64,000 bases of DNA from Anaerolinea sp. (GCA_020723805.1 DYID01000012.1:1-64000), one strand, 5' to 3'; counted from the stretch's first letter, positions 1-64,000 are shown. The notes: generated by a model from the sequence alone, not told the origin. Program-made: numbers and translations.

Positions 1-4
1 TGTC

Positions 5-418
5 TTATGGGCTGGCAGTCGAAGGGACAGGCGTAAGCGGGATAGGCGGCGCGGTGTTGGGTCCAAAGAGCCATGCAATGCCAAACAGAAGCACCACTGC
101 GGCAACGCCCGAACCGTTCAAGATCAAACCAGCGGCGGCGGTTTTTCGAGTCTTCTGATCATTGCCTTCTGTGTTGTTTCTGTGGCGGGCAACGGCGGCA
201 ATCAGCCAGCCAGGGATGCCCAGCACCAAACCGCCCAGCATGAGGAACACAGCCAAAAATCCGAGCGCTAAGAGCGGGGCATCGTCGGTGGGTCCGCCGG
301 GGAGTCTTACCCTTATCAAGATGCCCATTGCAACCAGAACCAGCCCAAACGACAGGATTCCCAATATCAGGCTGACCGTTGCCAGAAAGGCGGTCTTACG
401 ATCTTGTTGAGCGTTCAT
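5..418 (-). CDS. small hypothetical membrane protein, DUF4190-like
   Basis: A 137-residue protein with three hydrophobic segments: about residues 10-36, 48-78 and 93-118. A charged loop (RHRNNTEGNDQKTRKT) lies before the third segment, and a Pro/Thr-rich tail follows it. The pattern of two close helices, a basic loop and then a Gly-rich helix (AAAGLILNGSGVAAVVLL) resembles small DUF4190-type membrane proteins, but this is by eye only. The stop codon lies just inside the left edge, so the gene appears complete. No function can be given. It is read away from the ABC-F gene to its right. Confidence 0.6.
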   Translation of the reverse strand: MNAQQDRKTAFLATVSLILGILSFGLVLVAMGILIRVRLPGGPTDDAPLLALGFLAVFLMLGGLVLGIPGWLIAAVARHRNNTEGNDQKTRKTAAAGLILNGSGVAAVVLLFGIAWLFGPNTAPPIPLTPVPSTASP

Positions 419-624
419 TTTCGTCTCCTTGAAACCTGTAAATTACTGCATGGAAGCATTATTGCACAAACGGATGGCAAAAGGCAATCTGCAATTTCCG
501 TTTTATAATTCGGGGCGCAGTTACCAATTACCATTTACCAATTACTCAGTACACAACACTCCCTCACCGATTACCGATTACCGATTACTGATTACTGCTC
601 ACTTTCCACTGGTTACTTTCCCCC
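419..624. repeat. intergenic region with TTACCAATTAC-type simple repeats
   Basis: The gap between the membrane protein and the ABC-F gene holds repeated short units of the type TTACCAATTAC and CCGATTACCGATTAC (about 519-595). The same kind of unit appears inside the ABC-F coding sequence near 2363-2395. No gene is seen here. Promoters for the two divergent genes must lie in this stretch but no convincing pair of boxes stands out. Confidence 0.55.
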
Positions 625-2634
625 ATGTCCCTCATCACTGCAAGTTCCCTCTCTAAATCCTTCGGCGCAGAAGACCTTTTCAAGAACGTCACCTTTTCGG
701 TAGCGAAGGGTGCGCGGCTGGCGATTGTCGGTCCCAACGGCATCGGCAAGACGACTCTGCTGCGCATCCTCATCGGGCAGGAAGAACCCTCTTCAGGGAC
801 GGTGACGCGCGCGAAGAATCTGCGCATCGGCTACCTCTCGCAGGAGGCAGATTTCGAATTGCAAGGCGTGTTGTGGGACGTGTGCCTCGAGCCGTTCGCG
901 GACCTCATCCGTATGCAGGGGGAGTTGGAAAAACTCGAAGTGGAAATGTCAGACCCGATTAAACGGGACCAGGCTTTGGTCCGGTATGGAAGCGTACAGC
1001 ACGAGTTCGAACGGCGCGGCGGATACACCTATCCCGTGCGCATCAAGCAAGTCCTGACAGGCTTGGGATTCGACGAATCCGATTTCCACATGTCGCTCGA
1101 TCACTTGTCGGGAGGGCAGCGCACGCGCGCACATTTGGCGCGTCTGCTGCTCTCGAACCCCGATTTGCTTTTGCTCGACGAACCGACCAATCATCTCGAC
1201 ATTCACGCCGTGGAGTGGCTCGAAGGGTATCTCACGCAGTGGGAGGGCGCGGCGATCATCGTCTCGCACGACCGTTACTTTTTGGATCACACCTGCAACG
1301 CCCTGCTGGAAATGGCGGTCAATGGCGCGGAATATTACCGCGGCAACTACACCACTTACTTGAACGAGCGCGAAATCCGCTGGGCGCATCGCTTCGAGAT
1401 TTTCGAAAGCGAAAAAGAAAAACTGCTCAAGGAAGTGGAGTACATCAAGAAAAACATTTCGGGGCAGAACACGCTGCAGGCGAAAGGCAAACTCAAACGG
1501 CTGACGCGCATCGTGCAGGCAATCGAACAGGTGGGGCTGGAAGCGCTCAACCAGAACTGGTCGCAATTGGATGTGGAGACCACCACCAGCCCGTTCAGCG
1601 TGGAGGAAGCCGAGCGGCGCGTGCGCGCTTTGCGTCCGCCCCAGCGCACCCTGCCCGACCTGCATCTGCATCTGCGCACGGCAAGCCGCTCCGGCGACCT
1701 GGTCCTGCGCACGAAGAATCTCGTGGTGGGCTATCCGCCCGAAAACGGACTGCCCGAAAAGGTTTTGTTCTCCTGCCCCGACCTCGAATTGAGACGCCTC
1801 GACTGCGCCGCATTGATCGGACCGAACGGCGCGGGCAAGTCCACCTTCCTGAAGACCATCCTCGGCTCTCTCTCCCCTCTGGCTGGGGAGGTGATTCTGG
1901 GAGCGAGTCTGCACGTCGGCTATTTTGCGCAGGCGCACGAAGGGCTCGACCCCGAGAAGACCGTGCTGGAGGAAATCATGTCGGCGTCGGGGATGCTCCC
2001 CTATCAGGCGCGCGACTACCTCGGTAAATATCTCTTCTCCGGCGACGACGCTTTCAAGAAAGTCTCCATGCTCTCCGGCGGCGAACGCGGACGCCTTGCC
2101 CTCGCCAAACTTGCCCTGCAGGATACCAACCTGCTCCTGCTCGACGAACCCACCAACCATCTCGACATCCCTTCGCAGGAGGTGCTGCAATCGGTGCTGG
2201 ATAATTACCAGGGCACAATCCTGCTCGTCAGCCATGACCGTTATCTGATTGACGCGCTCGCCACTCAAATCTGGGAAATCAACCCCGACGAATCACAGTT
2301 GACGGTCTTCAAAGGCACCTACTCGCAGATGAAAGAGGAACGCGAGAAGGAAGCGGCGCGCCAAATTACCAATCCCCCATTACCCATTACGAATGCGCGT
2401 ACGGCGAAGAACGCAAAGAACAAAGAAACGAAAGAGGAAAGAAGAAAGATCGCGCAGTTACAGGAGTTGGAAAATACGATTGCCGAACTCGAAGCGGCGC
2501 TGGCGAATCTCACCGCGCAGTTGGAGAGTCCGTTTGTCAAGCCGCAGGAGGTCGCCAAACTGGGGATGGAATATGAGCGTGTTCAAAGGGAGATGGATGA
2601 GAAGTTGAACGAATGGGAGAGGATGCAGCGATAA
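625..2634 (+). CDS. ABC-F family ATP-binding protein
   Basis: A soluble protein of 669 residues with two ABC ATPase modules and no membrane segments, the ABC-F layout. ABC-F proteins bind the ribosome and act in translation control or antibiotic protection. Module 1 has Walker A GPNGIGKTT near residue 37 and signature LSGGQRTR. Module 2 has GPNGAGKST and signature LSGGERGR, and both have LLLLDEPTNHLDI Walker B regions. The basic, helical linker between them (GQNTLQAKGKLKRLTR) is typical. The C-terminus is a coiled coil (ENTIAELEAALANLTAQL) as in Uup-like members. Between module 2 and the coiled coil is a low-complexity stretch (QITNPPLPITNARTAKNAKN) that looks derived from dispersed repeats. 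The exact subfamily (Uup, EttA or resistance type) is not decided. Confidence 0.93.
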   Translation: MSLITASSLSKSFGAEDLFKNVTFSVAKGARLAIVGPNGIGKTTLLRILIGQEEPSSGTVTRAKNLRIGYLSQEADFELQGVLWDVCLEPFADLIRMQGELEKLEVEMSDPIKRDQALVRYGSVQHEFERRGGYTYPVRIKQVLTGLGFDESDFHMSLDHLSGGQRTRAHLARLLLSNPDLLLLDEPTNHLDIHAVEWLEGYLTQWEGAAIIVSHDRYFLDHTCNALLEMAVNGAEYYRGNYTTYLNEREIRWAHRFEIFESEKEKLLKEVEYIKKNISGQNTLQAKGKLKRLTRIVQAIEQVGLEALNQNWSQLDVETTTSPFSVEEAERRVRALRPPQRTLPDLHLHLRTASRSGDLVLRTKNLVVGYPPENGLPEKVLFSCPDLELRRLDCAALIGPNGAGKSTFLKTILGSLSPLAGEVILGASLHVGYFAQAHEGLDPEKTVLEEIMSASGMLPYQARDYLGKYLFSGDDAFKKVSMLSGGERGRLALAKLALQDTNLLLLDEPTNHLDIPSQEVLQSVLDNYQGTILLVSHDRYLIDALATQIWEINPDESQLTVFKGTYSQMKEEREKEAARQITNPPLPITNARTAKNAKNKETKEERRKIAQLQELENTIAELEAALANLTAQLESPFVKPQEVAKLGMEYERVQREMDEKLNEWERMQR

Positions 2635-2726
2635 AGCGCTGTATTGTTTTTAGATACGGGAGACTTCTGTTTTCAAAAGGAAGCATGCATGTGCTGGAAG
2701 ATCTAACTGCAATGTGACATTAAATA

Positions 2727-2756
2727 CCAAAGGCTGGAAGCGTTCCCAGCCTTTGG
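2727..2756. terminator. bidirectional hairpin between convergent genes
   Basis: An 11-bp perfect inverted repeat (CCAAAGGCTGG / CCAGCCTTTGG) with an 8-base loop lies between the ends of the ABC-F gene and the convergent small gene pair. The T-run is weak on both sides, so this is a likely but not certain terminator. Confidence 0.6.
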
Positions 2757-2781
2757 CTAATTTGGGTCTAAACCAAAGCAT

Positions 2782-3015
2782 TTAGGTCGCCAAAGCCAAT
2801 TCCTTAATCAGCGTTTGCGGTAACGAGATTGGCGAGAAGCAACTGGCAGGAAACAGATAATCCTCGCCTGATTCGTCAACAACGCGAAGCATTTTGTGAC
2901 TTTCCGCTTCTTTATCGGGAATGACTCGATAAATCTTGCGCGGCTCCAGAGAAGCCTGATAGCCTTCATTGTTGATGCAGACCACAAATTGGGGAGTTCC
3001 TTTAGCCATAATCAT
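2782..3015 (-). CDS. conserved small hypothetical protein (second of a pair)
   Basis: A 77-residue protein with a compact beta-rich look: CINNEGYQASLEPRKIYRVI, then LRVVDESGEDYLFPASCF. The pattern resembles small proteins of cyanobacteria and Chloroflexota with a VIDESGEDYLYP-type motif, recalled without a database search. Its start overlaps the stop of the upstream 80-residue gene by four bases, so the two are translationally coupled and probably work together. A two-gene toxin-antitoxin arrangement is possible but nothing in the sequence shows a toxin fold. Confidence 0.6.
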   Translation of the reverse strand: MIMAKGTPQFVVCINNEGYQASLEPRKIYRVIPDKEAESHKMLRVVDESGEDYLFPASCFSPISLPQTLIKELALAT

Positions 3016-3254
3016 TTCCCTAGAATACGTTTGATCTTGAAATCTTTCCTGCCAATTCCATGTGCTTCATACCAATGAATCTCAGCAAAGACAATTGTGT
3101 CATCTGCCAGGCGGACTGTAGCGACGCCTTTCAGTTTTCTCCAGCGTCCCCTGCCATACATCCTTTGCAGACGATCAAGTTCACGAATCGAACGTCCAAT
3201 GGCAACCGTTTTAACATCTGTAATCTCGCTGAGAATTTCGAGTCCAGAGTCCAT
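3012..3254 (-). CDS. conserved small hypothetical protein (first of a pair)
   Basis: An 80-residue basic protein: ITDVKTVAIGRSIRELDRLQ, then YGRGRWRKLKGVATVRL, then AEIHWYEAHGIGRKDFKIKR. The WRKLKG and IHWYEAHGIG(R/K)KD motifs resemble a family of hypothetical proteins that I recall from cyanobacteria. It is coupled to the following gene by a four-base overlap. A toxin or RNA-binding role can be imagined from the basic, RelE-sized sequence, but no catalytic residues can be named. Confidence 0.62.
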   Translation of the reverse strand: MDSGLEILSEITDVKTVAIGRSIRELDRLQRMYGRGRWRKLKGVATVRLADDTIVFAEIHWYEAHGIGRKDFKIKRILGK

Positions 3255-3319
3255 GATTGTGTTGGTGTTCCAACATAATTATACGCCAAATCGTAACTGC
3301 ATCCTTGAGCCCCTCTCCC

Positions 3320-3430
3320 GGGGAGTGTCCAATGTTGTGGGTTTAGCCACAGAGAGCGCAGAGATTTTGAGATTTTTCTCAGATCTCTCGTGGCAGAAAA
3401 ATCTTTAGCCCATTCTTTTAGACACTCCCC
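3320..3430. repeat. inverted-repeat element, family F copy 1 (GAGTGTC ends)
   Basis: Perfect 10-bp terminal inverted repeats (GGGGAGTGTC / GACACTCCCC) bound a 111-bp element. The inside holds a CCACAGAGAGCGCAGAG unit of the kind often scattered in environmental genomes. The right half, read in reverse, matches the left half of the element at 41032-41158 (GAGTGTCTAAAAG..GGGCTAAAG). It fills most of the gap before the kinase gene; no gene is seen in it. Confidence 0.6.
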
Positions 3431-3533
3431 TCTCCCGTTCGTCCCGGGCATCGTACCGCCATTTCTGCAATCCAAATGTATCGCTTGCGCTCCAGCCGCC
3501 TCGTTATACTAGACTTCAGGCACTGGAGCGCAA

Positions 3534-5627
3534 GTGAACGCACCCCAACAGAAGTTCAACCGTTACGAAATTCTCGCCGAACTGGGCGTCGGAGGCATGG
3601 CGACCGTCTATCGCGCCTACGACCCGCTCTTCGAGCGCGAAGTGGCGCTCAAAGTCCTCAAACGCGAACTGCTCGAAGACCCCGAACTGCGCGAACGCTT
3701 CACGCGCGAAACCAAAATCATCGCCAAACTCGAACATGCCGCCATCGTCCCCGTCTATGACGTGGGTCACGACAACGAGCAATTGTTCTACGTCATGCGC
3801 TACATGAGCGGCGGCTCCCTCTCCGACCGCATCGCCGCCGGCACCCTCGACCTCGACCAGACCGCCCATATCCTCCTGCGCCTCGCCGACGCCCTCGACT
3901 ACGCCCACCGCAAAGGCATCGTCCACCGCGACCTCAAGCCCGCCAACATCCTCTTCGACGAGGTCGGCAACGCCTTCATCTCCGATTTTGGCATCGCCAA
4001 ATTTGCCCAGGCGGCAACCCGCATCACCCACTCCGGCATCATCGGCACCCCGCGCTACATGAGCCCCGAACAGGCGCGCGGCGAAGAGACCGACGGGCGC
4101 AGCGACCTCTACAGCCTCGCCGTGTTGCTCTTCGAAATCCTGAGCGGCAAAGCCCCCTTCGAAGCCACCACCCCCCTCGCCCTCGCCTTCAAACACGCCA
4201 CCCAGCCCCCGCCCGACCTGCTCACCGTCAACCCCAGCCTTCCCCCGGCGTTGAGCGCCATCCTCAAAAAAGCCATGGCGAAAGAGCCGGATGACCGTTA
4301 CGACACCTGCGCCGAATTCGCAAACGCTTTCCTCGAGGCATTGCCCGCCAACGCCGCCCCCAACGCCAAACTCCTCACCCCCCTGCCGCCGCGCACGCCC
4401 CCGCCGCGCCGCTCTGAGGCGCCCACCCAGGCTCCGGCGGCAGAACCAGCCCGCAGGTCCAGCAAGAACCGTTGGATGATGACGGGCATCGCCGCCTTGG
4501 CAATCCTCCTCTTGGGACTGTGGGCATCTCTCAGCTCTCCAACCAACGTCCCGCCCGCCTCGCCCTCCGACCCGGTCACTGTCGCCGTCACGAACAGCCC
4601 TCTCTCCCCGACGCCTTCCCCCACCACCTCGGCAACGATCACCCCCACAGCGACCCTCGTCCCTTCGCCTACTGCCGTCCCCGTCGCTGCGCCCGGCGGC
4701 GCAGTGGGGCTGGCATTCACCTCCAACCGCGAGGTGTACCTGATGGACATCGAGGGCAAAACCTTCAAACAACTGACCAACACCCGCCTCCCCAAATTCG
4801 ACCTGCAATGGCTGCCCGGCGCGAACAAACTGCTCTACGGCGAGGGCAAATGCATCTATCAAGTGGACGCGGACGCGGCTCAGCCTCAACCCGAACGCCT
4901 CTTCTGCTTCAACGCCGAATACTTCGAGGGCTTCCGCCTCTCGCCCGATGGTCGCTATGCCGCCATCAGCATCGAACGGCGGCTCCTCGTCCTCCCCTAC
5001 GACCCCGCCCGTCTGGCAGCTGCCCCGTCCGCATTTGAACTCCAGCGCCTGCCAGAGACCTGCATCAATTATCTCGATGTGGCGGTCAAAAGCACACAAT
5101 GGTCGGCAGACGGCACACGCCTGGCGCTGCTCTACCAAAGCGCCATCGGTCAGGGGATTGGTAACACCGTGCGCATCCTGCAGGTGGACCTGCAACGATG
5201 CAGCGACGTGAACCCGCTGGTGATTGACGAGTTTCCCGGCAGGCGCTTTATCCCCGAAGGCTACACCAAATACCCCCTCATCCCGTCCTATCACTGGGAT
5301 GGCGGCAGCCGTTTCCTCTTCAATACCTTCATCCGCAACGGCGGCTACGGCGCGCTCTACCTGTACGATACATCCTCCACGCAGGAGACCCTGCTCGACC
5401 CCGTGCAAGGCAAATGTTGTTACCGCGGCGCCACCTTCAGCCCCGATGGCACCTACCTCCTCTTCGCCTTTCAGGATATTGACAAAGGGGCAGACAGCCG
5501 CACGGAGTTGTACTACATCCCATTGGATGGAAGCGGGGATGTCGCTCCGCTCCGCCTCCCGCTCGGATTTTTCACCGACCTGCGCGAGAACATCCTGTTT
5601 GCCCTGCGCCCGCCGCCTCAACCCTGA
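3534..5627 (+). CDS. transmembrane Ser/Thr protein kinase with TolB/propeller-like outer domain
   Basis: A eukaryote-like (Hanks-type) protein kinase of 697 residues. Residues 10-270 form the kinase domain: Gly loop GVGGMATVY, Lys40 in VALKVL, HRD at 131-133 followed by LKPANI, DFG near 151, and GTPRYMSPEQ. A Pro-rich juxtamembrane stretch leads to one membrane helix at about 315-335. After a Thr/Pro/Ser-rich linker, the outer part (from about 395) reads like TolB or WD40-type repeats (AFTSNREVYLMDIEGKTFKQL, SPDGRYAAIS, FSPDGTYLLFAF). The kinase is cytoplasmic and the propeller is likely an outside sensor. The start is GTG with GGAG upstream; TATACT at 3505-3510 may be the -10. No phosphatase gene is adjacent. 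Confidence 0.92.
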   Translation: MNAPQQKFNRYEILAELGVGGMATVYRAYDPLFEREVALKVLKRELLEDPELRERFTRETKIIAKLEHAAIVPVYDVGHDNEQLFYVMRYMSGGSLSDRIAAGTLDLDQTAHILLRLADALDYAHRKGIVHRDLKPANILFDEVGNAFISDFGIAKFAQAATRITHSGIIGTPRYMSPEQARGEETDGRSDLYSLAVLLFEILSGKAPFEATTPLALAFKHATQPPPDLLTVNPSLPPALSAILKKAMAKEPDDRYDTCAEFANAFLEALPANAAPNAKLLTPLPPRTPPPRRSEAPTQAPAAEPARRSSKNRWMMTGIAALAILLLGLWASLSSPTNVPPASPSDPVTVAVTNSPLSPTPSPTTSATITPTATLVPSPTAVPVAAPGGAVGLAFTSNREVYLMDIEGKTFKQLTNTRLPKFDLQWLPGANKLLYGEGKCIYQVDADAAQPQPERLFCFNAEYFEGFRLSPDGRYAAISIERRLLVLPYDPARLAAAPSAFELQRLPETCINYLDVAVKSTQWSADGTRLALLYQSAIGQGIGNTVRILQVDLQRCSDVNPLVIDEFPGRRFIPEGYTKYPLIPSYHWDGGSRFLFNTFIRNGGYGALYLYDTSSTQETLLDPVQGKCCYRGATFSPDGTYLLFAFQDIDKGADSRTELYYIPLDGSGDVAPLRLPLGFFTDLRENILFALRPPPQP

Positions 5628-5659
5628 CCTTCAACCTGCTCCATCATCCCCAAGCCCTG

Positions 5660-5680
5660 CCGCCTCCCCGGCGGTTTTTT
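5660..5680 (+). terminator. rho-independent terminator after the kinase gene
   Basis: A short GC stem (CCGCC / GGCGG, 5-base loop) is followed directly by TTTTTT, 32 bases behind the kinase stop codon. Confidence 0.75.
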
Positions 5681-5694
5681 CTTTTCATCGGTCG

Positions 5695-5700
5695 TATAAT
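5695..5700 (+). promoter_or_regulatory. -10 box of the aldo/keto reductase gene
   Basis: A perfect TATAAT stands 32 bases before the ATG, just behind the terminator of the previous gene. No good -35 is seen at the expected distance. A strong AGGAGG ribosome site precedes the start codon. Confidence 0.55.
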
Positions 5701-5732
5701 CCGCTGCAACCGACAACCAACAGGAGGATGTC

Positions 5733-6716
5733 ATGCAATACGTCAACCTCGGCAAAACGGGAATGAAGGTCTCGCGGCTGTGCCTGGGCATGATGAGTTA
5801 CGGCTCCAAGCGCTGGCGCGAATGGGTGTTGGAGGAAGAGGAAGCCAAGCCCTTCGTGCGCCGCGCGCTGGAGGCAGGTATCAACTTCTTCGACACAGCG
5901 GATGTTTATTCCACCAGTGAAAGCGAACGCATCACCGGCAAACTGCTCCGCGAGTTCGGCGTGAAGCGCGAAAACGTCATCGTCGCCACCAAGGTTCACG
6001 GGCAGATGAGCGACGACGTCAACGACCGCGGACTCTCGCGCAAGCACATCCTGGATTCGATTGACAAATCCCTCCAGCGCCTCGGCATGGACTACGTGGA
6101 CTTGTACCAAATCCACCGCTGGGACTACCAGACTCCCATCGAGGAAACGATGGAAGCGCTCAACGACGTAGTGCGGGCGGGCAAGGCGCGGTACATCGGC
6201 GCATCGTCCATGTTCGCGTGGCAGTTTGCCAAGGCGCAGTACACTGCCCAAAGTCACGGCTGGACGCGCTTCGTCTCGATGCAAAATCACTACAACCTCG
6301 TCTATCGCGAGGAGGAACGCGAGATGATTCCGCTGTGTCTCGATCAGGGCGTGGGGCTCATCCCCTGGAGTCCCATGGCGCGCGGGTTCTTCGCTGGAAA
6401 CCGCAAACGCGGAGGCGGCGGCGAGACGGTCCGCGCCAGGAATGACCCCTTTGCCAACAACCTGTATTTCCGCGAGGATGATTTCGTGGTGGCAGAGCGC
6501 GTGGCAGAAGTGGCAAAGGAACGCGGCGTGACGGGTCCACAGATTGCGCTGGCATGGCTGTTGAACAAGCCGCACATCACCGCTCCCATCATCGGCGCGA
6601 CCAAAATGGAACACCTCGACCAGGCGATTGCCGCGCTCGATATTCGGTTGACCGACGAGGAAGTAAAGCGGCTCGAAGAACCCTACAAACCGCATCCGGT
6701 GCTGGGGCATTCGTAG
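5733..6716 (+). CDS. aldo/keto reductase
   Basis: A 327-residue NADP(H)-dependent oxidoreductase of the aldo/keto reductase superfamily, TIM-barrel type. Family signs are the N-terminal MQYVNLGKTGMKVSRLCLG, the catalytic Asp/Tyr region FFDTADVYSTSESER, the catalytic Lys region VIVATKVHG, the LGMDYVDLYQIHRWD motif with the active-site His, and the C-terminal cofactor region ITAPIIGATKMEHLDQAI. It has its own promoter, a strong SD and no operon partners. The physiological substrate cannot be read from the sequence; proteins like this reduce aldehydes or ketones, or metabolise sugar derivatives. Confidence 0.93.
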   Translation: MQYVNLGKTGMKVSRLCLGMMSYGSKRWREWVLEEEEAKPFVRRALEAGINFFDTADVYSTSESERITGKLLREFGVKRENVIVATKVHGQMSDDVNDRGLSRKHILDSIDKSLQRLGMDYVDLYQIHRWDYQTPIEETMEALNDVVRAGKARYIGASSMFAWQFAKAQYTAQSHGWTRFVSMQNHYNLVYREEEREMIPLCLDQGVGLIPWSPMARGFFAGNRKRGGGGETVRARNDPFANNLYFREDDFVVAERVAEVAKERGVTGPQIALAWLLNKPHITAPIIGATKMEHLDQAIAALDIRLTDEEVKRLEEPYKPHPVLGHS

Positions 6717-6770
6717 CTTTTCACCACAAAGGTCACAAAGGATTAAAACCTCACCTTACGCAGTTCCTTC

Positions 6771-6830
6771 GTAGCGCGACATTTATGTCGCCTGAAAACG
6801 TGAGATACCCTTCGACAGGCTCAGCGCAAG
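6771..6830. repeat. dispersed repeat, family A copy 1 (GTAGCGCGACATTT type)
   Basis: The unit GTAGCGCGACATTTATGTCG followed by GCCTGAAAACGTGAGATA and then CCTTCGACAGGCTCAG lies between the reductase and nucleotidyltransferase genes. Related units, in other order or orientation, occur at 9928-10013 and 56078-56146. A half-site ACCTTACGC lies just before it, as in the other two copies. Confidence 0.55.
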
Positions 6831-6913
6831 CCTTTGTGGTTAACTTTATCTGCTTTTCCCCGTCTTTTCATTGGTACAATAGCAGGGCAAATCACCGAAA
6901 ACGGAGCCGAACG

Positions 6914-7948
6914 TTGACTGAAACCTTCAAAATCGCCATCCCCATGGCAGGCTGGGGAACGCGCATGAGACCCCACACGTACAGCAAGCCCAAACCGCTC
7001 GTCAGCGTGGCAGGGAAAACCACCCTCGAACACCTGCTCGACATGTTCAACACCATGCCGAACCCCGAAAACTTGGAATATGTGTTCATCGTGGGTCCCT
7101 TCCTCGGCGAGACGCAAATCCCCGCCTTCATCAAGGAAAAATATCCGCACATCAAGGCGCACTATGTGGTCCAGCACGAGATGAAGGGACAATCCCATGC
7201 CCTGTGGCTGGCGCGCGAATACCTGCACGGACCGATGCAAATGGTCTTTTCGGATACCCTCATCGAGACGGACTTTTCGTTCCTCGCGCACGAGACCGCC
7301 GATTCGGTCGCCTGGGTCATGCCGGTCCCCGATCCGCGCCGCTTTGGGGTGGCGGAGGTGGGCGAAGACGGTTACGTCAAACGCTTCATCGAAAAACCCC
7401 AGACGATGGAAAACAACCTGGTCATTGCCGGCTGTTACTACTTCCGCGAGGGGCAGGAACTGATTGCCGCCATCGAGGAACAATTCCGCCGCAATCACAT
7501 GCTCAAGAACGAATACTTCCTCGCCGACGCCATGACCATCATGGTCGAACGCGGGGCAAAGATTCGTGTCCATGAGATTGACACCTGGCTGGACACCGGC
7601 ACCATCGAAGCCACGCTGGAGACCAACAAAATCCTCCTCGAACGCGGCGCGGCAAACGTCACGCAGGATGAGCAGCGCGGTACTGTGCTGATCAACGCCC
7701 CCTCCTTTGTCCATCCCAGCGCCGAGATCGAACAGGCGGTCATCGGTCCCTTTGCCTCCATTGGACCCAACTGCAAGATCAGCCAGGCGGTCATTCAGGA
7801 AAGCATCATCGAGGCAGGCACAACCATCAAACGCACGGCGCTGACCCGTTCGCTGATTGGACGCAATTGTTATGTGGAAGGACAACCGAACAAGGAAGAA
7901 CCGCTGATTTTGAACATCGGCGACGACAGTTCGGTGGTATCGAAATAA
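6914..7948 (+). CDS. sugar-phosphate nucleotidyltransferase with left-handed beta-helix tail
   Basis: Makes an NDP-sugar from a sugar 1-phosphate and a nucleoside triphosphate. Residues 4-230 are the nucleotidyltransferase fold: KIAIPMAGWGTRMRPHTYSK with the signature Gly and Arg residues and the PKPLV motif, metal-site Asp in FSDTLIE, and FIEKP. The C-terminal part has hexapeptide repeats of the left-handed beta-helix (VHPSAEIEQAVIGPFASIG). The start is set as TTG at 6914 because the conserved N-terminal strand needs it and GGAG lies seven bases upstream; the next ATG would cut into the fold. The exact sugar (glucose or GlcNAc) is unknown. A tiny gene follows one base after the stop. Confidence 0.88.
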   Translation: MTETFKIAIPMAGWGTRMRPHTYSKPKPLVSVAGKTTLEHLLDMFNTMPNPENLEYVFIVGPFLGETQIPAFIKEKYPHIKAHYVVQHEMKGQSHALWLAREYLHGPMQMVFSDTLIETDFSFLAHETADSVAWVMPVPDPRRFGVAEVGEDGYVKRFIEKPQTMENNLVIAGCYYFREGQELIAAIEEQFRRNHMLKNEYFLADAMTIMVERGAKIRVHEIDTWLDTGTIEATLETNKILLERGAANVTQDEQRGTVLINAPSFVHPSAEIEQAVIGPFASIGPNCKISQAVIQESIIEAGTTIKRTALTRSLIGRNCYVEGQPNKEEPLILNIGDDSSVVSK

Positions 7949-7949
7949 A

Positions 7950-8159
7950 ATGAACACCGTCGAGTGCCGCTCCGATTCCACCTTTGCCGAACGCCCGCTC
8001 TCCCTCACCTGGCAGGGATGCCGCTACGAAATTGCGGAAATCTTTGCCCGCTGGCGCGGACCCGCCGAGCGCGGCTTCCGCGTCAAAACCACCGACGGGC
8101 AGGCTTTTGAAATTACTTATCGGGAAATCCCCGATGAATGGCATGTTCAACCCATCTAA
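7950..8159 (+). CDS. small hypothetical protein, DUF6504-like
   Basis: A 69-residue protein whose ATG follows the nucleotidyltransferase stop by one base, so it is translated from the same message. The pattern RPLSLTWQGCRYEIAEIFARW, then FRVKTTDGQAFEITYRE and WHVQPI, resembles small DUF6504-type beta proteins with WRG.RY...W and Tyr/Trp residues; this is from memory. Function unknown. The aminotransferase starts 15 bases later, so all three genes may form one operon. Confidence 0.62.
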   Translation: MNTVECRSDSTFAERPLSLTWQGCRYEIAEIFARWRGPAERGFRVKTTDGQAFEITYREIPDEWHVQPI

Positions 8160-8174
8160 ATTCATGGAGGTTCA

Positions 8175-9353
8175 ATGCAGGAAGTAACCAACGTCAGTCG
8201 TCTTTCAAAACGTGTGGCGGGGCTCAAGCCTTCGGGCATCCGCAAGTTTTTCGACATTGCCGCCACAATGAAGGATGTCATCTCGCTCGGCATCGGCGAA
8301 CCCGATTTCACCACGCCCAAGCCCATCCTCGAAGCGGGCATCCGCTCGCTGCAAAACGGCGAGACGCACTACACATCCAACTGGGGCAGGTTGGAATTGC
8401 GGCAGGCAATTGCAGAAAACCTGATGCGGCTCTACAACGTGAAGTATGACCCGGCTAACGAAATCGTCGCCACGGTGGGCGTCTCGGAGGCGTTGTATCT
8501 CACCTTCACCGCCATCCTCGACCCCGGCGACGAGGTCATCATCCCGACGCCGTGTTTCGTCTCCTACCAGGCGGAGGTCATCATGGCGGGCGGCGTGCCG
8601 GTGGAAGTGGTGGCGCGCGAGGAAAACAACTTCATGGTGGACCCCGACGACATCCGCCGGGCGGTCACCCCGCGCACCAAGTGCATCTTTATCGGTTATC
8701 CCTCGAACCCGACGGGCGCCGTCGCCACGCGCGAGGTACTGCTGGAGATTGCCAAAATCGCTGAAGAGTACGATCTGCTGGTTGTCTCGGACGAAATCTA
8801 CGACCGCCTGGTGTACGATTTCAAGCACGTCTGCTTCCCCTCCCTCGATGAAAGCCTCAAGAATCGCACCGTATTGCTTGGCGGCTTCTCGAAAGACTAC
8901 GCCATGACCGGCTGGCGCATCGGCTATGCCTGCGGTCCCGCCGACATCATCCAGGGACTGGTGCGCATCCACCAATACACCATCATGTCCGCGCCGACCA
9001 CCGCACAGGATGCCGCCCTCGAGGCGTTGAAGAGCGGCGAGCCCTATGTACAGGAAATGGTGGCGGAATACGACCGCCGCCGCAAACTGCTGGTGGCGGG
9101 ACTCAACCGCCTCGGTCTGCGGACCTTCGAGCCGCGCGGCGCTTTCTATGCCTTTCCCAACATCCGCGCCTCCGGCATGGACGACGAAACTTTCGCCGAG
9201 AAACTTCTGCGCGAAGAACGGGTGGCGGTGGTGCCGGGCAATGCCTTCGGTCCCGGCGGGGAGGGCTTCGCGCGCATGTGCTACGCCACCGAATACAGCA
9301 AAATCGAGGAAGCCCTGCATCGCATGGAACGCTTCATGCAGCGATACGGATAA
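8175..9353 (+). CDS. class I/II pyridoxal-phosphate aminotransferase (aspartate aminotransferase-like)
   Basis: A 392-residue fold-type I PLP enzyme that moves an amino group between amino acids and 2-oxoacids. Seen are ISLGIGEPDFTTPKPI near the N-terminus, YTSNWGRLELRQAIA, the NPTGA motif, VVSDEIYDRLVYD with the cofactor Asp and Tyr, the Schiff-base Lys240 in GGFSKDYAMTGWR, and the substrate Arg near the C-terminus (GFARMCYATE). It belongs to the aspartate/aromatic or MalY/PatB-adjacent group; exact substrate is not decided. The start has GGAGG six bases upstream. A hairpin terminator follows. Confidence 0.92.
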   Translation: MQEVTNVSRLSKRVAGLKPSGIRKFFDIAATMKDVISLGIGEPDFTTPKPILEAGIRSLQNGETHYTSNWGRLELRQAIAENLMRLYNVKYDPANEIVATVGVSEALYLTFTAILDPGDEVIIPTPCFVSYQAEVIMAGGVPVEVVAREENNFMVDPDDIRRAVTPRTKCIFIGYPSNPTGAVATREVLLEIAKIAEEYDLLVVSDEIYDRLVYDFKHVCFPSLDESLKNRTVLLGGFSKDYAMTGWRIGYACGPADIIQGLVRIHQYTIMSAPTTAQDAALEALKSGEPYVQEMVAEYDRRRKLLVAGLNRLGLRTFEPRGAFYAFPNIRASGMDDETFAEKLLREERVAVVPGNAFGPGGEGFARMCYATEYSKIEEALHRMERFMQRYG

Positions 9354-9366
9354 CGGCACGCGAATC

Positions 9367-9401
9367 AAAAAGTCCCCACAACGAATGCTGCGGGGACTTT
9401 T
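9367..9401. terminator. bidirectional terminator between aminotransferase and csp genes
   Basis: A 10-bp perfect stem AAAAGTCCCC / GGGGACTTTT with a 15-base loop lies between two convergent genes. The A-run and T-run on both flanks let it serve both strands. Confidence 0.8.
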
Positions 9402-9423
9402 CGTCTGATCAGGATTCAGTCAA

Positions 9424-9636
9424 TCAACCAATGACGGTGACATTGGCGGCTTGCAAGCCTTTCGGTCCCTGTTCGACTTTGAACTGGACTTTCTGACCTT
9501 CCTGCAGGTTCTTGAAACCATCACCTTCGATGGCGGAGAAGTGGACGAAGACATCAGGTCCGCCTTCGCGTTCGATGAATCCGTAGCCCTTCGTTCCGTT
9601 GAACCACTTGACTGTACCGTTGATACGATCCGACAT
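9424..9636 (-). CDS. cold-shock domain protein (CspA family)
   Basis: A 70-residue single cold-shock domain that binds single-stranded RNA and DNA and unwinds mRNA structure. RNP1 (KGYGFIERE) and RNP2 (DVFVHFSAI) are both present, starting from [15 protein letters not shown]. The start is chosen at the ATG that has AAGGAGG seven bases upstream; six more residues could be read from an earlier start. It is read alone toward a convergent terminator. Its leader, up to the hairpin at 9713-9748, contains a second small hairpin (CCGCC / GGCGG at 9698-9712). Confidence 0.95.
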
Positions 9637-9712
9637 GTTTTGCCTCCTTGGCAAGAAAAAAATTTTGGAGGGTACTCATTGGGTATTGCATCGGAGCCGC
9701 CTCAACGGCGGT

Positions 9713-9748
9713 GAAACAAAATCGGCTCACGGATTCACCGTGAGCCGA
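9713..9748 (-). terminator. likely rho-independent terminator of the dcw operon
   Basis: An 11-bp perfect stem (TCGGCTCACGG / CCGTGAGCCGA) with a 5-base loop is followed on the minus strand by TTTTGTTT. It is the first strong hairpin behind ftsZ, about 280 bases after its stop, and lies upstream of csp. Confidence 0.7.
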
Positions 9749-9927
9749 CCTGGTACTTCCAAAGCAACTACTGGTATCCTACGCCCGCAAGGATAACATG
9801 AGGCGGGCAGGGTGTCAATGAAATAAACGGCGAAAACGCACAGAGCGGTTCCGCACGCCTCGCCCAGGCGCACAGAACCGCTCCGGCAAAGAGGGAACTG
9901 GACTGACTTATTAATTTACCTTACGCG

Positions 9928-10013
9928 GTAGGGCGAGATTCTTGCCCTGAGCTGGCAGGTTGAGCCTGTCGAGGGGTATCTCGCGTTTTCAGGCGACACA
10001 AATGTCGCCCTAC
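9928..10013. repeat. dispersed repeat, family A copy 2 (GTAGGGCGA ends)
   Basis: Terminal inverted repeats GTAGGGCGA / TCGCCCTAC bound an element that also holds GGTTGAGCCTGTCGA and TCTCGCGTTTTCAGGCGACA, units shared with the copy at 6771. A half-site ACCTTACGC precedes it. Confidence 0.6.
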
Positions 10014-10026
10014 GGGAACGCCACGC

Positions 10027-11193
<1,167 letters not shown>

Positions 11194-11291
11194 GGCTGCC
11201 TCCGTTCAAACATTGGTCTGATGATACTTGCTTTTGAGTCGGCAATGTCGTTTTTTAATGTGTTTGCATTGCGCCGGCAGATGGTGCCAAG

Positions 11292-11305
11292 GCGTTAGAG
11301 AACGT
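11292..11305. repeat. short dispersed motif GTTAGAGAACG, copy 1
   Basis: GCGTTAGAGAACGT in the ftsA-ftsZ gap, with CGCGCCC a few bases on. Related copies lie at 33502-33523, 54708-54723 and 56041-56054. Confidence 0.4.
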
Positions 11306-11317
11306 CTTCCACGCGCC

Positions 11318-12550
11318 CTAGGGCAATATTCTGCCGATGATTTTTTTGACGAAATTCAAGCCCACACGTCTCTCTCCTTTCAGGCGGCGTTCACGCCCAA
11401 TGCCAAGGTCCTGCTCCTGCATGGACATGAGCCACCGCAGCAAGCCCACGCTGGTGGAATAGGCAGGGGAATTCAAACGATCCACCAACCCCAGCAGGTT
11501 TTCCGGCTGTGCCGTGCGGACGGGCATGTTCAGCACCCGCGAAGCAAGCCGCTTGATGCCGGGCAGAGCCGAGGCGCCGCCGGTCAACACCATTCCCGCC
11601 GGCAGGAGACCGTCGTAACCGGAACGTTTGATCTCCTGCAGGGTCAGGGCGAAAATTTCCTCCACGCGCGCCTCGATGATTTCCGCCAGTTCCTTGCGGT
11701 TGATTTGCACCGGGCGTTCCTCGCCGAACGGGCGGATGGAGAAATATTCCTCCGCGCCTACCTCAGCGCGCACGGCGTGACCCTGCTGTTTTTTCACATC
11801 TTCCGCCTGCGCCAGCGGCAGGCGCAAACCGTGAGCAATATCCTGGGTAACGTGGTTGCCGCCCACCGCCAGCACCATCGTGTGCCACACATCGCCGTTG
11901 ACGTAGATGGCAAGGTCGGTGGTGCCGCCGCCGATATCGCAGACCGCCACTCCCATCTGACGTTCCTGCTCGGTCAGCACGGTCTCGGCGGAGGCAAGCG
12001 GGTTCAACACGAATTGCTGCACCTCCACGCCCGCCGCCCCCACACACTGACGCAGGTTATCCACCGAAGCAGCGGAGGCGGTAATGATGTGCGCTTCGAC
12101 CTCCAGGCGGTAGCCGTGCATCCCCTTCGGGTTGCGGATGCCGTCCTGCCCATCCACTGAAAAGCCGCGCTGGATGACGTGAATGATCTCGCGGTCATAC
12201 GGGATCGCCACCGCCTGCGCCTGCTCGAGAGCGCGTTCGATGTCGTATTGCTCGATGACGTTGCCGTTCACCGCCGCCGCACCCCGGCTGTTGACCGAGG
12301 AGACATGTGCGCCGGCAATGCTCACCAGCGCCGAGGTAATCTCCATGCCCGAGGTGGATTCGGCTTTCTTCACCGAACGGGTAATTGCCTGCGACGCCGC
12401 CGCCAGGTCCACAATGACGCCCTTGCGGATGCCGTCCGAAGGTTCGATGCCCACACCGAGGATGCGGATGGACTTGTCGTCCTCCACCCGCCCCACCAGT
12501 GTGCAGACTTTGGTCGTGCCTACATCTATGCCTACGATGATTTCTTCCAT
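11318..12550 (-). CDS. ftsA: cell division protein FtsA
   Basis: An actin-like ATPase of 410 residues that tethers FtsZ to the membrane. It has the actin fold phosphate loop VGIDVGTTKVCTLVG at the start, the SHS2 (1C) domain after about residue 80, the second phosphate motif VCDIGGGTTDLAIYV, and the adenosine motif GMVLTGGASALPG. The C-terminus is basic and amphipathic (VGLNFVKKIIGRILP), as needed for membrane binding. AAGGA precedes the ATG. It lies six bases behind ftsQ and upstream of ftsZ, the usual order. Confidence 0.97.
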   Translation of the reverse strand: MEEIIVGIDVGTTKVCTLVGRVEDDKSIRILGVGIEPSDGIRKGVIVDLAAASQAITRSVKKAESTSGMEITSALVSIAGAHVSSVNSRGAAAVNGNVIEQYDIERALEQAQAVAIPYDREIIHVIQRGFSVDGQDGIRNPKGMHGYRLEVEAHIITASAASVDNLRQCVGAAGVEVQQFVLNPLASAETVLTEQERQMGVAVCDIGGGTTDLAIYVNGDVWHTMVLAVGGNHVTQDIAHGLRLPLAQAEDVKKQQGHAVRAEVGAEEYFSIRPFGEERPVQINRKELAEIIEARVEEIFALTLQEIKRSGYDGLLPAGMVLTGGASALPGIKRLASRVLNMPVRTAQPENLLGLVDRLNSPAYSTSVGLLRWLMSMQEQDLGIGRERRLKGERRVGLNFVKKIIGRILP

Positions 12551-12556
12551 AAATCC

Positions 12557-13516
12557 TTATTCGCTCAATCTGTAATAGGGCGCGGTTGGGTACACGACGT
12601 TGACCAACGCCGGGCGGATGCCCTTCTGGGTCAACGCATTGACCATCGCCTCGTACACGCGCACCTTTAACTCGACATCGCCGGCGCTCACACCGAAATA
12701 CACCCGCCAGCCGCGCGGATCATTCCAGCCGAAGCCTGATTCTCTTTCATAGAGAATGGGCGTCCCCGCTGGAACGTGCGCCGCCAGAGCCTTCAATGCC
12801 CGGATCATCTCCGCCGAAATGAACGGCGCGGGGGTAAGAGGGTCGGAGGCGTTGGCTTCCTGAGCCGGCGGGGCAGAGAGCGCCACAACGGAAATCAAAC
12901 CGTCCAACTCGCCGCGCGGACGGAAGGCAACGCCATCTTCCGCAATCCAGGTGTAGCCGCCGCCCTGCTCCCAGCGGATGAGCGGCTGACGTTCCGTCAC
13001 GCTGACCGAAATCAGATTGGGCAGAGAAACGCTCACACGGACGGAGACAAATTCGGGGAAGGCAAGGCGGAGGCGGGTCTCCAAATCCGACGGGTCGAGC
13101 AGGAAGATGGGTTGTCCTGAAACGCCCAAGACGGCGTTCAGTTCGGCTTGGGTGACGATGCGGCTGCCGGTCAATTGCGCCTCGGTCACGCGCAGTTCGG
13201 GACGAGTGAAAGCGAGATAGAGCAGGCTGCCCAGCACAGCCGTCAGCAGGAACGAGAACCACCGCCACCCCATGCGCGGGCGGGGCAGGCTGAACGCAGG
13301 GGCTGCGGCGCGCGGCAGATGGGGAATGGCAATCTGGAAGCGGCGGCGGGCGTTCCGTGCAGGTTTGCGGACCGGCTTGGTGATGTCCTTGCGGGCGCGT
13401 GTGACCACCACAGGGCGCTCCGCCACTTTCGAGGCGCGCTGCAGGTGCTTTGCGCGTTCCTGTTCGCGGCGCATGCGGACGAGTTCAGCGCGGGTAGGTT
13501 CCGGTTTGCCGCTCAT
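12557..13516 (-). CDS. ftsQ: cell division protein FtsQ/DivIB
   Basis: A bitopic divisome protein of 319 residues. A long basic cytoplasmic tail rich in Arg and Lys (about 1-85) leads to one membrane helix (WFSFLLTAVLGSLLYLAF). The POTRA domain follows (LRVTEAQLTGSRIVTQAEL with LETRLRLAFPEFVSVRVSV), then the FtsQ domain (ISVSVTERQPLIRWEQGG, GYTWIAEDGVAFRPRG). The start is set at the ATG that overlaps the ddl stop (ATGA), which gives tight coupling; a longer reading upstream would only repeat ddl in another frame. Sequence similarity is low as usual for FtsQ; identity rests on domains and place. Confidence 0.9.
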   Translation of the reverse strand: MSGKPEPTRAELVRMRREQERAKHLQRASKVAERPVVVTRARKDITKPVRKPARNARRRFQIAIPHLPRAAAPAFSLPRPRMGWRWFSFLLTAVLGSLLYLAFTRPELRVTEAQLTGSRIVTQAELNAVLGVSGQPIFLLDPSDLETRLRLAFPEFVSVRVSVSLPNLISVSVTERQPLIRWEQGGGYTWIAEDGVAFRPRGELDGLISVVALSAPPAQEANASDPLTPAPFISAEMIRALKALAAHVPAGTPILYERESGFGWNDPRGWRVYFGVSAGDVELKVRVYEAMVNALTQKGIRPALVNVVYPTAPYYRLSE

Positions 13517-14625
13517 GTGCGCCTCCGGTAGGTGTGCGAGGTGCGGGCGCGTTCCGCTTTGCGTTCCAGCGCCAGTTCGATGAGCCGGTCCACCAGCTGC
13601 TTGTAGGGCAATCCGCTGGCTTCCCAAAGTTTGGGGTACATGCTGATTTTGGTGAAGCCGGGCAGTGAGTTCAGTTCGTTCAGGTAGATGCGGTGCGTAT
13701 CCTTTTCGACGAAGAAATCCACGCGCGCCATGCCGGCGCAGTCAATGGCGCGGTAGGCGCGGACAGCATATTCGCGGACTTGTTCGGCGACTTCGTGCGG
13801 CAGCGAAGCGGGGATGACCAGCCCGGAAGTCCCGTCAATGTATTTGGATTCGTAGGAATAGAACTCGCGGCTCGGCAGAACTTCACCGGGGACGGAGGCA
13901 ATCGGCTCGTCGTTGCCCAGCACGCTGACCTCGATTTCGCGGGGGTTGCGGATGCCTTTTTGAATCAGCACACGGCGGTCGAAGGAGGCGGCTTCCAGCA
14001 AGCCTTCCTCCAAATCGGAGCGGTTGTTGCACTTGGTCACACCGACGGAAGAACCGAGGTTGGCGGGCTTGGTGAAGAGCGGATATTCGCTGAGCGCCTC
14101 GGCTCTTGCGATGACGGAAGCCATATCCTGCTCGATTTCGATGCGGCGCACCACCAATGTATCCACAACGGGGATGCCGTTGGCAATCATTACATCCTTG
14201 AAGATGCCCTTGTCCATGCCAACCGCCGAACCGACCACGCCCGCCCCCACATAGGCGGCGTTTGCCAGTTCGAATAAACCCTGGATGGTGCCGTCCTCGC
14301 CGAAGGTTCCGTGCAGGACGGGGAAGTACACGTCAATGTCAGCCGCTTTCACGTGATTGGTATTGCGCACCACGTACACGCCGCTCAAGGTAGGGTCGGG
14401 GGCGAGAATCGCCTGTTCGAGGTCGCGGAGTTCGCCGCGCTCGAATTTGCCGATCACATCCTCGCCGGTCAGCCAGACGCCGTCGTGCGTGATGCCGATT
14501 TGCGTCACCTCGTATTTTGCCGGGTCGAGCGCCGCGAGCACATTCCGCGCAGACATGAGCGAAACCTCATGCTCGCCGGAACGACCGCCAAAGAGTACTG
14601 CCACGCGAAGTTTGTTCTCTGTCAT
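13513..14625 (-). CDS. ddl: D-alanine--D-alanine ligase
   Basis: Makes the D-Ala-D-Ala dipeptide of the cell wall precursor, using ATP; 370 residues. The ATP-grasp family signs are VAVLFGGRSGEHEVSLMSA, HGTFGEDGTIQGLFELA, GVTKCNNRSDLEEGL and the metal-site region MARVDFFVEKDTHRIYLNELNSLPG. The Glu of HEVS and the Ser-Val-Gly-Val loop (SSVGVTK) are as in true ligases. ATG at 14625 is preferred over the TTG codons just upstream. It sits between murB and ftsQ and ends in a four-base overlap with ftsQ. Confidence 0.96.
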   Translation of the reverse strand: MTENKLRVAVLFGGRSGEHEVSLMSARNVLAALDPAKYEVTQIGITHDGVWLTGEDVIGKFERGELRDLEQAILAPDPTLSGVYVVRNTNHVKAADIDVYFPVLHGTFGEDGTIQGLFELANAAYVGAGVVGSAVGMDKGIFKDVMIANGIPVVDTLVVRRIEIEQDMASVIARAEALSEYPLFTKPANLGSSVGVTKCNNRSDLEEGLLEAASFDRRVLIQKGIRNPREIEVSVLGNDEPIASVPGEVLPSREFYSYESKYIDGTSGLVIPASLPHEVAEQVREYAVRAYRAIDCAGMARVDFFVEKDTHRIYLNELNSLPGFTKISMYPKLWEASGLPYKQLVDRLIELALERKAERARTSHTYRRRT

Positions 14626-14672
14626 CAAAATCAATCTCTATCTTCTGGTTCGTAGTAATTCGTAAATGGTAA

Positions 14673-15590
14673 TTACCACTCGCCAATCAACTCAATCTCC
14701 AATTCCAACTCGACGCCCAATTTCTCCTTCACTGTCTTTTGCGCCAGTTCGATCAGGGCGCGGATGTCTTCCGCTTTGGTGTCCGCGTGATTGATGAAGA
14801 AGTTGCCGTGCAGGGGGCTGATTTCCGCGTTGCCGATGCGAGCGCCTTTCAAGCCCGCCGCTTCGATCAACCTGCCGGCATAGTCGCCGGGCGGGTTCTT
14901 GAACATGGAGCCCATGCTTGCGCCGGGCGGCTGGGTGGCTTTGCGGTGTGCGCTGAATTGCTGGATTTTAACGGTCACTTCCTCTTTGGTTGAATTCTTT
15001 AACGCCAACTCAGCCGAAAGTACTACCGCTTTCACTTCGCCGCGTTTCAAGACGCTCGTGCGGTAGCCGTATCCCATCTGTTCGACGGTGAAAATTTCCT
15101 TGCCGTTTTCGGTCAGCAATTCGGCGCGGATGAGGTTGCCAGCCACGTCGCCGCCGAACGCACCAGCGTTGCCATAGACCGCGCCTCCCACTGTGCCGGG
15201 GACGGTCGCCGCCCATTCGAGCCCTGCCAGACCTTTGGAGGCGCAGCGGTTGGCAAGATTGCTGAAGACGACTCCCGACTCTACCGTAACGGACGGCTGG
15301 TCGCCCAAATGGAATTTGACGCCCTTCGCCCGGTTCAGGATGACCACGCCGCGCACGCCGCGGTCACTGACGAGGACATTCGAGCCGCCGCCCAGAATGA
15401 CGAACGGCATGTCCTGCTTCCACAGCAGTTTGACCATGCGCGCCAGTTCGGCGGAGGTATCTGCCGTGAGGAGAATATCGGCAGGACCGCCGATGCGCGC
15501 CGAGGTAAACGGCGCAAGAGGGACGTTCTCCCTCACTTTATCGCCGAATTTGGCGCGCAGCACATCAACGGGACGGGCAGATACAATCAT
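14673..15590 (-). CDS. murB: UDP-N-acetylenolpyruvoylglucosamine reductase (MurB)
   Basis: The FAD enzyme that completes UDP-N-acetylmuramate by NADPH-dependent reduction, about 305 residues. FAD-domain signs are FTSARIGGPADILL, FVILGGGSNVLVSD, and GLEWAATVPGTVGGAVYGNAGAFGG (quoted in part). The catalytic Ser/Glu region (GASMGSMFKNP) lacks a long insertion, so this is closer to the shorter type II form of Gram-positives. An ATG at 15590 is used here; a GTG at 15614 would add eight residues and overlap the small gene upstream by 17 bases. Confidence 0.96.
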   Translation of the reverse strand: MIVSARPVDVLRAKFGDKVRENVPLAPFTSARIGGPADILLTADTSAELARMVKLLWKQDMPFVILGGGSNVLVSDRGVRGVVILNRAKGVKFHLGDQPSVTVESGVVFSNLANRCASKGLAGLEWAATVPGTVGGAVYGNAGAFGGDVAGNLIRAELLTENGKEIFTVEQMGYGYRTSVLKRGEVKAVVLSAELALKNSTKEEVTVKIQQFSAHRKATQPPGASMGSMFKNPPGDYAGRLIEAAGLKGARIGNAEISPLHGNFFINHADTKAEDIRALIELAQKTVKEKLGVELELEIELIGEW

Positions 15591-15597
15591 GGCAGGT

Positions 15598-15783
15598 TTA
15601 TTCTTCTTTTTCACTCAGTTTCTCGATCAGTTTGGCGATGACTTTCTCATCCATCTTCTTCCGGTCTTCGGGCTCTTCCGCTTTACGGCGCGCCCGAAAA
15701 ATGTCATCCAAAAAAGTCAGTGTCATGCTCAGCGGCGGCAGGAAAGTGACCTCGCGGCGGCGGGGTTTCGTGTCAGCGTTCAT
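15598..15783 (-). CDS. tiny hypothetical protein in the dcw cluster (between murC and murB)
   Basis: A 61-residue reading frame with a helical, strongly charged C-terminal half (RARRKAEEPEDRKKMDEKVI, then KLIEKLSEKEE). Its ATG lies inside the last codons of the small gene before it (11-base overlap) and its end touches the murB start, so the frames form a coupled chain. There is no known family that I recognise. The tight packing in an essential operon argues it may be real, but the reading could also be spacer sequence. Confidence 0.45.
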   Translation of the reverse strand: MNADTKPRRREVTFLPPLSMTLTFLDDIFRARRKAEEPEDRKKMDEKVIAKLIEKLSEKEE

Positions 15784-15988
15784 AGCGCCCTGCTTTGCCG
15801 CTACGCGGTGTGACGAAGGGTTTGGTCTTTTTGTAGCGGGCTTGCATACGGGCAATCAACTGCATGGCAAGACGTTCGTCGGCGTTCATGCGGCGCGGGC
15901 GGGAGGGGACTCCGCTTTCAGCGAGGGTCAAAGCCGCTCGAAGCGGGAACAGAGAAGGGTGAGTCCGAAGCGTAGTTTTATTCAGCAT
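15773..15988 (-). CDS. tiny hypothetical protein overlapping the end of murC
   Basis: A basic 71-residue frame (starts MLNKTTLRTHPSLF; holds NADERLAMQLIARMQARYKK; ends GKAGRYER). The start overlaps the murC stop by 11 bases and the end overlaps the next tiny gene by 11 bases. No family recognised. Basic and Arg/Lys-rich, so nucleic-acid binding or simple chance are both possible. Confidence 0.42.
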   Translation of the reverse strand: MLNKTTLRTHPSLFPLRAALTLAESGVPSRPRRMNADERLAMQLIARMQARYKKTKPFVTPRSGKAGRYER

Positions 15989-17390
15989 GTTTCGCCTGCC
16001 TTTCCTGAAGTCCTTTGAGCACGTCGCCGCTGACCTGGTCGGCATCGCCGGCGGAGAGGACGAGGACAACATCGCCGGGGCGCAGGTTTTCGATGAGGTG
16101 GCGGGTCACCTCGGGCAGGGTGGCGATGTAGCGGGCGGAGAGATGCGGCATGGCGCTGACGATTTCCGCCGAGGTGAAATCCTGTTTGGGTTCGCGCGCG
16201 GCATAGACTTCGGTGACGATGACTTCGTCGGCATCTTTGAAGGCGCGCGAGAATTCGAGGAAGAGGGTTTGGGTGCGCGAGTAGGTGTGCGGCTGCCAGA
16301 CCGCCCAAATGCGCCGACCCGGAAAACGGGCGCGTGCGCCTGCCAGCGTGGCGCGGATCTCGGTGGGATGATGGGCGTAGTCGTCGAAGATGCTGATGCC
16401 GTTCACTTCGCCGCGCAGTTGGAAGCGCCGCCCCGTGCCGCTGAACTCGGCGAGGGCTTCGGCGGTCTTCGTCCAGGAAAGCCCCAGCACGCCGCTGATG
16501 GCAAAGACCGCCAGCGCATTGCGGACATTGTGCTCGCCCGGCACCTGCAGGGAAACCCGCGCAAAGTTGGAGGTCTTGCCGCCGAGGTTGGAGGTGACGG
16601 TGAAATCGAAGCCGCCGCGCCCGTTGGGCTGCACATCGCGCGCCTGCACCCAGAAGGGCGCGTTGATGGTCATCTCGCTTTGCATGCCGTAGGAGATGAC
16701 GTTTCTGCCGCTTTGGCGGGCATGCGGGATGAGCGCCGCCGCGCCGGGGTCTTCGGCGCAGACGATGAGCGTGCCGTCTTCGGGGAGCAGGTCCACGAAT
16801 TTTTCGAAGGCGAGGTACATCGCTTCGAGCGTGGGGAAGAGGTCGGGATGGTCATGCTCGATGCTGGTGACGACGGCGATCTGCGGCTTCAGCCCGAGGA
16901 ACATGTAATCGTACTCGTCCGCTTCGATGACGAAGAGTTTGCCCTTGCCGGCGCGGGCGTTGACGCCCAAGTCGTTCAGCACGCCGCCAACAATGAAGGA
17001 CGGGTCGCGCCCCAGTTTGCTGAGCGCCCAGGCGGTCATGGCGGTGGTGGTGGTCTTGCCGTGCGTGCCGGCGATGGCGATGCCGGTCTTGTCTTCCATG
17101 AGGCGACCGAGGAAGTCGGCGCGTTTATAGACGGGGATGCCCGCCCGCTTCGCCGCCTGGACCTCGGGGTTGTCATCCGGCACGGCAGAGGAACGCACCA
17201 CCCAGTCCGCGCCGCCGATGTTGCGCGGGTGATGCCCGATGTACACCTGTGCGCCTGCCTTGCGGACTTCTTCGGCAAAGGGAGTCAACGCGCGGTCAGA
17301 GCCGCTCACCTCGTAGCCGCTCTCCAGCAGGAGGCGGGCGATGGCGGAAAGACCGCTTCCCCCGATGCCGATGAAATGGACGTGTGTCAT
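15978..17390 (-). CDS. murC: UDP-N-acetylmuramate--L-alanine ligase (MurC)
   Basis: Adds L-Ala to UDP-MurNAc, the first amino acid of the stem peptide; 470 residues. Mur-ligase signs: Rossmann N-domain HFIGIGGSGLSAIARLLL, ATP loop GIAGTHGKTTTTAM, VIEADEYDYMFL, the TSIEHDHPDLFPT catalytic segment, and FDDYAHHPTEI near residue 335, typical of MurC. The start has no clear SD: the 90 bases before it are a tandem repeat of AAATCGCAAATC-type units, which may lower its translation or leave it to coupling. Confidence 0.97.
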   Translation of the reverse strand: MTHVHFIGIGGSGLSAIARLLLESGYEVSGSDRALTPFAEEVRKAGAQVYIGHHPRNIGGADWVVRSSAVPDDNPEVQAAKRAGIPVYKRADFLGRLMEDKTGIAIAGTHGKTTTTAMTAWALSKLGRDPSFIVGGVLNDLGVNARAGKGKLFVIEADEYDYMFLGLKPQIAVVTSIEHDHPDLFPTLEAMYLAFEKFVDLLPEDGTLIVCAEDPGAAALIPHARQSGRNVISYGMQSEMTINAPFWVQARDVQPNGRGGFDFTVTSNLGGKTSNFARVSLQVPGEHNVRNALAVFAISGVLGLSWTKTAEALAEFSGTGRRFQLRGEVNGISIFDDYAHHPTEIRATLAGARARFPGRRIWAVWQPHTYSRTQTLFLEFSRAFKDADEVIVTEVYAAREPKQDFTSAEIVSAMPHLSARYIATLPEVTRHLIENLRPGDVVLVLSAGDADQVSGDVLKGLQERQAKHAE

Positions 17391-17480
17391 GAGATTTTAG
17401 ATTTGCGATTTGCGATTTTAGATTTTAGATTTGCGATTTGCGATTTTGGATTTGCGATTTTCGATTTTGGATTTGCGATT
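17391..17480. repeat. tandem simple repeat (GATTTGCGATTTTAGATTT) upstream of murC
   Basis: The whole gap between the cvpA-like gene and murC is built of irregular repeats of GATTTGCGATTT and TTAGATTT, giving alternating 9- to 12-base units. It occupies the place where the murC ribosome site should be. It is far too short and irregular for a CRISPR array. Confidence 0.75.
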
Positions 17481-18011
17481 TTAGATGTAAACAACCAGTA
17501 CGAAGACGAATGCCAGGATGATGGCGAAGTAGATGCCGGGTTCGCCGAGCAGTTGGGGCGGCATGTATTGCATCATTTGAGTGACCGCCGCCAGGACGTT
17601 CGGGTCGGTGGGCTTGGAGATGACATGCTCGAAGGGATAATCGGCGACGTTGATGTAGTACAGGATCGAACCGGCAATCAAATAGCCATTGATGCCTCCC
17701 AAGATACCGCCGAAGAGCGTATCTTCCAGGCGTTCGCGCGCCGCACGGGAGGCAAGGCGCGGAATGCTGATCACCGTCTGATAGCCGAAATAGACCAGCA
17801 CCAGCAAAATGATCACCCGCACCCAGAAGAGGGTGGTATCGGTATCGGGAAGATCGCGCGCCAGCGGAACATACTTGCGGAGGACATGGGTGACCGCCAG
17901 AGAAAGTATCACGCTGAAGGAAACCAGCAGTTCCTTTGCCCAGCCGCGCATGGCGCCGATGACGCCAAACAGGATGACGTACATCCAAAAGAGATAAATG
18001 ATGCTCATCAT
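17481..18011 (-). CDS. CvpA-family membrane protein
   Basis: A 176-residue integral membrane protein. Helices are seen at about 5-20, 28-45, 62-80 and 100-125, with a last one at the C-terminus (FAIILAFVFVLVVYI). The family pattern is a helix pair with RGWAKELLVSFSVILSL, then FGYQTVISI and a Gly-rich amphipathic stretch LFGGILGGINGYLIAGSILYY, as in CvpA (colicin V production) proteins. Its place between murG and murC in the division operon suggests a role at the membrane in wall synthesis, but the family's precise activity is not known. Confidence 0.72.
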   Translation of the reverse strand: MMSIIYLFWMYVILFGVIGAMRGWAKELLVSFSVILSLAVTHVLRKYVPLARDLPDTDTTLFWVRVIILLVLVYFGYQTVISIPRLASRAARERLEDTLFGGILGGINGYLIAGSILYYINVADYPFEHVISKPTDPNVLAAVTQMMQYMPPQLLGEPGIYFAIILAFVFVLVVYI

Positions 18012-18016
18012 AGGCT

Positions 18017-19099
18017 TTACACTCCTGCCAGTTCCACCAGCATGGCGGCGATTTTTTCCGCCGCACGCGGATGAGAAAGTTCGAACATGGCGGCGCGCAT
18101 GGAGCGCAGTTTGTTCGGGTTTTCCATCAGCACGTTCAACGTGTTCATCAGTTCGTCGTTCAAAACCTGATCTTCCAGGATGACCGCCGCGCCGCGGTTG
18201 GTCAGGTAATCGGCATTGACTTTCTGATAGCGCCAGGCATGCGGATACGGCACAAGAATAGCGGGCAGACCGAAGAGCGGATATTCTCCCAAACAGGAGG
18301 CGCCCGCCCGCGAAATGACCAGATCGGTTGCCGCCAGCGCCGCTCCCATCTCATGCAGGTAGGGCATGGCGTGGTAGCGGGCGGCGAGTTCCACCGGCAA
18401 CTGCTCGCGGTGATGGCGGACGTAGTTCCAGTCCGTCTCGCCGCACAAGTGAATAAGTTCGAAGCGTTCGAGCAGTTCGCGCAGGTGATTCAGCACCGCC
18501 AGGTTGATCGAACGCGCGCCCTTGCTCCCGCCCAGTACCAGCAGGACGGGCAGTTTGCCGCTAATGCCGAGGTGGCGATGGGCGGTTTCGCGGTCCCACA
18601 GCGCCAGGTCGGGGCGAAGCGGATAGCCGGTCGGAATCACTTTTTTCTTGAAGTAGCGCTGCGATTGTTCCGTCGTGACGGCAATCGCATCGGCAAAGCC
18701 TGCCAGCGATTTGAGCGCCATGCCTGGCTCGATATCCGGCACGTAGAGCAGGCTGGGGATGGAACGTCCGGCGAGCGCCACCGGCACTGCCACGTATCCA
18801 CCTGTAAAAAACAGAACGTCCGGCTGAAAGTCCATGAGGATTTTCCGTGCGGCAAAGACTCCGCGCGCCAGTTTGAGCAGGTTGCGCGGCAGGCGAACGA
18901 GACCCACGCCATGCAGACCGGCGGCGGGGATGCTCTGGAAGGCGATGCCCTGGCGTTTGACCAGCGCCTCTTCCATGCCGCCTTCGCCGCCCACCCACAG
19001 CGTATCTACATCGCGCAGTCTAGCGCTGAGCGCGCTGTGGACGGCGAGAGCGGGATACACGCCGCCTCCCGTTCCACCGGCGCAAATCAATAACCGCAC
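18017..19099 (-). CDS. murG: undecaprenyldiphospho-muramoylpentapeptide N-acetylglucosaminyltransferase (MurG)
   Basis: Adds GlcNAc to lipid I to make lipid II on the inner face of the membrane; 360 residues, GT28 family with two Rossmann domains. Seen are the N-terminal CAGGTGGGVYPALAV loop, FTGGYVAVPVALA, VLGGSKGARSINLAV, LVISRAGASCLGEYPLFGLP and the sugar-nucleotide part LVPYPHAWRYQKVNADYL. The GTG start has GGAGGT six bases upstream. The start lies 80 bases inside the 3' end of ftsW in another frame, an unusually long overlap. Confidence 0.96.
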   Translation of the reverse strand: MRLLICAGGTGGGVYPALAVHSALSARLRDVDTLWVGGEGGMEEALVKRQGIAFQSIPAAGLHGVGLVRLPRNLLKLARGVFAARKILMDFQPDVLFFTGGYVAVPVALAGRSIPSLLYVPDIEPGMALKSLAGFADAIAVTTEQSQRYFKKKVIPTGYPLRPDLALWDRETAHRHLGISGKLPVLLVLGGSKGARSINLAVLNHLRELLERFELIHLCGETDWNYVRHHREQLPVELAARYHAMPYLHEMGAALAATDLVISRAGASCLGEYPLFGLPAILVPYPHAWRYQKVNADYLTNRGAAVILEDQVLNDELMNTLNVLMENPNKLRSMRAAMFELSHPRAAEKIAAMLVELAGV

Positions 19100-20267
19100 C
19101 GAAGGACCTCCATTCGTTTTCTTCGAGCAGAATCTGCTCGCTGCTCTGCCGCGAAATGTTCAGCATGATGCCGATGGCGGAGAGCGTCGAGACCAGGTTC
19201 GAGCCGCCGGCGCTGATGAACGGCAGGGCGTTGCCGGCAAACGGCATCAGCCCCACCATCACCGACATGTTGATGAGCGCCTCGATGCCAATCCAAAAGG
19301 TCACGCCCGAAGCGAGCAGTGTGCCGAGCATGTCGGGCGCACGGCGGGCAATGACGAGTCCACGCCAGACCAGCACGGCATAGAGCGAAATGAGCAAGAC
19401 CGCACCGAACAACCCCAGTTCTTCCACCACCACCGCAAAGATGCTGTCGGTGGGAGCAAAGGGCAAACCGGTCAACTTGGTATCCGCCTGCCCCAGCCCC
19501 ACACCAAAGATGCCGCCTTTGATGATTGCCTCGAACGACCTTTGCACGTGGTATGAGGCGTTGGTCGGGTCTTGCAAGCCAGCCAGGAATTTTTCCACAC
19601 GGTCCTGACCCGTCGCGCTGAACTGCACCACCACCCAGCCGATGACCACCGCCAGGAGGAGCAGAAAGGCAATCTGCTTCAGGTCTGCGCCTGCCAGGAA
19701 GAACAGCAACCCGCCGAGGATGAGCACGGTTCCCGCCGCGCTCAAATCGGGCTGCAGGTAAATCAAGCCGCCGATGATACCCAAAATCACGCCCAACGGA
19801 ATCAATCCGATAGTCACATCGTGCAGGAATTGCCGCTTGGCATACAGCCACACAGCAAGATAAATCACCGCCATCAGTTTGGCAAGTTCCGAAGGCTGGT
19901 ACGAACCATTGACGAGAGTGCGCGAAGCGCCCAGGCGAATTTCATTCACCACCAGCACACTAACCAGCAAACCGATGGTGGCAAGCATCGCCGGCAAAAC
20001 CATGCGCCGCCAGTGATGATAATCAAACAAGGAAAGTACGAACGCCGCCAGCCCGCCCAGCGCCAGCCAGCGCAACTGACGGTTGAACATGTAGGTCGCC
20101 GAGCCATACTCCTTGAACGAAAAATCGAACGAAGCCGAATACAGCATGATCAAGCCAAACACCACCAGCGCAATCACCGCCAACAGCAGCGGCACATCCA
20201 CGCCGCGCCGCCGGCGACGCTCCACCGCAGGCATCACGCGCTCATTTACGAAAGTTCCTGCACCCAT
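19020..20267 (-). CDS. ftsW: FtsW/SEDS-family peptidoglycan polymerase
   Basis: A polytopic SEDS protein of 415 residues that polymerises glycan chains from lipid II together with a class B PBP. About ten membrane helices are seen. SEDS signs are YQPSELAKLMAVIYLAVWLY, the conserved Asp in YLQPDLSAAGT, NASYHVQRSFEAIIKGGIFG, LPFAPTDSIFAVVVEELG and the final helix LPFISAGGSNLVSTLSAIG. The last 27 residues or so are basic (DLRRWNGRRRVSRSRRP) and overlap murG. The ATG lies 22 bases inside the end of murD. ftsI further upstream in the operon is the natural partner. Confidence 0.95.
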   Translation of the reverse strand: MGAGTFVNERVMPAVERRRRRGVDVPLLLAVIALVVFGLIMLYSASFDFSFKEYGSATYMFNRQLRWLALGGLAAFVLSLFDYHHWRRMVLPAMLATIGLLVSVLVVNEIRLGASRTLVNGSYQPSELAKLMAVIYLAVWLYAKRQFLHDVTIGLIPLGVILGIIGGLIYLQPDLSAAGTVLILGGLLFFLAGADLKQIAFLLLLAVVIGWVVVQFSATGQDRVEKFLAGLQDPTNASYHVQRSFEAIIKGGIFGVGLGQADTKLTGLPFAPTDSIFAVVVEELGLFGAVLLISLYAVLVWRGLVIARRAPDMLGTLLASGVTFWIGIEALINMSVMVGLMPFAGNALPFISAGGSNLVSTLSAIGIMLNISRQSSEQILLEENEWRSFGAVIDLRRWNGRRRVSRSRRPQRAQR

Positions 20268-21673
20268 GCTGTAAACCTCTCTCCGCGCTCGGCGAAATCC
20301 TTGAACTCATCGAAACTCGTGCCGCCCGGCGAAAGCAGGACGACATCGCCCGGCTCGGCGATCTCCGCCGCCTTATGGACTGCCTCCCGCAGACCGCCCG
20401 CCCGCGTCAGCGAAAAACGCCTCTGTCCGGACCCCAAGCCTGCCGCTGTTTTCTCGATCTTTTCCGCCGCCTCGCCAAACAGCACGATGTGATCCACGCG
20501 CTCGTTCGCCAGGCGGAGCAGGTCTTCCCAGGGCAGGTCTTTGTCGCGCCCGCCGAGCAAAAGGACGATGGGCTCCTCGAACGAGCGAATTGCCGCCATA
20601 CTGCGCTCCGGCGCAGTGGCAATCGAATCGTTGTACCAGCGCACGCCGTTCCATTCGCGCACCAGTTCCAGGCGGTGCGGCACGCCGCGAAACTCCTCCA
20701 CCGCTTCGAGCATCGCATCCAGCGGAAACCCCGCCGCATGACCGATGGCAAACGCCGCCAGCACGTTTTGCACGTTATGGTCGCCGCGCAGTTGAATCTT
20801 TTCGCGCAGGAGCAGGGGCAGGTAGGCGTTCCCCTCGCGCAGGTTCAACAAACCGTCGTGCAAGTAAGCGCCGTCCAAGCCTTCAACCAGTTCGTTCATG
20901 CTGAAGGTGAGCAGTCTGCCGCGCACGCGGCTTCGCAGATTCCACGCCCCCGGGTCGTCATGACTGAGGACGGCAGTATCCTGTTTCGATTGAAACTCCA
21001 GGATGCGCGCCTTGGCGGCGGTGTATGCCTCCATCGTGCCGTGACGGTCGAGATGGTTGGGCGTGATGTTGAGAATGGCGGCGATGTTTGGCGAAAGAGT
21101 CATCTGCTCCAATTGAAAGGAGGAGAGTTCGAGGATGGCAATGTCTTCGGGCTTCATGTCATCCACATAATTCAACAGGGGGTCACCGATGTTGCCGCCG
21201 ACAAACGCAGAAGGATGAATATTTGCTCCAGCGCTTTCATCTTTCGTCTTTCTTTGACCATCCTGATAGGCTCGTTTTGCCATGTCCCCCACGAGCGTGG
21301 TCGTCGTCGTTTTGCCCGCCGAACCGGTGATGCCGATGGTCTTGCACGGGACCACTTCCATAAAGATTTGCGAATCGTTCGAGAGCGGAATGCCCCTCGC
21401 AACCGCCTCAGCCACAATCGGGAGCGTGAGCGGAACGCCTCCCGAAAGACAAAGCAAATCGGCGGCATCCAGCAGTTCGAGCGGATGCCCGCCCAGCGCC
21501 CAGGTAATCCCGAAACCGGCAAGCGACTCTTTAGCGGCGCGCAACTCCTCCTCGCCGCGCATGTCGCTCAGCGTGACACGCGCGCCGTGAATCGAAAGCC
21601 AGCGCGCCAGGGCAAGTCCCTGACGGGCGGCTCCGAGGATGAGTACACGTTTGTCTTTCCAGTTCGTTTTCAT
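20246..21673 (-). CDS. murD: UDP-N-acetylmuramoyl-L-alanine--D-glutamate ligase (MurD)
   Basis: Adds D-Glu to UDP-MurNAc-L-Ala; 475 residues. Signs: VLILGAARQGLALARWLS, ATP loop GITGSAGKTTTTTLVGDM, ILELSSFQLEQM, ILNITPNHLDRHGTMEAY, and HRLELVREWNGVRWYNDSIA with ALGG-type C-domain motif LLLGGRDKDLPW. Between the ATP loop and VGGNIGDPLL is an extra low-complexity stretch (GQRKTKDESAGANIHPSAF) not expected in MurD; its DNA (about 21205-21262) has the look of a dispersed GAAAGACGAAAGATGAAAGC unit inserted in frame. Confidence 0.96.
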   Translation of the reverse strand: MKTNWKDKRVLILGAARQGLALARWLSIHGARVTLSDMRGEEELRAAKESLAGFGITWALGGHPLELLDAADLLCLSGGVPLTLPIVAEAVARGIPLSNDSQIFMEVVPCKTIGITGSAGKTTTTTLVGDMAKRAYQDGQRKTKDESAGANIHPSAFVGGNIGDPLLNYVDDMKPEDIAILELSSFQLEQMTLSPNIAAILNITPNHLDRHGTMEAYTAAKARILEFQSKQDTAVLSHDDPGAWNLRSRVRGRLLTFSMNELVEGLDGAYLHDGLLNLREGNAYLPLLLREKIQLRGDHNVQNVLAAFAIGHAAGFPLDAMLEAVEEFRGVPHRLELVREWNGVRWYNDSIATAPERSMAAIRSFEEPIVLLLGGRDKDLPWEDLLRLANERVDHIVLFGEAAEKIEKTAAGLGSGQRRFSLTRAGGLREAVHKAAEIAEPGDVVLLSPGGTSFDEFKDFAERGERFTAWVQELS

Positions 21674-21724
21674 CGTTTTATAAAAGTAATTGGCAAACGG
21701 TAATTACCAATTACGAATTACCTT

Positions 21725-22720
21725 TCAAACAAGCGCCAGCCCGATGCCAGCCATGCCAGCCAGCAGGGCAATCAACCAAAAGCGTTGAACGACCTGCGTC
21801 TCGCTCCAGCCGAGCAGTTCGAAATGCAGGTGGATGGGCGCCATTTTGAAGAAGCGTTTGCCGCCGGTCAGTTTGAAGTAAGCGACCTGAATGACCACAC
21901 TCAGCGCCTCGCTCAACGGGATGATGCCGATGATGAGCAGAAGGGGCCATTGCCCGGTCATCAGGGCAACGACCGCCAGCGTGGAACCGAGCGCCAGCGA
22001 GCCGGTATCGCCCATGAACAACTCGGCGGGATGCACGTTGAACCACAAAAAGCCGAAAAGCGCGCCCACCACCGTGAAGCAGAAACGCGCCAGGAAGATC
22101 TGCCCCTGCAAAAGGGCGATGCCGCCAAACGCCACAAACGCGGTTGCCGCAATCAACCCGGCGAGACCATCCAAACCATCGGTGAAGTTGACGGCATTCG
22201 ATTCGCTAACGATGATGAACGCCGCCACGGGAATGTACCACCAGCCCAGTTCGATTTCTCCTTTGATGCCCGGCAGGATGAGTTCCGGCACATCCAAAAA
22301 GACCTTCAGCACGTAGGCTGTTCCCAGCGCCAGCACCACTTGGGCGGCAAACTTCGTGCGGGCGCGCATGCCTTCGCCTTTGCGTTTGCCGCGGATGCCC
22401 TCCCAGTCGTCAATGGCGCCCAGCACGCCGTATGCCACCAGCACGATGAGCGGCACCAGCACCGAACTGCCAATGACATCCAAGCCAATGAAGTTGGCGG
22501 CGTTCAGCAAGCCCGTCAACAGCAGGATGGGGATGATGAAGAGGATGCCGCCCATGGTGGGCGTTCCCATTTTGACGCGGTGCTGCCCCGGCTCCTCGAC
22601 GCGAATCAGTTTGCCGATGCGAAAATGCCGCAGGACGCGCAATAGAGGCGGTCCCCAAATGACCGTCATTACGAAGGAGAGCATGGCAAGCCCCAGCACA
22701 AAGGCACTGTTTTGCGTCAC
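21725..22720 (-). CDS. mraY: phospho-N-acetylmuramoyl-pentapeptide transferase (MraY)
   Basis: Transfers phospho-MurNAc-pentapeptide to undecaprenyl phosphate, making lipid I; 331 residues with about ten membrane helices. Signs are HRVKMGTPTMGGILF near residue 47, GAIDDW (first Asp pair), SNAVNFTDGLDGLAG with the catalytic Asp, FMGDTGSLALGSTL and the FFKMAPIHLHFELLGWSE loop. The GTG start overlaps the murF stop (GTGA), so it is coupled to murF. Confidence 0.97.
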   Translation of the reverse strand: MTQNSAFVLGLAMLSFVMTVIWGPPLLRVLRHFRIGKLIRVEEPGQHRVKMGTPTMGGILFIIPILLLTGLLNAANFIGLDVIGSSVLVPLIVLVAYGVLGAIDDWEGIRGKRKGEGMRARTKFAAQVVLALGTAYVLKVFLDVPELILPGIKGEIELGWWYIPVAAFIIVSESNAVNFTDGLDGLAGLIAATAFVAFGGIALLQGQIFLARFCFTVVGALFGFLWFNVHPAELFMGDTGSLALGSTLAVVALMTGQWPLLLIIGIIPLSEALSVVIQVAYFKLTGGKRFFKMAPIHLHFELLGWSETQVVQRFWLIALLAGMAGIGLALV

Positions 22721-24141
22721 GATTGCACCTCCAGGGCGCTGGTAATGCGATCCATGCGCAGACCATGCGAACCTTTGATAAGCACCACGTCCTTCGCGGT
22801 AAGGTTGTTCTTCAGCCAGTCCAACAGCGGCTCCTGGGAATCGAATTCGATGATGATTTTTTTCTTGCCGTTGCCGCGGCGGGCGGCTTCGGCAATGATG
22901 CGGGCGCGTTCGCCCAGGGTGAGCAGCACATCCGCCACCTGCCCGGCGCGCAGACCGACCATTTCGTGTCCGCCGCGCTCGTAGGGACCGAGTTCGAGCA
23001 TGTCGCCCAGCACCGCCACCTTGCGACCTTCCAGTTCGTCGAGCAGGTTGAGGGCGGCGAGCATGGATTCGGGAGAGGCGTTGTAGGTGTCGTCGAGCAG
23101 CAGTGCACCGCTCTCACTGCGAACGGCGACGAGGCGCAATTGGGTGTGTCCCTGGCTCAAGCCTTCGAGGATTTCCTGCCAGTTCATGCCCTCCACCAAA
23201 CCGACGGCGGCGGCGCGCAAAGCCGTATGCACGGAGTGACGCCCAATCAGCGGAATTTTGGCGTAGAGCGTCTCGCCCTGATAGTGCAGGCGAAAACGGA
23301 TGCCGTCCAAGCCCAAGCCTTCAACGCGGTCTGCCCAAAGATGCGCCTCCGGCGACAAGCCGTAGAAGAAGACGCGCGCGCGGGTCTTTTCTTCCATTTT
23401 GCGTACCCAGGGGTCGTCGAAGTTGAGGATGGCGACGCCTTCGGGCGCCGGAGGCAGCGCCTGCACCAATTCCGCTTTGCCGCGGGCGATGGCTTCCTGC
23501 GAACCGGCGCGTTCGGCATGGACGGTGCCAACGTTGGTCACTACGCCCACTTGCGGCAGGGCAATATCGCACAGGAAGGCGATTTCGCCGGGGACGTAGA
23601 AGCCCATCTCCATCACGGCGTGCTGGTAGCCGGAACTCAGGCGCGTCACCGTCAGCGGGAGACCGATTTCGTTGTTGAGGTTGCCCGGGCTTTTGAGGGT
23701 GTGGAAGCGCGTACTCAACACCTCTGCCACCATCTCTTTGGTGGTGGATTTGCCCACACTGCCGGTAATGCCGATGACGCGCAGGTTCAGTTTGCGCCGC
23801 CAGAAGCGGGCAATCTGCTGAAGGGCAGAGACGGTGTTATCCACCCGCAGGCAGAGGGGCGGGGAGAAGTCGAAGCCGGCGTAGGAGTCGGCTGAGGAAA
23901 CGGCACGCAGGTCGAGGGTCCGGAAAGAAGCGCTTACTTCCCGCTGGATTAAAGCGAACGACGCCCCCCGCCGGAACGCCTCGCCAACGAAGTTATGCCC
24001 GTCCACTTTTTCGCCGGGGATGGCGACGAAGAGCGAGCCGGGAATGACCTGCCGCGAGTCAATCACCGCTTCGGTGATGACCGAGGCGGCTGGCGGACGG
24101 AAGGTCGTCAGGGCTTCGAGGGCGTCGGCAAGGGTGAGCAT
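22717..24141 (-). CDS. murF: UDP-N-acetylmuramoyl-tripeptide--D-alanyl-D-alanine ligase (MurF)
   Basis: Adds D-Ala-D-Ala to the tripeptide precursor; 474 residues. Signs: IDSRQVIPGSLFVAIPGEKVDGHNFV in the N-domain (quoted in part), ATP loop GITGSVGKSTTKEMVAEVL, NLNNEIGLPLTVTRL, VTNVGTVHAERAGSQEAIARGKAEL and LLDDTYNASPESMLAALN. The last two are MurF rather than MurE features. It starts one base inside the ftsI stop (TGATG). MurE, which usually stands between ftsI and murF, is absent here. Confidence 0.97.
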   Translation of the reverse strand: MLTLADALEALTTFRPPAASVITEAVIDSRQVIPGSLFVAIPGEKVDGHNFVGEAFRRGASFALIQREVSASFRTLDLRAVSSADSYAGFDFSPPLCLRVDNTVSALQQIARFWRRKLNLRVIGITGSVGKSTTKEMVAEVLSTRFHTLKSPGNLNNEIGLPLTVTRLSSGYQHAVMEMGFYVPGEIAFLCDIALPQVGVVTNVGTVHAERAGSQEAIARGKAELVQALPPAPEGVAILNFDDPWVRKMEEKTRARVFFYGLSPEAHLWADRVEGLGLDGIRFRLHYQGETLYAKIPLIGRHSVHTALRAAAVGLVEGMNWQEILEGLSQGHTQLRLVAVRSESGALLLDDTYNASPESMLAALNLLDELEGRKVAVLGDMLELGPYERGGHEMVGLRAGQVADVLLTLGERARIIAEAARRGNGKKKIIIEFDSQEPLLDWLKNNLTAKDVVLIKGSHGLRMDRITSALEVQS

Positions 24142-25877
24142 CAGCGGGATCCGTATTGGAGGCGAACAAGATCGGGCGGGATGTTGAGGGCGATGACGGT
24201 CTGTTCGGCAACTCGTGAAAAGACAGGGGCGGCGGTCTCCGAACTCCAGATGGAGGTGGTGGGTTCCTGGAGCCAGACGTAAATCATAAACTGGGGGTCA
24301 TCCACCGGACCCCAGCCAACGAAGGAAACGTTGGTGTGGTTGGGGTCGTAGCCTTGGGGGGTGGGGATTTGGGCAGTGCCGGTTTTGCCTGCCACGCGGT
24401 AGCCCGGCAGGAGCGCGCTGGCGGATTCGTTTTGCAGGGACACAGCGAGCATTTCGTTGAGCGTCCGGGCGGTTTCGGGTTTGATGGGCGAGCCGGCGTA
24501 TTGCGAGGGGACGTTGTATTGATGCCCGTCGCGGATCATGGCGTACAGCACGTGCGGGGTGACCATCTGCCCGTCGTTGGCGATGGCGGTCGCCGCCATC
24601 ATCATCTGCAAAGGCGTGACGGTGACGCCCTGCCCGAAGGCGTTCGTGCCGAGGTCCACAGGATACCAGTCCGAGTCGCCGGGGACCTTGAGCCTGCCCA
24701 TCGCTTCGTCAGCCAGGTCCACGCCGGTGCGATGACCCAGCCCGAAGCGGTCCATGTAGGAATAGAAGGTGGGCGAGCCCATTTGGGTGGCAACCCATGC
24801 CAGGCAGACGTTGAGCGAGTGTTGGAGGCATTCGGTCATGTTGCGCTGACCCCAGGGCTGGCGGTTCCAGTTTTGGATGGTGATGCCGCCCACGGTGATG
24901 GAACCGGTGTCAATGTAGGTGGTTTCGGGGGTGACGACGCCGGCGTCGAGCGCCGCCGCCATGGTGAGGATTTTGACCACCGAGCCGGCTTCGTATGCCA
25001 TGCCGATGGAGCGGTTGTAGGCGCTGCCGTTGTCGAAGATTTGGAAGTAGTCGGTGTAGTTGTTCAAGTCCATGCGCGGGGTGGACGCCATGGCGAGGAT
25101 TTCGCCGCTCTTCGGGTCCATGACGATGATGGCGCCATTCTTCGCGCCGTATTCGACGAGCGCTTCATCGAGGATGCCTTCGACTTTCGCCTGCAGGTCG
25201 CGGTGGAGGGTGAGGACGAGGGTGGTGCCGTTGGGGACCTTGGGAATGTCGAGGGCTTTGTTGGGGTCGCGCGGCACCCACATCTGCACGGGGTTGCCCG
25301 CCAGCAGGTCGTTGTATTTCTCCTCCACGCCAAAGTAGCCGCGCCCGTCGCGTGTGACAAAGCCCAGTACATTGGAGGCGAGGTTCTTTTCAGGATAACT
25401 GCGCGTGAAATGCGGCTTGAAACCCAAACCGTTCAGGCGGTTGTCTCCCGCCTCATCCAACTGTTTGAGCACTTGCTGCAAGGCGGAAACGGCGCCGGCG
25501 TCCACATAGTCCTTGACGACGATGTACGTCCAGGTTTCGGGGGCGTTGAGCAATTTTTCCTTGATTTCTTCCTGGGTCATGTTCAGGTACACGCTCAGGA
25601 CGTATGCCATCGCATCCACGTCCTTCATCTCCGTCAGACTGACGCCCACTTCATAGACCGTGCGGTTGCCCGCCAGCAAATGTCCGTTGCGGTCGTAGAT
25701 TTCGCCGCGTTCGGGGTAGAAGGTGCGGAATTCGCCGGCGTAGATGTCGCCGTTGGCGAGAAAAATCTTGGCTTGTTCGCTGTTTTGGATGCGCAGTATC
25801 TGCACGATAATGGCAACCCCAACGAACATCAGCCCCGCCATGACCACCAGCGAACGGATGGCGTATTGCTGTCTCAT
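24141..25877 (-). CDS. ftsI: class B penicillin-binding protein / FtsI-type transpeptidase
   Basis: The septal DD-transpeptidase partner of FtsW, 578 residues. One N-terminal membrane helix (RSLVVMAGLMFVGVAIIVQIL), the PBP dimerisation domain starting YPERGEIYDRNGHLLA, and the penicillin-binding transpeptidase domain with SVVK (SxxK), SLN (SxN) and GKTGTAQ (KTG) motifs in order. It ends soon after the catalytic domain, so no PASTA repeats. The ATG overlaps the stop of the upstream ftsL-like gene (ATGA); a longer start would read into that gene. Confidence 0.95.
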   Translation of the reverse strand: MRQQYAIRSLVVMAGLMFVGVAIIVQILRIQNSEQAKIFLANGDIYAGEFRTFYPERGEIYDRNGHLLAGNRTVYEVGVSLTEMKDVDAMAYVLSVYLNMTQEEIKEKLLNAPETWTYIVVKDYVDAGAVSALQQVLKQLDEAGDNRLNGLGFKPHFTRSYPEKNLASNVLGFVTRDGRGYFGVEEKYNDLLAGNPVQMWVPRDPNKALDIPKVPNGTTLVLTLHRDLQAKVEGILDEALVEYGAKNGAIIVMDPKSGEILAMASTPRMDLNNYTDYFQIFDNGSAYNRSIGMAYEAGSVVKILTMAAALDAGVVTPETTYIDTGSITVGGITIQNWNRQPWGQRNMTECLQHSLNVCLAWVATQMGSPTFYSYMDRFGLGHRTGVDLADEAMGRLKVPGDSDWYPVDLGTNAFGQGVTVTPLQMMMAATAIANDGQMVTPHVLYAMIRDGHQYNVPSQYAGSPIKPETARTLNEMLAVSLQNESASALLPGYRVAGKTGTAQIPTPQGYDPNHTNVSFVGWGPVDDPQFMIYVWLQEPTTSIWSSETAAPVFSRVAEQTVIALNIPPDLVRLQYGSR

Positions 25878-26386
25878 GGGAGACCTCCGCCGCTGTGAAG
25901 CCATTCATCCAGCCATTCCAACAGAGACTGGGAATACTCCTCGGGGAGCGTTTGCTGATGAAGAGGTGAATCCGCCGCCGCCAGCAGAATGGGCGGTTCG
26001 GGAGCAACGTAACCGGGCACAAAGACATAATCCAACTCGCCGGGCTGAACGGGGCGGTAGCCCAGTTCGAGGGCGCGTCTCTGCATCACTGCCGAGGAGG
26101 TGATATTGGCAAGTTCGGTCTCCAGGTCGGCATTGGAGCGCTGGAGGGCGGCAATCTCTGCGCGCAGTTCTTGAATCTCACGTCCAGCCAGCGCAGTGCG
26201 CGAAGTCACATCGAGGTACAAAGCCGCCACCAGCGCCAGCACTACCACGGTCAACAGGAACGCGCCAACATACTGGCGTTGTACCCGCCAGGGCGCCTGT
26301 CTATATGCGTGGATGATCTGCGTAGCCTGCATGACGACCTTTTCTATTTGGGCGATGGGTCGCGCAGCGACGACATAAGCCGCCAC
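25874..26386 (-). CDS. FtsL/DivIC-like septum protein
   Basis: A bitopic protein of up to 170 residues: short cytoplasmic part, one membrane helix (YVGAFLLTVVVLALVAALYL), then a coiled coil (REIQELRAEIAALQRSNADL) and a Pro-rich outer tail. This shape plus the place between rsmH and ftsI marks it as the FtsL/DivIC-type divisome subunit, although the sequence itself is weakly conserved. The GTG start shares one base with the rsmH stop (TAGTG). An ATG 18 codons on (at 26332) has AAAGG in front and may be the true start. Confidence 0.78.
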   Translation of the reverse strand: MAAYVVAARPIAQIEKVVMQATQIIHAYRQAPWRVQRQYVGAFLLTVVVLALVAALYLDVTSRTALAGREIQELRAEIAALQRSNADLETELANITSSAVMQRRALELGYRPVQPGELDYVFVPGYVAPEPPILLAAADSPLHQQTLPEEYSQSLLEWLDEWLHSGGGLP

Positions 26387-27333
26387 TACAGTTTTTCGGC
26401 AATGCGGAGTTTCGCACTGCGCGCTCTCGGATTGTTCCGAATCTCTTCCTCCGAAGGCGTGATTGGTTTTCGAGTGATTTCTTTCAGCGTTGCCTTGCGT
26501 TCCTCTTCATAGATTCTTTCATACGGCGGGTTGACGAGGTCGCGGCTTTGTTCGCGGAAGAATTCCTTGATGATACGGTCTTCCAGCGAGTGAAAGGAGA
26601 TGACGGCGATTCTTCCTGCGGACCTCAAGCCTGCCACCGCCTGCGGAAGCACTGCCCTCACCGATGCCAGTTCGTCGTTGACGGCAATCCGCAGCGCCTG
26701 GAACGTCCGCGTGGCGGGGTGGAGGCGGTTCCCGCGCGCCGTCCTGAGCCTGTCGAAGGAGCGGGGAGAGACGGCTTCGATGACAGCGACCAGTTGCCGG
26801 GTGGTGTGAAGCGGTCTCGCGCGGACGATGGCGCGGGCAATTTTGCGGGCGTTCCGTTCCTCGCCGTATTCGTAAATCAGGTCAGCCAGTTCCCGTTCCG
26901 AATAACCGTTCACGATGTCGGCGGCGGTTTGCGGAGCGCGCGGGTCGAAGCGCATGTCGAGCGGGGCATCGTGCTGGAAGGAGAAGCCGCGCTCGGGCGT
27001 ATCAAACTGCATCGAGGAGGCGCCCAGGTCGAGCAGGATACCGTCCACTGCTTCCCAGCCGAGGCGCGCCAATTGGGTGGAAAGAGTCGTATAGGAGGCT
27101 TGCGCCAGATGAACGCGACCCTCGTAAGGAGCCAAGGTCTTACGAGCGATCTCCAGCGCCTGCGGGTCCACATCGAGACCCAGCAGCTGTCCATCTGGCG
27201 CACACGCCTCCAAGATGCCGCGGGCATGCCCGCCCGCGCCCAGAGTTCCATCCACATAGCGCCCGCCTGGCTTGGGCTGCAACGCGTGTATAATCTCTTT
27301 GTAAAGTACGGGTTGGTGCGGTGAGGTGTTCAT
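26386..27333 (-). CDS. rsmH: 16S rRNA (cytosine1402-N4)-methyltransferase RsmH
   Basis: Methylates N4 of C1402 in 16S rRNA using SAM. Signs: HQPVLYKEIIHAL, SAM site YVDGTLGAGGHARGILE, LDLGASSMQFDTPERGFSF, DMRFDPRAPQTAADIVN, HPATRTFQALRIAVNDEL and ISFHSLEDRIIKEFF. About 315 residues from the ATG; no SD is visible. Between the expected EAVSPR and LHPATRT is an extra SFDRLRTARGN encoded by a CCTTCGACAGGCTCAGG-type dispersed repeat (26741-26760), inserted without breaking the frame. It follows mraZ by 35 bases, the standard order. Confidence 0.96.
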   Translation of the reverse strand: MNTSPHQPVLYKEIIHALQPKPGGRYVDGTLGAGGHARGILEACAPDGQLLGLDVDPQALEIARKTLAPYEGRVHLAQASYTTLSTQLARLGWEAVDGILLDLGASSMQFDTPERGFSFQHDAPLDMRFDPRAPQTAADIVNGYSERELADLIYEYGEERNARKIARAIVRARPLHTTRQLVAVIEAVSPRSFDRLRTARGNRLHPATRTFQALRIAVNDELASVRAVLPQAVAGLRSAGRIAVISFHSLEDRIIKEFFREQSRDLVNPPYERIYEEERKATLKEITRKPITPSEEEIRNNPRARSAKLRIAEKL

Positions 27334-27368
27334 TTTGATGGCTTCAGCCGTCACGACTGAAGTCGTTA

Positions 27369-27818
27369 CTACGGGTTATTGCTTTTCGCCAGATTAAGTG
27401 TGGCGAAGCGTTGGGCGTTGGCTTCCACGTCGTGCAGGTTGTTCATTTGCGCCTGCCATTCGGCGGGAGTCCACACTTCGAAATATTCGCCCTGCCCCGC
27501 TACAATCAATTCACCGTTCGTGACACCGAGGAATTCACGCAGGTTCTGCGGGACGAGGATGCGCCCGACTTTATCCACCTCCACCGGGTACGCATTGGAA
27601 AGGATGAGGCGGCGCAACATGCGCGCGGAGGGGTCTGCCATGTTCAATCCGTTGAGGATGGCATAAACCTCGTTGAAGTGGGCTTCGGTCATTACCATCA
27701 GGCACTTGTCGAACCCCTGCGTAATGTAGGCGCCAGCCGCCAGCAAGTCACGATAACGCGCCGGAACCATCAGGCGTCCTTTGTCATCGAGGCTGTGCTG
27801 GTACTGTCCCAAGAACAT
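27369..27818 (-). CDS. mraZ: transcriptional regulator / division protein MraZ
   Basis: The first gene of the dcw operon, 149 residues. Two SpoVT/AbrB-like halves carry the paired DxxGR motifs: HSLDDKGRLMVPARYR and VEVDKVGRILVPQNLREF. MraZ is a DNA-binding protein that represses its own operon through repeated TGGnn boxes; exactly such boxes are present just upstream (27878-27902). It starts MFLGQYQHSLD, the normal N-terminus. Confidence 0.97.
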   Translation of the reverse strand: MFLGQYQHSLDDKGRLMVPARYRDLLAAGAYITQGFDKCLMVMTEAHFNEVYAILNGLNMADPSARMLRRLILSNAYPVEVDKVGRILVPQNLREFLGVTNGELIVAGQGEYFEVWTPAEWQAQMNNLHDVEANAQRFATLNLAKSNNP

Positions 27819-27877
27819 TTGTGCTATACTACCTTTTAACGGATGAACGCCGGCGCAACCGGCGTCCTGCTAAGGCT

Positions 27878-27902
27878 TACCACTTTCTACCACTTCTTAC
27901 CA
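27878..27902 (-). promoter_or_regulatory. MraZ operator: three direct TGGTA boxes, 10-bp period
   Basis: On the minus strand TGGTA stands three times with exactly five bases between copies (AGAAG and GAAAG). This matches the MraZ-binding pattern known from other bacteria (TGG-boxes spaced by 5 bp). The boxes begin right behind the -10 box, covering the transcription start, so binding should block transcription. Confidence 0.85.
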
Positions 27903-27903
27903 C

Positions 27904-27931
27904 ATTATAACCTTTTCGAGGGAAAAATCAA
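27904..27931 (-). promoter_or_regulatory. promoter of the dcw operon
   Basis: Minus-strand -35 TTGATT (27926-27931) and perfect -10 TATAAT (27904-27909), 16-bp spacing. It leaves a leader of about 80 bases with a small GCCGG / CCGGC hairpin before mraZ. Confidence 0.85.
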
Positions 27932-27975
27932 GTAGCGATGCCCATTTTTCCCATCCCTCCAATGTCCTACCTGCC

Positions 27976-28905
27976 ATGACCCCTCCTCCCTTCACTTTCC
28001 TCGAATCCCCCCGCTGGGAAGATTATGCCCTGCTCGACAGCGGCGACGGGCTGAAACTCGAACGTTTCGGCAGATACGTCTTTGTGCGCCCCGAAGCGCA
28101 GGCGATGTGGAAACGCGCCCTGCCCGAATCGAAGTGGACGAACACCGACGCGGTGTTCGTCCCCACCGGCGAGGAAAGCGGCGGTCATTGGGATTTCAAG
28201 AGGAAGGTGGAGGAGAGATGGGAGATGAGATATACCCTCACCCCTGTCCCCTCTCCCACAGGGAGAGGAGAATTGAGGTTCTGGGCAATGACCACGCCGG
28301 GGCGGCACCTGGGCGTTTTCCCTGAAGTGGCGGCGCACTGGGATTGGTTCTCAAACCTGATTCACCACGAAGTACACGAAGGGCACAAAGAAGTCAATGT
28401 CTTGAACCTGTTCGGATACACGGGACTCGCCACCCTTGCCGCCGCCTCCGCCGGCGCCAAAGTCACGCACGTGGACGCTTCGAAAAAAGCCGTAGGCTGG
28501 GCGCGTGAAAACCAGGCATTATCCAATCTGACAGAGCGCCCCATCCGCTGGATCGTGGACGACGCGCTCAAGTTCGTTCAACGCGAGGCGAGACGCGGAG
28601 TCAAGTACGACGGCATCATCCTCGACCCGCCCAAGTTTGGGCGCGGACCGAAAGGCGAGGTGTGGGAGGTGTACAAGTCTCTGCCGAATCTGCTCGAAGC
28701 CTGCCGGGCGTGTTTGAGCGACCATCCCCTCTTCGTGGTGGTGACTGTTTACGCGGTGCGCGCTTCGGCGATCCATGCAGCGCAGGCGCTGGATGAAATG
28801 ATGAAGGGGTTTGGTGGAAAAGTGGAAAGCGGGGAGCTGGTCACGCGCGAGCAAAGCGCGGGGAGGCTGCTCTCGCAGGCGGTGTTTGCGAGGTGGGAAA
28901 AATAA
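27976..28905 (+). CDS. SAM-dependent rRNA methyltransferase, RlmI/RlmK-like
   Basis: A class I methyltransferase of 309 residues with the RlmI-type core: VLNLFGYTGLATLAAASAGA (SAM loop), VTHVDASKKAVGWARENQAL, WIVDDALKFVQRE and the catalytic-site IILDPPKFGRGPKGEVW. Members methylate C5 of cytosine or N7/N2 of guanine in 23S rRNA; which base is modified here is not clear, and the N-terminal PUA domain of RlmI is missing. Two repeat-like peptides are inserted in frame: RYTLTPVPSPTGRGELR (DNA 28231-28275) and IHHEVHEGHKEVNV (28357-28400). Divergent from the dcw operon. Confidence 0.85.
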   Translation: MTPPPFTFLESPRWEDYALLDSGDGLKLERFGRYVFVRPEAQAMWKRALPESKWTNTDAVFVPTGEESGGHWDFKRKVEERWEMRYTLTPVPSPTGRGELRFWAMTTPGRHLGVFPEVAAHWDWFSNLIHHEVHEGHKEVNVLNLFGYTGLATLAAASAGAKVTHVDASKKAVGWARENQALSNLTERPIRWIVDDALKFVQREARRGVKYDGIILDPPKFGRGPKGEVWEVYKSLPNLLEACRACLSDHPLFVVVTVYAVRASAIHAAQALDEMMKGFGGKVESGELVTREQSAGRLLSQAVFARWEK

Positions 28906-28969
28906 AACTTCATACGACAAAAGTTCGTCATTTGCCAAAGCAACACATGGGCAGATTTGAGCATTTGAA

Positions 28970-29005
28970 AAAAGTGCGCTTGAGATTATTCAAGCGCACT
29001 TTTTA
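28970..29005. terminator. strong bidirectional terminator
   Basis: A long perfect stem (AAGTGCGCTTGA / TCAAGCGCACTT) with A-run and T-run flanks lies between the methyltransferase gene and the convergent AT-rich island, so it can stop transcription from both sides. Confidence 0.85.
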
Positions 29006-29065
29006 TCTCTGAGGATGGAACCACCACGAGAGAAAAGATACGGTTTTTCAACTCATGGGTATCGA

Positions 29066-29527
29066 TCACTTTACAACCACCTGATTAATCGTACCTCCAT
29101 CACCTGCATAGCCGCCGTCCTGCCACCAATGCTGAACATAATTATGCAACCGTCGCGTCTGTCCGGCAGGGCAGCTCACTTTGGTTTGTGCCATTGTGTC
29201 CCAGCTTGTTGTCACGTTATAGTGCATCAAAAAGGAATTCGGAGGGAATTGATACTGAACATAGGTGTTGTTTTGTATTGTATAGTTACAACTTACGTAG
29301 GTCTGCCACACGGTCACTCCGAATTGATCCATGCTGAAAGAGGGACTGGTCCAGTCGTTATAATTTGGATTCCAGCAACAACTCCCATTATCATAAATGT
29401 TATTGGTGTAATAAATAGTCGTCAAAGAGTGATAGTTTTTGGACGCAGCAAAAGCTACAGTGGTTGTGACAATCAATGTCACGATGACAAGAAAGAGCCC
29501 AAACGGAAAGCGATGCGGCTTTTTCAT
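29066..29527 (-). CDS. secreted hypothetical protein, Cys- and Tyr/Trp-rich
   Basis: A 153-residue protein with a clear signal peptide (FLVIVTLIVTTTVAFAASK, cleavage probably after AFA). The mature part is rich in Asn, Tyr, Trp and Cys (GSCCWNPNYNDWTS, VSCNYTIQNN, KVSCPAGQTRR) and should be disulfide-bonded after export. No family recognised. It is the last of five genes read in one direction behind a response regulator and starts ten bases behind the previous gene with a GGAGAT ribosome site. Codon use and base content are more AT-rich than the flanking core genes. Confidence 0.7.
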   Translation of the reverse strand: MKKPHRFPFGLFLVIVTLIVTTTVAFAASKNYHSLTTIYYTNNIYDNGSCCWNPNYNDWTSPSFSMDQFGVTVWQTYVSCNYTIQNNTYVQYQFPPNSFLMHYNVTTSWDTMAQTKVSCPAGQTRRLHNYVQHWWQDGGYAGDGGTINQVVVK

Positions 29528-29537
29528 AATTGATCTC

Positions 29538-30407
29538 CTAATTGCTGAAATAGTTCAGGATTAAATCGGATGGACGATCAATCTTCTCAACACGAATATT
29601 CGAGATACGTTGTGAGATCTCCATATTTCCATCAAGACCCAAAAAATAATCCTCTATTTGTACAGGCAGGCCAGTGTCGAGAGAAAAGTAATACTTAAAA
29701 ACCACACCACTTATTTCTCTGGCTTTTTTTTCTTGCGTGTCTTTCAGGATTTTGACAGGTTTTTCATATCTTTCAGTAACCATAAAAATAACGACATTCT
29801 GCCCATTCATGACTTCCTGGTATTCGTCAAGGTTTACAGAGTCTTTATACGGAAGGACTGTACCAAAGAAACCGCTATCTAATCCGGGCTTGTAAGTTTC
29901 AGGTTCAGAAGACGAAATGCCCAACGAAAGATTTGTCCAGATGCCTTTTTCAAAAACACTGATTTGGGAGGTGGATTGACTACCCGTATCTTGTATTGAA
30001 ACAGCCTTGATCGCATTCCCATTTTCATCGAGATACACCCACAAATCATCCGTCCATTTGGCTGGCACGGGAGAACCGTCGGGCATTACCGTTGACGCTG
30101 ATATAAAAGATTCTGTTTGGGAAGAAATATGCAGCCAGCCCGCCGTAAGATATACACTCTCAGTGTTGCGAATCAACCTCTCAGCATCCTTCAATACATC
30201 GTCGCTTTTTAATCTTTCATTACCCCCCAGCGGAATTGAATTTGAATCATTCGGGATAGCCGTATCAGAAGTCATTGGAACCGAAGAATCGTATTTGAGA
30301 GTATCCTTCAGAACACTTTTCTTCGCTCCTGCTAGGTTAATTTGTGTTATAACCAAACCGGCCAATACAATGCAACCACACAGGAATAGCCACGTTTTAA
30401 TTTTCAT
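29538..30407 (-). CDS. hypothetical membrane-anchored protein of the AT-rich island
   Basis: A 289-residue protein with one N-terminal membrane segment (WLFLCGCIVLAGLVITQI) and a large outer part. The outer part has a mixed alpha/beta look with VYLTAGWLHISSQTESFIS, LDENGNAIKAVSIQD, GVVFKYYFSLDTGLPVQIED and IRVEKIDRPSDLILNYF, a pattern loosely like LolA/outer lipoprotein carrier-type beta sheets. I do not recognise the family. The start is taken at the ATG with AAAGGAG upstream rather than an earlier in-frame codon. Confidence 0.66.
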   Translation of the reverse strand: MKIKTWLFLCGCIVLAGLVITQINLAGAKKSVLKDTLKYDSSVPMTSDTAIPNDSNSIPLGGNERLKSDDVLKDAERLIRNTESVYLTAGWLHISSQTESFISASTVMPDGSPVPAKWTDDLWVYLDENGNAIKAVSIQDTGSQSTSQISVFEKGIWTNLSLGISSSEPETYKPGLDSGFFGTVLPYKDSVNLDEYQEVMNGQNVVIFMVTERYEKPVKILKDTQEKKAREISGVVFKYYFSLDTGLPVQIEDYFLGLDGNMEISQRISNIRVEKIDRPSDLILNYFSN

Positions 30408-30520
30408 TTTTTCTCCTTTCTGTGAAACCATGACGCAAAACATCATCTCAAACTTGCTTCCTTGTTTGGAAGTCGCACAATAAACGTCAGTTCGGAATAT
30501 AAGGAAAAAAACGCTTTGCT

Positions 30521-31279
30521 TTACGGAGCGGCAATCTCAAATTCCCACGGACCTTCCCTGCTTTCGACCATGGCTTCCATGACCATCTTTTGCGCCAGCG
30601 CCTGATCCATGCCGTTGGGCTTGGCAATCATCTCGACCCCGCTCAAACCTGGCTCGGTGGGGCATTTGATTTTTATGCCCAGGTTTTTCGCATCCAACTT
30701 TGCCTGTGCCTGGCTGCAATCGGGGTTTTCCGGCATGGCGGTTACCAATTTCTCTATCGAGATTTTCAAGTTTTCAAGCGCAAACCCCTGCGGCAACGGG
30801 AACCCTACATGGTCGCACCGCCCGGCAAACCTGCCTTGATCGTCCTTTTTCAACAAACCGGTCTGTGGATCTGGAATCATTTCAATGGAATAGACCCCAA
30901 TCTCTGCCACACCATTGCTCAATTTCAAATAATCAGGTCCTCCCAGTTCCCAAGCGGGGTTATCGGATGGGAAGTCAAAGCAAAGGTCGGCATATAAAAA
31001 GCCGGCGTCCAATTTTACACCCAGCAACTCGATTTTTATATTGTTTTTTGTCTGCACCATCGGATAGGCGTTCTTTGGCAAAGCGGCAGTATTTGCCAAA
31101 GGATTATCTGCACTGGCAGGAGGATTTTGAGAATTATTGGTCTGGAGGATCAACGCCTTCTCGACCGGCATCGCCGCTGCGGAAGCGGGACGATTTGCAA
31201 CGATCACAATGACCGCAGCGCTCAAGGCGCCGGTGATCAAGAGCGCAATCAAGGCAATATCGAAATATTTGCGAAACAT
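30521..31279 (-). CDS. hypothetical membrane-anchored protein of the AT-rich island
   Basis: A 252-residue protein with an N-terminal anchor (IALIALLITGALSAAVIVIV) and an outer domain that begins with a strand-rich segment (NNIKIELLGVKLDAGFLYAD). Several Cys residues (DLCFDFP, GRCDHVGF, NPDCSQAQ, IKCPTEP) again suggest disulfides outside the cell. No known family is recognised. The ATG at 31279 is chosen because AAGGAG lies six bases before it; the ATG two codons earlier would touch the SD. Confidence 0.65.
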   Translation of the reverse strand: MFRKYFDIALIALLITGALSAAVIVIVANRPASAAAMPVEKALILQTNNSQNPPASADNPLANTAALPKNAYPMVQTKNNIKIELLGVKLDAGFLYADLCFDFPSDNPAWELGGPDYLKLSNGVAEIGVYSIEMIPDPQTGLLKKDDQGRFAGRCDHVGFPLPQGFALENLKISIEKLVTAMPENPDCSQAQAKLDAKNLGIKIKCPTEPGLSGVEMIAKPNGMDQALAQKMVMEAMVESREGPWEFEIAAP

Positions 31280-31299
31280 TTTCATCTCCTTATCTAAAA

Positions 31300-31770
31300 T
31301 CAAGGTGTGCACGGCGATCCAACAGGGGCTGAAATGGGATTGGCAGATATATGCCCACACGCCAGCCATCCGGGCGGATTGGCTATCCCAGAATATCTCT
31401 GCTGGCTGACTACAGCCTTATTGACTGCTATCTTGCCGCCCGAAGAGACCGAATAGTAATAGGGCGAACTCTGAAACCACAGGGTTGCATTTGCATAAAA
31501 AGACCTTCCCAGCCCATCCGTATTTGTGGTCTTCGCCCAGAGCGTATAACAATTGGTCGAATACCGCAAATCAACTCTGCTACTTGCGGGATATATCGTT
31601 TTTACATTCGTGACAGAATCACCACAACCTGTAGAACTGGCAAACGAGCCGTTACACCCTGTGCCGCTGCAGGTTGCCGCCAAAACAACCGAAGCAAGCG
31701 GAAAACTGCCTGCCAGCACAAACAAGATCGTGAGCAGCAGAATCAAAACAGGTTTTAACTTTTGCATCAT
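31300..31770 (-). CDS. secreted DUF2690-like protein
   Basis: A 156-residue exported protein. Signal peptide (PVLILLLTILFVLAGSFPLA, cut near VLA-ATCSG). The mature part begins CSGTGCNGSFASSTGCGDSV, then VDLRYSTNCYTLWAKT: the C.G..C.G....GC and LRYS..C...WA pattern is that of DUF2690, a family of small secreted or surface proteins best known from Actinobacteria; it is recognised from memory. AAGGAG lies five bases before the paired ATG codons. Six or more Cys residues imply disulfide bonds. Confidence 0.72.
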   Translation of the reverse strand: MMQKLKPVLILLLTILFVLAGSFPLASVVLAATCSGTGCNGSFASSTGCGDSVTNVKTIYPASSRVDLRYSTNCYTLWAKTTNTDGLGRSFYANATLWFQSSPYYYSVSSGGKIAVNKAVVSQQRYSGIANPPGWLACGHISANPISAPVGSPCTP

Positions 31771-31826
31771 TTTCTCCTTATGTTTGTAATTCTGCAACGC
31801 ACTATAGCAGATGCAATAATTCCATT

Positions 31827-32477
31827 TCAAGTACGGAAATCCGTACCTTGTTCCACCCACCACAAAATGGCTTCAGACCTCGAAGTTACCCCCAATTTCT
31901 TATAAATGTTCTTCAAATGCTTCTCCACAGTATTGATTGATACATTCAACGAAGCGGCAATCTCTTTGTTATCTGCACCGTTCGTCAGCAGTTTCAACAC
32001 CTCCCGCTCGCGGAGTGACAGACTTTCCCACTTTCTGCCCACCTCTTCCCTCCAGAGCCGCGCCCGTTCCATTTGCTCTTTATCATACAACCATTCGCCT
32101 CGCGCTGCCCGCCGAATGGCATTGAGCAGGTCGTTGCCTTTTAGTTTTTTGTCCAAATAACCTGTCGCGCCAGCATCCATCATATCTGCCAGGTACGCAT
32201 CCCGGTGGTGGGCGGTCAACACCAGCGTGATGGTTTCAGGATAATTGTTCCTCACCCATTTTTCAAGTTCGATGGGGTTATGATTGGGCATCACCAAATC
32301 CAATAGCAGAACATCGGGCTGCAATTCAGCAACCTTTTGTTTGATCTGATTGCCATCCTGCACTTCGCCAACAACCTGCATATCGGAAGCCTTGTTGATA
32401 ATGGTACGAACTCCTTCGATCCAGCCGGGATGATCGTCAGCAATCAAGATGGTGATGATTTTTGGAAAAGGCGGCAT
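31827..32477 (-). CDS. NarL/FixJ-type response regulator (LuxR HTH)
   Basis: A 216-residue two-component regulator. Receiver domain with acidic pocket (ILIADDHPGWIEGV), phospho-acceptor Asp in VLLLDLVMPNH, Thr in VLTAHHRDAY and Lys in GYLDKKL. The C-terminal LuxR-type helix-turn-helix reads LSLREREVLKLLTNGADNKEI and SINTVEKHLKNIYKKLGVTS. No histidine kinase is adjacent. It is the first gene of a five-gene set with exported proteins, so it probably controls them. The start with GGAG before MPPFPK is preferred over a longer reading. Confidence 0.92.
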   Translation of the reverse strand: MPPFPKIITILIADDHPGWIEGVRTIINKASDMQVVGEVQDGNQIKQKVAELQPDVLLLDLVMPNHNPIELEKWVRNNYPETITLVLTAHHRDAYLADMMDAGATGYLDKKLKGNDLLNAIRRAARGEWLYDKEQMERARLWREEVGRKWESLSLREREVLKLLTNGADNKEIAASLNVSINTVEKHLKNIYKKLGVTSRSEAILWWVEQGTDFRT

Positions 32478-32656
32478 AAAATCTCCTTGCTTTTCACTTT
32501 CCAAGGCTGCAAACAAGAAAAATTCTATGGTCTTTTTTGTATACGTCAATCAACGATTGCCCTACGCCCTCCTTAATCCTCCCTAACCTTTTCCTAGACA
32601 AAACCTTTTTGGCATGGGAAAATCTGAAACCAATATTAGCAAAAGGAGCATGCTGC
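32478..32656. promoter_or_regulatory. divergent control region between response regulator and DsbA-like genes
   Basis: A 179-base AT-rich gap between two genes read away from each other. Both have good ribosome sites (GGAG; AAAAGGAG). Promoters for both must lie here; no clear -35/-10 pair or inverted operator stands out by eye. Confidence 0.45.
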
Positions 32657-33400
32657 ATGTCCATCGAGAAGAAAAGCAAACGCTTGGAACGGCGCGAGAA
32701 ACTGCGCAAAGACGCCATGAAGAACCGCCTTGCCGTCATTGGCTTGATCACCGCCGGCGCATTGCTGGTGGTGCTTGCCGTCATCTGGCCCCAGTTCACC
32801 ACCATTGACGACCTCATCGTCCCCGAAGCAAAGACTCTTCCCAACCCCGACGGACTGAGTCTCGGCGATCCCAACGCCCCCGCTGTCATCGAAATCTTCG
32901 AGGATTTCCAATGTCCCGCCTGCCAATACTTCTCCGAGAACATCGAGCCCCTCATCATCCAATATCTCGTCGAGACCGGCAAAGCCCGCCTGGTTTACCG
33001 CCACTACCCCTTCATTGACGGACCCGGCGCAAGCAACGGCGGTGAATCGGATCAAGCCGCCAACGCATCCATGTGCGCCAACGAACAAGGCAAGTTCTGG
33101 GAAATGAAAGCCGTCATCTTTGCCAACTGGAACGGCGAAAACCAGGGCAACCTCAGCAACCGCCGCCTCACCGCCATGGCGGAAGCCATCCACCTCGACA
33201 TGAACGCCTTCAACGCCTGCTTCGACGCCAACAAATACAAAGCCGACATCCAAGCAGACTTCGACCGCGGCGAAGAACTCGGCGTCAGCGGCACGCCCAG
33301 CGCCTTCGTCAACGGCGTTCAGGTCGGTCAGCCAGGCAAAGTCCCCACTTTTCAGGAAATTGCCGTGGCGGTGGATGCCATCGCCGGCACAGGCGAATAA
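32657..33400 (+). CDS. membrane-anchored DsbA-like thiol-disulfide oxidoreductase
   Basis: A 247-residue protein with a basic cytoplasmic start, one membrane helix (about 23-44) and an outer thioredoxin/DsbA fold. Active site CPAC (Cys86 and Cys89) in EIFEDFQCPACQYFSENIEP, helical insert, and cis-Pro loop GVSGTPSAFVNG. This is the family that puts disulfide bonds into exported proteins. It stands divergent from an operon for several Cys-bearing exported proteins, which are plausible clients. A longer start would add a Cys-containing but non-conserved segment; the ATG with AAAAGGAG upstream is chosen. Confidence 0.93.
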   Translation: MSIEKKSKRLERREKLRKDAMKNRLAVIGLITAGALLVVLAVIWPQFTTIDDLIVPEAKTLPNPDGLSLGDPNAPAVIEIFEDFQCPACQYFSENIEPLIIQYLVETGKARLVYRHYPFIDGPGASNGGESDQAANASMCANEQGKFWEMKAVIFANWNGENQGNLSNRRLTAMAEAIHLDMNAFNACFDANKYKADIQADFDRGEELGVSGTPSAFVNGVQVGQPGKVPTFQEIAVAVDAIAGTGE

Positions 33401-33414
33401 CTTCCATACCCCAC

Positions 33415-33447
33415 AAAAGAGGGACGCGCTTGCCGCGTCCCTTTTTG
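33415..33447 (+). terminator. rho-independent terminator after the DsbA-like gene
   Basis: 8-bp GC stem GGGACGCG / CGCGTCCC with a 5-base loop, A-run before and TTTTTG after. Confidence 0.85.
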
Positions 33448-33501
33448 ATTCCCCGCCGGGTTCAAGCGTTATAATGACAGCGGACGATGATTTTTTCTCA
33501 T

Positions 33502-33523
33502 GCGAACGTTAGAGAACGTTCGC
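33502..33523. repeat. short dispersed motif GTTAGAGAACG, copy 2, perfect inverted repeat
   Basis: GCGAACGTT AGAG AACGTTCGC: nine-base arms around the AGAG centre, in front of the alpha-2-macroglobulin gene. CGCGCCC follows as in copy 1. It could be an operator or just a small repeat. Confidence 0.45.
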
Positions 33524-33602
33524 TGCGCGCCCCTTCCGGCGCGTAATAGGCGCTCTCCAGCGTCAGGCGTGTCACGCTGCACATGAACTTTTATGAGGAC
33601 TC

Positions 33603-36600
33603 ATGATGAAAACCCGCTTCTCCCTCGCCTTGCACTGCCTCATCCTCCTCAGCCTGCTCCTCGCCTCTTGCGGAGGCGTCCCCACCCTGCCCCAACTTCC
33701 GCAACTCATCGCCGCTTCTCCCACCCCTGCCCCACAAGCCTCTGCCGCGCAACAGACCTACCCGCCAGCCCTCGTCGAAACCGACCCGCCCGCCGGCACC
33801 GTCATCGGACATCTTTCCCCCATCACCTTCTACTTCAACCAGCCGATGAACCGCGCCTCCCTCGAGGATGCCATCCACGGACTGCCCGACGGCGTTTTCA
33901 CCTGGAGCGACGATGCCACCCTCGTCTTCACCCCCGCCCAACCCTATCCGCCCGATTCCCCTCTGAACCTTGAAATTGCCCAAACCATCCAATCCGCCGG
34001 CGGATTTGCCGCCCTCGCGCCGCAATCCATCTCCTTCACCGTCGCCGACTACCTGCGCCCGGTCAACCTGCTCCCCAAGCCCAACACCACCGATGTGAAC
34101 GTGGACGCCGCCATCGCCGTCTCGTTCAACCAGCCGGTGGTGCCGCTCGGCGCAGAGGCTTCCTCCCTCCCGCCTGCGTTCGTCATCACCCCCGCCGTGC
34201 AGGGACGCGGGGAATGGATCAACACCAGCACTTACATCTTCCATCCGCAAACCGCCCTGCTCGGCGGCACGGAATACACTGTCAGCGTGAACGATGCTTT
34301 GAAAACCGCAACAGGCGTCGGCTTGGATCGAACCGTCGTCAACGCCTGGAAGTTCGTCACGGCGCGTCCGCGCGTCGTTGAAGTGAATCCATCCCCCGAC
34401 GACTTCATCCCGCCCGACGCCCGCATCGAAGTCACCTTCAATCAACCGATGAACCGCCAGAGCGTGGAGGCAAACTTCTCACTGAACGGACCCGCCGGCG
34501 CGGTGAGCGGAACCTTCGAATGGCTGGACGACAGTTCGGGTTTTTCCTTCATCCCAAAATCGCCGCTGGCGCGCGGCACGGCATATACGTTGAAGTTGAA
34601 CGCGGCGGCGACATCGCAGGGCGGCGTGACGCTGAAGAGCGATTACAACGCCTCTTTGCGCACCTATGAAAACCTCGCCGTGCGTACCACCGAAACCAGC
34701 ATCAGCGGCATCAACTTTCGCTTCACCGCGCCGCTGGCAAACACCAACTACGACAAGCTGGTGAGCATCTCGCCGGCGGTGGAAAACATCTCTGTCACTG
34801 CCGACGATTCGACCCTTTACCTTTACAACCTCCAGCCTGGCACCACCTATCTGATTGAACTCTCCGCGCAAATCAGCGACCTGTGGGGGCAATCGCTTGG
34901 CTCACCCTACCGCATCGAGGTGCAAACGCCCCCCCTCACCCCCAGCCTGTGGATTACCCCCTTCTCGTCCACCCTGTTCGTCCGCCCGGACGAACCCCTG
35001 CTCTCCGCCAGCGCCGTCAACATCCAAAGCGCGGACGTGACCGTCGCGCCGCTGACGGTGCAGGACTTTTTCACACTTCAAGCCTCCCCCGACCTGCGGC
35101 AGACCTACGCGCCGCAAAACCCAGCCACCTCATCTCAAACCTTCACCCTCACCCCCAACCTTCAAAGCAATGTGAAATTGCGTCTGGCAGAACCGAACAC
35201 CCAACTGCCGCCCGGCTTGTACTACGTGAACGTCGCCTCACCGCAACTCCAATCGAAATCCCAACTCATCCAGTTCGTTGCCTCCAGTCAAGTCAATCTC
35301 ACGTTCAAACTCGGCGCGGCAGATGCGCTCGTCTGGGCGGTGGATTTGTCCTCGCAGACGCCGGTCGCCGGCGCAGCGGTGACCCTTTACGATGAAGGGG
35401 GGAACGTCCTAGCCAGCGGCGTCACCGATGCGAACGGACTCTGGCAGGGCGCCGTCTCCCCGGTCACAGGGCAGGTCTATGCCATGCTCGCCGCGCCCGG
35501 CGACCCCAACTTCGCCCTCGCCGCCAACACTTGGAACAGCGGTCTCAATGCCTGGGACTTTGGCTACGAACAGAACATCCAGCCGCCGCACACCCAAATC
35601 TATTTTTACACCGACCGCCCCATCTACCGCCCCGGGCAAACAGTGTACTATCGCGGCATTGTCCGCGAGGCGTTCAACGGACGCTACGAACTGCCCGCCG
35701 TCACCTCCGTCCCCATCTTCCTGACCGACGCGCAAGGCACGCAGCTGGCGTCCATCAATGCGCAACTCTCCCCCTACGGCACTTTCAACGGTCAATTCGA
35801 ACTCTCGCAGGAAGCCGTGCCGGGCCACTACATTTTCCAAAACAGCGCCCTCAATTTCTTCTTCTACTTCGAGGTGGCGGAATACCGCAAACCCGAAATT
35901 GACCTCAACGTCACATTTCTCAACGACCAGATTCAGCAGGATGGCTCCACGCAGGCAGAGGTCAGCGCCCGCTACTTCTTCGACGCGCCCGCCGCGAACG
36001 TGGATGTGCGCTGGGCGCTGTATTCCACACCGGATTATTTTTCACTGCCCGGCTATCAAACGGGACCGATTGATTTTGACTGGCTGGATGCCTTCCGCAT
36101 CCCCGCCGGGGCAGACTCCCGCTACTTCGGGAAATTCCTCAAAGAAGGCTCGGCTCAAACTTCCCCCGGCGGGACCCTCGCCATCAGCCTGACCGCCCTC
36201 CCCAAAGCGGACACGCCCCGCCGCCTCACCCTCGAAGTGACCGCCACCGACGAAAGCGGACTGCCCGTCAGCGCCCGCAGCGAACTGACCCTCCATCCCG
36301 CCGACTTCTACATCGGCGTCCGCCCCGACCGCTGGGTGGGAACGGCAAAAGCCGAACTCGGCTTCGAACTCTACACGGTGGACTGGGAGCGCAATCCCAC
36401 CGGCGAGAAACGCCTTGCCGCCGAATTCAAACAAGTGCGCTGGGAAACCTCGCTGGACGAAAACGGCTACCCCCAATACACTCCTGTTTACACCACAGTT
36501 GCCAGCGTCAACCCCGCCACCGGCGCAGACGGCAAAGCGCGGGTTTCGTTTACCCCGCCTGCCGCCGGCACCTACATGCTCGATGTCAGCAGCGGCAGCG

Positions 36601-39440
36601 CGCGGACTCAAGTGCTCGTGTGGGTCGGAGGCGAGGGCGCCTCCGCCTGGCCCGACCTGCCCAACCAGCGCCTCCAACTAACCGCCGACAAAGATTCCTA
36701 CAAACCCGGCGAGACCGCCGCCGTCTTCATCCCCAACCCCTTCCCCACCAATGCCCTTGCGCTGGTGACGGTCGAACGCGGGCGCATCTCGAAGGCGGCA
36801 GTTCTCCCCGTCAGCGGGAGCGGCGTCGAGTATGCCATCCCGCTCAGCGACGACGACGCGCCAAACGTGTACGTCAGCGCAACGGTGCTGGGACAGGGCA
36901 ACGACTTCCGTCATGGGCTGGTCAACCTCCCCGTCGCGCCCGATGCGAAAGCGTTGAAGGTGCAGTTGTTTGCCAATCCGCCCGAGGCGGGTCCGCGCGA
37001 TCAGGTCACCTTCGATGTGGTTGTCACCGATCAGCAGGATCAGCCTGTGCAGGGCGAGTTCTCGCTCTCTGTGGTGGACCTCGCCACCTTGAAACTGGCG
37101 GATTCCAACGTGGAGGACATCCTGCCCGCCTTCTACGGCAATCAGCCGCTCGGCATCGAGACCGCCCTCTCGCTGGCGATGTATGGCGGGCGCAACTTCC
37201 TCGAACCCGGCGGGCTGGGCGGCGGAGGTGGAGATGAAGGCTCGTTCATTCGCGAAGACTTCCCCGACACCGCCTACTGGAACCCGTCGCTCATCACCAA
37301 CGCCGAGGGGCGCGGACAGGTGACCCTCACCCTGCCCGACTCGCTCACCACCTGGCAGGTGGACGTGCGCGGTCTTACGGTGGATACCAAAGTCGGTCAG
37401 GCGCAGACGCAAATCGTCTCTACCAAACCTTTGCTCATCCGCCCGGTCACGCCGAGGTTCCTCGTCAGCGGCGACCATGTGCTGATGGCGGCGGTCGTTC
37501 ACAACAACACCGGCAACCGCCTGAATGTTTCGGTCAATCTTCAGAGCGAGGGCTTCGTGCTGGATAACCCCGCCTCCGCTACGCGCACCTTCGAAATTTC
37601 GCCCTATGCGCAGGCGCGCGTCGAGTGGTGGGGCGTGGCGGGGCTGGCGAAGGAGGCGGACTTGGTCTTCTCCGTCACCACGAACGGGACGCCCTCCCTG
37701 CAGGATGCGGCGCGACCGGTCTGGGGCAAACTGCCCATCTTGCAATATGTCTCGCCGCAGGCGTTCGTCACGGGCGGATTTTTGCGCGGCGCCTCGGCAC
37801 AGCAGGAAGTCATCTCCCTGCCGCGCACGTTCGCGCCCGGTCCCGGAAGCGGCTTGGAAGTGGAACTCAGCCCCTCGCTGGCTGGCAGTTTGTTGTCCGC
37901 GCTGGAAGCGGTGGAGGTCCCGCCCTATTCCGTCAGCGCAGAGGCGACTCTTTCCTATCTGCTTCCCAACGTCGAAGTCCACCGCGCCTTGAACAACGCC
38001 GGCTTGAGCGACCCCGAACTCTCGCAAAGAATCGAAAAGAATCTCAACGCCAGTGTGAGCCGCATCCTGTCTTTGCAAAACGCAGACGGCGGCTGGAGTT
38101 GGTGGGGGCAGGCGTCCCCCCAAGTTGAGGGGACAGCAGGGGGGTCCGAGCCGTATATTTCCGCGTATGTGCTGTTTGGCTTGCTGCGCGCGCAGCAGGT
38201 TGGCGCCTCGGTCAATCAGGAGGCGTTGACCCGCGCAGTGACCTACCTGCAAAAGACGCAGGCGGAAATCACCGCAACCACCAGCGGCGCCGACCTCGAT
38301 GAAGCCGTCTTCGTCCAATTCGCTTTAAGTCAGGCAGGTAGTACCGATCCCAGCCGCACCGACACCCTCTATGCGGCGCGCGACCGCATGAGCCCCGCCA
38401 GCCGCGCCCTGCTCGCCTCCATCATCCACACCATCAACCCCGCCGACCCGCGCGTGAGTGAACTGCTCAACAACCTCACCGCAGAAGCCATCCGCACCGC
38501 CTCCAGCGCGCACTGGGAGACTCCGCCGCAAAACATCCTGCGCCGCGGCTCGCCCATTTACACCACCTCGGTGGTCGTGTACGTCCTTGCTCAACTCGAC
38601 CCCGCCAATCAGGTCCTGCTCGATGCCGTCCGCTACCTCAACGCGCACCGCAACGCGCGCGGCTTGTGGAGCGCCGCTCACGAAAACGCCTGGGCGATGA
38701 TCGCACTCAACGAGGCGATGGTCGGCATCGGCGACCTGCGCTCCGACTTCTCCTACAGCGCCACGCTCAACGGCAATCCGCTCACCAGCGGCGACGTGAA
38801 CGGCATCCAGCTCGAACCGCTCAAGGCGAACGTCGCGCTCGAATTCCTCTCGCCTCACTCGCCCAACCTGCTCACCATCCAGCGTGAAGACGGACTGGGG
38901 CGTCTGTTCTACAACGTCGTCCTGAAGGTCAACCGCCCGGTGCAGGATGTTCAGCCGCTCAACGCGGGAATGGGAATCGAACGTGTGTACTGCCTCGCCA
39001 AATCGAAGGACTGCACGCCTCTCACCGCCCTGAAACTTGCTCCTGACCAACCGGTCACCGCCCGGCTGACGCTGACTCTACCTCACGACGCCTACTACGT
39101 CATGGTCGAAGACCACATCCCGGCCGGCATGGAAATCCTGAACCGCAATCTCAAAACCAGCCAGTTGGGCGCAGACACCACCGGCGTGAAGGTTCAATTC
39201 AAGGACGAAGACCCCTTCGCCGAAGGCTGGGGCTGGTGGCTGTTCAACGAACCGCAGATTCACGATGAGGGCATCCTCTTCACTGCCGATTATCTCCCCG
39301 CCGGCTCCTACGTGCTGACCTACACCCTCATCCCCGTGCAGGCGGGCGAATTCCAGGTCCTTCCCGCCCATGCCTGGCAAGCCTTCTTCCCCGACGTGCA
39401 GGGAACGAGCGCAGGGATGCTCTTCAAAATCGAACCGTAA
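33603..39440 (+). CDS. alpha-2-macroglobulin-family lipoprotein without the thioester Cys
   Basis: A very large exported protein of 1945 residues. It begins with a lipoprotein signal (LILLSLLLASCGG, lipobox LASC). Bacterial Ig-like/MG domains follow (repeats of ITFYFNQPMNRASLEDAI-type Big_5 segments at about 60-330), then MG2 (IYFYTDRPIYRPGQTVYYRG, near 670), a bait-like Gly-rich region, the A2M domain (AYWNPSLITNAEGRGQVTL) and the alpha-helical TED domain (LQNADGGWSWWG). Such proteins trap or block proteases at the cell surface. The expected thioester motif (CxEQ in PYGCxEQ) is replaced by PPYSVSAEATLSYLLP, so covalent trapping is not expected. A short repeat-like insert (PQVEGTAGGS) interrupts the TED. 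No PBP1C neighbour. Confidence 0.9.
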   Translation: MMKTRFSLALHCLILLSLLLASCGGVPTLPQLPQLIAASPTPAPQASAAQQTYPPALVETDPPAGTVIGHLSPITFYFNQPMNRASLEDAIHGLPDGVFTWSDDATLVFTPAQPYPPDSPLNLEIAQTIQSAGGFAALAPQSISFTVADYLRPVNLLPKPNTTDVNVDAAIAVSFNQPVVPLGAEASSLPPAFVITPAVQGRGEWINTSTYIFHPQTALLGGTEYTVSVNDALKTATGVGLDRTVVNAWKFVTARPRVVEVNPSPDDFIPPDARIEVTFNQPMNRQSVEANFSLNGPAGAVSGTFEWLDDSSGFSFIPKSPLARGTAYTLKLNAAATSQGGVTLKSDYNASLRTYENLAVRTTETSISGINFRFTAPLANTNYDKLVSISPAVENISVTADDSTLYLYNLQPGTTYLIELSAQISDLWGQSLGSPYRIEVQTPPLTPSLWITPFSSTLFVRPDEPLLSASAVNIQSADVTVAPLTVQDFFTLQASPDLRQTYAPQNPATSSQTFTLTPNLQSNVKLRLAEPNTQLPPGLYYVNVASPQLQSKSQLIQFVASSQVNLTFKLGAADALVWAVDLSSQTPVAGAAVTLYDEGGNVLASGVTDANGLWQGAVSPVTGQVYAMLAAPGDPNFALAANTWNSGLNAWDFGYEQNIQPPHTQIYFYTDRPIYRPGQTVYYRGIVREAFNGRYELPAVTSVPIFLTDAQGTQLASINAQLSPYGTFNGQFELSQEAVPGHYIFQNSALNFFFYFEVAEYRKPEIDLNVTFLNDQIQQDGSTQAEVSARYFFDAPAANVDVRWALYSTPDYFSLPGYQTGPIDFDWLDAFRIPAGADSRYFGKFLKEGSAQTSPGGTLAISLTALPKADTPRRLTLEVTATDESGLPVSARSELTLHPADFYIGVRPDRWVGTAKAELGFELYTVDWERNPTGEKRLAAEFKQVRWETSLDENGYPQYTPVYTTVASVNPATGADGKARVSFTPPAAGTYMLDVSSGSARTQVLVWVGGEGASAWPDLPNQRLQLTADKDSYKPGETAAVFIPNPFPTNALALVTVERGRISKAAVLPVSGSGVEYAIPLSDDDAPNVYVSATVLGQGNDFRHGLVNLPVAPDAKALKVQLFANPPEAGPRDQVTFDVVVTDQQDQPVQGEFSLSVVDLATLKLADSNVEDILPAFYGNQPLGIETALSLAMYGGRNFLEPGGLGGGGGDEGSFIREDFPDTAYWNPSLITNAEGRGQVTLTLPDSLTTWQVDVRGLTVDTKVGQAQTQIVSTKPLLIRPVTPRFLVSGDHVLMAAVVHNNTGNRLNVSVNLQSEGFVLDNPASATRTFEISPYAQARVEWWGVAGLAKEADLVFSVTTNGTPSLQDAARPVWGKLPILQYVSPQAFVTGGFLRGASAQQEVISLPRTFAPGPGSGLEVELSPSLAGSLLSALEAVEVPPYSVSAEATLSYLLPNVEVHRALNNAGLSDPELSQRIEKNLNASVSRILSLQNADGGWSWWGQASPQVEGTAGGSEPYISAYVLFGLLRAQQVGASVNQEALTRAVTYLQKTQAEITATTSGADLDEAVFVQFALSQAGSTDPSRTDTLYAARDRMSPASRALLASIIHTINPADPRVSELLNNLTAEAIRTASSAHWETPPQNILRRGSPIYTTSVVVYVLAQLDPANQVLLDAVRYLNAHRNARGLWSAAHENAWAMIALNEAMVGIGDLRSDFSYSATLNGNPLTSGDVNGIQLEPLKANVALEFLSPHSPNLLTIQREDGLGRLFYNVVLKVNRPVQDVQPLNAGMGIERVYCLAKSKDCTPLTALKLAPDQPVTARLTLTLPHDAYYVMVEDHIPAGMEILNRNLKTSQLGADTTGVKVQFKDEDPFAEGWGWWLFNEPQIHDEGILFTADYLPAGSYVLTYTLIPVQAGEFQVLPAHAWQAFFPDVQGTSAGMLFKIEP

Positions 39441-39447
39441 AAGAATC

Positions 39448-39520
39448 AGCCACGGATTACACCGATTGACACGGAATGAATCATCCGTGAAAATCCGTGT
39501 AATCCGTGGCTTGAATTTTT
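39448..39520 (+). terminator. hairpin repeat acting as terminator (AGCCACGGATTACAC arms)
   Basis: Arms of 15 bp (AGCCACGGATTACAC / GTGTAATCCGTGGCT) with an inner unit, followed by TTGAATTTTTTC. The AATCCGTG(G)C unit is a dispersed repeat; part of it reappears at 62220-62235. Confidence 0.65.
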
Positions 39521-39567
39521 TCTTACAACCTCTCACTCCCTACTCCCCACTTTCCACTCCCCACTTT

Positions 39568-40341
39568 CTATCTCACCATCCCCCACACTGCCAGCGCCCC
39601 GAAGACCGCCAGCACCAGCGCCGCGCCGGTCACCACCTCGCCCAGCGAGCGGCGGTCTGTCACATACAGCATGGGAGCCATCCCCTCGATCTCCCACAGC
39701 GGACTGGCAAACCAGGTGAACATCAACCCGCCGAGCAGCCCACCGATGTGCCCCCAGTTGTCAATGCCGGGCAGCGACGCCCCCAGGAACAGATTAATCG
39801 CGATGATGAAAAGCACATTCCCGATGGCGCTGCGGAACTGCCCTGCCAGCAGGCGGCGGTTGCGATAGAGAAAAACCGCCTCCGCCCCCACCAGCCCAAA
39901 CACCGCCGTGGACGCGCCCACCGAGTAGCCGCCGGTCAGCAAAAACGAGGTGACATTTCCTGCAAACGCGCCCAAGAGGTACAGCGCGAGAAACCTGCCG
40001 CGCCCGAAAAACTGCTCTAGTGCGCTCCCAAACGAAAGCAGGGCATACATGTTGAAGAAAATATGCGTCAACGAACCGTGCAGCAAAACGGGGGTGAGCA
40101 ACCGCCAGACCTGCCCCGCCTGGATGAATTCATTGATGCGCGCGCCGTACAGCGACAGCCAGTCAATGTTGGAAAAGGAGGTCGGATACCCGAACAACAA
40201 AACGCTGGCAACCTGCAGGAGATACGCCAGCACCGTCACGCCGATGATGGCATAGGTCACATACGGGACGGCTTGCGGTAGAGTCACACGAACGGGTTGT
40301 GGAACAGCCTCCGGCGCGGCGGGAGGCGTCTCGTAATTCAT
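39568..40341 (-). CDS. rhomboid-family intramembrane serine protease
   Basis: A 257-residue membrane protein with six or seven helices that cleaves other membrane proteins inside the bilayer. The catalytic Ser144 lies in GASTAVFG (GxSx pattern), His198 in NWGHIGGLLGG, and the oxyanion region is HGSLTHIFFNMYAL with the conserved His and Asn. WRLLTPVLLHGSLTHI is the family's L1 loop region. The start overlaps the guanylate kinase stop by four bases (ATGA), so the two genes are coupled though unrelated in function. Confidence 0.94.
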   Translation of the reverse strand: MNYETPPAAPEAVPQPVRVTLPQAVPYVTYAIIGVTVLAYLLQVASVLLFGYPTSFSNIDWLSLYGARINEFIQAGQVWRLLTPVLLHGSLTHIFFNMYALLSFGSALEQFFGRGRFLALYLLGAFAGNVTSFLLTGGYSVGASTAVFGLVGAEAVFLYRNRRLLAGQFRSAIGNVLFIIAINLFLGASLPGIDNWGHIGGLLGGLMFTWFASPLWEIEGMAPMLYVTDRRSLGEVVTGAALVLAVFGALAVWGMVR

Positions 40342-40970
40342 AGGGAAACCTTTCGCGGCTTCACGCGGTGATGTTCCGCCGTAATGATGGCGCGGATGAC
40401 ATCCACTGTTTCGTCGAGTTGAAAGTCGCGGTTGATGATGACGTAATCGAACGCCTCCACCCGTTTCAATTCCTTGCGCGCCGTGGCAATGCGGATGGCG
40501 AGTGAATCGGCGGTTTCGGTCTTGCGCGTTTCGAGGCGATGCACCAATTCCTCTTCGCTTTCAGTGGTAATGAAAATCAGGAGCGCATCCGGCGCAAGTT
40601 TACGCACCGTTTCCGCGCCCTGCACATCGAGGCGCATCACCACGTCCTTGCCGCTTTCCAGCGCCTCGCGCACCTGCTGTTTCGGAATGCCCTTGTAATC
40701 GCCGTACACGATGGCATGTTCGATCAGTTCGTCCTCGTCAATCATGCGGGCGAACTCGTCCTTCGTGACAAAGAAATAATCCTTGCCGTGAACTTCGTTG
40801 GCGCGCCGCGGACGTGTGGTGGCGGTGACCACGAAATGAAACGGCATGCCGCGTTCTTTCATCCGCTGCATAACGGTATCCTTGCCAACGCCCGAAGGAC
40901 CCGAAATGACGATCAACAGCGGCTGGGGATGATGCAAATTGAACTCTGAATTGACAGATGAGGAAGACAT
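40338..40970 (-). CDS. gmk: guanylate kinase
   Basis: Converts GMP and ATP to GDP and ADP; 210 residues. P-loop ISGPSGVGKDTVMQRM, GMP-binding TTRPRRANEVHGKDYFF, YGDYKGIPKQQV and DVQGAETVRKL. The start is set at MSSSSVNS because a TATAAT box ends six bases before this ATG, which would make the mRNA leaderless; a longer reading would include the promoter itself. Confidence 0.96.
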   Translation of the reverse strand: MSSSSVNSEFNLHHPQPLLIVISGPSGVGKDTVMQRMKERGMPFHFVVTATTRPRRANEVHGKDYFFVTKDEFARMIDEDELIEHAIVYGDYKGIPKQQVREALESGKDVVMRLDVQGAETVRKLAPDALLIFITTESEEELVHRLETRKTETADSLAIRIATARKELKRVEAFDYVIINRDFQLDETVDVIRAIITAEHHRVKPRKVSL

Positions 40971-40976
40971 GCTGAA

Positions 40977-40982
40977 ATTATA
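40977..40982 (-). promoter_or_regulatory. -10 box of gmk, six bases before the ATG
   Basis: Perfect TATAAT on the minus strand, then six bases, then ATG. Transcription starting about seven bases downstream would begin at or near the start codon. Confidence 0.65.
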
Positions 40983-41031
40983 CCAGACGGCAAACAACGA
41001 CTTCGGAAGTTTCATCGGGGAGAGTGTCTAA

Positions 41032-41158
41032 AAGGCTGGGCTAAAGAAATTCGCCACAGAGAACACAGAGTCCACGGAGGTTTTTCAAAGAGATTTTCTC
41101 CGTGATTTTTGTGCGCTCCGTGGTTAAATCTTTTGCAAGCCCGCGAGATTAGGCACTC
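41032..41158. repeat. inverted-repeat element, family F copy 2 (GAGTGTCTAA ends)
   Basis: Ends GAGTGTCTAA and TTAGGCACTC (one mismatch) around CCACAGAGAACACAGAG and CTCCGTGGTTAAATC units. The left half matches the reversed right half of the element at 3320-3430 base for base over much of its length. Confidence 0.6.
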
Positions 41159-41159
41159 C

Positions 41160-41990
41160 TTATCGGGAGAGCGCCCGCTCCACCATCGGACCGATTTCCC
41201 CGCCTCCCCCCCCGCCCTCAACCAGGCTCAGCCAGACGAGAAACTCGGCATTCCCCTTCGGTCCCAACAGCGGACTCTTGATCAGCCCGCGAACACTGAA
41301 CCCCTCGCCCTGCGCGAACGACAGCACATCCATCAGCACCTGCCGGTGAATCTGCGGGTCGCGGATCACGCCATCGCCGCGCGAAACATCTTTTCGCCCG
41401 GCTTCGAATTGGGGCTTGATGAGGGCAATGATACCTAACCCCCCTGCGCCCCCCTTCCCTCTCAGGGAAGGGGGGACGGGGGGGTTAGGTCCAAGCCACT
41501 TTTTCACCACTGGCAGCAGCAACTTCAGCGAAATAAACGACGCATCCACCGTCACCAGCGAGACCGGCTCCGGCAACGACTCGACATAGCGTGCGTTGGT
41601 CTCTTCCATCACCACCACGCGCGGGTCGTTGCGCAGTTTCCAGTGCAGAATGCCCTTCCCCACGTCAATGGCATAGACCTTCGCCGCGCCGCGCTGTAGC
41701 AGACAGTCAGTAAAACCGCCGGTGGAGGCGCCCACATCGGCGCAGACCAGCCCGCGCACATCGAGGGCAAAGGCTTCGAGGGCGGCATCCAGTTTTTCGC
41801 CGCCGCGCGAAACAAAGCGCGGACCAGATTCCACTGTCAGCGGGGCAGAGGCGTCCACGGTTGTGGCAGGCTTCAGGGCGGTCTGACCGGCGACGCGCAC
41901 CTGTCCTGCCATGATGAGCGCCTGCGCCTTGGCGCGCGATTCGGCGAGTCCGCGCTCCACCAGTAACACATCCAAGCGTACTTTTGTCAT
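41160..41990 (-). CDS. tlyA: TlyA-family rRNA 2'-O-methyltransferase
   Basis: A 276-residue protein with an N-terminal S4 RNA-binding domain (RLDVLLVERGLAESRAKAQA) and a FtsJ-like methyltransferase: VSRGGEKLDAALEAF, SAM motif CADVGASTGGFTDCLLQRGA, YAIDVGKGILHWKLR, VSLVTVDASFISLKLLLP and ALIKPQFEAGRKDV. TlyA methylates 2'-O riboses in 16S and 23S rRNA. Between KKWLGP and IALIKPQ is an extra NPPVPPSLRGKGGAGGLGI coded by an inverted-repeat element with ends CCTAACCCCCC / GGGGGGTTAGG (41434-41489) that sits in frame. TACAAT ends nine bases before the ATG. Confidence 0.94.
   Translation of the reverse strand: MTKVRLDVLLVERGLAESRAKAQALIMAGQVRVAGQTALKPATTVDASAPLTVESGPRFVSRGGEKLDAALEAFALDVRGLVCADVGASTGGFTDCLLQRGAAKVYAIDVGKGILHWKLRNDPRVVVMEETNARYVESLPEPVSLVTVDASFISLKLLLPVVKKWLGPNPPVPPSLRGKGGAGGLGIIALIKPQFEAGRKDVSRGDGVIRDPQIHRQVLMDVLSFAQGEGFSVRGLIKSPLLGPKGNAEFLVWLSLVEGGGGGGEIGPMVERALSR
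41434..41489. repeat. inverted-repeat element inside tlyA
   Basis: Terminal arms CCTAACCCCCC / GGGGGGTTAGG and an inner CTTCCCT / AGGGAAG hairpin. This is the kind of dispersed unit that encodes PPxPPSLxxKGG peptides when it lands in a gene. It keeps the tlyA frame open. Confidence 0.7.
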
Positions 41991-42025
41991 GGTGTTGGTA
42001 TTGTACTGCTTGCGGGCAAAAAAGG

Positions 42026-42031
42026 TAAAAT
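42026..42031 (+). promoter_or_regulatory. -10 box of the UbiA-family gene, six bases before the ATG
   Basis: TAAAAT followed by six bases and ATG; another apparent leaderless start. Confidence 0.5.
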
Positions 42032-42037
42032 TACTTC

Positions 42038-42907
42038 ATGCTCAAACATCTGCTCAAAACCATGCGCCCCCGTCAGTGGATCAAGAACGGCTTCGTCTTT
42101 TTTGCGCTGATCTTCGACAAACAATTGTTTCAGACAGAGCCGTTCCTGCGAACACTGGAGGGGTTCGTTTTGTTTTGTTTGATTTCCAGCGCGGTGTATC
42201 TGTTCAACGACATCGCAGATATCGAAGCCGACCGCATCCACCCGGAAAAGAGACACCGCCCGCTGGCGGCGGGGAAACTGCCCATAAGCGTTGCGTTTGC
42301 CGCCGCTGTGATTCTGGCGCTGGCGGCGCTGGCATTCGGATATTGGCTCGCGCCAGCGTTTGCAGGAGTGCTGGCAGCCTACTTTGTCATCAACCTGCTG
42401 TATTCGCGCTGGCTCAAACACATTCCCATTCTCGACGTGTTGATCATCGCGGCGGGGTTCGTCCTGCGTGTGGCGGCTGGCGTGATGTTGATTACCGTGG
42501 AGCGCTTCTCGCCCTGGCTCTACATGATTACCGTGCTGTTTTCCCTTTACCTCGGGCTGGGCAAACGCCGCGCCGAAATAAGCCTGCTGGCGCAAGGCGC
42601 CGGCGCGCACCGCAAAGTGCTGGACGGCTACACCCTGCCCCTGCTCGACCAGTACATCACCATTGTTTCCGGCACCACCATCGTCGCCTACTCGCTCTAC
42701 ACGTTCTCCGCGCCCAACCTGCCCGAAAACCACAGCATGATGCTGACCATTCCCTTCGTGGTATATGGCATCTTCCGCTACCTGCAGCTCATTCAAATCG
42801 GCAACGCCGGCGGCTCCCCCGAAGAAGTGGCGCTCACCGACCGTCCTTTGCAAGTCACGGTGTTGTTGTGGGGGCTGACAGTGATTGCCATCTTCTACCT
42901 GACATAA
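42038..42907 (+). CDS. UbiA-family prenyltransferase, decaprenyl-phosphate phosphoribosyltransferase-like
   Basis: A 289-residue membrane protein with eight or nine helices. The first Asp-rich motif is NDIADIEADRIHPEKRHRPLA (around residue 57, quoted here as the family motif), and the second region is LYSRWLKHIPILDVLIIAAG. The start KTMRPRQWIKNGFVF and the HPEKRxRPLA ending are those of the branch that puts phosphoribose on polyprenyl phosphate (DPPR synthase, first step of arabinose donor formation in Actinobacteria). Related proteins in other phyla are poorly studied, so the substrate is inferred. Mevalonate kinase follows six bases on; both serve isoprenoid metabolism. Confidence 0.8.
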   Translation: MLKHLLKTMRPRQWIKNGFVFFALIFDKQLFQTEPFLRTLEGFVLFCLISSAVYLFNDIADIEADRIHPEKRHRPLAAGKLPISVAFAAAVILALAALAFGYWLAPAFAGVLAAYFVINLLYSRWLKHIPILDVLIIAAGFVLRVAAGVMLITVERFSPWLYMITVLFSLYLGLGKRRAEISLLAQGAGAHRKVLDGYTLPLLDQYITIVSGTTIVAYSLYTFSAPNLPENHSMMLTIPFVVYGIFRYLQLIQIGNAGGSPEEVALTDRPLQVTVLLWGLTVIAIFYLT

Positions 42908-42913
42908 GGCGGA

Positions 42914-43840
42914 ATGACCACAGCCTCCGCCCCCGGCAAAATCATCCTCTTTGGCGAACATGCCGTCGTGTACGGACGACCGGCGCTTGCCGTGCCGGTC
43001 ACGCAGGTTCACGCGGATGTGGACATCGCCGCTTCAGACCGCCCCGGCATCTGGATTCACGCCCCGGGCATTTCCCTCCGCTCGGAACTCAACTCGCTTC
43101 CCTCCGACCATCCGATTGCTGCAGTTATACATAACTTTTTCTTTCTCGCGCGCGTTTCCCCCTTTCCGCCGTTGAAGATTCACATTTCATCCACCATTCC
43201 TGTTGCCTCCGGTCTCGGCTCCGGCGCGGCAGTGACTGTTGCCCTGGTGCGGGCGCTGGCGGTTCACTTCAACTTCCCGATGACGGACGAAGAGGTCAAC
43301 GCCTTTGCCTACGAGATCGAAAAAATCCATCACGGCACGCCCTCGGGCATTGACAACACCGTCATCACATATGCAAAGCCAGTCTATTTTGTGCGAGGTC
43401 AGCCCATCGAAACGTTCACCGTCGGTCAGCCGTTTACTCTGGTCATTGGCGATACGGGTATCCCCGCGCCGACGAAAGAATCGGTGGGCGATGTGAGGAA
43501 ATTATGGGAGGCTGATAAGGAAAAGTGGGAGGAGGTGTTCGATCGGATTGGCAGGATTGTGAAAGAGGCACGAAAACAAATAGAAAGAGGAAAGTGGAAA
43601 GAGTTGGGCGGTTTGATGAACGACAATCACGCCCTGTTACAACAGATGACCGTCTCCTCGCCCGAACTGGACAGGCTGGTCGAAGCGGCGCGAAAGGCGG
43701 GGGCGCTGGGGGCAAAACTCAGCGGAGGCGGGCGCGGCGGCAACATGATCGCCCTGGTCGAGCCGTCGGATGCCGAAGCAGTCGTCAGGTCGCTGAAAGA
43801 GGCGGGGGCGAAAAGCACCATCGTCACCAAAATCGGGTGA
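42914..43840 (+). CDS. mvk: mevalonate kinase
   Basis: A GHMP kinase of 308 residues that phosphorylates mevalonate. Motif 1 APGKIILFGEHAVVYGRPA at the start, motif 2 IPVASGLGSGAAVTVAL near residue 95-110, catalytic Asp in HHGTPSGIDNTVI, and motif 3 KLSGGGRGGNMIAL near the end. The order of motifs and HAVVYG is specific to mevalonate kinase. It belongs to the mevalonate route to isoprenoids, with mvaD about 18 kb away in the same window. Confidence 0.95.
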   Translation: MTTASAPGKIILFGEHAVVYGRPALAVPVTQVHADVDIAASDRPGIWIHAPGISLRSELNSLPSDHPIAAVIHNFFFLARVSPFPPLKIHISSTIPVASGLGSGAAVTVALVRALAVHFNFPMTDEEVNAFAYEIEKIHHGTPSGIDNTVITYAKPVYFVRGQPIETFTVGQPFTLVIGDTGIPAPTKESVGDVRKLWEADKEKWEEVFDRIGRIVKEARKQIERGKWKELGGLMNDNHALLQQMTVSSPELDRLVEAARKAGALGAKLSGGGRGGNMIALVEPSDAEAVVRSLKEAGAKSTIVTKIG

Positions 43841-43849
43841 AGGCGGAGA

Positions 43850-44776
43850 TCAAAACCAGTCGCGTTTATAGAAGATGTAGGTGGCAACCGCCGTCACTCC
43901 AACCGTCACGCCGATAATGAACAAAAAGGCAAGCGGATGGTCCTGGGCAGGCAGGCTGACGTTCATGCCGTAAAAGGATGCGACAATGGTCGGCAGGTTG
44001 AGGATGATGGTGAGCGCGGCGAGGGCTTTCATCACCACGTTCAGGTTGTTCGAGATGATGGAGGCAAAGGCGTCCATCATGGAGGCGAGAATTTCGGTGT
44101 TGATGTTGGTCATCTGAATGGCTTGCTGGTTTTCGGTCAGCACGTCTTCGAGCAGGTCCTGGTCTTCTTCGTAATAGTTGAAAATCTGCATCCGCTGGAC
44201 ACGTTCCATCATCACTTCGTTCGAGCGCAGGGCGGTTGCAAAATAGGTGAGGCTCTTCTGGTATTTGAGCAGTTCCAGCAATTCGCGGTTGCGCTGCGAT
44301 TTTTGCAACTGATCTTCGATTGCCTCGGTCGTGCGGTTGATTTCACGCAGATGAGTCAGGTAGCGTGTGGCGGTTTCGAGAAAGATATACAGGGCAAAAC
44401 GATAGCGTTTGCCGGTCTTCAACATACGATACTTGCCGTTGGCAAGCACTTTGAACATTTCCTTGTCGTACTTGCAAATGGTGACAATCATGTTGCCGAG
44501 AATCATGATGCCGAGCGGGATGGTGATGTAGGGAGGGTCGCTTTCCAATTGGCGGTGAGGGACGCGAAGCAGGATGAAGGTGTAATCTTCATCGCGTTCG
44601 ATGCGCGGCATTTCATCGAGGTCGAGGGAATAATTGATATAGTCAATATCCACACCCCAGTTGACCAGTTGCTCGATCTCTTCCGGCGTGGGGTCCACAA
44701 CCTTGACCCATGCGCCGTTCACCATCGAGTCCAGTTGTTCGATTCCCCGCTCGGTGGTTTTGTAAATGGTGAGCAT
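43850..44776 (-). CDS. CorA-family divalent cation transporter
   Basis: A 308-residue CorA/MIT-type magnesium transporter or relative. A large N-terminal cytoplasmic part is rich in acidic residues and helices (LTENQQAIQMTNINTEILAS). Two C-terminal membrane helices follow, separated by the signature YGMNVSLP (Gly270-Met-Asn). The final tail is short and basic (YKRDW). The start has AAGGAGG six bases upstream. Two mutually exclusive hairpins abut this ribosome site (see the leader entry), so translation control is likely. Whether Mg, Co/Ni or another ion is moved cannot be told. Confidence 0.93.
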   Translation of the reverse strand: MLTIYKTTERGIEQLDSMVNGAWVKVVDPTPEEIEQLVNWGVDIDYINYSLDLDEMPRIERDEDYTFILLRVPHRQLESDPPYITIPLGIMILGNMIVTICKYDKEMFKVLANGKYRMLKTGKRYRFALYIFLETATRYLTHLREINRTTEAIEDQLQKSQRNRELLELLKYQKSLTYFATALRSNEVMMERVQRMQIFNYYEEDQDLLEDVLTENQQAIQMTNINTEILASMMDAFASIISNNLNVVMKALAALTIILNLPTIVASFYGMNVSLPAQDHPLAFLFIIGVTVGVTAVATYIFYKRDWF

Positions 44777-44940
44777 GAATGCCTCCTTGCGTGAGATCAT
44801 CACGCAGAGGCATGGCTCATCTGCGTGATGTCATGGATGTCGCAATGCGTAAACTCCGTCCGTACTGGGCGGCTGGCTCTCGGTATTTCCTGAAGTGCTT
44901 TCGTTCGTAAACATCACGGTTCCTTGCGGCGGTTATTGTA
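44777..44940 (-). promoter_or_regulatory. structured leader of the corA-like gene with alternative hairpins
   Basis: On the minus strand ATCACGCAGA pairs with TCTGCGTGAT (10 bp), and the right arm can instead pair further on (TGCGTGA with TCACGCA) right beside the AAGGAGG ribosome site. Upstream lies a 100-base stretch with more possible stems. No match to the M-box or other riboswitch classes I know was seen. It may be a metal-sensing leader, but that is inferred from place and pairing only. Confidence 0.5.
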
Positions 44941-45009
44941 CGCCTGTTGAGTGAATTCCACAACGGCTACGCCCGCCAACCTTGCAAATCGGCAAAAATC
45001 CCCCCTCTT

Positions 45010-45432
45010 TCATTCCTCATCATCAGACGCGATGCCCGGCTGATTGATGCTCAACACCTCGCCATGCACGTTGATGGTGACCTTGAATCCCATCATCCCC
45101 AGATACGCGCGCACATCCTCGGGGATGCCCATTTCCATCAACTGGTCGAACTGCTTGTCAATGTTCTTCAACTGCTGTTCGATGGCGGCTTTGGTGAACA
45201 CATCTTCCTGCCCCAGCATTTTGGCGGTTTCCTGAGAAATCAGGTCTTCACTGCCTTTCATCAGTTCGGCAATATGACCGAGCACCTGCCGGTCCACCTG
45301 CTCCGAGGGAATGTGGCGGCGAAAGCCTGCATCGTCCACCACATAGCAGGGCTCGTCGCCCACTAAAGCGGTTTCGACAAGACGGTCGGCTTCATCGAAG
45401 ACGAGACCGGCGAAGAGGGGAGACCGTGTCAT
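45010..45432 (-). CDS. conserved hypothetical cytoplasmic protein
   Basis: A 140-residue acidic protein without membrane segment. N-terminal beta part (GLVFDEADRLVETALVGDEP, then CYVVDDAGFRRHIPSE), then helical middle (EQQLKNIDKQFDQLMEMGIP) and a strand pair (FKVTINVHGEVLSINQPG). It resembles hypothetical proteins of Chloroflexota but no domain name can be given. The stretch upstream is a tandem simple repeat. Confidence 0.68.
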   Translation of the reverse strand: MTRSPLFAGLVFDEADRLVETALVGDEPCYVVDDAGFRRHIPSEQVDRQVLGHIAELMKGSEDLISQETAKMLGQEDVFTKAAIEQQLKNIDKQFDQLMEMGIPEDVRAYLGMMGFKVTINVHGEVLSINQPGIASDDEE

Positions 45433-45462
45433 GGGGTTACTCGATGCAAAGGCAGGCGATGC

Positions 45463-45522
45463 GAGGATAGGAGATAGGAGGATAGGAGATAGGAGGATAG
45501 GAGATAGGAGGATAAGAGATAC
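45463..45522. repeat. tandem repeat, four units of GAGGATAGGAGATAG
   Basis: A 15-base unit repeated four times (the last with two changes) before the four-helix-bundle gene. A related, reversed stretch (CTCCTATCTTCTTATCTCCTA) stands at the other side of that gene. Confidence 0.85.
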
Positions 45523-45551
45523 GGACTTAGGAGCAAAAGGTTCATGGTGGA

Positions 45552-46001
45552 TTACTTCCTTCCCAAGTTTCGTTTGTGGGAATTGAGGAGATTGGTAATA
45601 AGCGAGATCAGGTGGTCAATCACCTTATAACGATGCTCGAGCAGGTCGGCCGGCAAGGCATGACGAGAACGGTAGTACCAACCGCGCGTTTCCCGGGCTT
45701 CACCCAGGCTGATTTTCAGAATCCGCACATAGTCCGGCGTCCCAACGCCGCGTCCAAACGCCTCTTCCATGTTTGCGCTGACGCTTCCCGAGCTGTGCAT
45801 AATTTGAGAAACGTAATGCCTGGCGCGAAAATCTTTTTGCAAGAATTCGCAATCATCCCAAACAAGGTCGGAGAGAAACAAGGCGACACGGTAATACAAA
45901 GAATCCCATAACGGATCATTCTTGAAGTACGAAGAGACTGTTTTCTCCCAATCCTCGAACTTCAGAAAATGATGGCTCAGCGCCGTTTGTTTATCTTCCA
46001 T
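45552..46001 (-). CDS. four-helix-bundle protein (23S rRNA intervening-sequence type)
   Basis: A 149-residue all-helical protein of the family first seen in 23S rRNA intervening sequences (S23/TIGR02436 type). The pattern KFEDWEKTVSSYFK, ALFLSDL, SQIMHSSGSVSANMEEAFGR with the SSxSxxxNxxEG-like core and KISLGEARETRGWYYRSRHAL is characteristic. The family also includes the diversity-generating-retroelement helper Avd, but no reverse transcriptase is near. It is flanked on both sides by simple repeats in reverse orientation, which hints at past mobility. Confidence 0.85.
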   Translation of the reverse strand: MEDKQTALSHHFLKFEDWEKTVSSYFKNDPLWDSLYYRVALFLSDLVWDDCEFLQKDFRARHYVSQIMHSSGSVSANMEEAFGRGVGTPDYVRILKISLGEARETRGWYYRSRHALPADLLEHRYKVIDHLISLITNLLNSHKRNLGRK

Positions 46002-46030
46002 CTCCTAACTCCTATCTTCTTATCTCCTAC
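46002..46030. repeat. simple repeat CTCCTATCTTCTTATCTCC beside the four-helix gene
   Basis: Repeats of TCTCCTA and CTCCTATC upstream of the four-helix-bundle gene, the reverse complement type of the tandem repeat on its other side. Confidence 0.55.
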
Positions 46031-46067
46031 TTGTCTCCAGCGACTTCTCCTTTCCTCCGCGTCTTTG

Positions 46068-47093
46068 TTAGACCACCTGAACGCGCGTGCCTTCGCCCGG
46101 CATGTGGATGTAAGACGCATCCACCGGGACGTTGGGCAGGGTCCAGCGATACAAGAACTTTGCCGCCTCTGACGGCAGATTCACGCAGCCGTGACTGCGC
46201 GGACGACCATAATCGTTATGCCAGTATGCGCCGTGCAAGGCATGACCAGCGCCGGTGAAGAACGAACACCACGGCACGCCAGGCAGGTTATAGATGTTTT
46301 CCAGCGCGTCGCCCTGATTGGTCATATGCACGGCGGGACCTTTGTGATACGTACGAAACTCGCCGCGCGGGGTTTCGGTGCCCGGCGCACCGGAGGAACA
46401 ACGCTGAGAGAAGACCAATTTTTCCCCTTCGAAGGCGGTGACCATCTGGGTCTCTAGTTCAATGACAATCAATTTTTCCTCGTTCGGCACTTCGGGCGAG
46501 AGCAGGGTCAACTCGTCGTAAGGCACGAGCCGCATGGCATACGAAGGAACATACAACTCGCGTTTGATTTCGCTGTCGTAGATTTCATACCAGATGCTCT
46601 TTTCTTCGCGCGTCACGACGACCCGTTTCACCCAATGCGTGCTTCCATAATAGACGCGGTATCCGCGCTCGGCATAGACGTAGGGCGACTTCTTCGTATC
46701 CACAAAGGGAATGGTGATTTCACCCACCCGTCCCTTTTCGGGAACGTCGAACTGCGGTTTCTGGTAGCGGGTTTCCACGGGGAGCACCCAGCCGGAGTAG
46801 GTGTAGCCCTCGTTGTTGATTTGATACCACACACGGTTGAAGGGATTCCCCTCGTCGCCGTTTTCCTCGATGGCGGTGATGTCCACCACCTTGTCTTTGC
46901 CGAAGAAATGAATTTTGTTGGCGTTGAAGGAGGGTGCATCGTAGAGCGGAATGCCGCTGATGGTCATGCACCCTTGTTTGAAAGCAGAGGCGGCGAGGGC
47001 GCGGTCGAGTTTCAGGTCGCGCAGGGCAAAGGCAAGCGAACCAGCGGCTGCCAGTTTGAGAAATTCGCGGCGGGAAATTTGAGGGTTGAGCAT
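46068..47093 (-). CDS. L,D-transpeptidase (YkuD domain) with Tat-type signal
   Basis: A 341-residue exported wall enzyme that makes or edits 3-3 cross-links or attaches proteins to peptidoglycan. The N-terminus carries a twin-arginine signal (SRREFLKLAAAGSLAFAL). An SH3-like region follows (VVDITAIEENGDEGNPFNRV, GYTYSGWVLPVE), then the YkuD domain at about 195-340 with HGAYWHNDYGRPRSHGCVNLP holding the catalytic His and Cys. First of four transpeptidase genes in a row and nearest to the four-helix gene. Confidence 0.93.
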   Translation of the reverse strand: MLNPQISRREFLKLAAAGSLAFALRDLKLDRALAASAFKQGCMTISGIPLYDAPSFNANKIHFFGKDKVVDITAIEENGDEGNPFNRVWYQINNEGYTYSGWVLPVETRYQKPQFDVPEKGRVGEITIPFVDTKKSPYVYAERGYRVYYGSTHWVKRVVVTREEKSIWYEIYDSEIKRELYVPSYAMRLVPYDELTLLSPEVPNEEKLIVIELETQMVTAFEGEKLVFSQRCSSGAPGTETPRGEFRTYHKGPAVHMTNQGDALENIYNLPGVPWCSFFTGAGHALHGAYWHNDYGRPRSHGCVNLPSEAAKFLYRWTLPNVPVDASYIHMPGEGTRVQVV

Positions 47094-47164
47094 GGGATAA
47101 GTGTAACGCAGAAGATGAATTTTTCGGGCTTTATCACTGAATTCTTATAGACGCACAATCACCT

Positions 47165-47236
47165 TTACGCACCGTCCCGAAGGTTTGGCTGAAAAATAGA
47201 CGCAATTTGCGAGAACCTTCGGGACGCTTCGCGTAA
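47165..47236. repeat. 72-bp inverted-repeat element, family B copy 1
   Basis: Ends TTACGC / GCGTAA; inner arms CCGTCCCGAAGGTT / AACCTTCGGGACG. It lies between two transpeptidase genes. Both flanks carry a near-copy of the last codons of the neighbouring gene (TATAGACGCACAATCACCTT and TATAGACTCACAACCACCTT), like an imperfect target duplication. Confidence 0.85.
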
Positions 47237-47242
47237 GGTGAG

Positions 47243-48269
47243 TTATAGACTCACAACCACCTTTGTGCCTGTAAAGCCATAGACGAGCGGCTTTTCCGGC
47301 GGGACGGGGGGAAGCGTCCAGCGGTAGAGCCATTTGGCGGCTTGCGGCGTGAGGTTGATGCACCCGTGACTGCGCGGACGCCCGAAGTCGTTGTGCCAGT
47401 AGGTGCCGTGCAGAGCAATGCCGTTTTCCTTGATGTACATCACCCAAGGCACGCCGGGCAGGTCGAAGCCGTTGGAGGCGAGGTCGCCGGTTGCCATGTG
47501 GCGCGTGGGACGTTTGTGGTAGGTGATGTATTCGCCGACGGGCGTGGTGTATGCGCCGCTGGAACGGCGTCCGCCGGTGGCGGCGCGGGTGGCAAAGACC
47601 AGGTTGTCTTTTTCGTAGGCAAGCACCAGCTGCTCTTCGAGGCGCACTTCGATGCGCTTTTCGCGGAGGGAAAGGTCGGGAGAAAGAGGAGCCAGTTCCC
47701 CGTCGGGGATGAGGCGGATGTGTTCCCCGCGCACGAAGTATTGCTGGTTGTATTTGTCGTCCAGCAAGGCATACCAGACGCTTCCATCCGCCAAGACGGC
47801 GCTGGCGGTCACCCAGTGGACGGTCTCGTAATAGAGACGATAGATTACATCGGATTCGGGATTCGCTTCGAGGTGCGCGTCGGTGAAGGGGACGCTGACC
47901 TCGCCCAACGCGCCGCGCGGAGGGATGGGCTGCGGTTCGTTCAGGACCGTGCGGACAGGCTGGACGCTCCCCGAATAGACGTATCCGCCCTCTTCGAGTT
48001 CGTACCACACGCGGTTGTATGCCGTTTCGTCGTCACTGAGAGCAGTGTTGGTGATTCGGAGGATGAGATCGCGCCAGTAGAGTTTTTTTCTTTTTGGTTT
48101 TGCGGTTCGGTTCTTCATACGACCAGAGCGTGCGGTCGAGGACGCGCCCCTGGAGGGCATCGAAAGAATCGGCGAACGGGTGGAGGGACAGGCTGGGCAA
48201 GAGAAGCCCCATCAAGCCATAGCCGCTGAGTTTGAGAAAGTCGCGCCGGGAGATGGGGGGCTTGCTCAT
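47243..48269 (-). pseudogene. L,D-transpeptidase with Tat-type signal, frameshifted in an A7 run
   Basis: Two frames together make one complete transpeptidase like its neighbour. Frame 1 (48269 down to about 48084) codes SRRDFLKLSGYGLMGLLLP (twin-arginine signal) to SYEEPNRKTKKK. Frame 2 (from about 48090 down) codes KKLYWRDLILRITNTALSDD through the SH3-like part GGYVYSGSVQPV and the YkuD domain with HGTYWHNDFGRPRSHGCINLT. The break is in a run of seven A on the minus strand (48084-48090); removing one A restores the frame. This may be a sequencing error, a real mutation or transcriptional slippage, so the gene may still be functional. Confidence 0.82.
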
Positions 48270-48314
48270 GGTCGAATGCGTCCTTCCCTTGCGGGAGAAG
48301 ACGGGAGACAAAGC

Positions 48315-49127
48315 CTAGTAATGGATGTTGACGAGCGTGCCAACCGATGCCCAGTTGAACAGCCATTCGGCGTCTTCGGTGCGCAGGTTGACACAGCCGT
48401 GACTCATGGGCGTGCCAAAGTTGTTGTGCCAGTAGGTGCCGTGCAAGCCATAGCCCTTGTAGAAGTACATGATGTAGGGGACGTTGGGCAGGGAGTAGCC
48501 GGGACCGGACATGCGGGCAGAGCGAATCTTGACGTAGATTTTGTATTGACCGGTCACGGTGGGAGTGCGCCATGTGCCGGTGGAAACGACAAAAGAGTTT
48601 ACGACCACATCGCCTTCATAGGCAAAGACCATCTGGCGGGTCAGGTCCACGTCAATCCAGCGGACGCCGTTGCCGGCGCTGGCAACGCTCGGTTTTTGCG
48701 GGGAAAGTGTGGGCGGAACGTATTGCGGCGTGGGCGTATCCGCGAGGATTTCCATGGACAACGGCGCGGGGGTTTCGGTGGGTTCGGGGGTGGAGGTGGG
48801 CGCTTCGGTGGGGGTATCGGTGGGAGCGGGAGTGAGGCTGGGGAAGGGCGAAGGTTCGAGCGCCGGGGCAGGCAGGTCAATGGGCTGGACGTTGAGAATA
48901 CCCGCGCCAACCGGCGCGAGGGCAGGTTTGGCAATTTCCACCTGCGCCCAGAGGATTTCTTCTTGAGCAGAGACCGCCGCCGGCTGAGGGTTGAGTACCG
49001 AGGCAAAGACAGGGGTGTTGAATGCCGTCCATGCGGCGGCGCCAATCACCGCCAGGCAGAGAAACATGCTCAATGCGCCCCACAGGAGATACAGCCGCGA
49101 AGACTTTGATGATTTGCCTGTTTTCAT
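48315..49127 (-). CDS. membrane-anchored L,D-transpeptidase (YkuD)
   Basis: A 270-residue protein with a short basic start, one membrane helix (YLLWGALSMFLCLAVIGAAA), a long Thr-Pro linker (TPAPTDTPTEAPTSTPEP) that should span the wall, and a C-terminal YkuD domain at about 150-270. Catalytic region HGTYWHNNFGTPMSHGCVNLR is intact. Unlike the two Tat-signal copies it stays in the membrane by its helix. Confidence 0.93.
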   Translation of the reverse strand: MKTGKSSKSSRLYLLWGALSMFLCLAVIGAAAWTAFNTPVFASVLNPQPAAVSAQEEILWAQVEIAKPALAPVGAGILNVQPIDLPAPALEPSPFPSLTPAPTDTPTEAPTSTPEPTETPAPLSMEILADTPTPQYVPPTLSPQKPSVASAGNGVRWIDVDLTRQMVFAYEGDVVVNSFVVSTGTWRTPTVTGQYKIYVKIRSARMSGPGYSLPNVPYIMYFYKGYGLHGTYWHNNFGTPMSHGCVNLRTEDAEWLFNWASVGTLVNIHY

Positions 49128-49173
49128 GATGTCACCTCGCTCCTCTAAAAGAACATGGCGTAGTGTGCCGCTT

Positions 49174-49202
49174 TCCGCTAATCTACGCTAATCTTCACGA
49201 AA
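49174..49202. repeat. dispersed repeat, family C copy 1 (CCGCTAATCTACGCTAATC)
   Basis: TCCGCTAATCTACGCTAATC plus TTCACGAAA; an exact second copy lies at 50854-50882 and a variant with an inverted partner at 61985-62039. The two exact copies frame the amidase and one transpeptidase gene. Confidence 0.75.
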
Positions 49203-49219
49203 GTTTTGAACCGATGTTG

Positions 49220-49963
49220 TCACCAGCGGATTTCCACGGGCGTGCCGATCTCCGCCCAGTCGTAGAGCAGTTTCGATTCGTAGGTTCCCAGCACCACACA
49301 GCCGTAAGAGACGGGTCTGCCCAGGTAGCCTTCCCAGAGGGTGGCGCCGTTGGGCAGGATGGGCAGAGCGTGGATTCCATTCTCCAGCCCGCCCGCCCAG
49401 TAGATGCCAAGCCAGTTTGGCATCCAGATGTCCCAAGTGGAGCCGTAGGCGTTGGGGATTTTGCTTTGCACGGCAAATGTCCCGACGCGGGTGGCGTTGT
49501 TCATGCCGGTGGAAGCGACGAAACTGTAAATCAGCACGTCGTCCTCATAGACGTACATGTGCTGTTCGGAAATGTCCACGAGGATGTATTTCGAACCGCC
49601 GTAGGAGACAGCCGCCGGCTGAGGCGCAACGTATTGCGGCGTGGGGGTATCCGCCAGCACTTCCATGGAGAGCAGGGCGGGCGTCTCGGTGGGAAGGGGC
49701 GTAGGGGTGTCGGCGGGCAGGGGCGTGGGCGGCTCTGCCGTTATGGACGCCGTCGATTCGATTTGCGTTCCAGGCAGGAGGGCAATCGTTGTGCGCGCCG
49801 GCTTGGGGATTTCGACATACGACCAGATATATTCCTGCACAGGCGCAGGCGGCGGGACAAAATATGCCTGCACGTAAGGGACGGCGAACCAGAATGCGGC
49901 GAGGAGAATGCCTCCGAATGCCAGGAGCAGGCTCAGGCGGAGAAAGAAGCGGCGAGATTTCAT
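49220..49963 (-). CDS. membrane-anchored L,D-transpeptidase (YkuD) with SYGC active site
   Basis: A 247-residue protein with the same plan as the previous gene: basic start (MKSRRFFLRLSLLL), membrane helix, Thr-Pro linker (PTPLPADTPTPLPTETP), YkuD domain. The catalytic motif reads GRPVSYGCVVLGTYES with Tyr in place of the usual His before Gly-Cys, and GIHALPI for the upstream His. The ATG overlaps the amidase stop (ATGA), so the two are made together. Confidence 0.9.
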   Translation of the reverse strand: MKSRRFFLRLSLLLAFGGILLAAFWFAVPYVQAYFVPPPAPVQEYIWSYVEIPKPARTTIALLPGTQIESTASITAEPPTPLPADTPTPLPTETPALLSMEVLADTPTPQYVAPQPAAVSYGGSKYILVDISEQHMYVYEDDVLIYSFVASTGMNNATRVGTFAVQSKIPNAYGSTWDIWMPNWLGIYWAGGLENGIHALPILPNGATLWEGYLGRPVSYGCVVLGTYESKLLYDWAEIGTPVEIRW

Positions 49964-50760
49964 GGCGCGGTTCCAGGGACGGGCGTCGGTTCGATGTTCT
50001 CGTTGTTGGCAAAGCACAGGATGCCGTCCACGATGCCGGCGGCGACGCGGTCTGTCTGCTTGGTGAGGATTTCGCGGTCGAGGTTGAGGAAGCCGGTCTC
50101 GATGATGGCGGCGATGGTGCTGGGGTCAATTTCGCGGAAGGCGTGATACTCGCGCATGTCGCTGGTGATGCTGCCGGCGTGGAAGGTGAGGTTCGTGGCG
50201 CGCTGGTAGCGGTCCACCAGGCAGGCGGTGAGACGGTTGGCGCGGTTGGGGTCGGTGGTGTTGAGCGCCGCGGCAACTTTGAAGCCGGTGGCTTCGTCGT
50301 TGATGTATTCGCAGGAATCGTTGTGGATGGAAACAATGGCGAGGGCGCGGTAGCCGTTGAGACGGGAGTCGAACTCACGCAGCAGGTCCACCTGATAGCC
50401 CGCTTCGATCAATTTCTGTTGGACGATTGCCGCAATCTTGAGGTTGACATCCGCCTCTGTAAGCGTGACCTGACCGTTTCCGTCCACGCACACGGCGCCA
50501 GGGTCATTGCCGGCGTGTCCGGCGACGATGCCAATGCGCAGTTGCGGCTGGGAGGCGGGCGCGGCTCCATCCACCGGGCGGGGGGTGAGGATGACGCTCA
50601 GGCGGCTGTAAAAATCGCCGGAGACCAGTCCGCGCGAGGGAAAGGCGGTGAACAGGGTCGCCAGCAGAACGGCAATGCCAAAAACGGATTGCAGAATGCG
50701 AAGCGTGCTCCGGCTCGCGCCTTGCCGCCGGGGCGGGCGGGGATGAGATGCGGTTTCCAT
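49960..50760 (-). CDS. N-acetylmuramoyl-L-alanine amidase (Amidase_3)
   Basis: A 266-residue exported zinc enzyme that cuts the bond between MurNAc and L-Ala. One N-terminal membrane helix (ILQSVFGIAVLLATLFTAF), then the Amidase_3 fold with zinc ligands in GIVAGHAGNDPGAVC, Glu in TLTEADVNLKIA and His in LAIVSIHNDSCEY, and the catalytic Glu in AAIIETGFLNLDREIL. It is the first gene of the wall-enzyme block and overlaps the next transpeptidase by four bases. The ATG at METASHPR is used; upstream in-frame codons lack a ribosome site. Confidence 0.92.
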   Translation of the reverse strand: METASHPRPPRRQGASRSTLRILQSVFGIAVLLATLFTAFPSRGLVSGDFYSRLSVILTPRPVDGAAPASQPQLRIGIVAGHAGNDPGAVCVDGNGQVTLTEADVNLKIAAIVQQKLIEAGYQVDLLREFDSRLNGYRALAIVSIHNDSCEYINDEATGFKVAAALNTTDPNRANRLTACLVDRYQRATNLTFHAGSITSDMREYHAFREIDPSTIAAIIETGFLNLDREILTKQTDRVAAGIVDGILCFANNENIEPTPVPGTAP

Positions 50761-50853
50761 GCTGCTCCAGATGGTACCTTTGAAACGGGCAGGAGGCAAG
50801 AGTTTGGCGGCTCGGTTTTGGAGACAAGACTTCACGAAACGGGATCGGGGATG

Positions 50854-50882
50854 TCCGCTAATCTACGCTAATCTTCACGAAA
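50854..50882. repeat. dispersed repeat, family C copy 2
   Basis: Identical to the copy at 49174-49202 and in the same orientation. It begins the 400-base gene-free stretch before the flavin reductase. Confidence 0.75.
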
Positions 50883-50930
50883 TTTGAATGGTTAGCACAA
50901 ATTAGGGTCTGTATGCAAAATGCTTTGCAG

Positions 50931-50998
50931 GGTGGTCGAGTAGGCGGCGTCTCGATACGCCCTTCGGGCTACTCGACCGCCGCCGTATCGAGACCACC
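50931..50998. repeat. large imperfect palindrome (GGTGGTC / GACCACC arms)
   Basis: GGTGGTCGAGTAGGCGGC on the left pairs in part with GTATCGAGACCACC on the right, with a central GCCC TTCG GGGC-like hairpin. The units TCGAGTAG and TCTCGATAC are common dispersed repeat parts. With its flanks it fills the gap between amidase and flavin reductase; no gene is seen there. Confidence 0.65.
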
Positions 50999-51166
50999 TT
51001 TTGAATTTACATACACACCTTAGCGTACATTCGTGGATGATATTTCCGGTTGTACAATACTCCGCGCTTGAGCGCCTTCATTCCATCGCTGGAAAATTGC
51101 GGGCGGGGTATTTCGCTTGACGCATCCCCGCCCGCCAAGTATGATGACGCCCGCATTGGAGAACTT

Positions 51167-51652
51167 ATGACCCTCGACCCCGAAACCCTTCGCCGCGCCA
51201 TGCGCGCCTGGACGACCGGCGTGACCATCGTCACCGCCGCGCACGGCGGTCAACGCTACGGCATGACCGTCAACTCGTTCACTTCCATTTCGCTCGACCC
51301 GCCGCTGATTTCGGTGGCGCTCAGACGGCTCACACATACGTACACACTAGTGGAACAATCCGGCGAATTTGCCGTTACCATCCTCTCCGCCAATCAAGAC
51401 AATCTTTCCGAGCGTTTCGCCGGCAAGATAGCGGACATCGCTGACCGGTTCGCAGGCGTGGAGACGGAACGCCTCCTGTTAGAAGCGCCCCTCATCAAAG
51501 GCGGCGTGGCATATTTCAACTGCCGTGTGGTGCAATCCATTCCCGTCGGGGAAAACACACTTTTCATTGCCGAGGTCATTGCCGCAAAAGGAGAAGGCGA
51601 AGGCGAGCCTTTGGTGTATCATAATAGAGTGTATTGGAAACTTACAAACTGA
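51167..51652 (+). CDS. flavin reductase-like, FMN-binding protein
   Basis: A 161-residue split-barrel flavoprotein of the flavin reductase family (the reductase part of two-component monooxygenases). Pattern: ETLRRAMRAWTTGVTIVTA, then GMTVNSFTSISLDPPLISVAL (FMN phosphate site), and the end AEVIAAKGEGEGEPLVYHNRVY. It reduces FMN or FAD with NAD(P)H; no partner oxygenase is adjacent. ATG at 51167 has GGAG upstream. Confidence 0.93.
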   Translation: MTLDPETLRRAMRAWTTGVTIVTAAHGGQRYGMTVNSFTSISLDPPLISVALRRLTHTYTLVEQSGEFAVTILSANQDNLSERFAGKIADIADRFAGVETERLLLEAPLIKGGVAYFNCRVVQSIPVGENTLFIAEVIAAKGEGEGEPLVYHNRVYWKLTN

Positions 51653-51654
51653 TG

Positions 51655-51726
51655 TTACGCACCGTCCCGAAGGTTTGGCTGGAAAATAGGTGCAATTTGC
51701 GAGAACCTTCGGGACGTTTCGCGTAA
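51655..51726. repeat. 72-bp inverted-repeat element, family B copy 2
   Basis: Same ends and arms as copy 1; begins two bases behind the flavin reductase stop and could serve as its terminator. Flanks read ACTGATG on the left and GGCGAGTTA on the right. Confidence 0.85.
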
Positions 51727-51775
51727 GGCGAGTTACCAGGCAGCCCCAACGGGAGGGGTGTGGAGCGTATCCGCC

Positions 51776-52345
51776 ATGAACGAAAAACTGACCGCCGAAG
51801 AACAAAAGACCCTGCTTCGCCTGGCGCGCGAAGCGATGGAACATGCCGTGCGAGGCGAAAAACTTCCACCCCTCGACCTCGCCAGCCTGTCTCCCCGTCT
51901 GCGCGAACCGGGCGCTTCCTTCGTCACACTGACCATCGAGGGACAATTGCGCGGCTGCATCGGCACGCTCGAGGCATATCAACCGCTTGCCGCGGACGTG
52001 CGTGAACATGCCATTGCCGCCGCCCTGCAAGACCCGCGCTTCCCGCCGGTGAGAGAAGACGAATTGAGCCGCATTCAGGTCGAGGTCTCGAGGCTGACGC
52101 GTCCGCTTCCCCTCGACTACAAAGACGCCGCCGACATCCTCTCCAAACTGCGCCCCGGCGTGGATGGCGTCATCCTGCGCGACGGCTTCCGCCGCGCCAC
52201 CTTCCTGCCGCAAGTGTGGGAAAAAATCCCCAACCCCGCCGAGTTCCTCGATAACTTGTGTTACAAAATGGGCGCCAGCCCCGATCTCTGGCGGCGCAAA
52301 CACCTCGACGTGATGACCTATCAAGTCGAAGAATTTCACGAGTAG
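51776..52345 (+). CDS. AMMECR1-domain protein (AmmeMemoRadiSam system protein A)
   Basis: A 189-residue AMMECR1 protein. Family signature LRGCIGTLEAYQPLA, then AALQDPRFPPVREDEL, EVSRLTRPLPL and GVDGVILRDGFRRATFLPQVW. In other genomes it occurs with a Memo protein and a radical SAM enzyme (AmmeMemoRadiSam set) with unknown substrate; neither partner is in this window. The ATG at 51776 starts the conserved helix; six further residues are possible from GTG. Confidence 0.92.
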   Translation: MNEKLTAEEQKTLLRLAREAMEHAVRGEKLPPLDLASLSPRLREPGASFVTLTIEGQLRGCIGTLEAYQPLAADVREHAIAAALQDPRFPPVREDELSRIQVEVSRLTRPLPLDYKDAADILSKLRPGVDGVILRDGFRRATFLPQVWEKIPNPAEFLDNLCYKMGASPDLWRRKHLDVMTYQVEEFHE

Positions 52346-52347
52346 GG

Positions 52348-52353
52348 TAAAAT
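52348..52353 (+). promoter_or_regulatory. -10 box of the TPR gene, six bases before the ATG
   Basis: TAAAAT, then six bases, then ATG, overlapping the end of the AMMECR1 gene. Apparent leaderless start. Confidence 0.45.
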
Positions 52354-52359
52354 CATCGC

Positions 52360-54225
52360 ATGGCTGAGCCCACTCCCGTCAATTCTCCTGCTCGTGAAAC
52401 CAGCGGGGCAAACGATGTCGCCTTTCAGGAGGCGGTGGATGCCCTGCGCGGGGGAAACAAAGCCCGCGCCCGTGAACTGTTCACGAACCTCATCAAAGAA
52501 AATCAGACCAACGCCGAATACTGGACCTGGCTGAGCGCCGCCATGGAAACCCCCAAGGAGCGCATCTACTGCCTCCAGACCGCGCTCAAACTGGACCCCG
52601 AACACGCCGCCGCCAAACGAGGCTTGATCCTGCTCGGAGCCCTCCCCGCCGACGAATCCGTCCAACCCTTCGCCCTCAGCCGCACGCGCGCCTGGGAGGA
52701 AAAACTCCTGCTCGCACACGAAAGACCGAAGCCCAAAGGCTGGGCGGCGGTGCGCGCCAGCCCCGTCTTTCGCCTGGGACTGGTGATCCTGCTCATCGGC
52801 GTCGTTGCCAGCGGAGTTGTCTTCGGGCTGGTCATTCCCAACGCCGCGTCCAACACCACCCGCGCCCTGCCCACCGCCGGTCCTGTGCTGACCTTTACTC
52901 CCACGCCCACCGCCATCGGCGCGAAACCGCAGGCGGCTGCCACCGCGCGCGGACCGGCTCAACCGGAAGTTCCCTACACTCCCACGCCGCTCTACGTCAC
53001 GGTGGAACGTTCGCCCGTCACCTCCGATTACCTGCTGCAATTCGAGAACGCCTACAAACAGGGCAACTGGGATCAGGCGATTGCCGCGCTCGAAGAGGTA
53101 ATCAAACTCGACCCCAACCTCATCTCCGCCTATTACTACCTCGGCGAGTCCTACCGCCTCAAAGGCGATGCGATTCGCGCCCAGCAATACTACAACGAAG
53201 TCATCAACCGCCAGCCGGACTTCGGTCCAGCCTATGTGGGCATGGCGCGTACCTATCTGTTCATTGACCCCAATGCCAACGTCCTGCCTCTGCTCGACCA
53301 GGCAGTGCAAAACGCGCCGGACTTCGGCGAGGCATACTTGGAGCGGGCGCAGGTCAAACTCCGCGATAACGACCTCGTGGGCGCCGTCTCCGACCTGCAA
53401 AAAGCCGATCAACTCCTGCCCGGCTCTCCGCTGGTGTACTACCACTTGGCGCGGGCATGGCTCAAACAGGGCGACCCCTCCCTCGCGCTCGAAATTGCCC
53501 GTCAGGCGCTCGAACGGGACGTGACATCCCTGCCCACCTACCTTCTGCTCGCTCAAATCCACGCCGCGCTGGGCAATTACAACGACGCCGTCGAGTTCTA
53601 CGACACCTACCTGCAATACGAACCGCAGGACCTCGCCGCTTTCATCGAACTGGGCAAACTGCACTACGACCATGCGGAATACGAGGCGGCAGTCCGCGCC
53701 ATGGATGAAGCGCTGCGCACCGACCCCAACCGCCGCGAAGCCATCCTCTACCGCTTCCTCTCCAACGTGGAACTGGGGAACGCCGCCGCCGCCAACGCAG
53801 ACCTCGCCCGCGTGCGCTCCTCCTACCCCGACCTCTTCGAAGCCAACCTCGGCATCGTCCGCGCCGAACTGCTCAATGGACGTGAAGGCAACGCCTTCCT
53901 TGCGCTGGAGAAAACCCTCGCCCTCGCCGCCGACGACAAGCAAAAAGCCCTCGCTTACTACTGGGCGGCAACGGTATACGAAAAACGCGAAGAACCGCGC
54001 CGCGCCGCCGAATACTGGGCGCTCCTGCTCGACCTGCCCGAAGATTCGATGACCGCCGCCATGCGCGCAGAGGCGCAAAAGAAACTCGCCGCCCTTCGCA
54101 CCGCCACCCCTGCCTCTTCCCCCACGCGCACCCCAACCCCAGCCCGCTCCGTCACCGCCACCCCCACGCGGACTCCCACACCCGCCCCATCAACCCCAAC
54201 CGCCACCCGCACGCCGACACCGTAA
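52360..54225 (+). CDS. membrane-anchored TPR-repeat protein
   Basis: A 621-residue protein. The cytoplasmic start has one TPR-like pair (ARELFTNLIKENQTNAEYWT, YCLQTALKLDPEHAAAKRGL). One membrane helix lies at about 137-160 (GLVILLIGVVASGVVFGLVI), a Pro/Thr linker follows, then at least eight TPR units (AIAALEEVIKLDPNLISAYY, QYYNEVINRQPDFGPAYVGM, EFYDTYLQYEPQDLAAFIEL). The last 45 residues are Thr/Pro/Ala/Arg-rich (TPTRTPTPAPSTPTATRTPT). TPR arrays bind partner proteins; no partner is clear. A terminator follows at once. Confidence 0.9.
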   Translation: MAEPTPVNSPARETSGANDVAFQEAVDALRGGNKARARELFTNLIKENQTNAEYWTWLSAAMETPKERIYCLQTALKLDPEHAAAKRGLILLGALPADESVQPFALSRTRAWEEKLLLAHERPKPKGWAAVRASPVFRLGLVILLIGVVASGVVFGLVIPNAASNTTRALPTAGPVLTFTPTPTAIGAKPQAAATARGPAQPEVPYTPTPLYVTVERSPVTSDYLLQFENAYKQGNWDQAIAALEEVIKLDPNLISAYYYLGESYRLKGDAIRAQQYYNEVINRQPDFGPAYVGMARTYLFIDPNANVLPLLDQAVQNAPDFGEAYLERAQVKLRDNDLVGAVSDLQKADQLLPGSPLVYYHLARAWLKQGDPSLALEIARQALERDVTSLPTYLLLAQIHAALGNYNDAVEFYDTYLQYEPQDLAAFIELGKLHYDHAEYEAAVRAMDEALRTDPNRREAILYRFLSNVELGNAAAANADLARVRSSYPDLFEANLGIVRAELLNGREGNAFLALEKTLALAADDKQKALAYYWAATVYEKREEPRRAAEYWALLLDLPEDSMTAAMRAEAQKKLAALRTATPASSPTRTPTPARSVTATPTRTPTPAPSTPTATRTPTP

Positions 54226-54229
54226 CGCA

Positions 54230-54275
54230 AAACGTCCCGAAGGCTCAAAAGAAACCTTCGGGACGTTTCATTTTG
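54230..54275 (+). terminator. rho-independent terminator after the TPR gene, family B-like arms
   Basis: A 14-bp perfect stem AAACGTCCCGAAGG / CCTTCGGGACGTTT followed by CATTTT. The CGTCCCGAAGG core is the same as the arms of the 72-bp family B elements, so elements and terminators are related in sequence. Confidence 0.85.
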
Positions 54276-54291
54276 GCTGTTGCCCCCCGCG

Positions 54292-54642
54292 TTATCCCCT
54301 CCCAAACCTCTTGCGATCATCCTCGCACGGACACAGCGCCCGCAGGTAATGCCAGTTGAAGATGCCGTAATCGTGACCGTCCTCCCAGACGATGGTCAGC
54401 GCGTAAGAGCCGACGGCAACCACATTGGCGATGCGCGTGGCAGGAGTGTCGCCCAAATGCTTCTCGAACACATCCGCATCGGGTTCGGACTTCATGTTCT
54501 CGTGTCCGCCGCGGCACGAAGCGCATGGACACGCCGCCCGCAGCAACTCGAACGGATAGATGCTCACATGCCCATCGCTCCATGTGACTTGAAATTCTTT
54601 TGTCTTTTTACGAACGGTAATGTCAGTCGGTTTTTCGTTCAT
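54292..54642 (-). CDS. DUF971-domain protein
   Basis: A 116-residue protein of the DUF971/GBBH-like family: ITVRKKTKEFQVTWSDGHVS, IYPFELLRAACPCASC, then VVAVGSYALTIVWEDGHDYG and IFNWHYLRALCPCEDD. The C-P-C pairs and D-G-H turns are typical. Such domains occur in gamma-butyrobetaine hydroxylase and iron-sulfur assembly proteins; the free form's role is unsettled. Start chosen at the ATG with GAGG upstream. Confidence 0.9.
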   Translation of the reverse strand: MNEKPTDITVRKKTKEFQVTWSDGHVSIYPFELLRAACPCASCRGGHENMKSEPDADVFEKHLGDTPATRIANVVAVGSYALTIVWEDGHDYGIFNWHYLRALCPCEDDRKRFGRG

Positions 54643-54707
54643 CAATGCCTCTTCTTTCCTCTTTCCTTCTTTCCTTATTTTATTGCGCCAACGGTTCAAT
54701 CTACACA

Positions 54708-54790
54708 GACGCTAGAGAGTGCCTCCTGCGCGCCCTCCACTTCCCACTCTCTACTCTCTACTCTCTACTTTCTACTTTCTACTTCTCACC
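54708..54790. repeat. short motif GCTAGAGAGTGCC (copy 3) plus CTCTCTACT simple repeats
   Basis: A relative of the GTTAGAGAACG motif with CGCGCCC nearby, followed by ACTCTCTACTCTCTACTTTC repeats up to the rtcB stop. No gene. Confidence 0.5.
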
Positions 54791-54797
54791 CCCTCCC

Positions 54798-55973
54798 CTA
54801 ATCCTTATACGGGTCGAACTCATTCTCGCCCGCCATCGCCACACCGATGGGCTTGAGCGTATGCAGAATGCGGATGGTGGGCGCATGGAAGCCCAACACT
54901 TCGGGCAGGCGTTTGTAACAATGCGGCGACTCGTCGGTGCCGGCGCCCCGCAACTCCACCCCTTGCTTGCGTATCCACTCCATCATCATCTCGCGCGTGA
55001 CCGCGCCGGGCGTAATGACCTTGCCGGTCTTGCGGTTGATCTTGCCGCGCGCCGCGTTGCGGCTCATCACCCGTCCCGCGCCGTGGACGGTGGAATACAG
55101 CGCGTGCTTCGCCTCCTCCGATTCCACTCCTTCCAAAATCACCGAAATATCGCCCATCGAGCCGCCCACAAAACCCTTCTGACCGGGAAAGGCGGGTGTC
55201 GCTCCTTTACGCACCACCCACAGTTCCTCGCCGCCGTGTGTCTCGCGCCAGGCGTAGTTATGGTGATTATGCACTTCCTCCAAAATGTGAGCGCCCAACA
55301 TGCGCGCCACTTCACTGCATACCCAGTCGCGCCCGGCGTAGGCATAGCGTCCCGCCAACTGCATACAGGCAAGATAATCCGCCCCCAAACTCGACCGCAC
55401 CGGGATGACCAGCGGGTCCACATCCATGCCGTCCTTTGCGCCGCCGGCGTGCAGGAAAAACGTCGCCGTCTTGTAGCCCAGTCCGCGCGAACCGAAGTGG
55501 ACGCCCACCCAGATGCGCCCTTGCTCGTCTTCCAGCAGGTCCACGTAATGGTTGCCGGAGCCGATGGTTCCCAGTTGGGCGCGCGCCATGTCCTTCAGCG
55601 GGCGCATCATGGGCAGCGACCAGGCGGGATCGTCGAAGAGTTCGTGATCCACGCGCTGTTTGTTCTTGAGACCGATGCCGAACGAGAGATTGTTCCAGAT
55701 GTCGTCCATGATGCGGCGGATGTTGGCGCGCACCTCCGAAGCGGGGATGTCGAGGCGTACCGCCTTGTTTCCGCAGGCAATATCGAAGCCGACCCCCGAC
55801 GGGCTGATGCTGTCTTTATACGCCACCACCCCGCCGATAGGGACCGCATAGCCCTTGTGATGGTCTGCCATCAGCGCGGCGGCGTCGGCAGTGCGGGCGC
55901 AGGTTTTGATCTGCTTCAGTGCGCCCTCGTCCACCGGCTCGCCCCAGACGGGAATGTTATCAATCCATCGCAT
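54798..55973 (-). CDS. rtcB: RtcB-family RNA ligase
   Basis: A 391-residue RNA ligase that joins 2',3'-cyclic phosphate or 3'-phosphate ends to 5'-OH ends with GTP and Mn2+. Motifs: GVGFDIACGNKAVRLD (metal Cys), IGSGNHYVDLLEDEQG, VGVHFGSRGLGYKTA, ISVILEGVESEEAKHAL, VHGAGRVMSRNAARGK (His-Gly-Ala-Gly-Arg with the guanylated His) and GTDESPHCYKRLPEV. It is shorter than archaeal RtcB (about 480) but of a common bacterial length. No archease gene or RtcR regulator is adjacent. Confidence 0.94.
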   Translation of the reverse strand: MRWIDNIPVWGEPVDEGALKQIKTCARTADAAALMADHHKGYAVPIGGVVAYKDSISPSGVGFDIACGNKAVRLDIPASEVRANIRRIMDDIWNNLSFGIGLKNKQRVDHELFDDPAWSLPMMRPLKDMARAQLGTIGSGNHYVDLLEDEQGRIWVGVHFGSRGLGYKTATFFLHAGGAKDGMDVDPLVIPVRSSLGADYLACMQLAGRYAYAGRDWVCSEVARMLGAHILEEVHNHHNYAWRETHGGEELWVVRKGATPAFPGQKGFVGGSMGDISVILEGVESEEAKHALYSTVHGAGRVMSRNAARGKINRKTGKVITPGAVTREMMMEWIRKQGVELRGAGTDESPHCYKRLPEVLGFHAPTIRILHTLKPIGVAMAGENEFDPYKD

Positions 55974-56040
55974 ACGATTCTTTTACCACAAATCGCTTTG
56001 AATTGGCATAACGCACGTTCTCTTGCGCGTCCGCTTATTG

Positions 56041-56054
56041 ACGTTAGAGAACGT
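56041..56054. repeat. short dispersed motif GTTAGAGAACG, copy 4
   Basis: ACGTTAGAGAACGT in the gap before the SH3b gene, next to a family A element. Confidence 0.4.
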
Positions 56055-56077
56055 CAATTACACACTGACCTTATGCG

Positions 56078-56146
56078 GTAGCGCGAGATTTATCTCGCGT
56101 TTTCAGGCGAGATGAATCCCCATTCGGGGACAATGTGTCGCGCTAC
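56078..56146. repeat. dispersed repeat, family A copy 3 (GTAGCGCGA ends)
   Basis: Terminal inverted repeats GTAGCGCGA / TCGCGCTAC; inside, GATTTATCTCGCGTTTTCAG, as in the other two copies, and a CCCCATTCGGGG hairpin. ACCTTATGC precedes it. Confidence 0.65.
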
Positions 56147-56175
56147 GAGAAAAGTATGTAATATCAATTACACAC

Positions 56176-56646
56176 TTACGGCGCGGGGATGAAGGTGAGA
56201 AAATCCGCCGCCGCCCACCCGGCGCGAGTCTCGTCGTAGGGAGCCACGATGTACCACCACACATACCCATCCGCCTCGCGCGGACCGTCTTTCACGAGGA
56301 AGACTTCCGAATCCAAGCCGAGGAAGACCGGCTCGCCGGTCAAGCCGGGCGCAGAACGGATGCGCAGACCGTCGCCGCCGGTACCGCTGATTTGAGCATA
56401 GCCGCCCACCGTAAGTCCGGTCGGCGTGGCGGAGGGGGCAAAGGGGTCAATGGTCGCTGTCGGCGTGACGTTGGGGGTGGCGGTTGGGGCGGGGATAATG
56501 GTCAGGTGAGCAGGAGCAAACCCCACGTCGGGGGATTGAGGCGGGGTGGTCCATCCGATGGAAAGAATGGTAATGAGCAGCAGCAGTCCCGCGAGAGCCA
56601 GCGCTCCGAAGATGACCCATTTGTTGAACAGTTGACGAACGTCCAT
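56176..56646 (-). CDS. membrane-anchored SH3b-domain protein
   Basis: A 156-residue protein: one N-terminal helix (WVIFGALALAGLLLLITILS), a Pro/Thr linker (PAPTATPNVTPTATIDP) and a bacterial SH3 domain (GGYAQISGTGGDGLRIRSAP, ending GWAAADFLTFIP). SH3b domains bind peptidoglycan or peptides. Its ATG lies two bases behind the stop of the lipid-kinase-like gene, so they are co-transcribed. The conserved fold starts at this ATG; reading upstream is only a shadow of the neighbour. Confidence 0.85.
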   Translation of the reverse strand: MDVRQLFNKWVIFGALALAGLLLLITILSIGWTTPPQSPDVGFAPAHLTIIPAPTATPNVTPTATIDPFAPSATPTGLTVGGYAQISGTGGDGLRIRSAPGLTGEPVFLGLDSEVFLVKDGPREADGYVWWYIVAPYDETRAGWAAADFLTFIPAP

Positions 56647-56648
56647 GT

Positions 56649-57587
56649 TTACCTGTGTTTCAAGAGTTCCAAGCCGCGCGGCGGCATGAGCATCCGCAGG
56701 GCGCGTGTGTGGATTTTGATTTCGACGCTTTGAGCGGAGCCGCGCGGCTCGCCGTCGGTTTGAATCCAGAACGGCGAGGCGCTCTCGATGCGCAGACTGT
56801 TGAATGTGATGCGGCGAACGTCCTGCGCGCTGATGTGCTGCCCGCGCCACATGTTGTAGGCATGACGCAGCGCGTCGCCCAAATGGTTCCCGCTGAAGAG
56901 CCAGATGTCGAGCAGACCGTCGTCGAGGTAGGCGTCGGGCGAAAGTTCCGCCAGCCCGCCGAGGTAATGCCGGATGTTGGTGGCGACCGCCACGATGTAA
57001 TGCCCCTCCACCTCCGCGCCGTCTGCCCACAGGCGCAACTCCACGCCGTTCCACTGCAGCGCCTGCCAGATGGTCTTCGCCGCGTATTCGGGCAGGGTGA
57101 AGAACTTTTCGAGGCGGATGCGCGGCTCGATGTTGTGAACGGTCAGCGCATCCAGCCCGATGCCCGCCCACATCATGAACGAATACTGGTTGCACGCGCC
57201 GACATCAATCGAGTAGATGGGCGCGTTGGCGAGCAGGGCGGCGTTCTGCTTCAACACCCAGGGATGCGTCCACGCGAAAGGACGCAGACCGAGTTCGATG
57301 CTCCACACGTTCGCCGTGCCCGCAGGCAGGACGCCCAGCGCGGTCTCGCTGCCGCTCAAACCGTTGACCACGTTGCCAATGGTGCCATCGCCGCCGACGG
57401 CAAAGACCGCATCTCTTTTCTCCGCCGCCGCCTGCTTCGCCAACTCGATGGTGTGTGCGCCGCTGAGCGTTTCCGCCGCGTCCACTTGCCAGCCGGCCGA
57501 TTCCAGCGCCCGCACAGCAGACTTGATGAACGGCTTGACGTTGAACCGTCCCGCCGCAGGGTTATAGATGATGACTGCGCTTCGCAT
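56649..57587 (-). CDS. diacylglycerol/sphingosine kinase-like lipid kinase (YegS/DagK family)
   Basis: A 312-residue DAGK-catalytic protein. N-terminal IIYNPAAGRFNVKPFI, the ATP site VFAVGGDGTIGNVVNGLSGS, and GVLPAGTANVWSIELGL are the family marks; the C-domain has VEGHYIVAVATNIRHYLGG and DAYLDDGLLDIWLFSG. It phosphorylates diacylglycerol or a related lipid. The start is set at MRSAVIIYNP because a TATAAT ends seven bases before it; upstream reading is antisense to the kinase gene. Confidence 0.93.
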   Translation of the reverse strand: MRSAVIIYNPAAGRFNVKPFIKSAVRALESAGWQVDAAETLSGAHTIELAKQAAAEKRDAVFAVGGDGTIGNVVNGLSGSETALGVLPAGTANVWSIELGLRPFAWTHPWVLKQNAALLANAPIYSIDVGACNQYSFMMWAGIGLDALTVHNIEPRIRLEKFFTLPEYAAKTIWQALQWNGVELRLWADGAEVEGHYIVAVATNIRHYLGGLAELSPDAYLDDGLLDIWLFSGNHLGDALRHAYNMWRGQHISAQDVRRITFNSLRIESASPFWIQTDGEPRGSAQSVEIKIHTRALRMLMPPRGLELLKHR

Positions 57588-57594
57588 ACGAGGG

Positions 57595-57620
57595 ATTATA
57601 ACCTGCGCAAATGATATAAT
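57595..57620. promoter_or_regulatory. divergent -10 boxes of the lipid-kinase and Ser/Thr-kinase genes
   Basis: Minus-strand TATAAT (57595-57600) stands seven bases before one ATG and plus-strand TATAAT (57615-57620) nine bases before the other. Both mRNAs would start at or within a few bases of the start codon. Confidence 0.6.
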
Positions 57621-57629
57621 CCTCCCATC

Positions 57630-58706
57630 ATGGAAGAAGGCGCAGTCCTCAACAACCGCTATCAATTGCTCGAACGCATCGGCACCGGCGGCATGGCAGA
57701 CGTGTTCCGCGCGCGCGACCTCATGCTCGAACGCACTGTCGCCATCAAAGTCCTGCACGAGCATTACTCCGCCGAAAAAGGCTTCCAGGAACGCTTCAAA
57801 CAGGAGGCGCGCGCCGCCGCGAACCTCTCGCACCCCAACATTGTCACCGTCCATGATTTCGGCTTCGACCATGACCAACTCTACATCGTCATGGAGCACA
57901 TCCCCGGCAAGGACCTCAAGACCGTCCTGCGCCAGCGCGGGCGTTACCCAGTAGACGAAGCCATTCCCCTCATCGTTCAGGCATGTGCCGGCATCGGCTA
58001 CGCCCACCGCGCCGGGCTGGTCCACTGCGACATCAAACCGCACAACATGATCGTCACCCCCGACGGACGGCTCAAAGTCACCGACTTCGGAATCGCCCGC
58101 GCCCTCTCCACCATTCACCCCGACGAACGCGCCGACGTGGTTTGGGGCTCGCCGCAATACTTCTCGCCGGAACAAGCCGCCGGCGAAGCCCCCTCGCCCG
58201 CCTCCGATGTCTATTCGCTCGGCATCGTTCTCTACGAAATGATTACCGGCGCGCTCCCCTTCAACGCCTCCACCAGTCAGGAGCTCGCCCGTCTGCATCT
58301 CGAGAGTCAACCCATCCCCCCGCACGAATACGTCCCCGATATTCCCCCCGCCCTCGAAGAAATCATCCTCAAAGTCCTCTCCAAGGAACCCTCCGCCCGC
58401 TACCGCACCGCAGACCAACTGGGGCGCGTCCTCCTGCGCTTCGGCACTCAGCGCGAGACGCCGCCTGCCCCGGCGCTCAGCCTGACCCCGGAGGCGGTCA
58501 CCGCTTTCAAAGAGCCGGTCTCCCAGCCTCCGCCCGCTCCGCTCAATTCCAAACCCGCCATCACCCTGCCCGAAATCGAAATCCCCGAAGTCTATATCCC
58601 CGAAATAGACTGGGCGACCATCGGACTGAGTCTACTGGCGCTCATCGCCGTCCTCGGCTTGATTCCGTTCTGGATTTGGATCTTCATCCTCTACAACCCG
58701 CGCTGA
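57630..58706 (+). CDS. Ser/Thr protein kinase with C-terminal membrane anchor, non-RD type
   Basis: A Hanks-type kinase of 358 residues. Gly loop GTGGMADVF, Lys40 in VAIKVLHEHY, catalytic loop HCDIKPHNM (132-134) and DFG near 152, APE region SPQYFSPEQAAGE. The usual Arg of HRD is Cys, so it is a non-RD kinase. The kinase domain ends near 280. A Pro-rich tail follows and then a hydrophobic C-terminus (IGLSLLALIAVLGLIPFWIW) that anchors it, with no outer sensor domain. Divergent from the lipid-kinase-like gene. Confidence 0.93.
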   Translation: MEEGAVLNNRYQLLERIGTGGMADVFRARDLMLERTVAIKVLHEHYSAEKGFQERFKQEARAAANLSHPNIVTVHDFGFDHDQLYIVMEHIPGKDLKTVLRQRGRYPVDEAIPLIVQACAGIGYAHRAGLVHCDIKPHNMIVTPDGRLKVTDFGIARALSTIHPDERADVVWGSPQYFSPEQAAGEAPSPASDVYSLGIVLYEMITGALPFNASTSQELARLHLESQPIPPHEYVPDIPPALEEIILKVLSKEPSARYRTADQLGRVLLRFGTQRETPPAPALSLTPEAVTAFKEPVSQPPPAPLNSKPAITLPEIEIPEVYIPEIDWATIGLSLLALIAVLGLIPFWIWIFILYNPR

Positions 58707-58725
58707 CCTTTTCCCCGCTTCTTCC

Positions 58726-59394
58726 ATGACCTCTGCCATTCTCGCCCCCTCCATCCTCTCCGCCGACTTTGCCCGCCTCGGCGAGGAGATTCGCGCCTGC
58801 GAAGCCGCCGGCGCAGACTGGATTCACGTGGACGTGATGGACGGTCACTTCGTCCCGAACATCACCATGGGACCGTTCATCGTCGAGACCTGCAAACGCA
58901 TCACTGCGCTGCCGCTGGACGTGCATTTGATGATCGAACAGCCGGAACGTCACCTCGAGGCGTTTGCCAGAGCCGGCGCATCCATCCTCACCGTCCACGT
59001 GGAGACCTGTCCGCATTTGCACCGCACCCTGCAGCAAATCAAATCGCTGGGATGCAAAGCAGGCGTGGTGTTGAATCCGGGCACCCCTGTGGGGGCGCTG
59101 GAGGCTGTTTTGGAAGATGCAGATTTGGTGTTGGTGATGAGTGTCAACCCGGGGTTTTCGGGGCAGGCGTTCATCCCGCAGTCGGTGGGGCGGGTGGCGG
59201 AAATCCGCCGCCGCTTGGATGCTATCGGCTCCTCCGCTTGGCTGGAGGTGGACGGCGGCGTCACAGCGGAGAATGCAGGCAAACTCCGCGAGGCTGGGGC
59301 AACCGCTTTTGTGGCGGCAACCGCCGTCTTCAAACATCCGCAAGGGACCTCGGCGGGCGTGAAAGCCCTAAAGGATGCGATTCGTAATTCGTAG
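58726..59394 (+). CDS. rpe: ribulose-phosphate 3-epimerase
   Basis: Interconverts ribulose 5-phosphate and xylulose 5-phosphate in the pentose phosphate or Calvin pathways; 222-residue TIM barrel. Signs: APSILSADFARLGEEI, DWIHVDVMDGHFVPNITMGP (metal His and Asp), LDVHLMIEQPERHLEAF, VLVMSVNPGFSGQAFIP and WLEVDGGVTAENAGKL, all intact. It starts 19 bases behind the kinase gene. Confidence 0.96.
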   Translation: MTSAILAPSILSADFARLGEEIRACEAAGADWIHVDVMDGHFVPNITMGPFIVETCKRITALPLDVHLMIEQPERHLEAFARAGASILTVHVETCPHLHRTLQQIKSLGCKAGVVLNPGTPVGALEAVLEDADLVLVMSVNPGFSGQAFIPQSVGRVAEIRRRLDAIGSSAWLEVDGGVTAENAGKLREAGATAFVAATAVFKHPQGTSAGVKALKDAIRNS

Positions 59395-59416
59395 TGCAGT
59401 GTGTGATTAACTAATG

Positions 59417-59488
59417 TTATGCACCGTCCCGAAGGTTTGGCTGAAAAATAGACGCAAACTGCGAGAACCTTCGGGACGTTTCGCGTAA
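59417..59488. repeat. 72-bp inverted-repeat element, family B copy 3
   Basis: Left end TTATGC (one change), right end GCGTAA, same arms. It starts 22 bases behind rpe. Flanks AATG and GGCGAGTGA as in the other copies. Confidence 0.85.
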
Positions 59489-59500
59489 GGCGAGTGATTA

Positions 59501-59531
59501 AACAAAAATCACGGCACGCTTCGCGCCGTGA
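59501..59531 (-). terminator. rho-independent terminator of rpmB
   Basis: Stem TCACGGC / GCCGTGA with an inner GCG/CGC and, on the minus strand, TTTTTGTTT after it. It lies 22 bases behind the rpmB stop. Confidence 0.8.
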
Positions 59532-59553
59532 CTCTTGTTGAGGCGGGAAATCC

Positions 59554-59739
59554 TTACGCGGCGGATTTTGCCAGCGCCTTGATGCACTTGGTGCAGAGCA
59601 GTTTATGCACCTTGCGTCCCTTTTCGAACACCAGCGTTTTTTGCAGGTTCGGCTTGAACGTGCGGTTGGTGGCACGCTGAGAGAAGGAGCGGTTGTGCCC
59701 AAAGGTGGTGGATTTTCCACAGTGTGCGCATTTAGCCAT
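59554..59739 (-). CDS. rpmB: 50S ribosomal protein L28
   Basis: A 61-residue ribosomal protein. KCAHCGKSTTFGHNRSFSQR and TNRTFKPNLQKT are L28 hallmarks. Two Cys pairs (CAHC and CTKC) make it the zinc-binding (C+) form. AAGGAAG lies before the ATG. Single gene with its own terminator; the next gene is divergent. Confidence 0.97.
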   Translation of the reverse strand: MAKCAHCGKSTTFGHNRSFSQRATNRTFKPNLQKTLVFEKGRKVHKLLCTKCIKALAKSAA

Positions 59740-59903
59740 TGTGATAACTTCCTTTCTTGCTATAATTCCAGTACGACGCCTTCCGTGAAGGCACGACATT
59801 TTATCACGTGACCTTTTGGCAGGCAAGATGTTAAAATAGTGCAAAACGATGTCATGGCAGGCGCTCTGCGGCGGCTGGCATGACACCCCACAAAGAGGAA
59901 TCC

Positions 59904-60260
59904 ATGGGCGAAGAAACGACCAACCTGGGCGGGATTCACGTCTCCCCGCAAGCAGTGGCGACCATTGCCTACCATGCCGTGCTCGAATCCTATGGTGTGG
60001 TGGGGCTGGCGCCGATGAATTTGGCGGACGGCATCGTCAAGTCCATCACTCGCGAGCCGTCGAAGGGCGTCAAAGTGGAATACGACGGCGAGAATATCAA
60101 CATCGAGGTGCATATCATCGTCGAATACGGCACGCGCATCAACAGTGTGGCAGAAAGCGTGAAGAACACCGTTCGCTATCATGTGGAAAAGGCGCTGGGG
60201 CTCAAGGTGAATCGCGTGGACGTGCATGTGGCGGGATTGCGCATCAGCAACAACGACTAG
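59904..60260 (+). CDS. Asp23/Gls24-family protein
   Basis: A 118-residue protein of the Asp23/Gls24 (DUF322) family: GGIHVSPQAVATIAYHAVLE, the Glu/Tyr middle and VDVHVAGLRIS at the end. In Firmicutes such YloU-type proteins stand before the FakA-like YloV gene, exactly as here. The role is linked to envelope or fatty-acid kinase function but is not well defined. AGAGGA precedes this ATG. Confidence 0.92.
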   Translation: MGEETTNLGGIHVSPQAVATIAYHAVLESYGVVGLAPMNLADGIVKSITREPSKGVKVEYDGENINIEVHIIVEYGTRINSVAESVKNTVRYHVEKALGLKVNRVDVHVAGLRISNND

Positions 60261-60276
60261 GAGACGACAAAACGAA

Positions 60277-61944
60277 ATGGCAGTGAATCCCGCACGCGTG
60301 GAAAAACTTCGCAAGGCAAGTATTGACGGTCAATCGCTGAAACGGCTGGTGGAAGCGGGCATGCTCTGGCTGCGCACCAACCAGCAGATTGTCAACTCGC
60401 TCAACGTTTTCCCCGTCCCCGATGGGGATACCGGCACCAACATGCTCCTCACGCTGACCTCGGCATACAACGAAGTCAAAGACTCGGGCGAGAGGCACTT
60501 CGGGAAGATGGCGGCAATGGTCGCCAAGGGCGCGCTGATGGGGGCGCGCGGCAACTCGGGCGTCATCCTTTCGCAATTGTGGCGCGGCTTTGCGCGCGGC
60601 GTGCAGGATCACGAAACGCTCGACGCCGAGACAATGGTCAAGGCATTTGCTGAGGCGCGCGATACGGCGTATAAGGGCGTGGTCAAGCCGGTGGAGGGGA
60701 CGATACTCACCGTCGCCAAGGGAGCGGCAGCGGGCGCAGAAGCAGGCTTGAGGTCCGGCAAAGACGCGATTGGCATCCTGGAGGAGGTCGTGCGGGCGGC
60801 AGATGAAACCGTCGCCCAGACTCCGGAATTGCTTCCCGTCCTCAAACAGGCGGGCGTGGTGGATTCGGGCGGCAAGGGACTGTTCTTCATCCTGGAGGGA
60901 ATGCTGCGGCACGTCTATGGCGAGCCGCTGGATACGCCGCTGGCGAGCGTCCAGCCGCTTTCGGCGATGAATTTCGAGAACGCTCTGCAGGAAGTGGAAG
61001 AGGGACAGGATTACGAAGTGGTGGTGGATTTCTTCCCCGGCGAAAAATTCGAATTGCAATCATTCTACCGGCGGCTGGAAGAGATGGGCACGTCCATTCA
61101 GGTGGGAGAGGGCGAAGGCATGTACCGCATGCACATCCACGTGCCGCTGGAAAAACGCTACGAGCCGATTGATTACATCATGGGCATCGGCACCATCACC
61201 AAAGTGGCGATGGAAAACCTGCTCGCGCAGATGGACGACATCCAAAAGAGCAAACAGCAGACCATTAACTTTACGGCGGTGGAGCCGGGACAGATTGCGG
61301 TGGTGGTGGTTTCGCCGGGCAACGGACTGAGCCGCATCTTTGCCAGCCTCGGCGCGGCGGCGGTGGTGGCGGGCGGGCAAACGATGAACCCCTCCACGCA
61401 GGACATCCTCGCCGCCTTCGAAAACCTGCCGACCGACAAGGTCATCATCCTGCCGAACAACAAGAACATCATCATGGCGGCGAATCAGGCGAAGGAAGTG
61501 ACCGTGAAGCAGGTGGCGGTGGTGCCGAGCAAGACCGTCCCGCAGGGGCTCGCCGCCATGCTCGCGCTTCAACCCGACGGGGAGTTGAATGCCGTCGCCG
61601 AGAAGATGACCAAAGCCCTGAGCCTGGTCAAGAGCGGCGAGATCACGGTCGCCGTGCGCAACGTGGAGATTGACGGCGTGGACGTGAAAGAGGGACAGGT
61701 CATTGCCCTGCTGGACGGCAAACTGGTCGCCTCTGCCGAGACCATCGAGGACGGCGTGCTGCGCCTGCTCGAAAAAGCGGAAGCAGGCGAGCATGAACTC
61801 ATCACGCTCTTTTACGGTCAGGATATGCCGCATGCGGAGGCAAATCGCATTGCCGATGTGGTGCGGGAAAAATATCCTTCTGCAGAAGTGGAAGTGCAGG
61901 AGGGCGGACAACCCCACTATCAGTTCCTGATTTCGGTGGAATAA
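60277..61944 (+). CDS. DAK2-domain fatty acid kinase FakA-like protein (YloV)
   Basis: A 555-residue protein. The N-terminal DhaL/DAK2 domain (1-200) has the ATP/Mg site NSLNVFPVPDGDTGTNM and KGALMGARGNSGVILSQLWRG; the middle and C-terminal domains (DegV-like part AVVVVSPGNGLSRIFASLGA) complete the FakA form. FakA phosphorylates fatty acids bound to a FakB protein so they can enter phospholipid synthesis. No fakB is adjacent. It starts 16 bases behind the Asp23 gene, the conserved yloU-yloV pair. Confidence 0.92.
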   Translation: MAVNPARVEKLRKASIDGQSLKRLVEAGMLWLRTNQQIVNSLNVFPVPDGDTGTNMLLTLTSAYNEVKDSGERHFGKMAAMVAKGALMGARGNSGVILSQLWRGFARGVQDHETLDAETMVKAFAEARDTAYKGVVKPVEGTILTVAKGAAAGAEAGLRSGKDAIGILEEVVRAADETVAQTPELLPVLKQAGVVDSGGKGLFFILEGMLRHVYGEPLDTPLASVQPLSAMNFENALQEVEEGQDYEVVVDFFPGEKFELQSFYRRLEEMGTSIQVGEGEGMYRMHIHVPLEKRYEPIDYIMGIGTITKVAMENLLAQMDDIQKSKQQTINFTAVEPGQIAVVVVSPGNGLSRIFASLGAAAVVAGGQTMNPSTQDILAAFENLPTDKVIILPNNKNIIMAANQAKEVTVKQVAVVPSKTVPQGLAAMLALQPDGELNAVAEKMTKALSLVKSGEITVAVRNVEIDGVDVKEGQVIALLDGKLVASAETIEDGVLRLLEKAEAGEHELITLFYGQDMPHAEANRIADVVREKYPSAEVEVQEGGQPHYQFLISVE

Positions 61945-61984
61945 TCTTTAACCACGTAAGGACTTACACAATCAGGCTTTCTTG

Positions 61985-62039
61985 TCCACTAATCTGCGCC
62001 AATCTTCGCGAATTTTGAACAGATTAGCGAAGATTGGCG
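61985..62039. repeat. dispersed repeat, family C copy 3, as an inverted pair
   Basis: TCCACTAATCTGCGCCAATC plus TTCGCGAATTTTGAA followed by the reverse unit; CGCCAATCTTCGC pairs with GCGAAGATTGGCG over 13 bp. Confidence 0.7.
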
Positions 62040-62087
62040 GAATAAAATCAGGTACTGCGTAAGCACTGTTAATTTTAAGTGCTCACC

Positions 62088-62159
62088 TTACGCGAAACGT
62101 CCCGAAGGTTCTCGCAAATTGCGCCTATTTTCCAGCCAAACCTTCGGGACGGTGCGTAA
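62088..62159. repeat. 72-bp inverted-repeat element, family B copy 4 (reversed)
   Basis: Same element as the three others but in opposite orientation, with TTACGC / GCGTAA ends. It lies in the gap between the FakA-like gene and mvaD. Confidence 0.85.
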
Positions 62160-62169
62160 CATCAGTTAA

Positions 62170-62208
62170 GTGGTCGGACAGGTAAAGCCCTGTCCGACCA
62201 CTGTTTTT
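62170..62208 (+). terminator. strong hairpin terminator
   Basis: A 13-bp perfect stem GTGGTCGGACAGG / CCTGTCCGACCAC, 6-base loop, then TGTTTTTAG. It ends transcription of the FakA-like operon and may also serve mvaD from the other side. Confidence 0.85.
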
Positions 62209-62237
62209 AGAGATCAGTGAAAATCCGTGGCTGAAAT

Positions 62238-63227
62238 TTATTTTTCGCCATTTACGATCTTTGCCGCGCCGCCGACTTTTGCCACCAGCACATTAGATAC
62301 GCCCGCAATCTCCCGCAATTTCCTTTCCACAACCTGCGCTTCTGTCTGCGGACACAACACATGCACGTTCGGACCCGCATCCACCGTGTAGCAAACGGGA
62401 AGCCCCTCGCCCCGCCATTGACGCACCGCCTGCATCACGCTCAACGAGGCGGGCTGCCAGTAATGCAAAGCGGGCGAGGAGGTCATCATCACGGCGTGCA
62501 TCATGTCCGAGTCGAGTTCCACGATGGCGGCGAAGGCGTCGAAGTCGCGGTTGAGGATAGCGCTCCGGCACAGGTCGAGGCGGCGGGGCGCATCCGCCAC
62601 CCGCGCGGCTTGAAGCGGACTGGTCGGCGCGAGGGCGTGTCCCTCGGTGGAGCCGGTCTTCTTGTGCGCCGCGCTGACGATGGCAATGCAGTCCACTAGC
62701 TGCCAGTGTTCGGGCGGGGCAATGGAAAAAGCGAACGAGTCCTCATCGCCCGTCCCTGCCTGCCATTCCACAAACCCGCTGGGGATGGAGCGGGCGGCAG
62801 AACCGGAGCCGCGGCGGGCAAGGCGCGAGAGTTCGGCTTCGCTCAAGGTTAGCCCGGCCGCGCGGCTCCCCGCCAGCGCCAGCGCCGCAAACGCCGAAGC
62901 AGAGGAGGCAATCCCCGCCCCGGAGGGAAAATTGTTTTCGGTGATGACCTCCGCCCGTTCCCCGATGCCCGCCATCCCGCGGATGAGGTCGAGAATGGCT
63001 GAGACGCGCTCCAAACCGGGACCGGTCACCTCGCGCCCGTTGATGACCAGTTCGTCGAACGGCAGCGACGGCTGAAAACTGACCGTCGTGCGCGTGAACA
63101 GCCCGTCGAGGTTCATCGAAATCGAACCGTTCATCGGGAGACGCAGCGCGTGATCGCGGTTGCCCCAATATTTGATAAAGGCGATGTTGGCAAAAGCGAC
63201 AGCCGTTGCTGTGGGGTTACTAGACAT
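62238..63227 (-). CDS. mvaD: diphosphomevalonate decarboxylase (or phosphomevalonate decarboxylase)
   Basis: A GHMP-family decarboxylase of 329 residues in the mevalonate pathway. Marks: NIAFIKYWGNRDHALRLPMN, ENNFPSGAGIASSASAFAAL near residue 98-115, GSGSAARSIPSGFVEW and the catalytic Asp in YTVDAGPNVHVL. Classic enzymes carry KYWGK; here it is KYWGN. Some Chloroflexota use a monophosphate-specific version with isopentenyl phosphate kinase, so the substrate is open. The first codons overlap the 3' end of the recombinase frame by 97 bases; the fold itself starts normally. Confidence 0.92.
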   Translation of the reverse strand: MSSNPTATAVAFANIAFIKYWGNRDHALRLPMNGSISMNLDGLFTRTTVSFQPSLPFDELVINGREVTGPGLERVSAILDLIRGMAGIGERAEVITENNFPSGAGIASSASAFAALALAGSRAAGLTLSEAELSRLARRGSGSAARSIPSGFVEWQAGTGDEDSFAFSIAPPEHWQLVDCIAIVSAAHKKTGSTEGHALAPTSPLQAARVADAPRRLDLCRSAILNRDFDAFAAIVELDSDMMHAVMMTSSPALHYWQPASLSVMQAVRQWRGEGLPVCYTVDAGPNVHVLCPQTEAQVVERKLREIAGVSNVLVAKVGGAAKIVNGEK

Positions 63228-64000
63228 TTGACGTAAATGACCCTTTCATTATCTTCAATCGCTAGTGTACCACGAACATCTAGCATCTCCAGCACCTGCC
63301 GTTTTTGTTCGAACGTTGCAGTATCCAACACATCTTTGATCGTCTCACAAAACAATCTTATGTCTTCCACTTGGGCATCAGACAAAACCAATTGTTCAAG
63401 AAACGAGGCAATTTCCGCCTGTTCCTTTCGGAGATTCCCTATATTTTCTTCAAGTCTCGCACGTCTTTCTGAAAGCATCTCACGTTCAAAATCTCCTGAC
63501 AGGTACAGGTCCAGCAACTTATTTAATTGCTTTTCATTCTCAGCTATATGACCTTCTATCAACTCCAACCGGGCTGTCAAAGCCTGATTGCTCCTGCCTT
63601 GTTCCTCCTGTCGATCCTGTAAACCGGCAACAATGTATTCCGGATGCTGAATGATGTTGACAAGCCATGCCCATACCGCATCATCAACATCCCTTCCACG
63701 AAACATGGGCATATCACATCTCTTGATAGGTCGTCTTTCTGTCGCTTTGCAGTAGTAATAGGTATTCTTCTTTCTTGCGCGACCCTGATAAGTAAAGCCG
63801 CACTTGGCACACCTTAATCTTCTCGCTAAAAGATATTCATGCTTTAAGTGTCGATCTGCCTGTGCAAGATTGAATTTCATTCGCGCCTGCGCCAAATTGA
63901 AAGTCTCCTTATCAATGATTACAGGTACAGGGACGCCCACCCATTCATCCCGTGAACGAGGTACCTGTTTGCCAAATCCACATTTTGGCCTGGCAGGTCT
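63131..64000 (-). mobile_element. large serine recombinase, 3' part (cut by right edge)
   Basis: The frame is open to the right edge, so at least 289 residues are seen. It reads from the recombinase domain (RSRDEWVGVPVPVIIDKETF) through the zinc ribbon (RRLRCAKCGFTYQGRARKKN, then YYYCKATERR and KRCDMP) and a long coiled coil (IEGHIAENEKQLNKLLDLYL) to the end domain (FEQKRQVLEMLDVRGTLAIE). This is the C-terminal plan of large serine integrases of phages and conjugative elements. The resolvase catalytic part should lie beyond the edge. The last 33 residues read into mvaD in another frame, so the original end of the protein may have been replaced. Confidence 0.88.

Follow-up and report, generated by a model that had tools for sequence, protein, structure and literature searches.

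The NarL response regulator of Escherichia coli binds 7-2-7 sites (PMC4549865, PMC9314961) and, at the E. coli ogt1052 promoter, a single NarL site lying 32 bp upstream of the -10 element suffices (PMC9314961). BldM, an orphan NarL/FixJ-type response regulator of Streptomyces, has a 16-bp palindromic site and seems to be independent of phosphorylation (PMC4125116). Among exported proteins, YjfA, a DUF2690 protein of Bacillus subtilis, is present in the exoproteome (PMC10986503).

The window analyzed here (the whole stretch of 64,000 nucleotides from Anaerolinea sp.) contains a block of five genes that we think probably constitutes a regulator-plus-cargo cassette: an orphan response regulator (RR) that, by way of a predicted operator encoded in cis, would switch on a set of exported envelope or surface proteins. 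The cassette resembles the E. coli NarL system in (i) the architecture of its RR, (ii) a 16-bp, 7-2-7 palindrome, and (iii) the presence of one site 32 bp upstream of the -10, a spacing that is, by count, that of ogt1052. It differs from E. coli NarL in that its RR lacks an adjacent kinase, its predicted operator is local (in the 3' end of the RR gene itself), and its cargo is exported. With Streptomyces BldM (and WhiI) it shares orphan status and a 16-bp palindromic site, and some relatives of the cassette RR have broken phospho-pockets; however, BldM is a global developmental regulator while the cassette RR is local, and the cargo is unrelated. These comparisons with NarL and BldM suggest that the cassette operates in the manner of a known class of activator. 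Its novelty with respect to that class lies in its being self-contained, in the cargo it carries, and in the exchange of that cargo. The features discussed below are as follows (positions are those of the window).

27976-28905, plus strand: methyltransferase (MTase) gene, left neighbor of the block
28900-32570, no strand: extent of the block, from the limits of DNA homology to the empty site in genome G014
28969-29004, no strand: strong intrinsic terminator, bidirectional in appearance, at the end of the operon (-21.8 kcal/mol, z -6.7)
29066-29527, minus strand: P1, small exported Cys-containing protein, 153 aa
29538-30407, minus strand: P2, exported protein with an RseB/LolA/LprG-type fold, 289 aa (AlphaFold2, Foldseek, VIA)
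30521-31285, minus strand: P3, Ig-like beta-sandwich, membrane-anchored or secreted, 254 aa, 4 conserved Cys (AlphaFold2, fold matches, alignment)
31300-31770, minus strand: P4, exported DUF2690-like protein, 156 aa, 6 conserved Cys (Pfam, alignment)
31801-31830, minus strand: predicted cargo promoter, -35 TTGAAA (31830-31825), 18-bp spacer, -10 TATAGT (31806-31801)
31831-31846, minus strand: predicted RR operator in the RR 3' end, perfect palindrome GTACGGA-TT-TCCGTAC
31827-32477, minus strand: RR, orphan NarL/FixJ-type response regulator, 216 aa (Pfam, subfamily profile, pocket residues)
32522-32549, minus strand: predicted RR promoter, TTGACG-16-TAGAAT (consensus scan only)
32595-32623: DsbA promoter-like site, in a flank common to G014
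32657-33400, plus strand: membrane DsbA-like thioredoxin, resident neighbor of an alpha-2-macroglobulin-like (A2M) gene and outside the cassette

Much of the gene content described in an earlier, sequence-only reading of this DNA was borne out. The five genes are co-directional, in the order RR, P4, P3, P2, P1; an AGGAG-type SD lies ahead of each; and the block is richer in AT than its surroundings (45.9% GC versus 59.2% for the rest of the window). All four products downstream of the RR begin with an N-terminal hydrophobic signal segment. The claim that the unit is bounded by terminators holds on one side: the strong left-hand terminator is real, although it lies beyond position 29066, where the block had been made to begin, while on the right a terminator-like hairpin does exist (33420-33442) but is placed 3' of DsbA, outside the unit.

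The regulator proposed to head the block is confirmed as NarL-type by Pfam (Response_reg, 3e-23; GerE, 7e-21). It combines a receiver that has a complete phospho-acceptor pocket (DD, D, T, K) with a GerE helix-turn-helix (HTH), as NarL/FixJ-type regulators do, and scores 137.5 bits against the NarL equivalog NF007935, which is under the cut-off of 250. A profile search of 101 related genomes returned 27 matches at E <= 2.2e-78, the next best match being at 1.5e-58. In a species-wide genome collection, the relatives of at least 48% identity come from Chloroflexota MAGs (CFX6, UTCFX1, Anaerolineaceae bins), with a sole exception: one 56% contig from a cave metagenome that is labelled Lentisphaera and is probably mis-binned. 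As judged by these searches, the subfamily is sharply bounded and, that contig apart, found only in Anaerolineae-type Chloroflexota. Motif comparison likewise shows it to be a subfamily of orphans, as the sequence-only reading had supposed of the window RR: a histidine-kinase motif lies within 6 kb of only 1/30 subfamily RRs, and none was found within 6 kb of the window RR, compared with a motif within 1.5 kb of 12/12 generic NarL-type RRs. The gene that follows the RR was called exported in 22 of 27 cases by a script applying a simple rule (on inspection, the five non-exported calls look like start-codon or threshold errors), and in 0/4 and 0/7 controls, small numbers since control RRs often lack a co-directional neighbor downstream. 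The phospho-Asp has been lost in 5/34 RRs of the subfamily, so the switch may be something other than phosphorylation.

The 3' end of the RR gene reads GTACGGATTTCCGTAC, a perfect 7-2-7 inverted repeat that abuts the -35 of the predicted promoter upstream of P4, in keeping with a NarL-like site. The identical 16 bp occur in the same place in four relatives (G007, G017, G040, L229), and with one change in two more (G042, G016). Across the last six codons of these seven RRs (the window's included), 116/116 codons at identical residues are themselves identical, against about 0.46 elsewhere in the gene; the seven come from related RRs and are thus not fully independent examples. More broadly, a palindrome together with a -35 and a -10 is present at 28/33 RR ends (absent from five, among them those of G034 and G049), compared with a mean of 4.05 (maximum 11) in shuffles, 0-4 in shifted windows and 1/12 generic RR ends. 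RRs that differ in recognition helix differ in palindrome type as well: INTVEKHL goes with GTACGGA, KTLDKH with TGGGGGATTTTCCGTA, KTxEFH with CTAGGGGATTCCCTAG, and KT[AT]AFH with CTGGnAnTTTTCCCAG, the palindromes of the other groups keeping the same spacing and geometry. At the corresponding position, CTGTGGATTTCCACAG and CTGTGGAAGTCCACAG are found in two solo-HTH sets. We infer that control of the cargo promoter by the RR, via the predicted operator, is well supported.

The putative operator also outlives its regulator. A 20-bp version of the site has 12 matches in the 101 genomes, against none for the reversed control; the window's own genome has it once. Eleven of the 12 lie at RR ends, at RR remnants or at the start of exported operons. 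The remaining match (in G022, with 2 mismatches) falls within unrelated coding DNA and was taken as chance. All that remains of the RR in G002 C461 is a stretch of about 20 C-terminal residues, with the site, P4 and P3 coming next, and similar remnants with the site are found in G021 C3 and G007 C25. Retention of the site in these remnants argues for selection on the DNA site, and suggests that sites without an RR are controlled in trans by another RR.

The first cargo protein, P4, had been read as a DUF2690-like secreted protein, and Pfam agrees: over 50 residues it scores 26.9 bits against DUF2690 (PF10901), the gathering cut-off being 23, making it a marginal member. Like other DUF2690 proteins, such as YjfA, it is a secreted Cys-containing domain; unlike them, it is barely above the cut-off and has P3 as its partner behind an orphan RR. 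P3, P2 and P1 match nothing in Pfam or NCBIfam, in keeping with their earlier description as unfamiliar, and profiles of P3, P4 and P2 gave only chance-level matches to PDB sequences. Structure prediction, which the sequence-only reading had recommended, was informative for two of them. P3 is predicted (pLDDT 94.9) to be an Ig-like beta sandwich resembling the exported bacterial proteins YjhA (3cfu), MPT63 (1lmi), YcdA (4r4g) and 3fbq (Z 8-9.7); it is set apart from these by a GPWxF motif at the C terminus and two pairs of conserved Cys, and belongs to no sequence family. Since its Foldseek search gave no match below 0.001 and only middling Ig-like ones, we assign no function from the fold. 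P3-family matches occur in 45/101 genomes, and P3-family lipoproteins are also found solo beside housekeeping genes in many relatives (e.g., L010:7891-8571).

For P2 (pLDDT 82.5), Foldseek returned RseB (7.6e-5), LolA (9.5e-5) and LprG (2.9e-4), the half-barrel spanning the mature domain, and comparison with RseB by VIA gave Z 10.6. It is thus like RseB/MucB, LolA and LprG in predicted fold and unlike RseB/MucB in sequence and setting, with no RseA or sigma-E neighborhood seen in the cluster. Neither Pfam's MucB_RseB profile nor hhalign to a MucB_RseB-like sister cargo protein (0.5%) placed P2 in that family by sequence; the fold is visible by structure only. The paired Cys noted earlier are conserved in the P3 family and in P4, but the mature part of P2 has none.

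In cargo of related cassettes, Pfam detects MucB_RseB (2.9e-6) in the corresponding slot of G016 and an SLH domain, a C-terminal anchor, in a P1 relative in G050; relatives in G031 and G024 have SLH-like tails by eye. The 153-aa window P1 has no SLH domain by Pfam. Other cassettes encode an Amidase_6 protein (G021) and a protein with a weak Golvesin_C match (0.029; G016). These SLH, weak Golvesin-like, amidase and MucB_RseB domains suggest envelope work, and so point to a cargo acting at the envelope or cell surface; the earlier guess at a surface role thereby gains some support.

A comparison of gene neighborhoods, also proposed with the sequence-only reading, showed that the exported families travel in two pairs. 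P4-P3 are adjacent elsewhere in the window's own genome (C9) and in 13 others (G017, G007, G014, G021, G044, G042, G072, G063, G082, G056, G078, G049 and G065). P2-P1 are adjacent in G086 (twice), G031, G078 and L238, and in G050 are separated by a transposase-like gene of 371 aa (L098:6148-7263). Both RR-P4-P3 and RR-P2-P1 (L238) arrangements recur, and P2-P1-P3 are adjacent in G078; the window unites the two pairs behind one RR. The C9 copy is a second RR-DUF2690-P3 cassette (L009:171-2264) of a different recognition helix and palindrome group. In G044 C3 (L100:1540-4999), an RR with an Asp-to-Gly change is followed by a duplicated RR C-terminal fragment directly before P2.

Comparison further shows that the cargo varies at one locus. 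Cassettes lie beside mraZ-MTase in the window, G007, G017, G010 and G015, and beside MTase in G016 and G002, with cargo consisting of P4-P3-P2-P1, P4-P3-P3, P4-P3, or RseB-like and other sets. The same mraZ-MTase locus holds unrelated DNA in G001, and is empty in G014, where the order is mraZ, MTase, DsbA, A2M, with MTase and DsbA contiguous and the block absent. DNA homology to G014 ends at window position 28899 and restarts at 32570-32573. The window's MTase gene contains, at 28230-28400, the stretches TLTPVPSPTGRGE and HHEVHEGHKE; these resemble peptide insertions derived from repeats, inside a coding gene.

Alternative explanations exist for the palindrome and for the unity of the operon. 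The palindrome encodes the last RR residues, and might have been conserved for the C-terminal peptide GTDFRT, or as an RNA hairpin. We consider this very unlikely: every synonymous position is frozen at the palindrome, three RR remnants retain the site, it is non-coding at +68 in G002 C450, what it adjoins is a -35/-10 pair and not a U-run, and other RR groups have different palindromes of equal geometry. The block could, alternatively, be two units side by side, with the RR controlling only P4-P3 and P2-P1 being an insertion under its own control. P2 and P1 have the lowest GC content of the block (41-44%, versus about 50% for P4-P3) and so may be a later addition with other control; they are preceded by a gap of 113 bp, and elsewhere (G086, G050, G031) they are accompanied by their own short solo LuxR HTH. 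Yet a scan of the P3-P2 gap showed no promoter-like site on the minus strand, RRs of the same subfamily directly head P2-P1 in L238 and lie upstream of P2 in G044, and G078 has P2-P1 next to P3. On balance we regard the two-unit arrangement as unlikely, and a single transcript across the gap as the expected outcome.

Opinions could also differ on what the cargo does, and on which genes serve it. Small, secreted, Cys-rich proteins that vary by strain and are swapped at one locus would suit an antagonism (secreted toxin) or adhesion system; we noticed no immunity-like membrane partner, and the domains of the sister cargo fit envelope or surface remodeling instead, leaving the antagonism or adhesion option rather improbable. 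Least probable of all, with hardly any chance of being correct, is the view first put forward from the sequence: an exported system with the divergent DsbA as its dedicated oxidase, and a control region common to DsbA and the regulator. The four and six conserved Cys of the P3 and P4 families speak for it, as does the position of DsbA beside the block in the window and G007. However, DsbA adjoins A2M without the block in five genomes (G014, G001, G006, G008, G016), the empty site of G014 included, which rules it out as a cassette partner. Nor do the exported families travel with a DsbA gene, so that the refuting test named with that view goes against DsbA: DsbA is next to a cassette only in the window and G007, and beside none of the other cassettes examined, including the second RR-P4-P3 set in the same genome (C9). 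Because homology to G014 restarts at 32570-32573, the DsbA promoter-like site falls in the old, conserved flank and the RR promoter-like site inside the block; the two do not form one control region. What stands of the proposal is an exported set with conserved Cys and an orphan RR, parts of which recur together in other genomes. The DsbA-like gene and the gene for a 1945-aa A2M lipoprotein (32657-39440) are stable neighbors in several genomes, and two tandem DsbA genes lie beside A2M in G006, G008 and G016; this pair may therefore be a real disulfide partnership.

Returning to the regulator-plus-cargo cassette, its mode of action can be outlined. An RR dimer would bind the 16-bp palindrome overlapping the last codons of its own gene, in the position of a class II activator abutting the -35 box, and would recruit RNA polymerase to one promoter transcribing P4-P3-P2-P1. 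The products would be exported by their signal peptides, folded with conserved disulfides, and active at the envelope or outside the cell. Cargo would be exchanged between strains, and operons that lose the RR body and retain its tail could be driven in trans.

A recurring cassette of regulator plus exported cargo is, then, a real feature of Anaerolineae-type Chloroflexota, and apparently an undescribed one: our literature search found nothing on Chloroflexota orphan RR cassettes and nothing relevant on DUF2690. More tentatively, and with the odds slightly against us, we propose a modular surface-variation system consisting of (i) a lineage-specific RR family, (ii) group-specific operators in the RR 3' ends, and (iii) interchangeable exported cargo, with a favored locus beside mraZ and the cell-wall/division cluster where cargo differs by strain. 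Operons with decayed RRs would stay under the trans control of whichever RR of their recognition type survives, and together these would make up a small regulon that assembles itself.

The work makes a testable regulon out of five anonymous genes of the Anaerolineae-type Chloroflexota, a group little studied genetically. New exported families (P1, P2 and P3) receive names, and the DUF2690 domain, itself unstudied, gains a setting in which it is regulated. The RR groups and their matching predicted operator groups offer a natural set for studying how NarL-type helices choose DNA, and the operator retained in decayed regulator genes would be a clear case of cis sites outliving their regulators.
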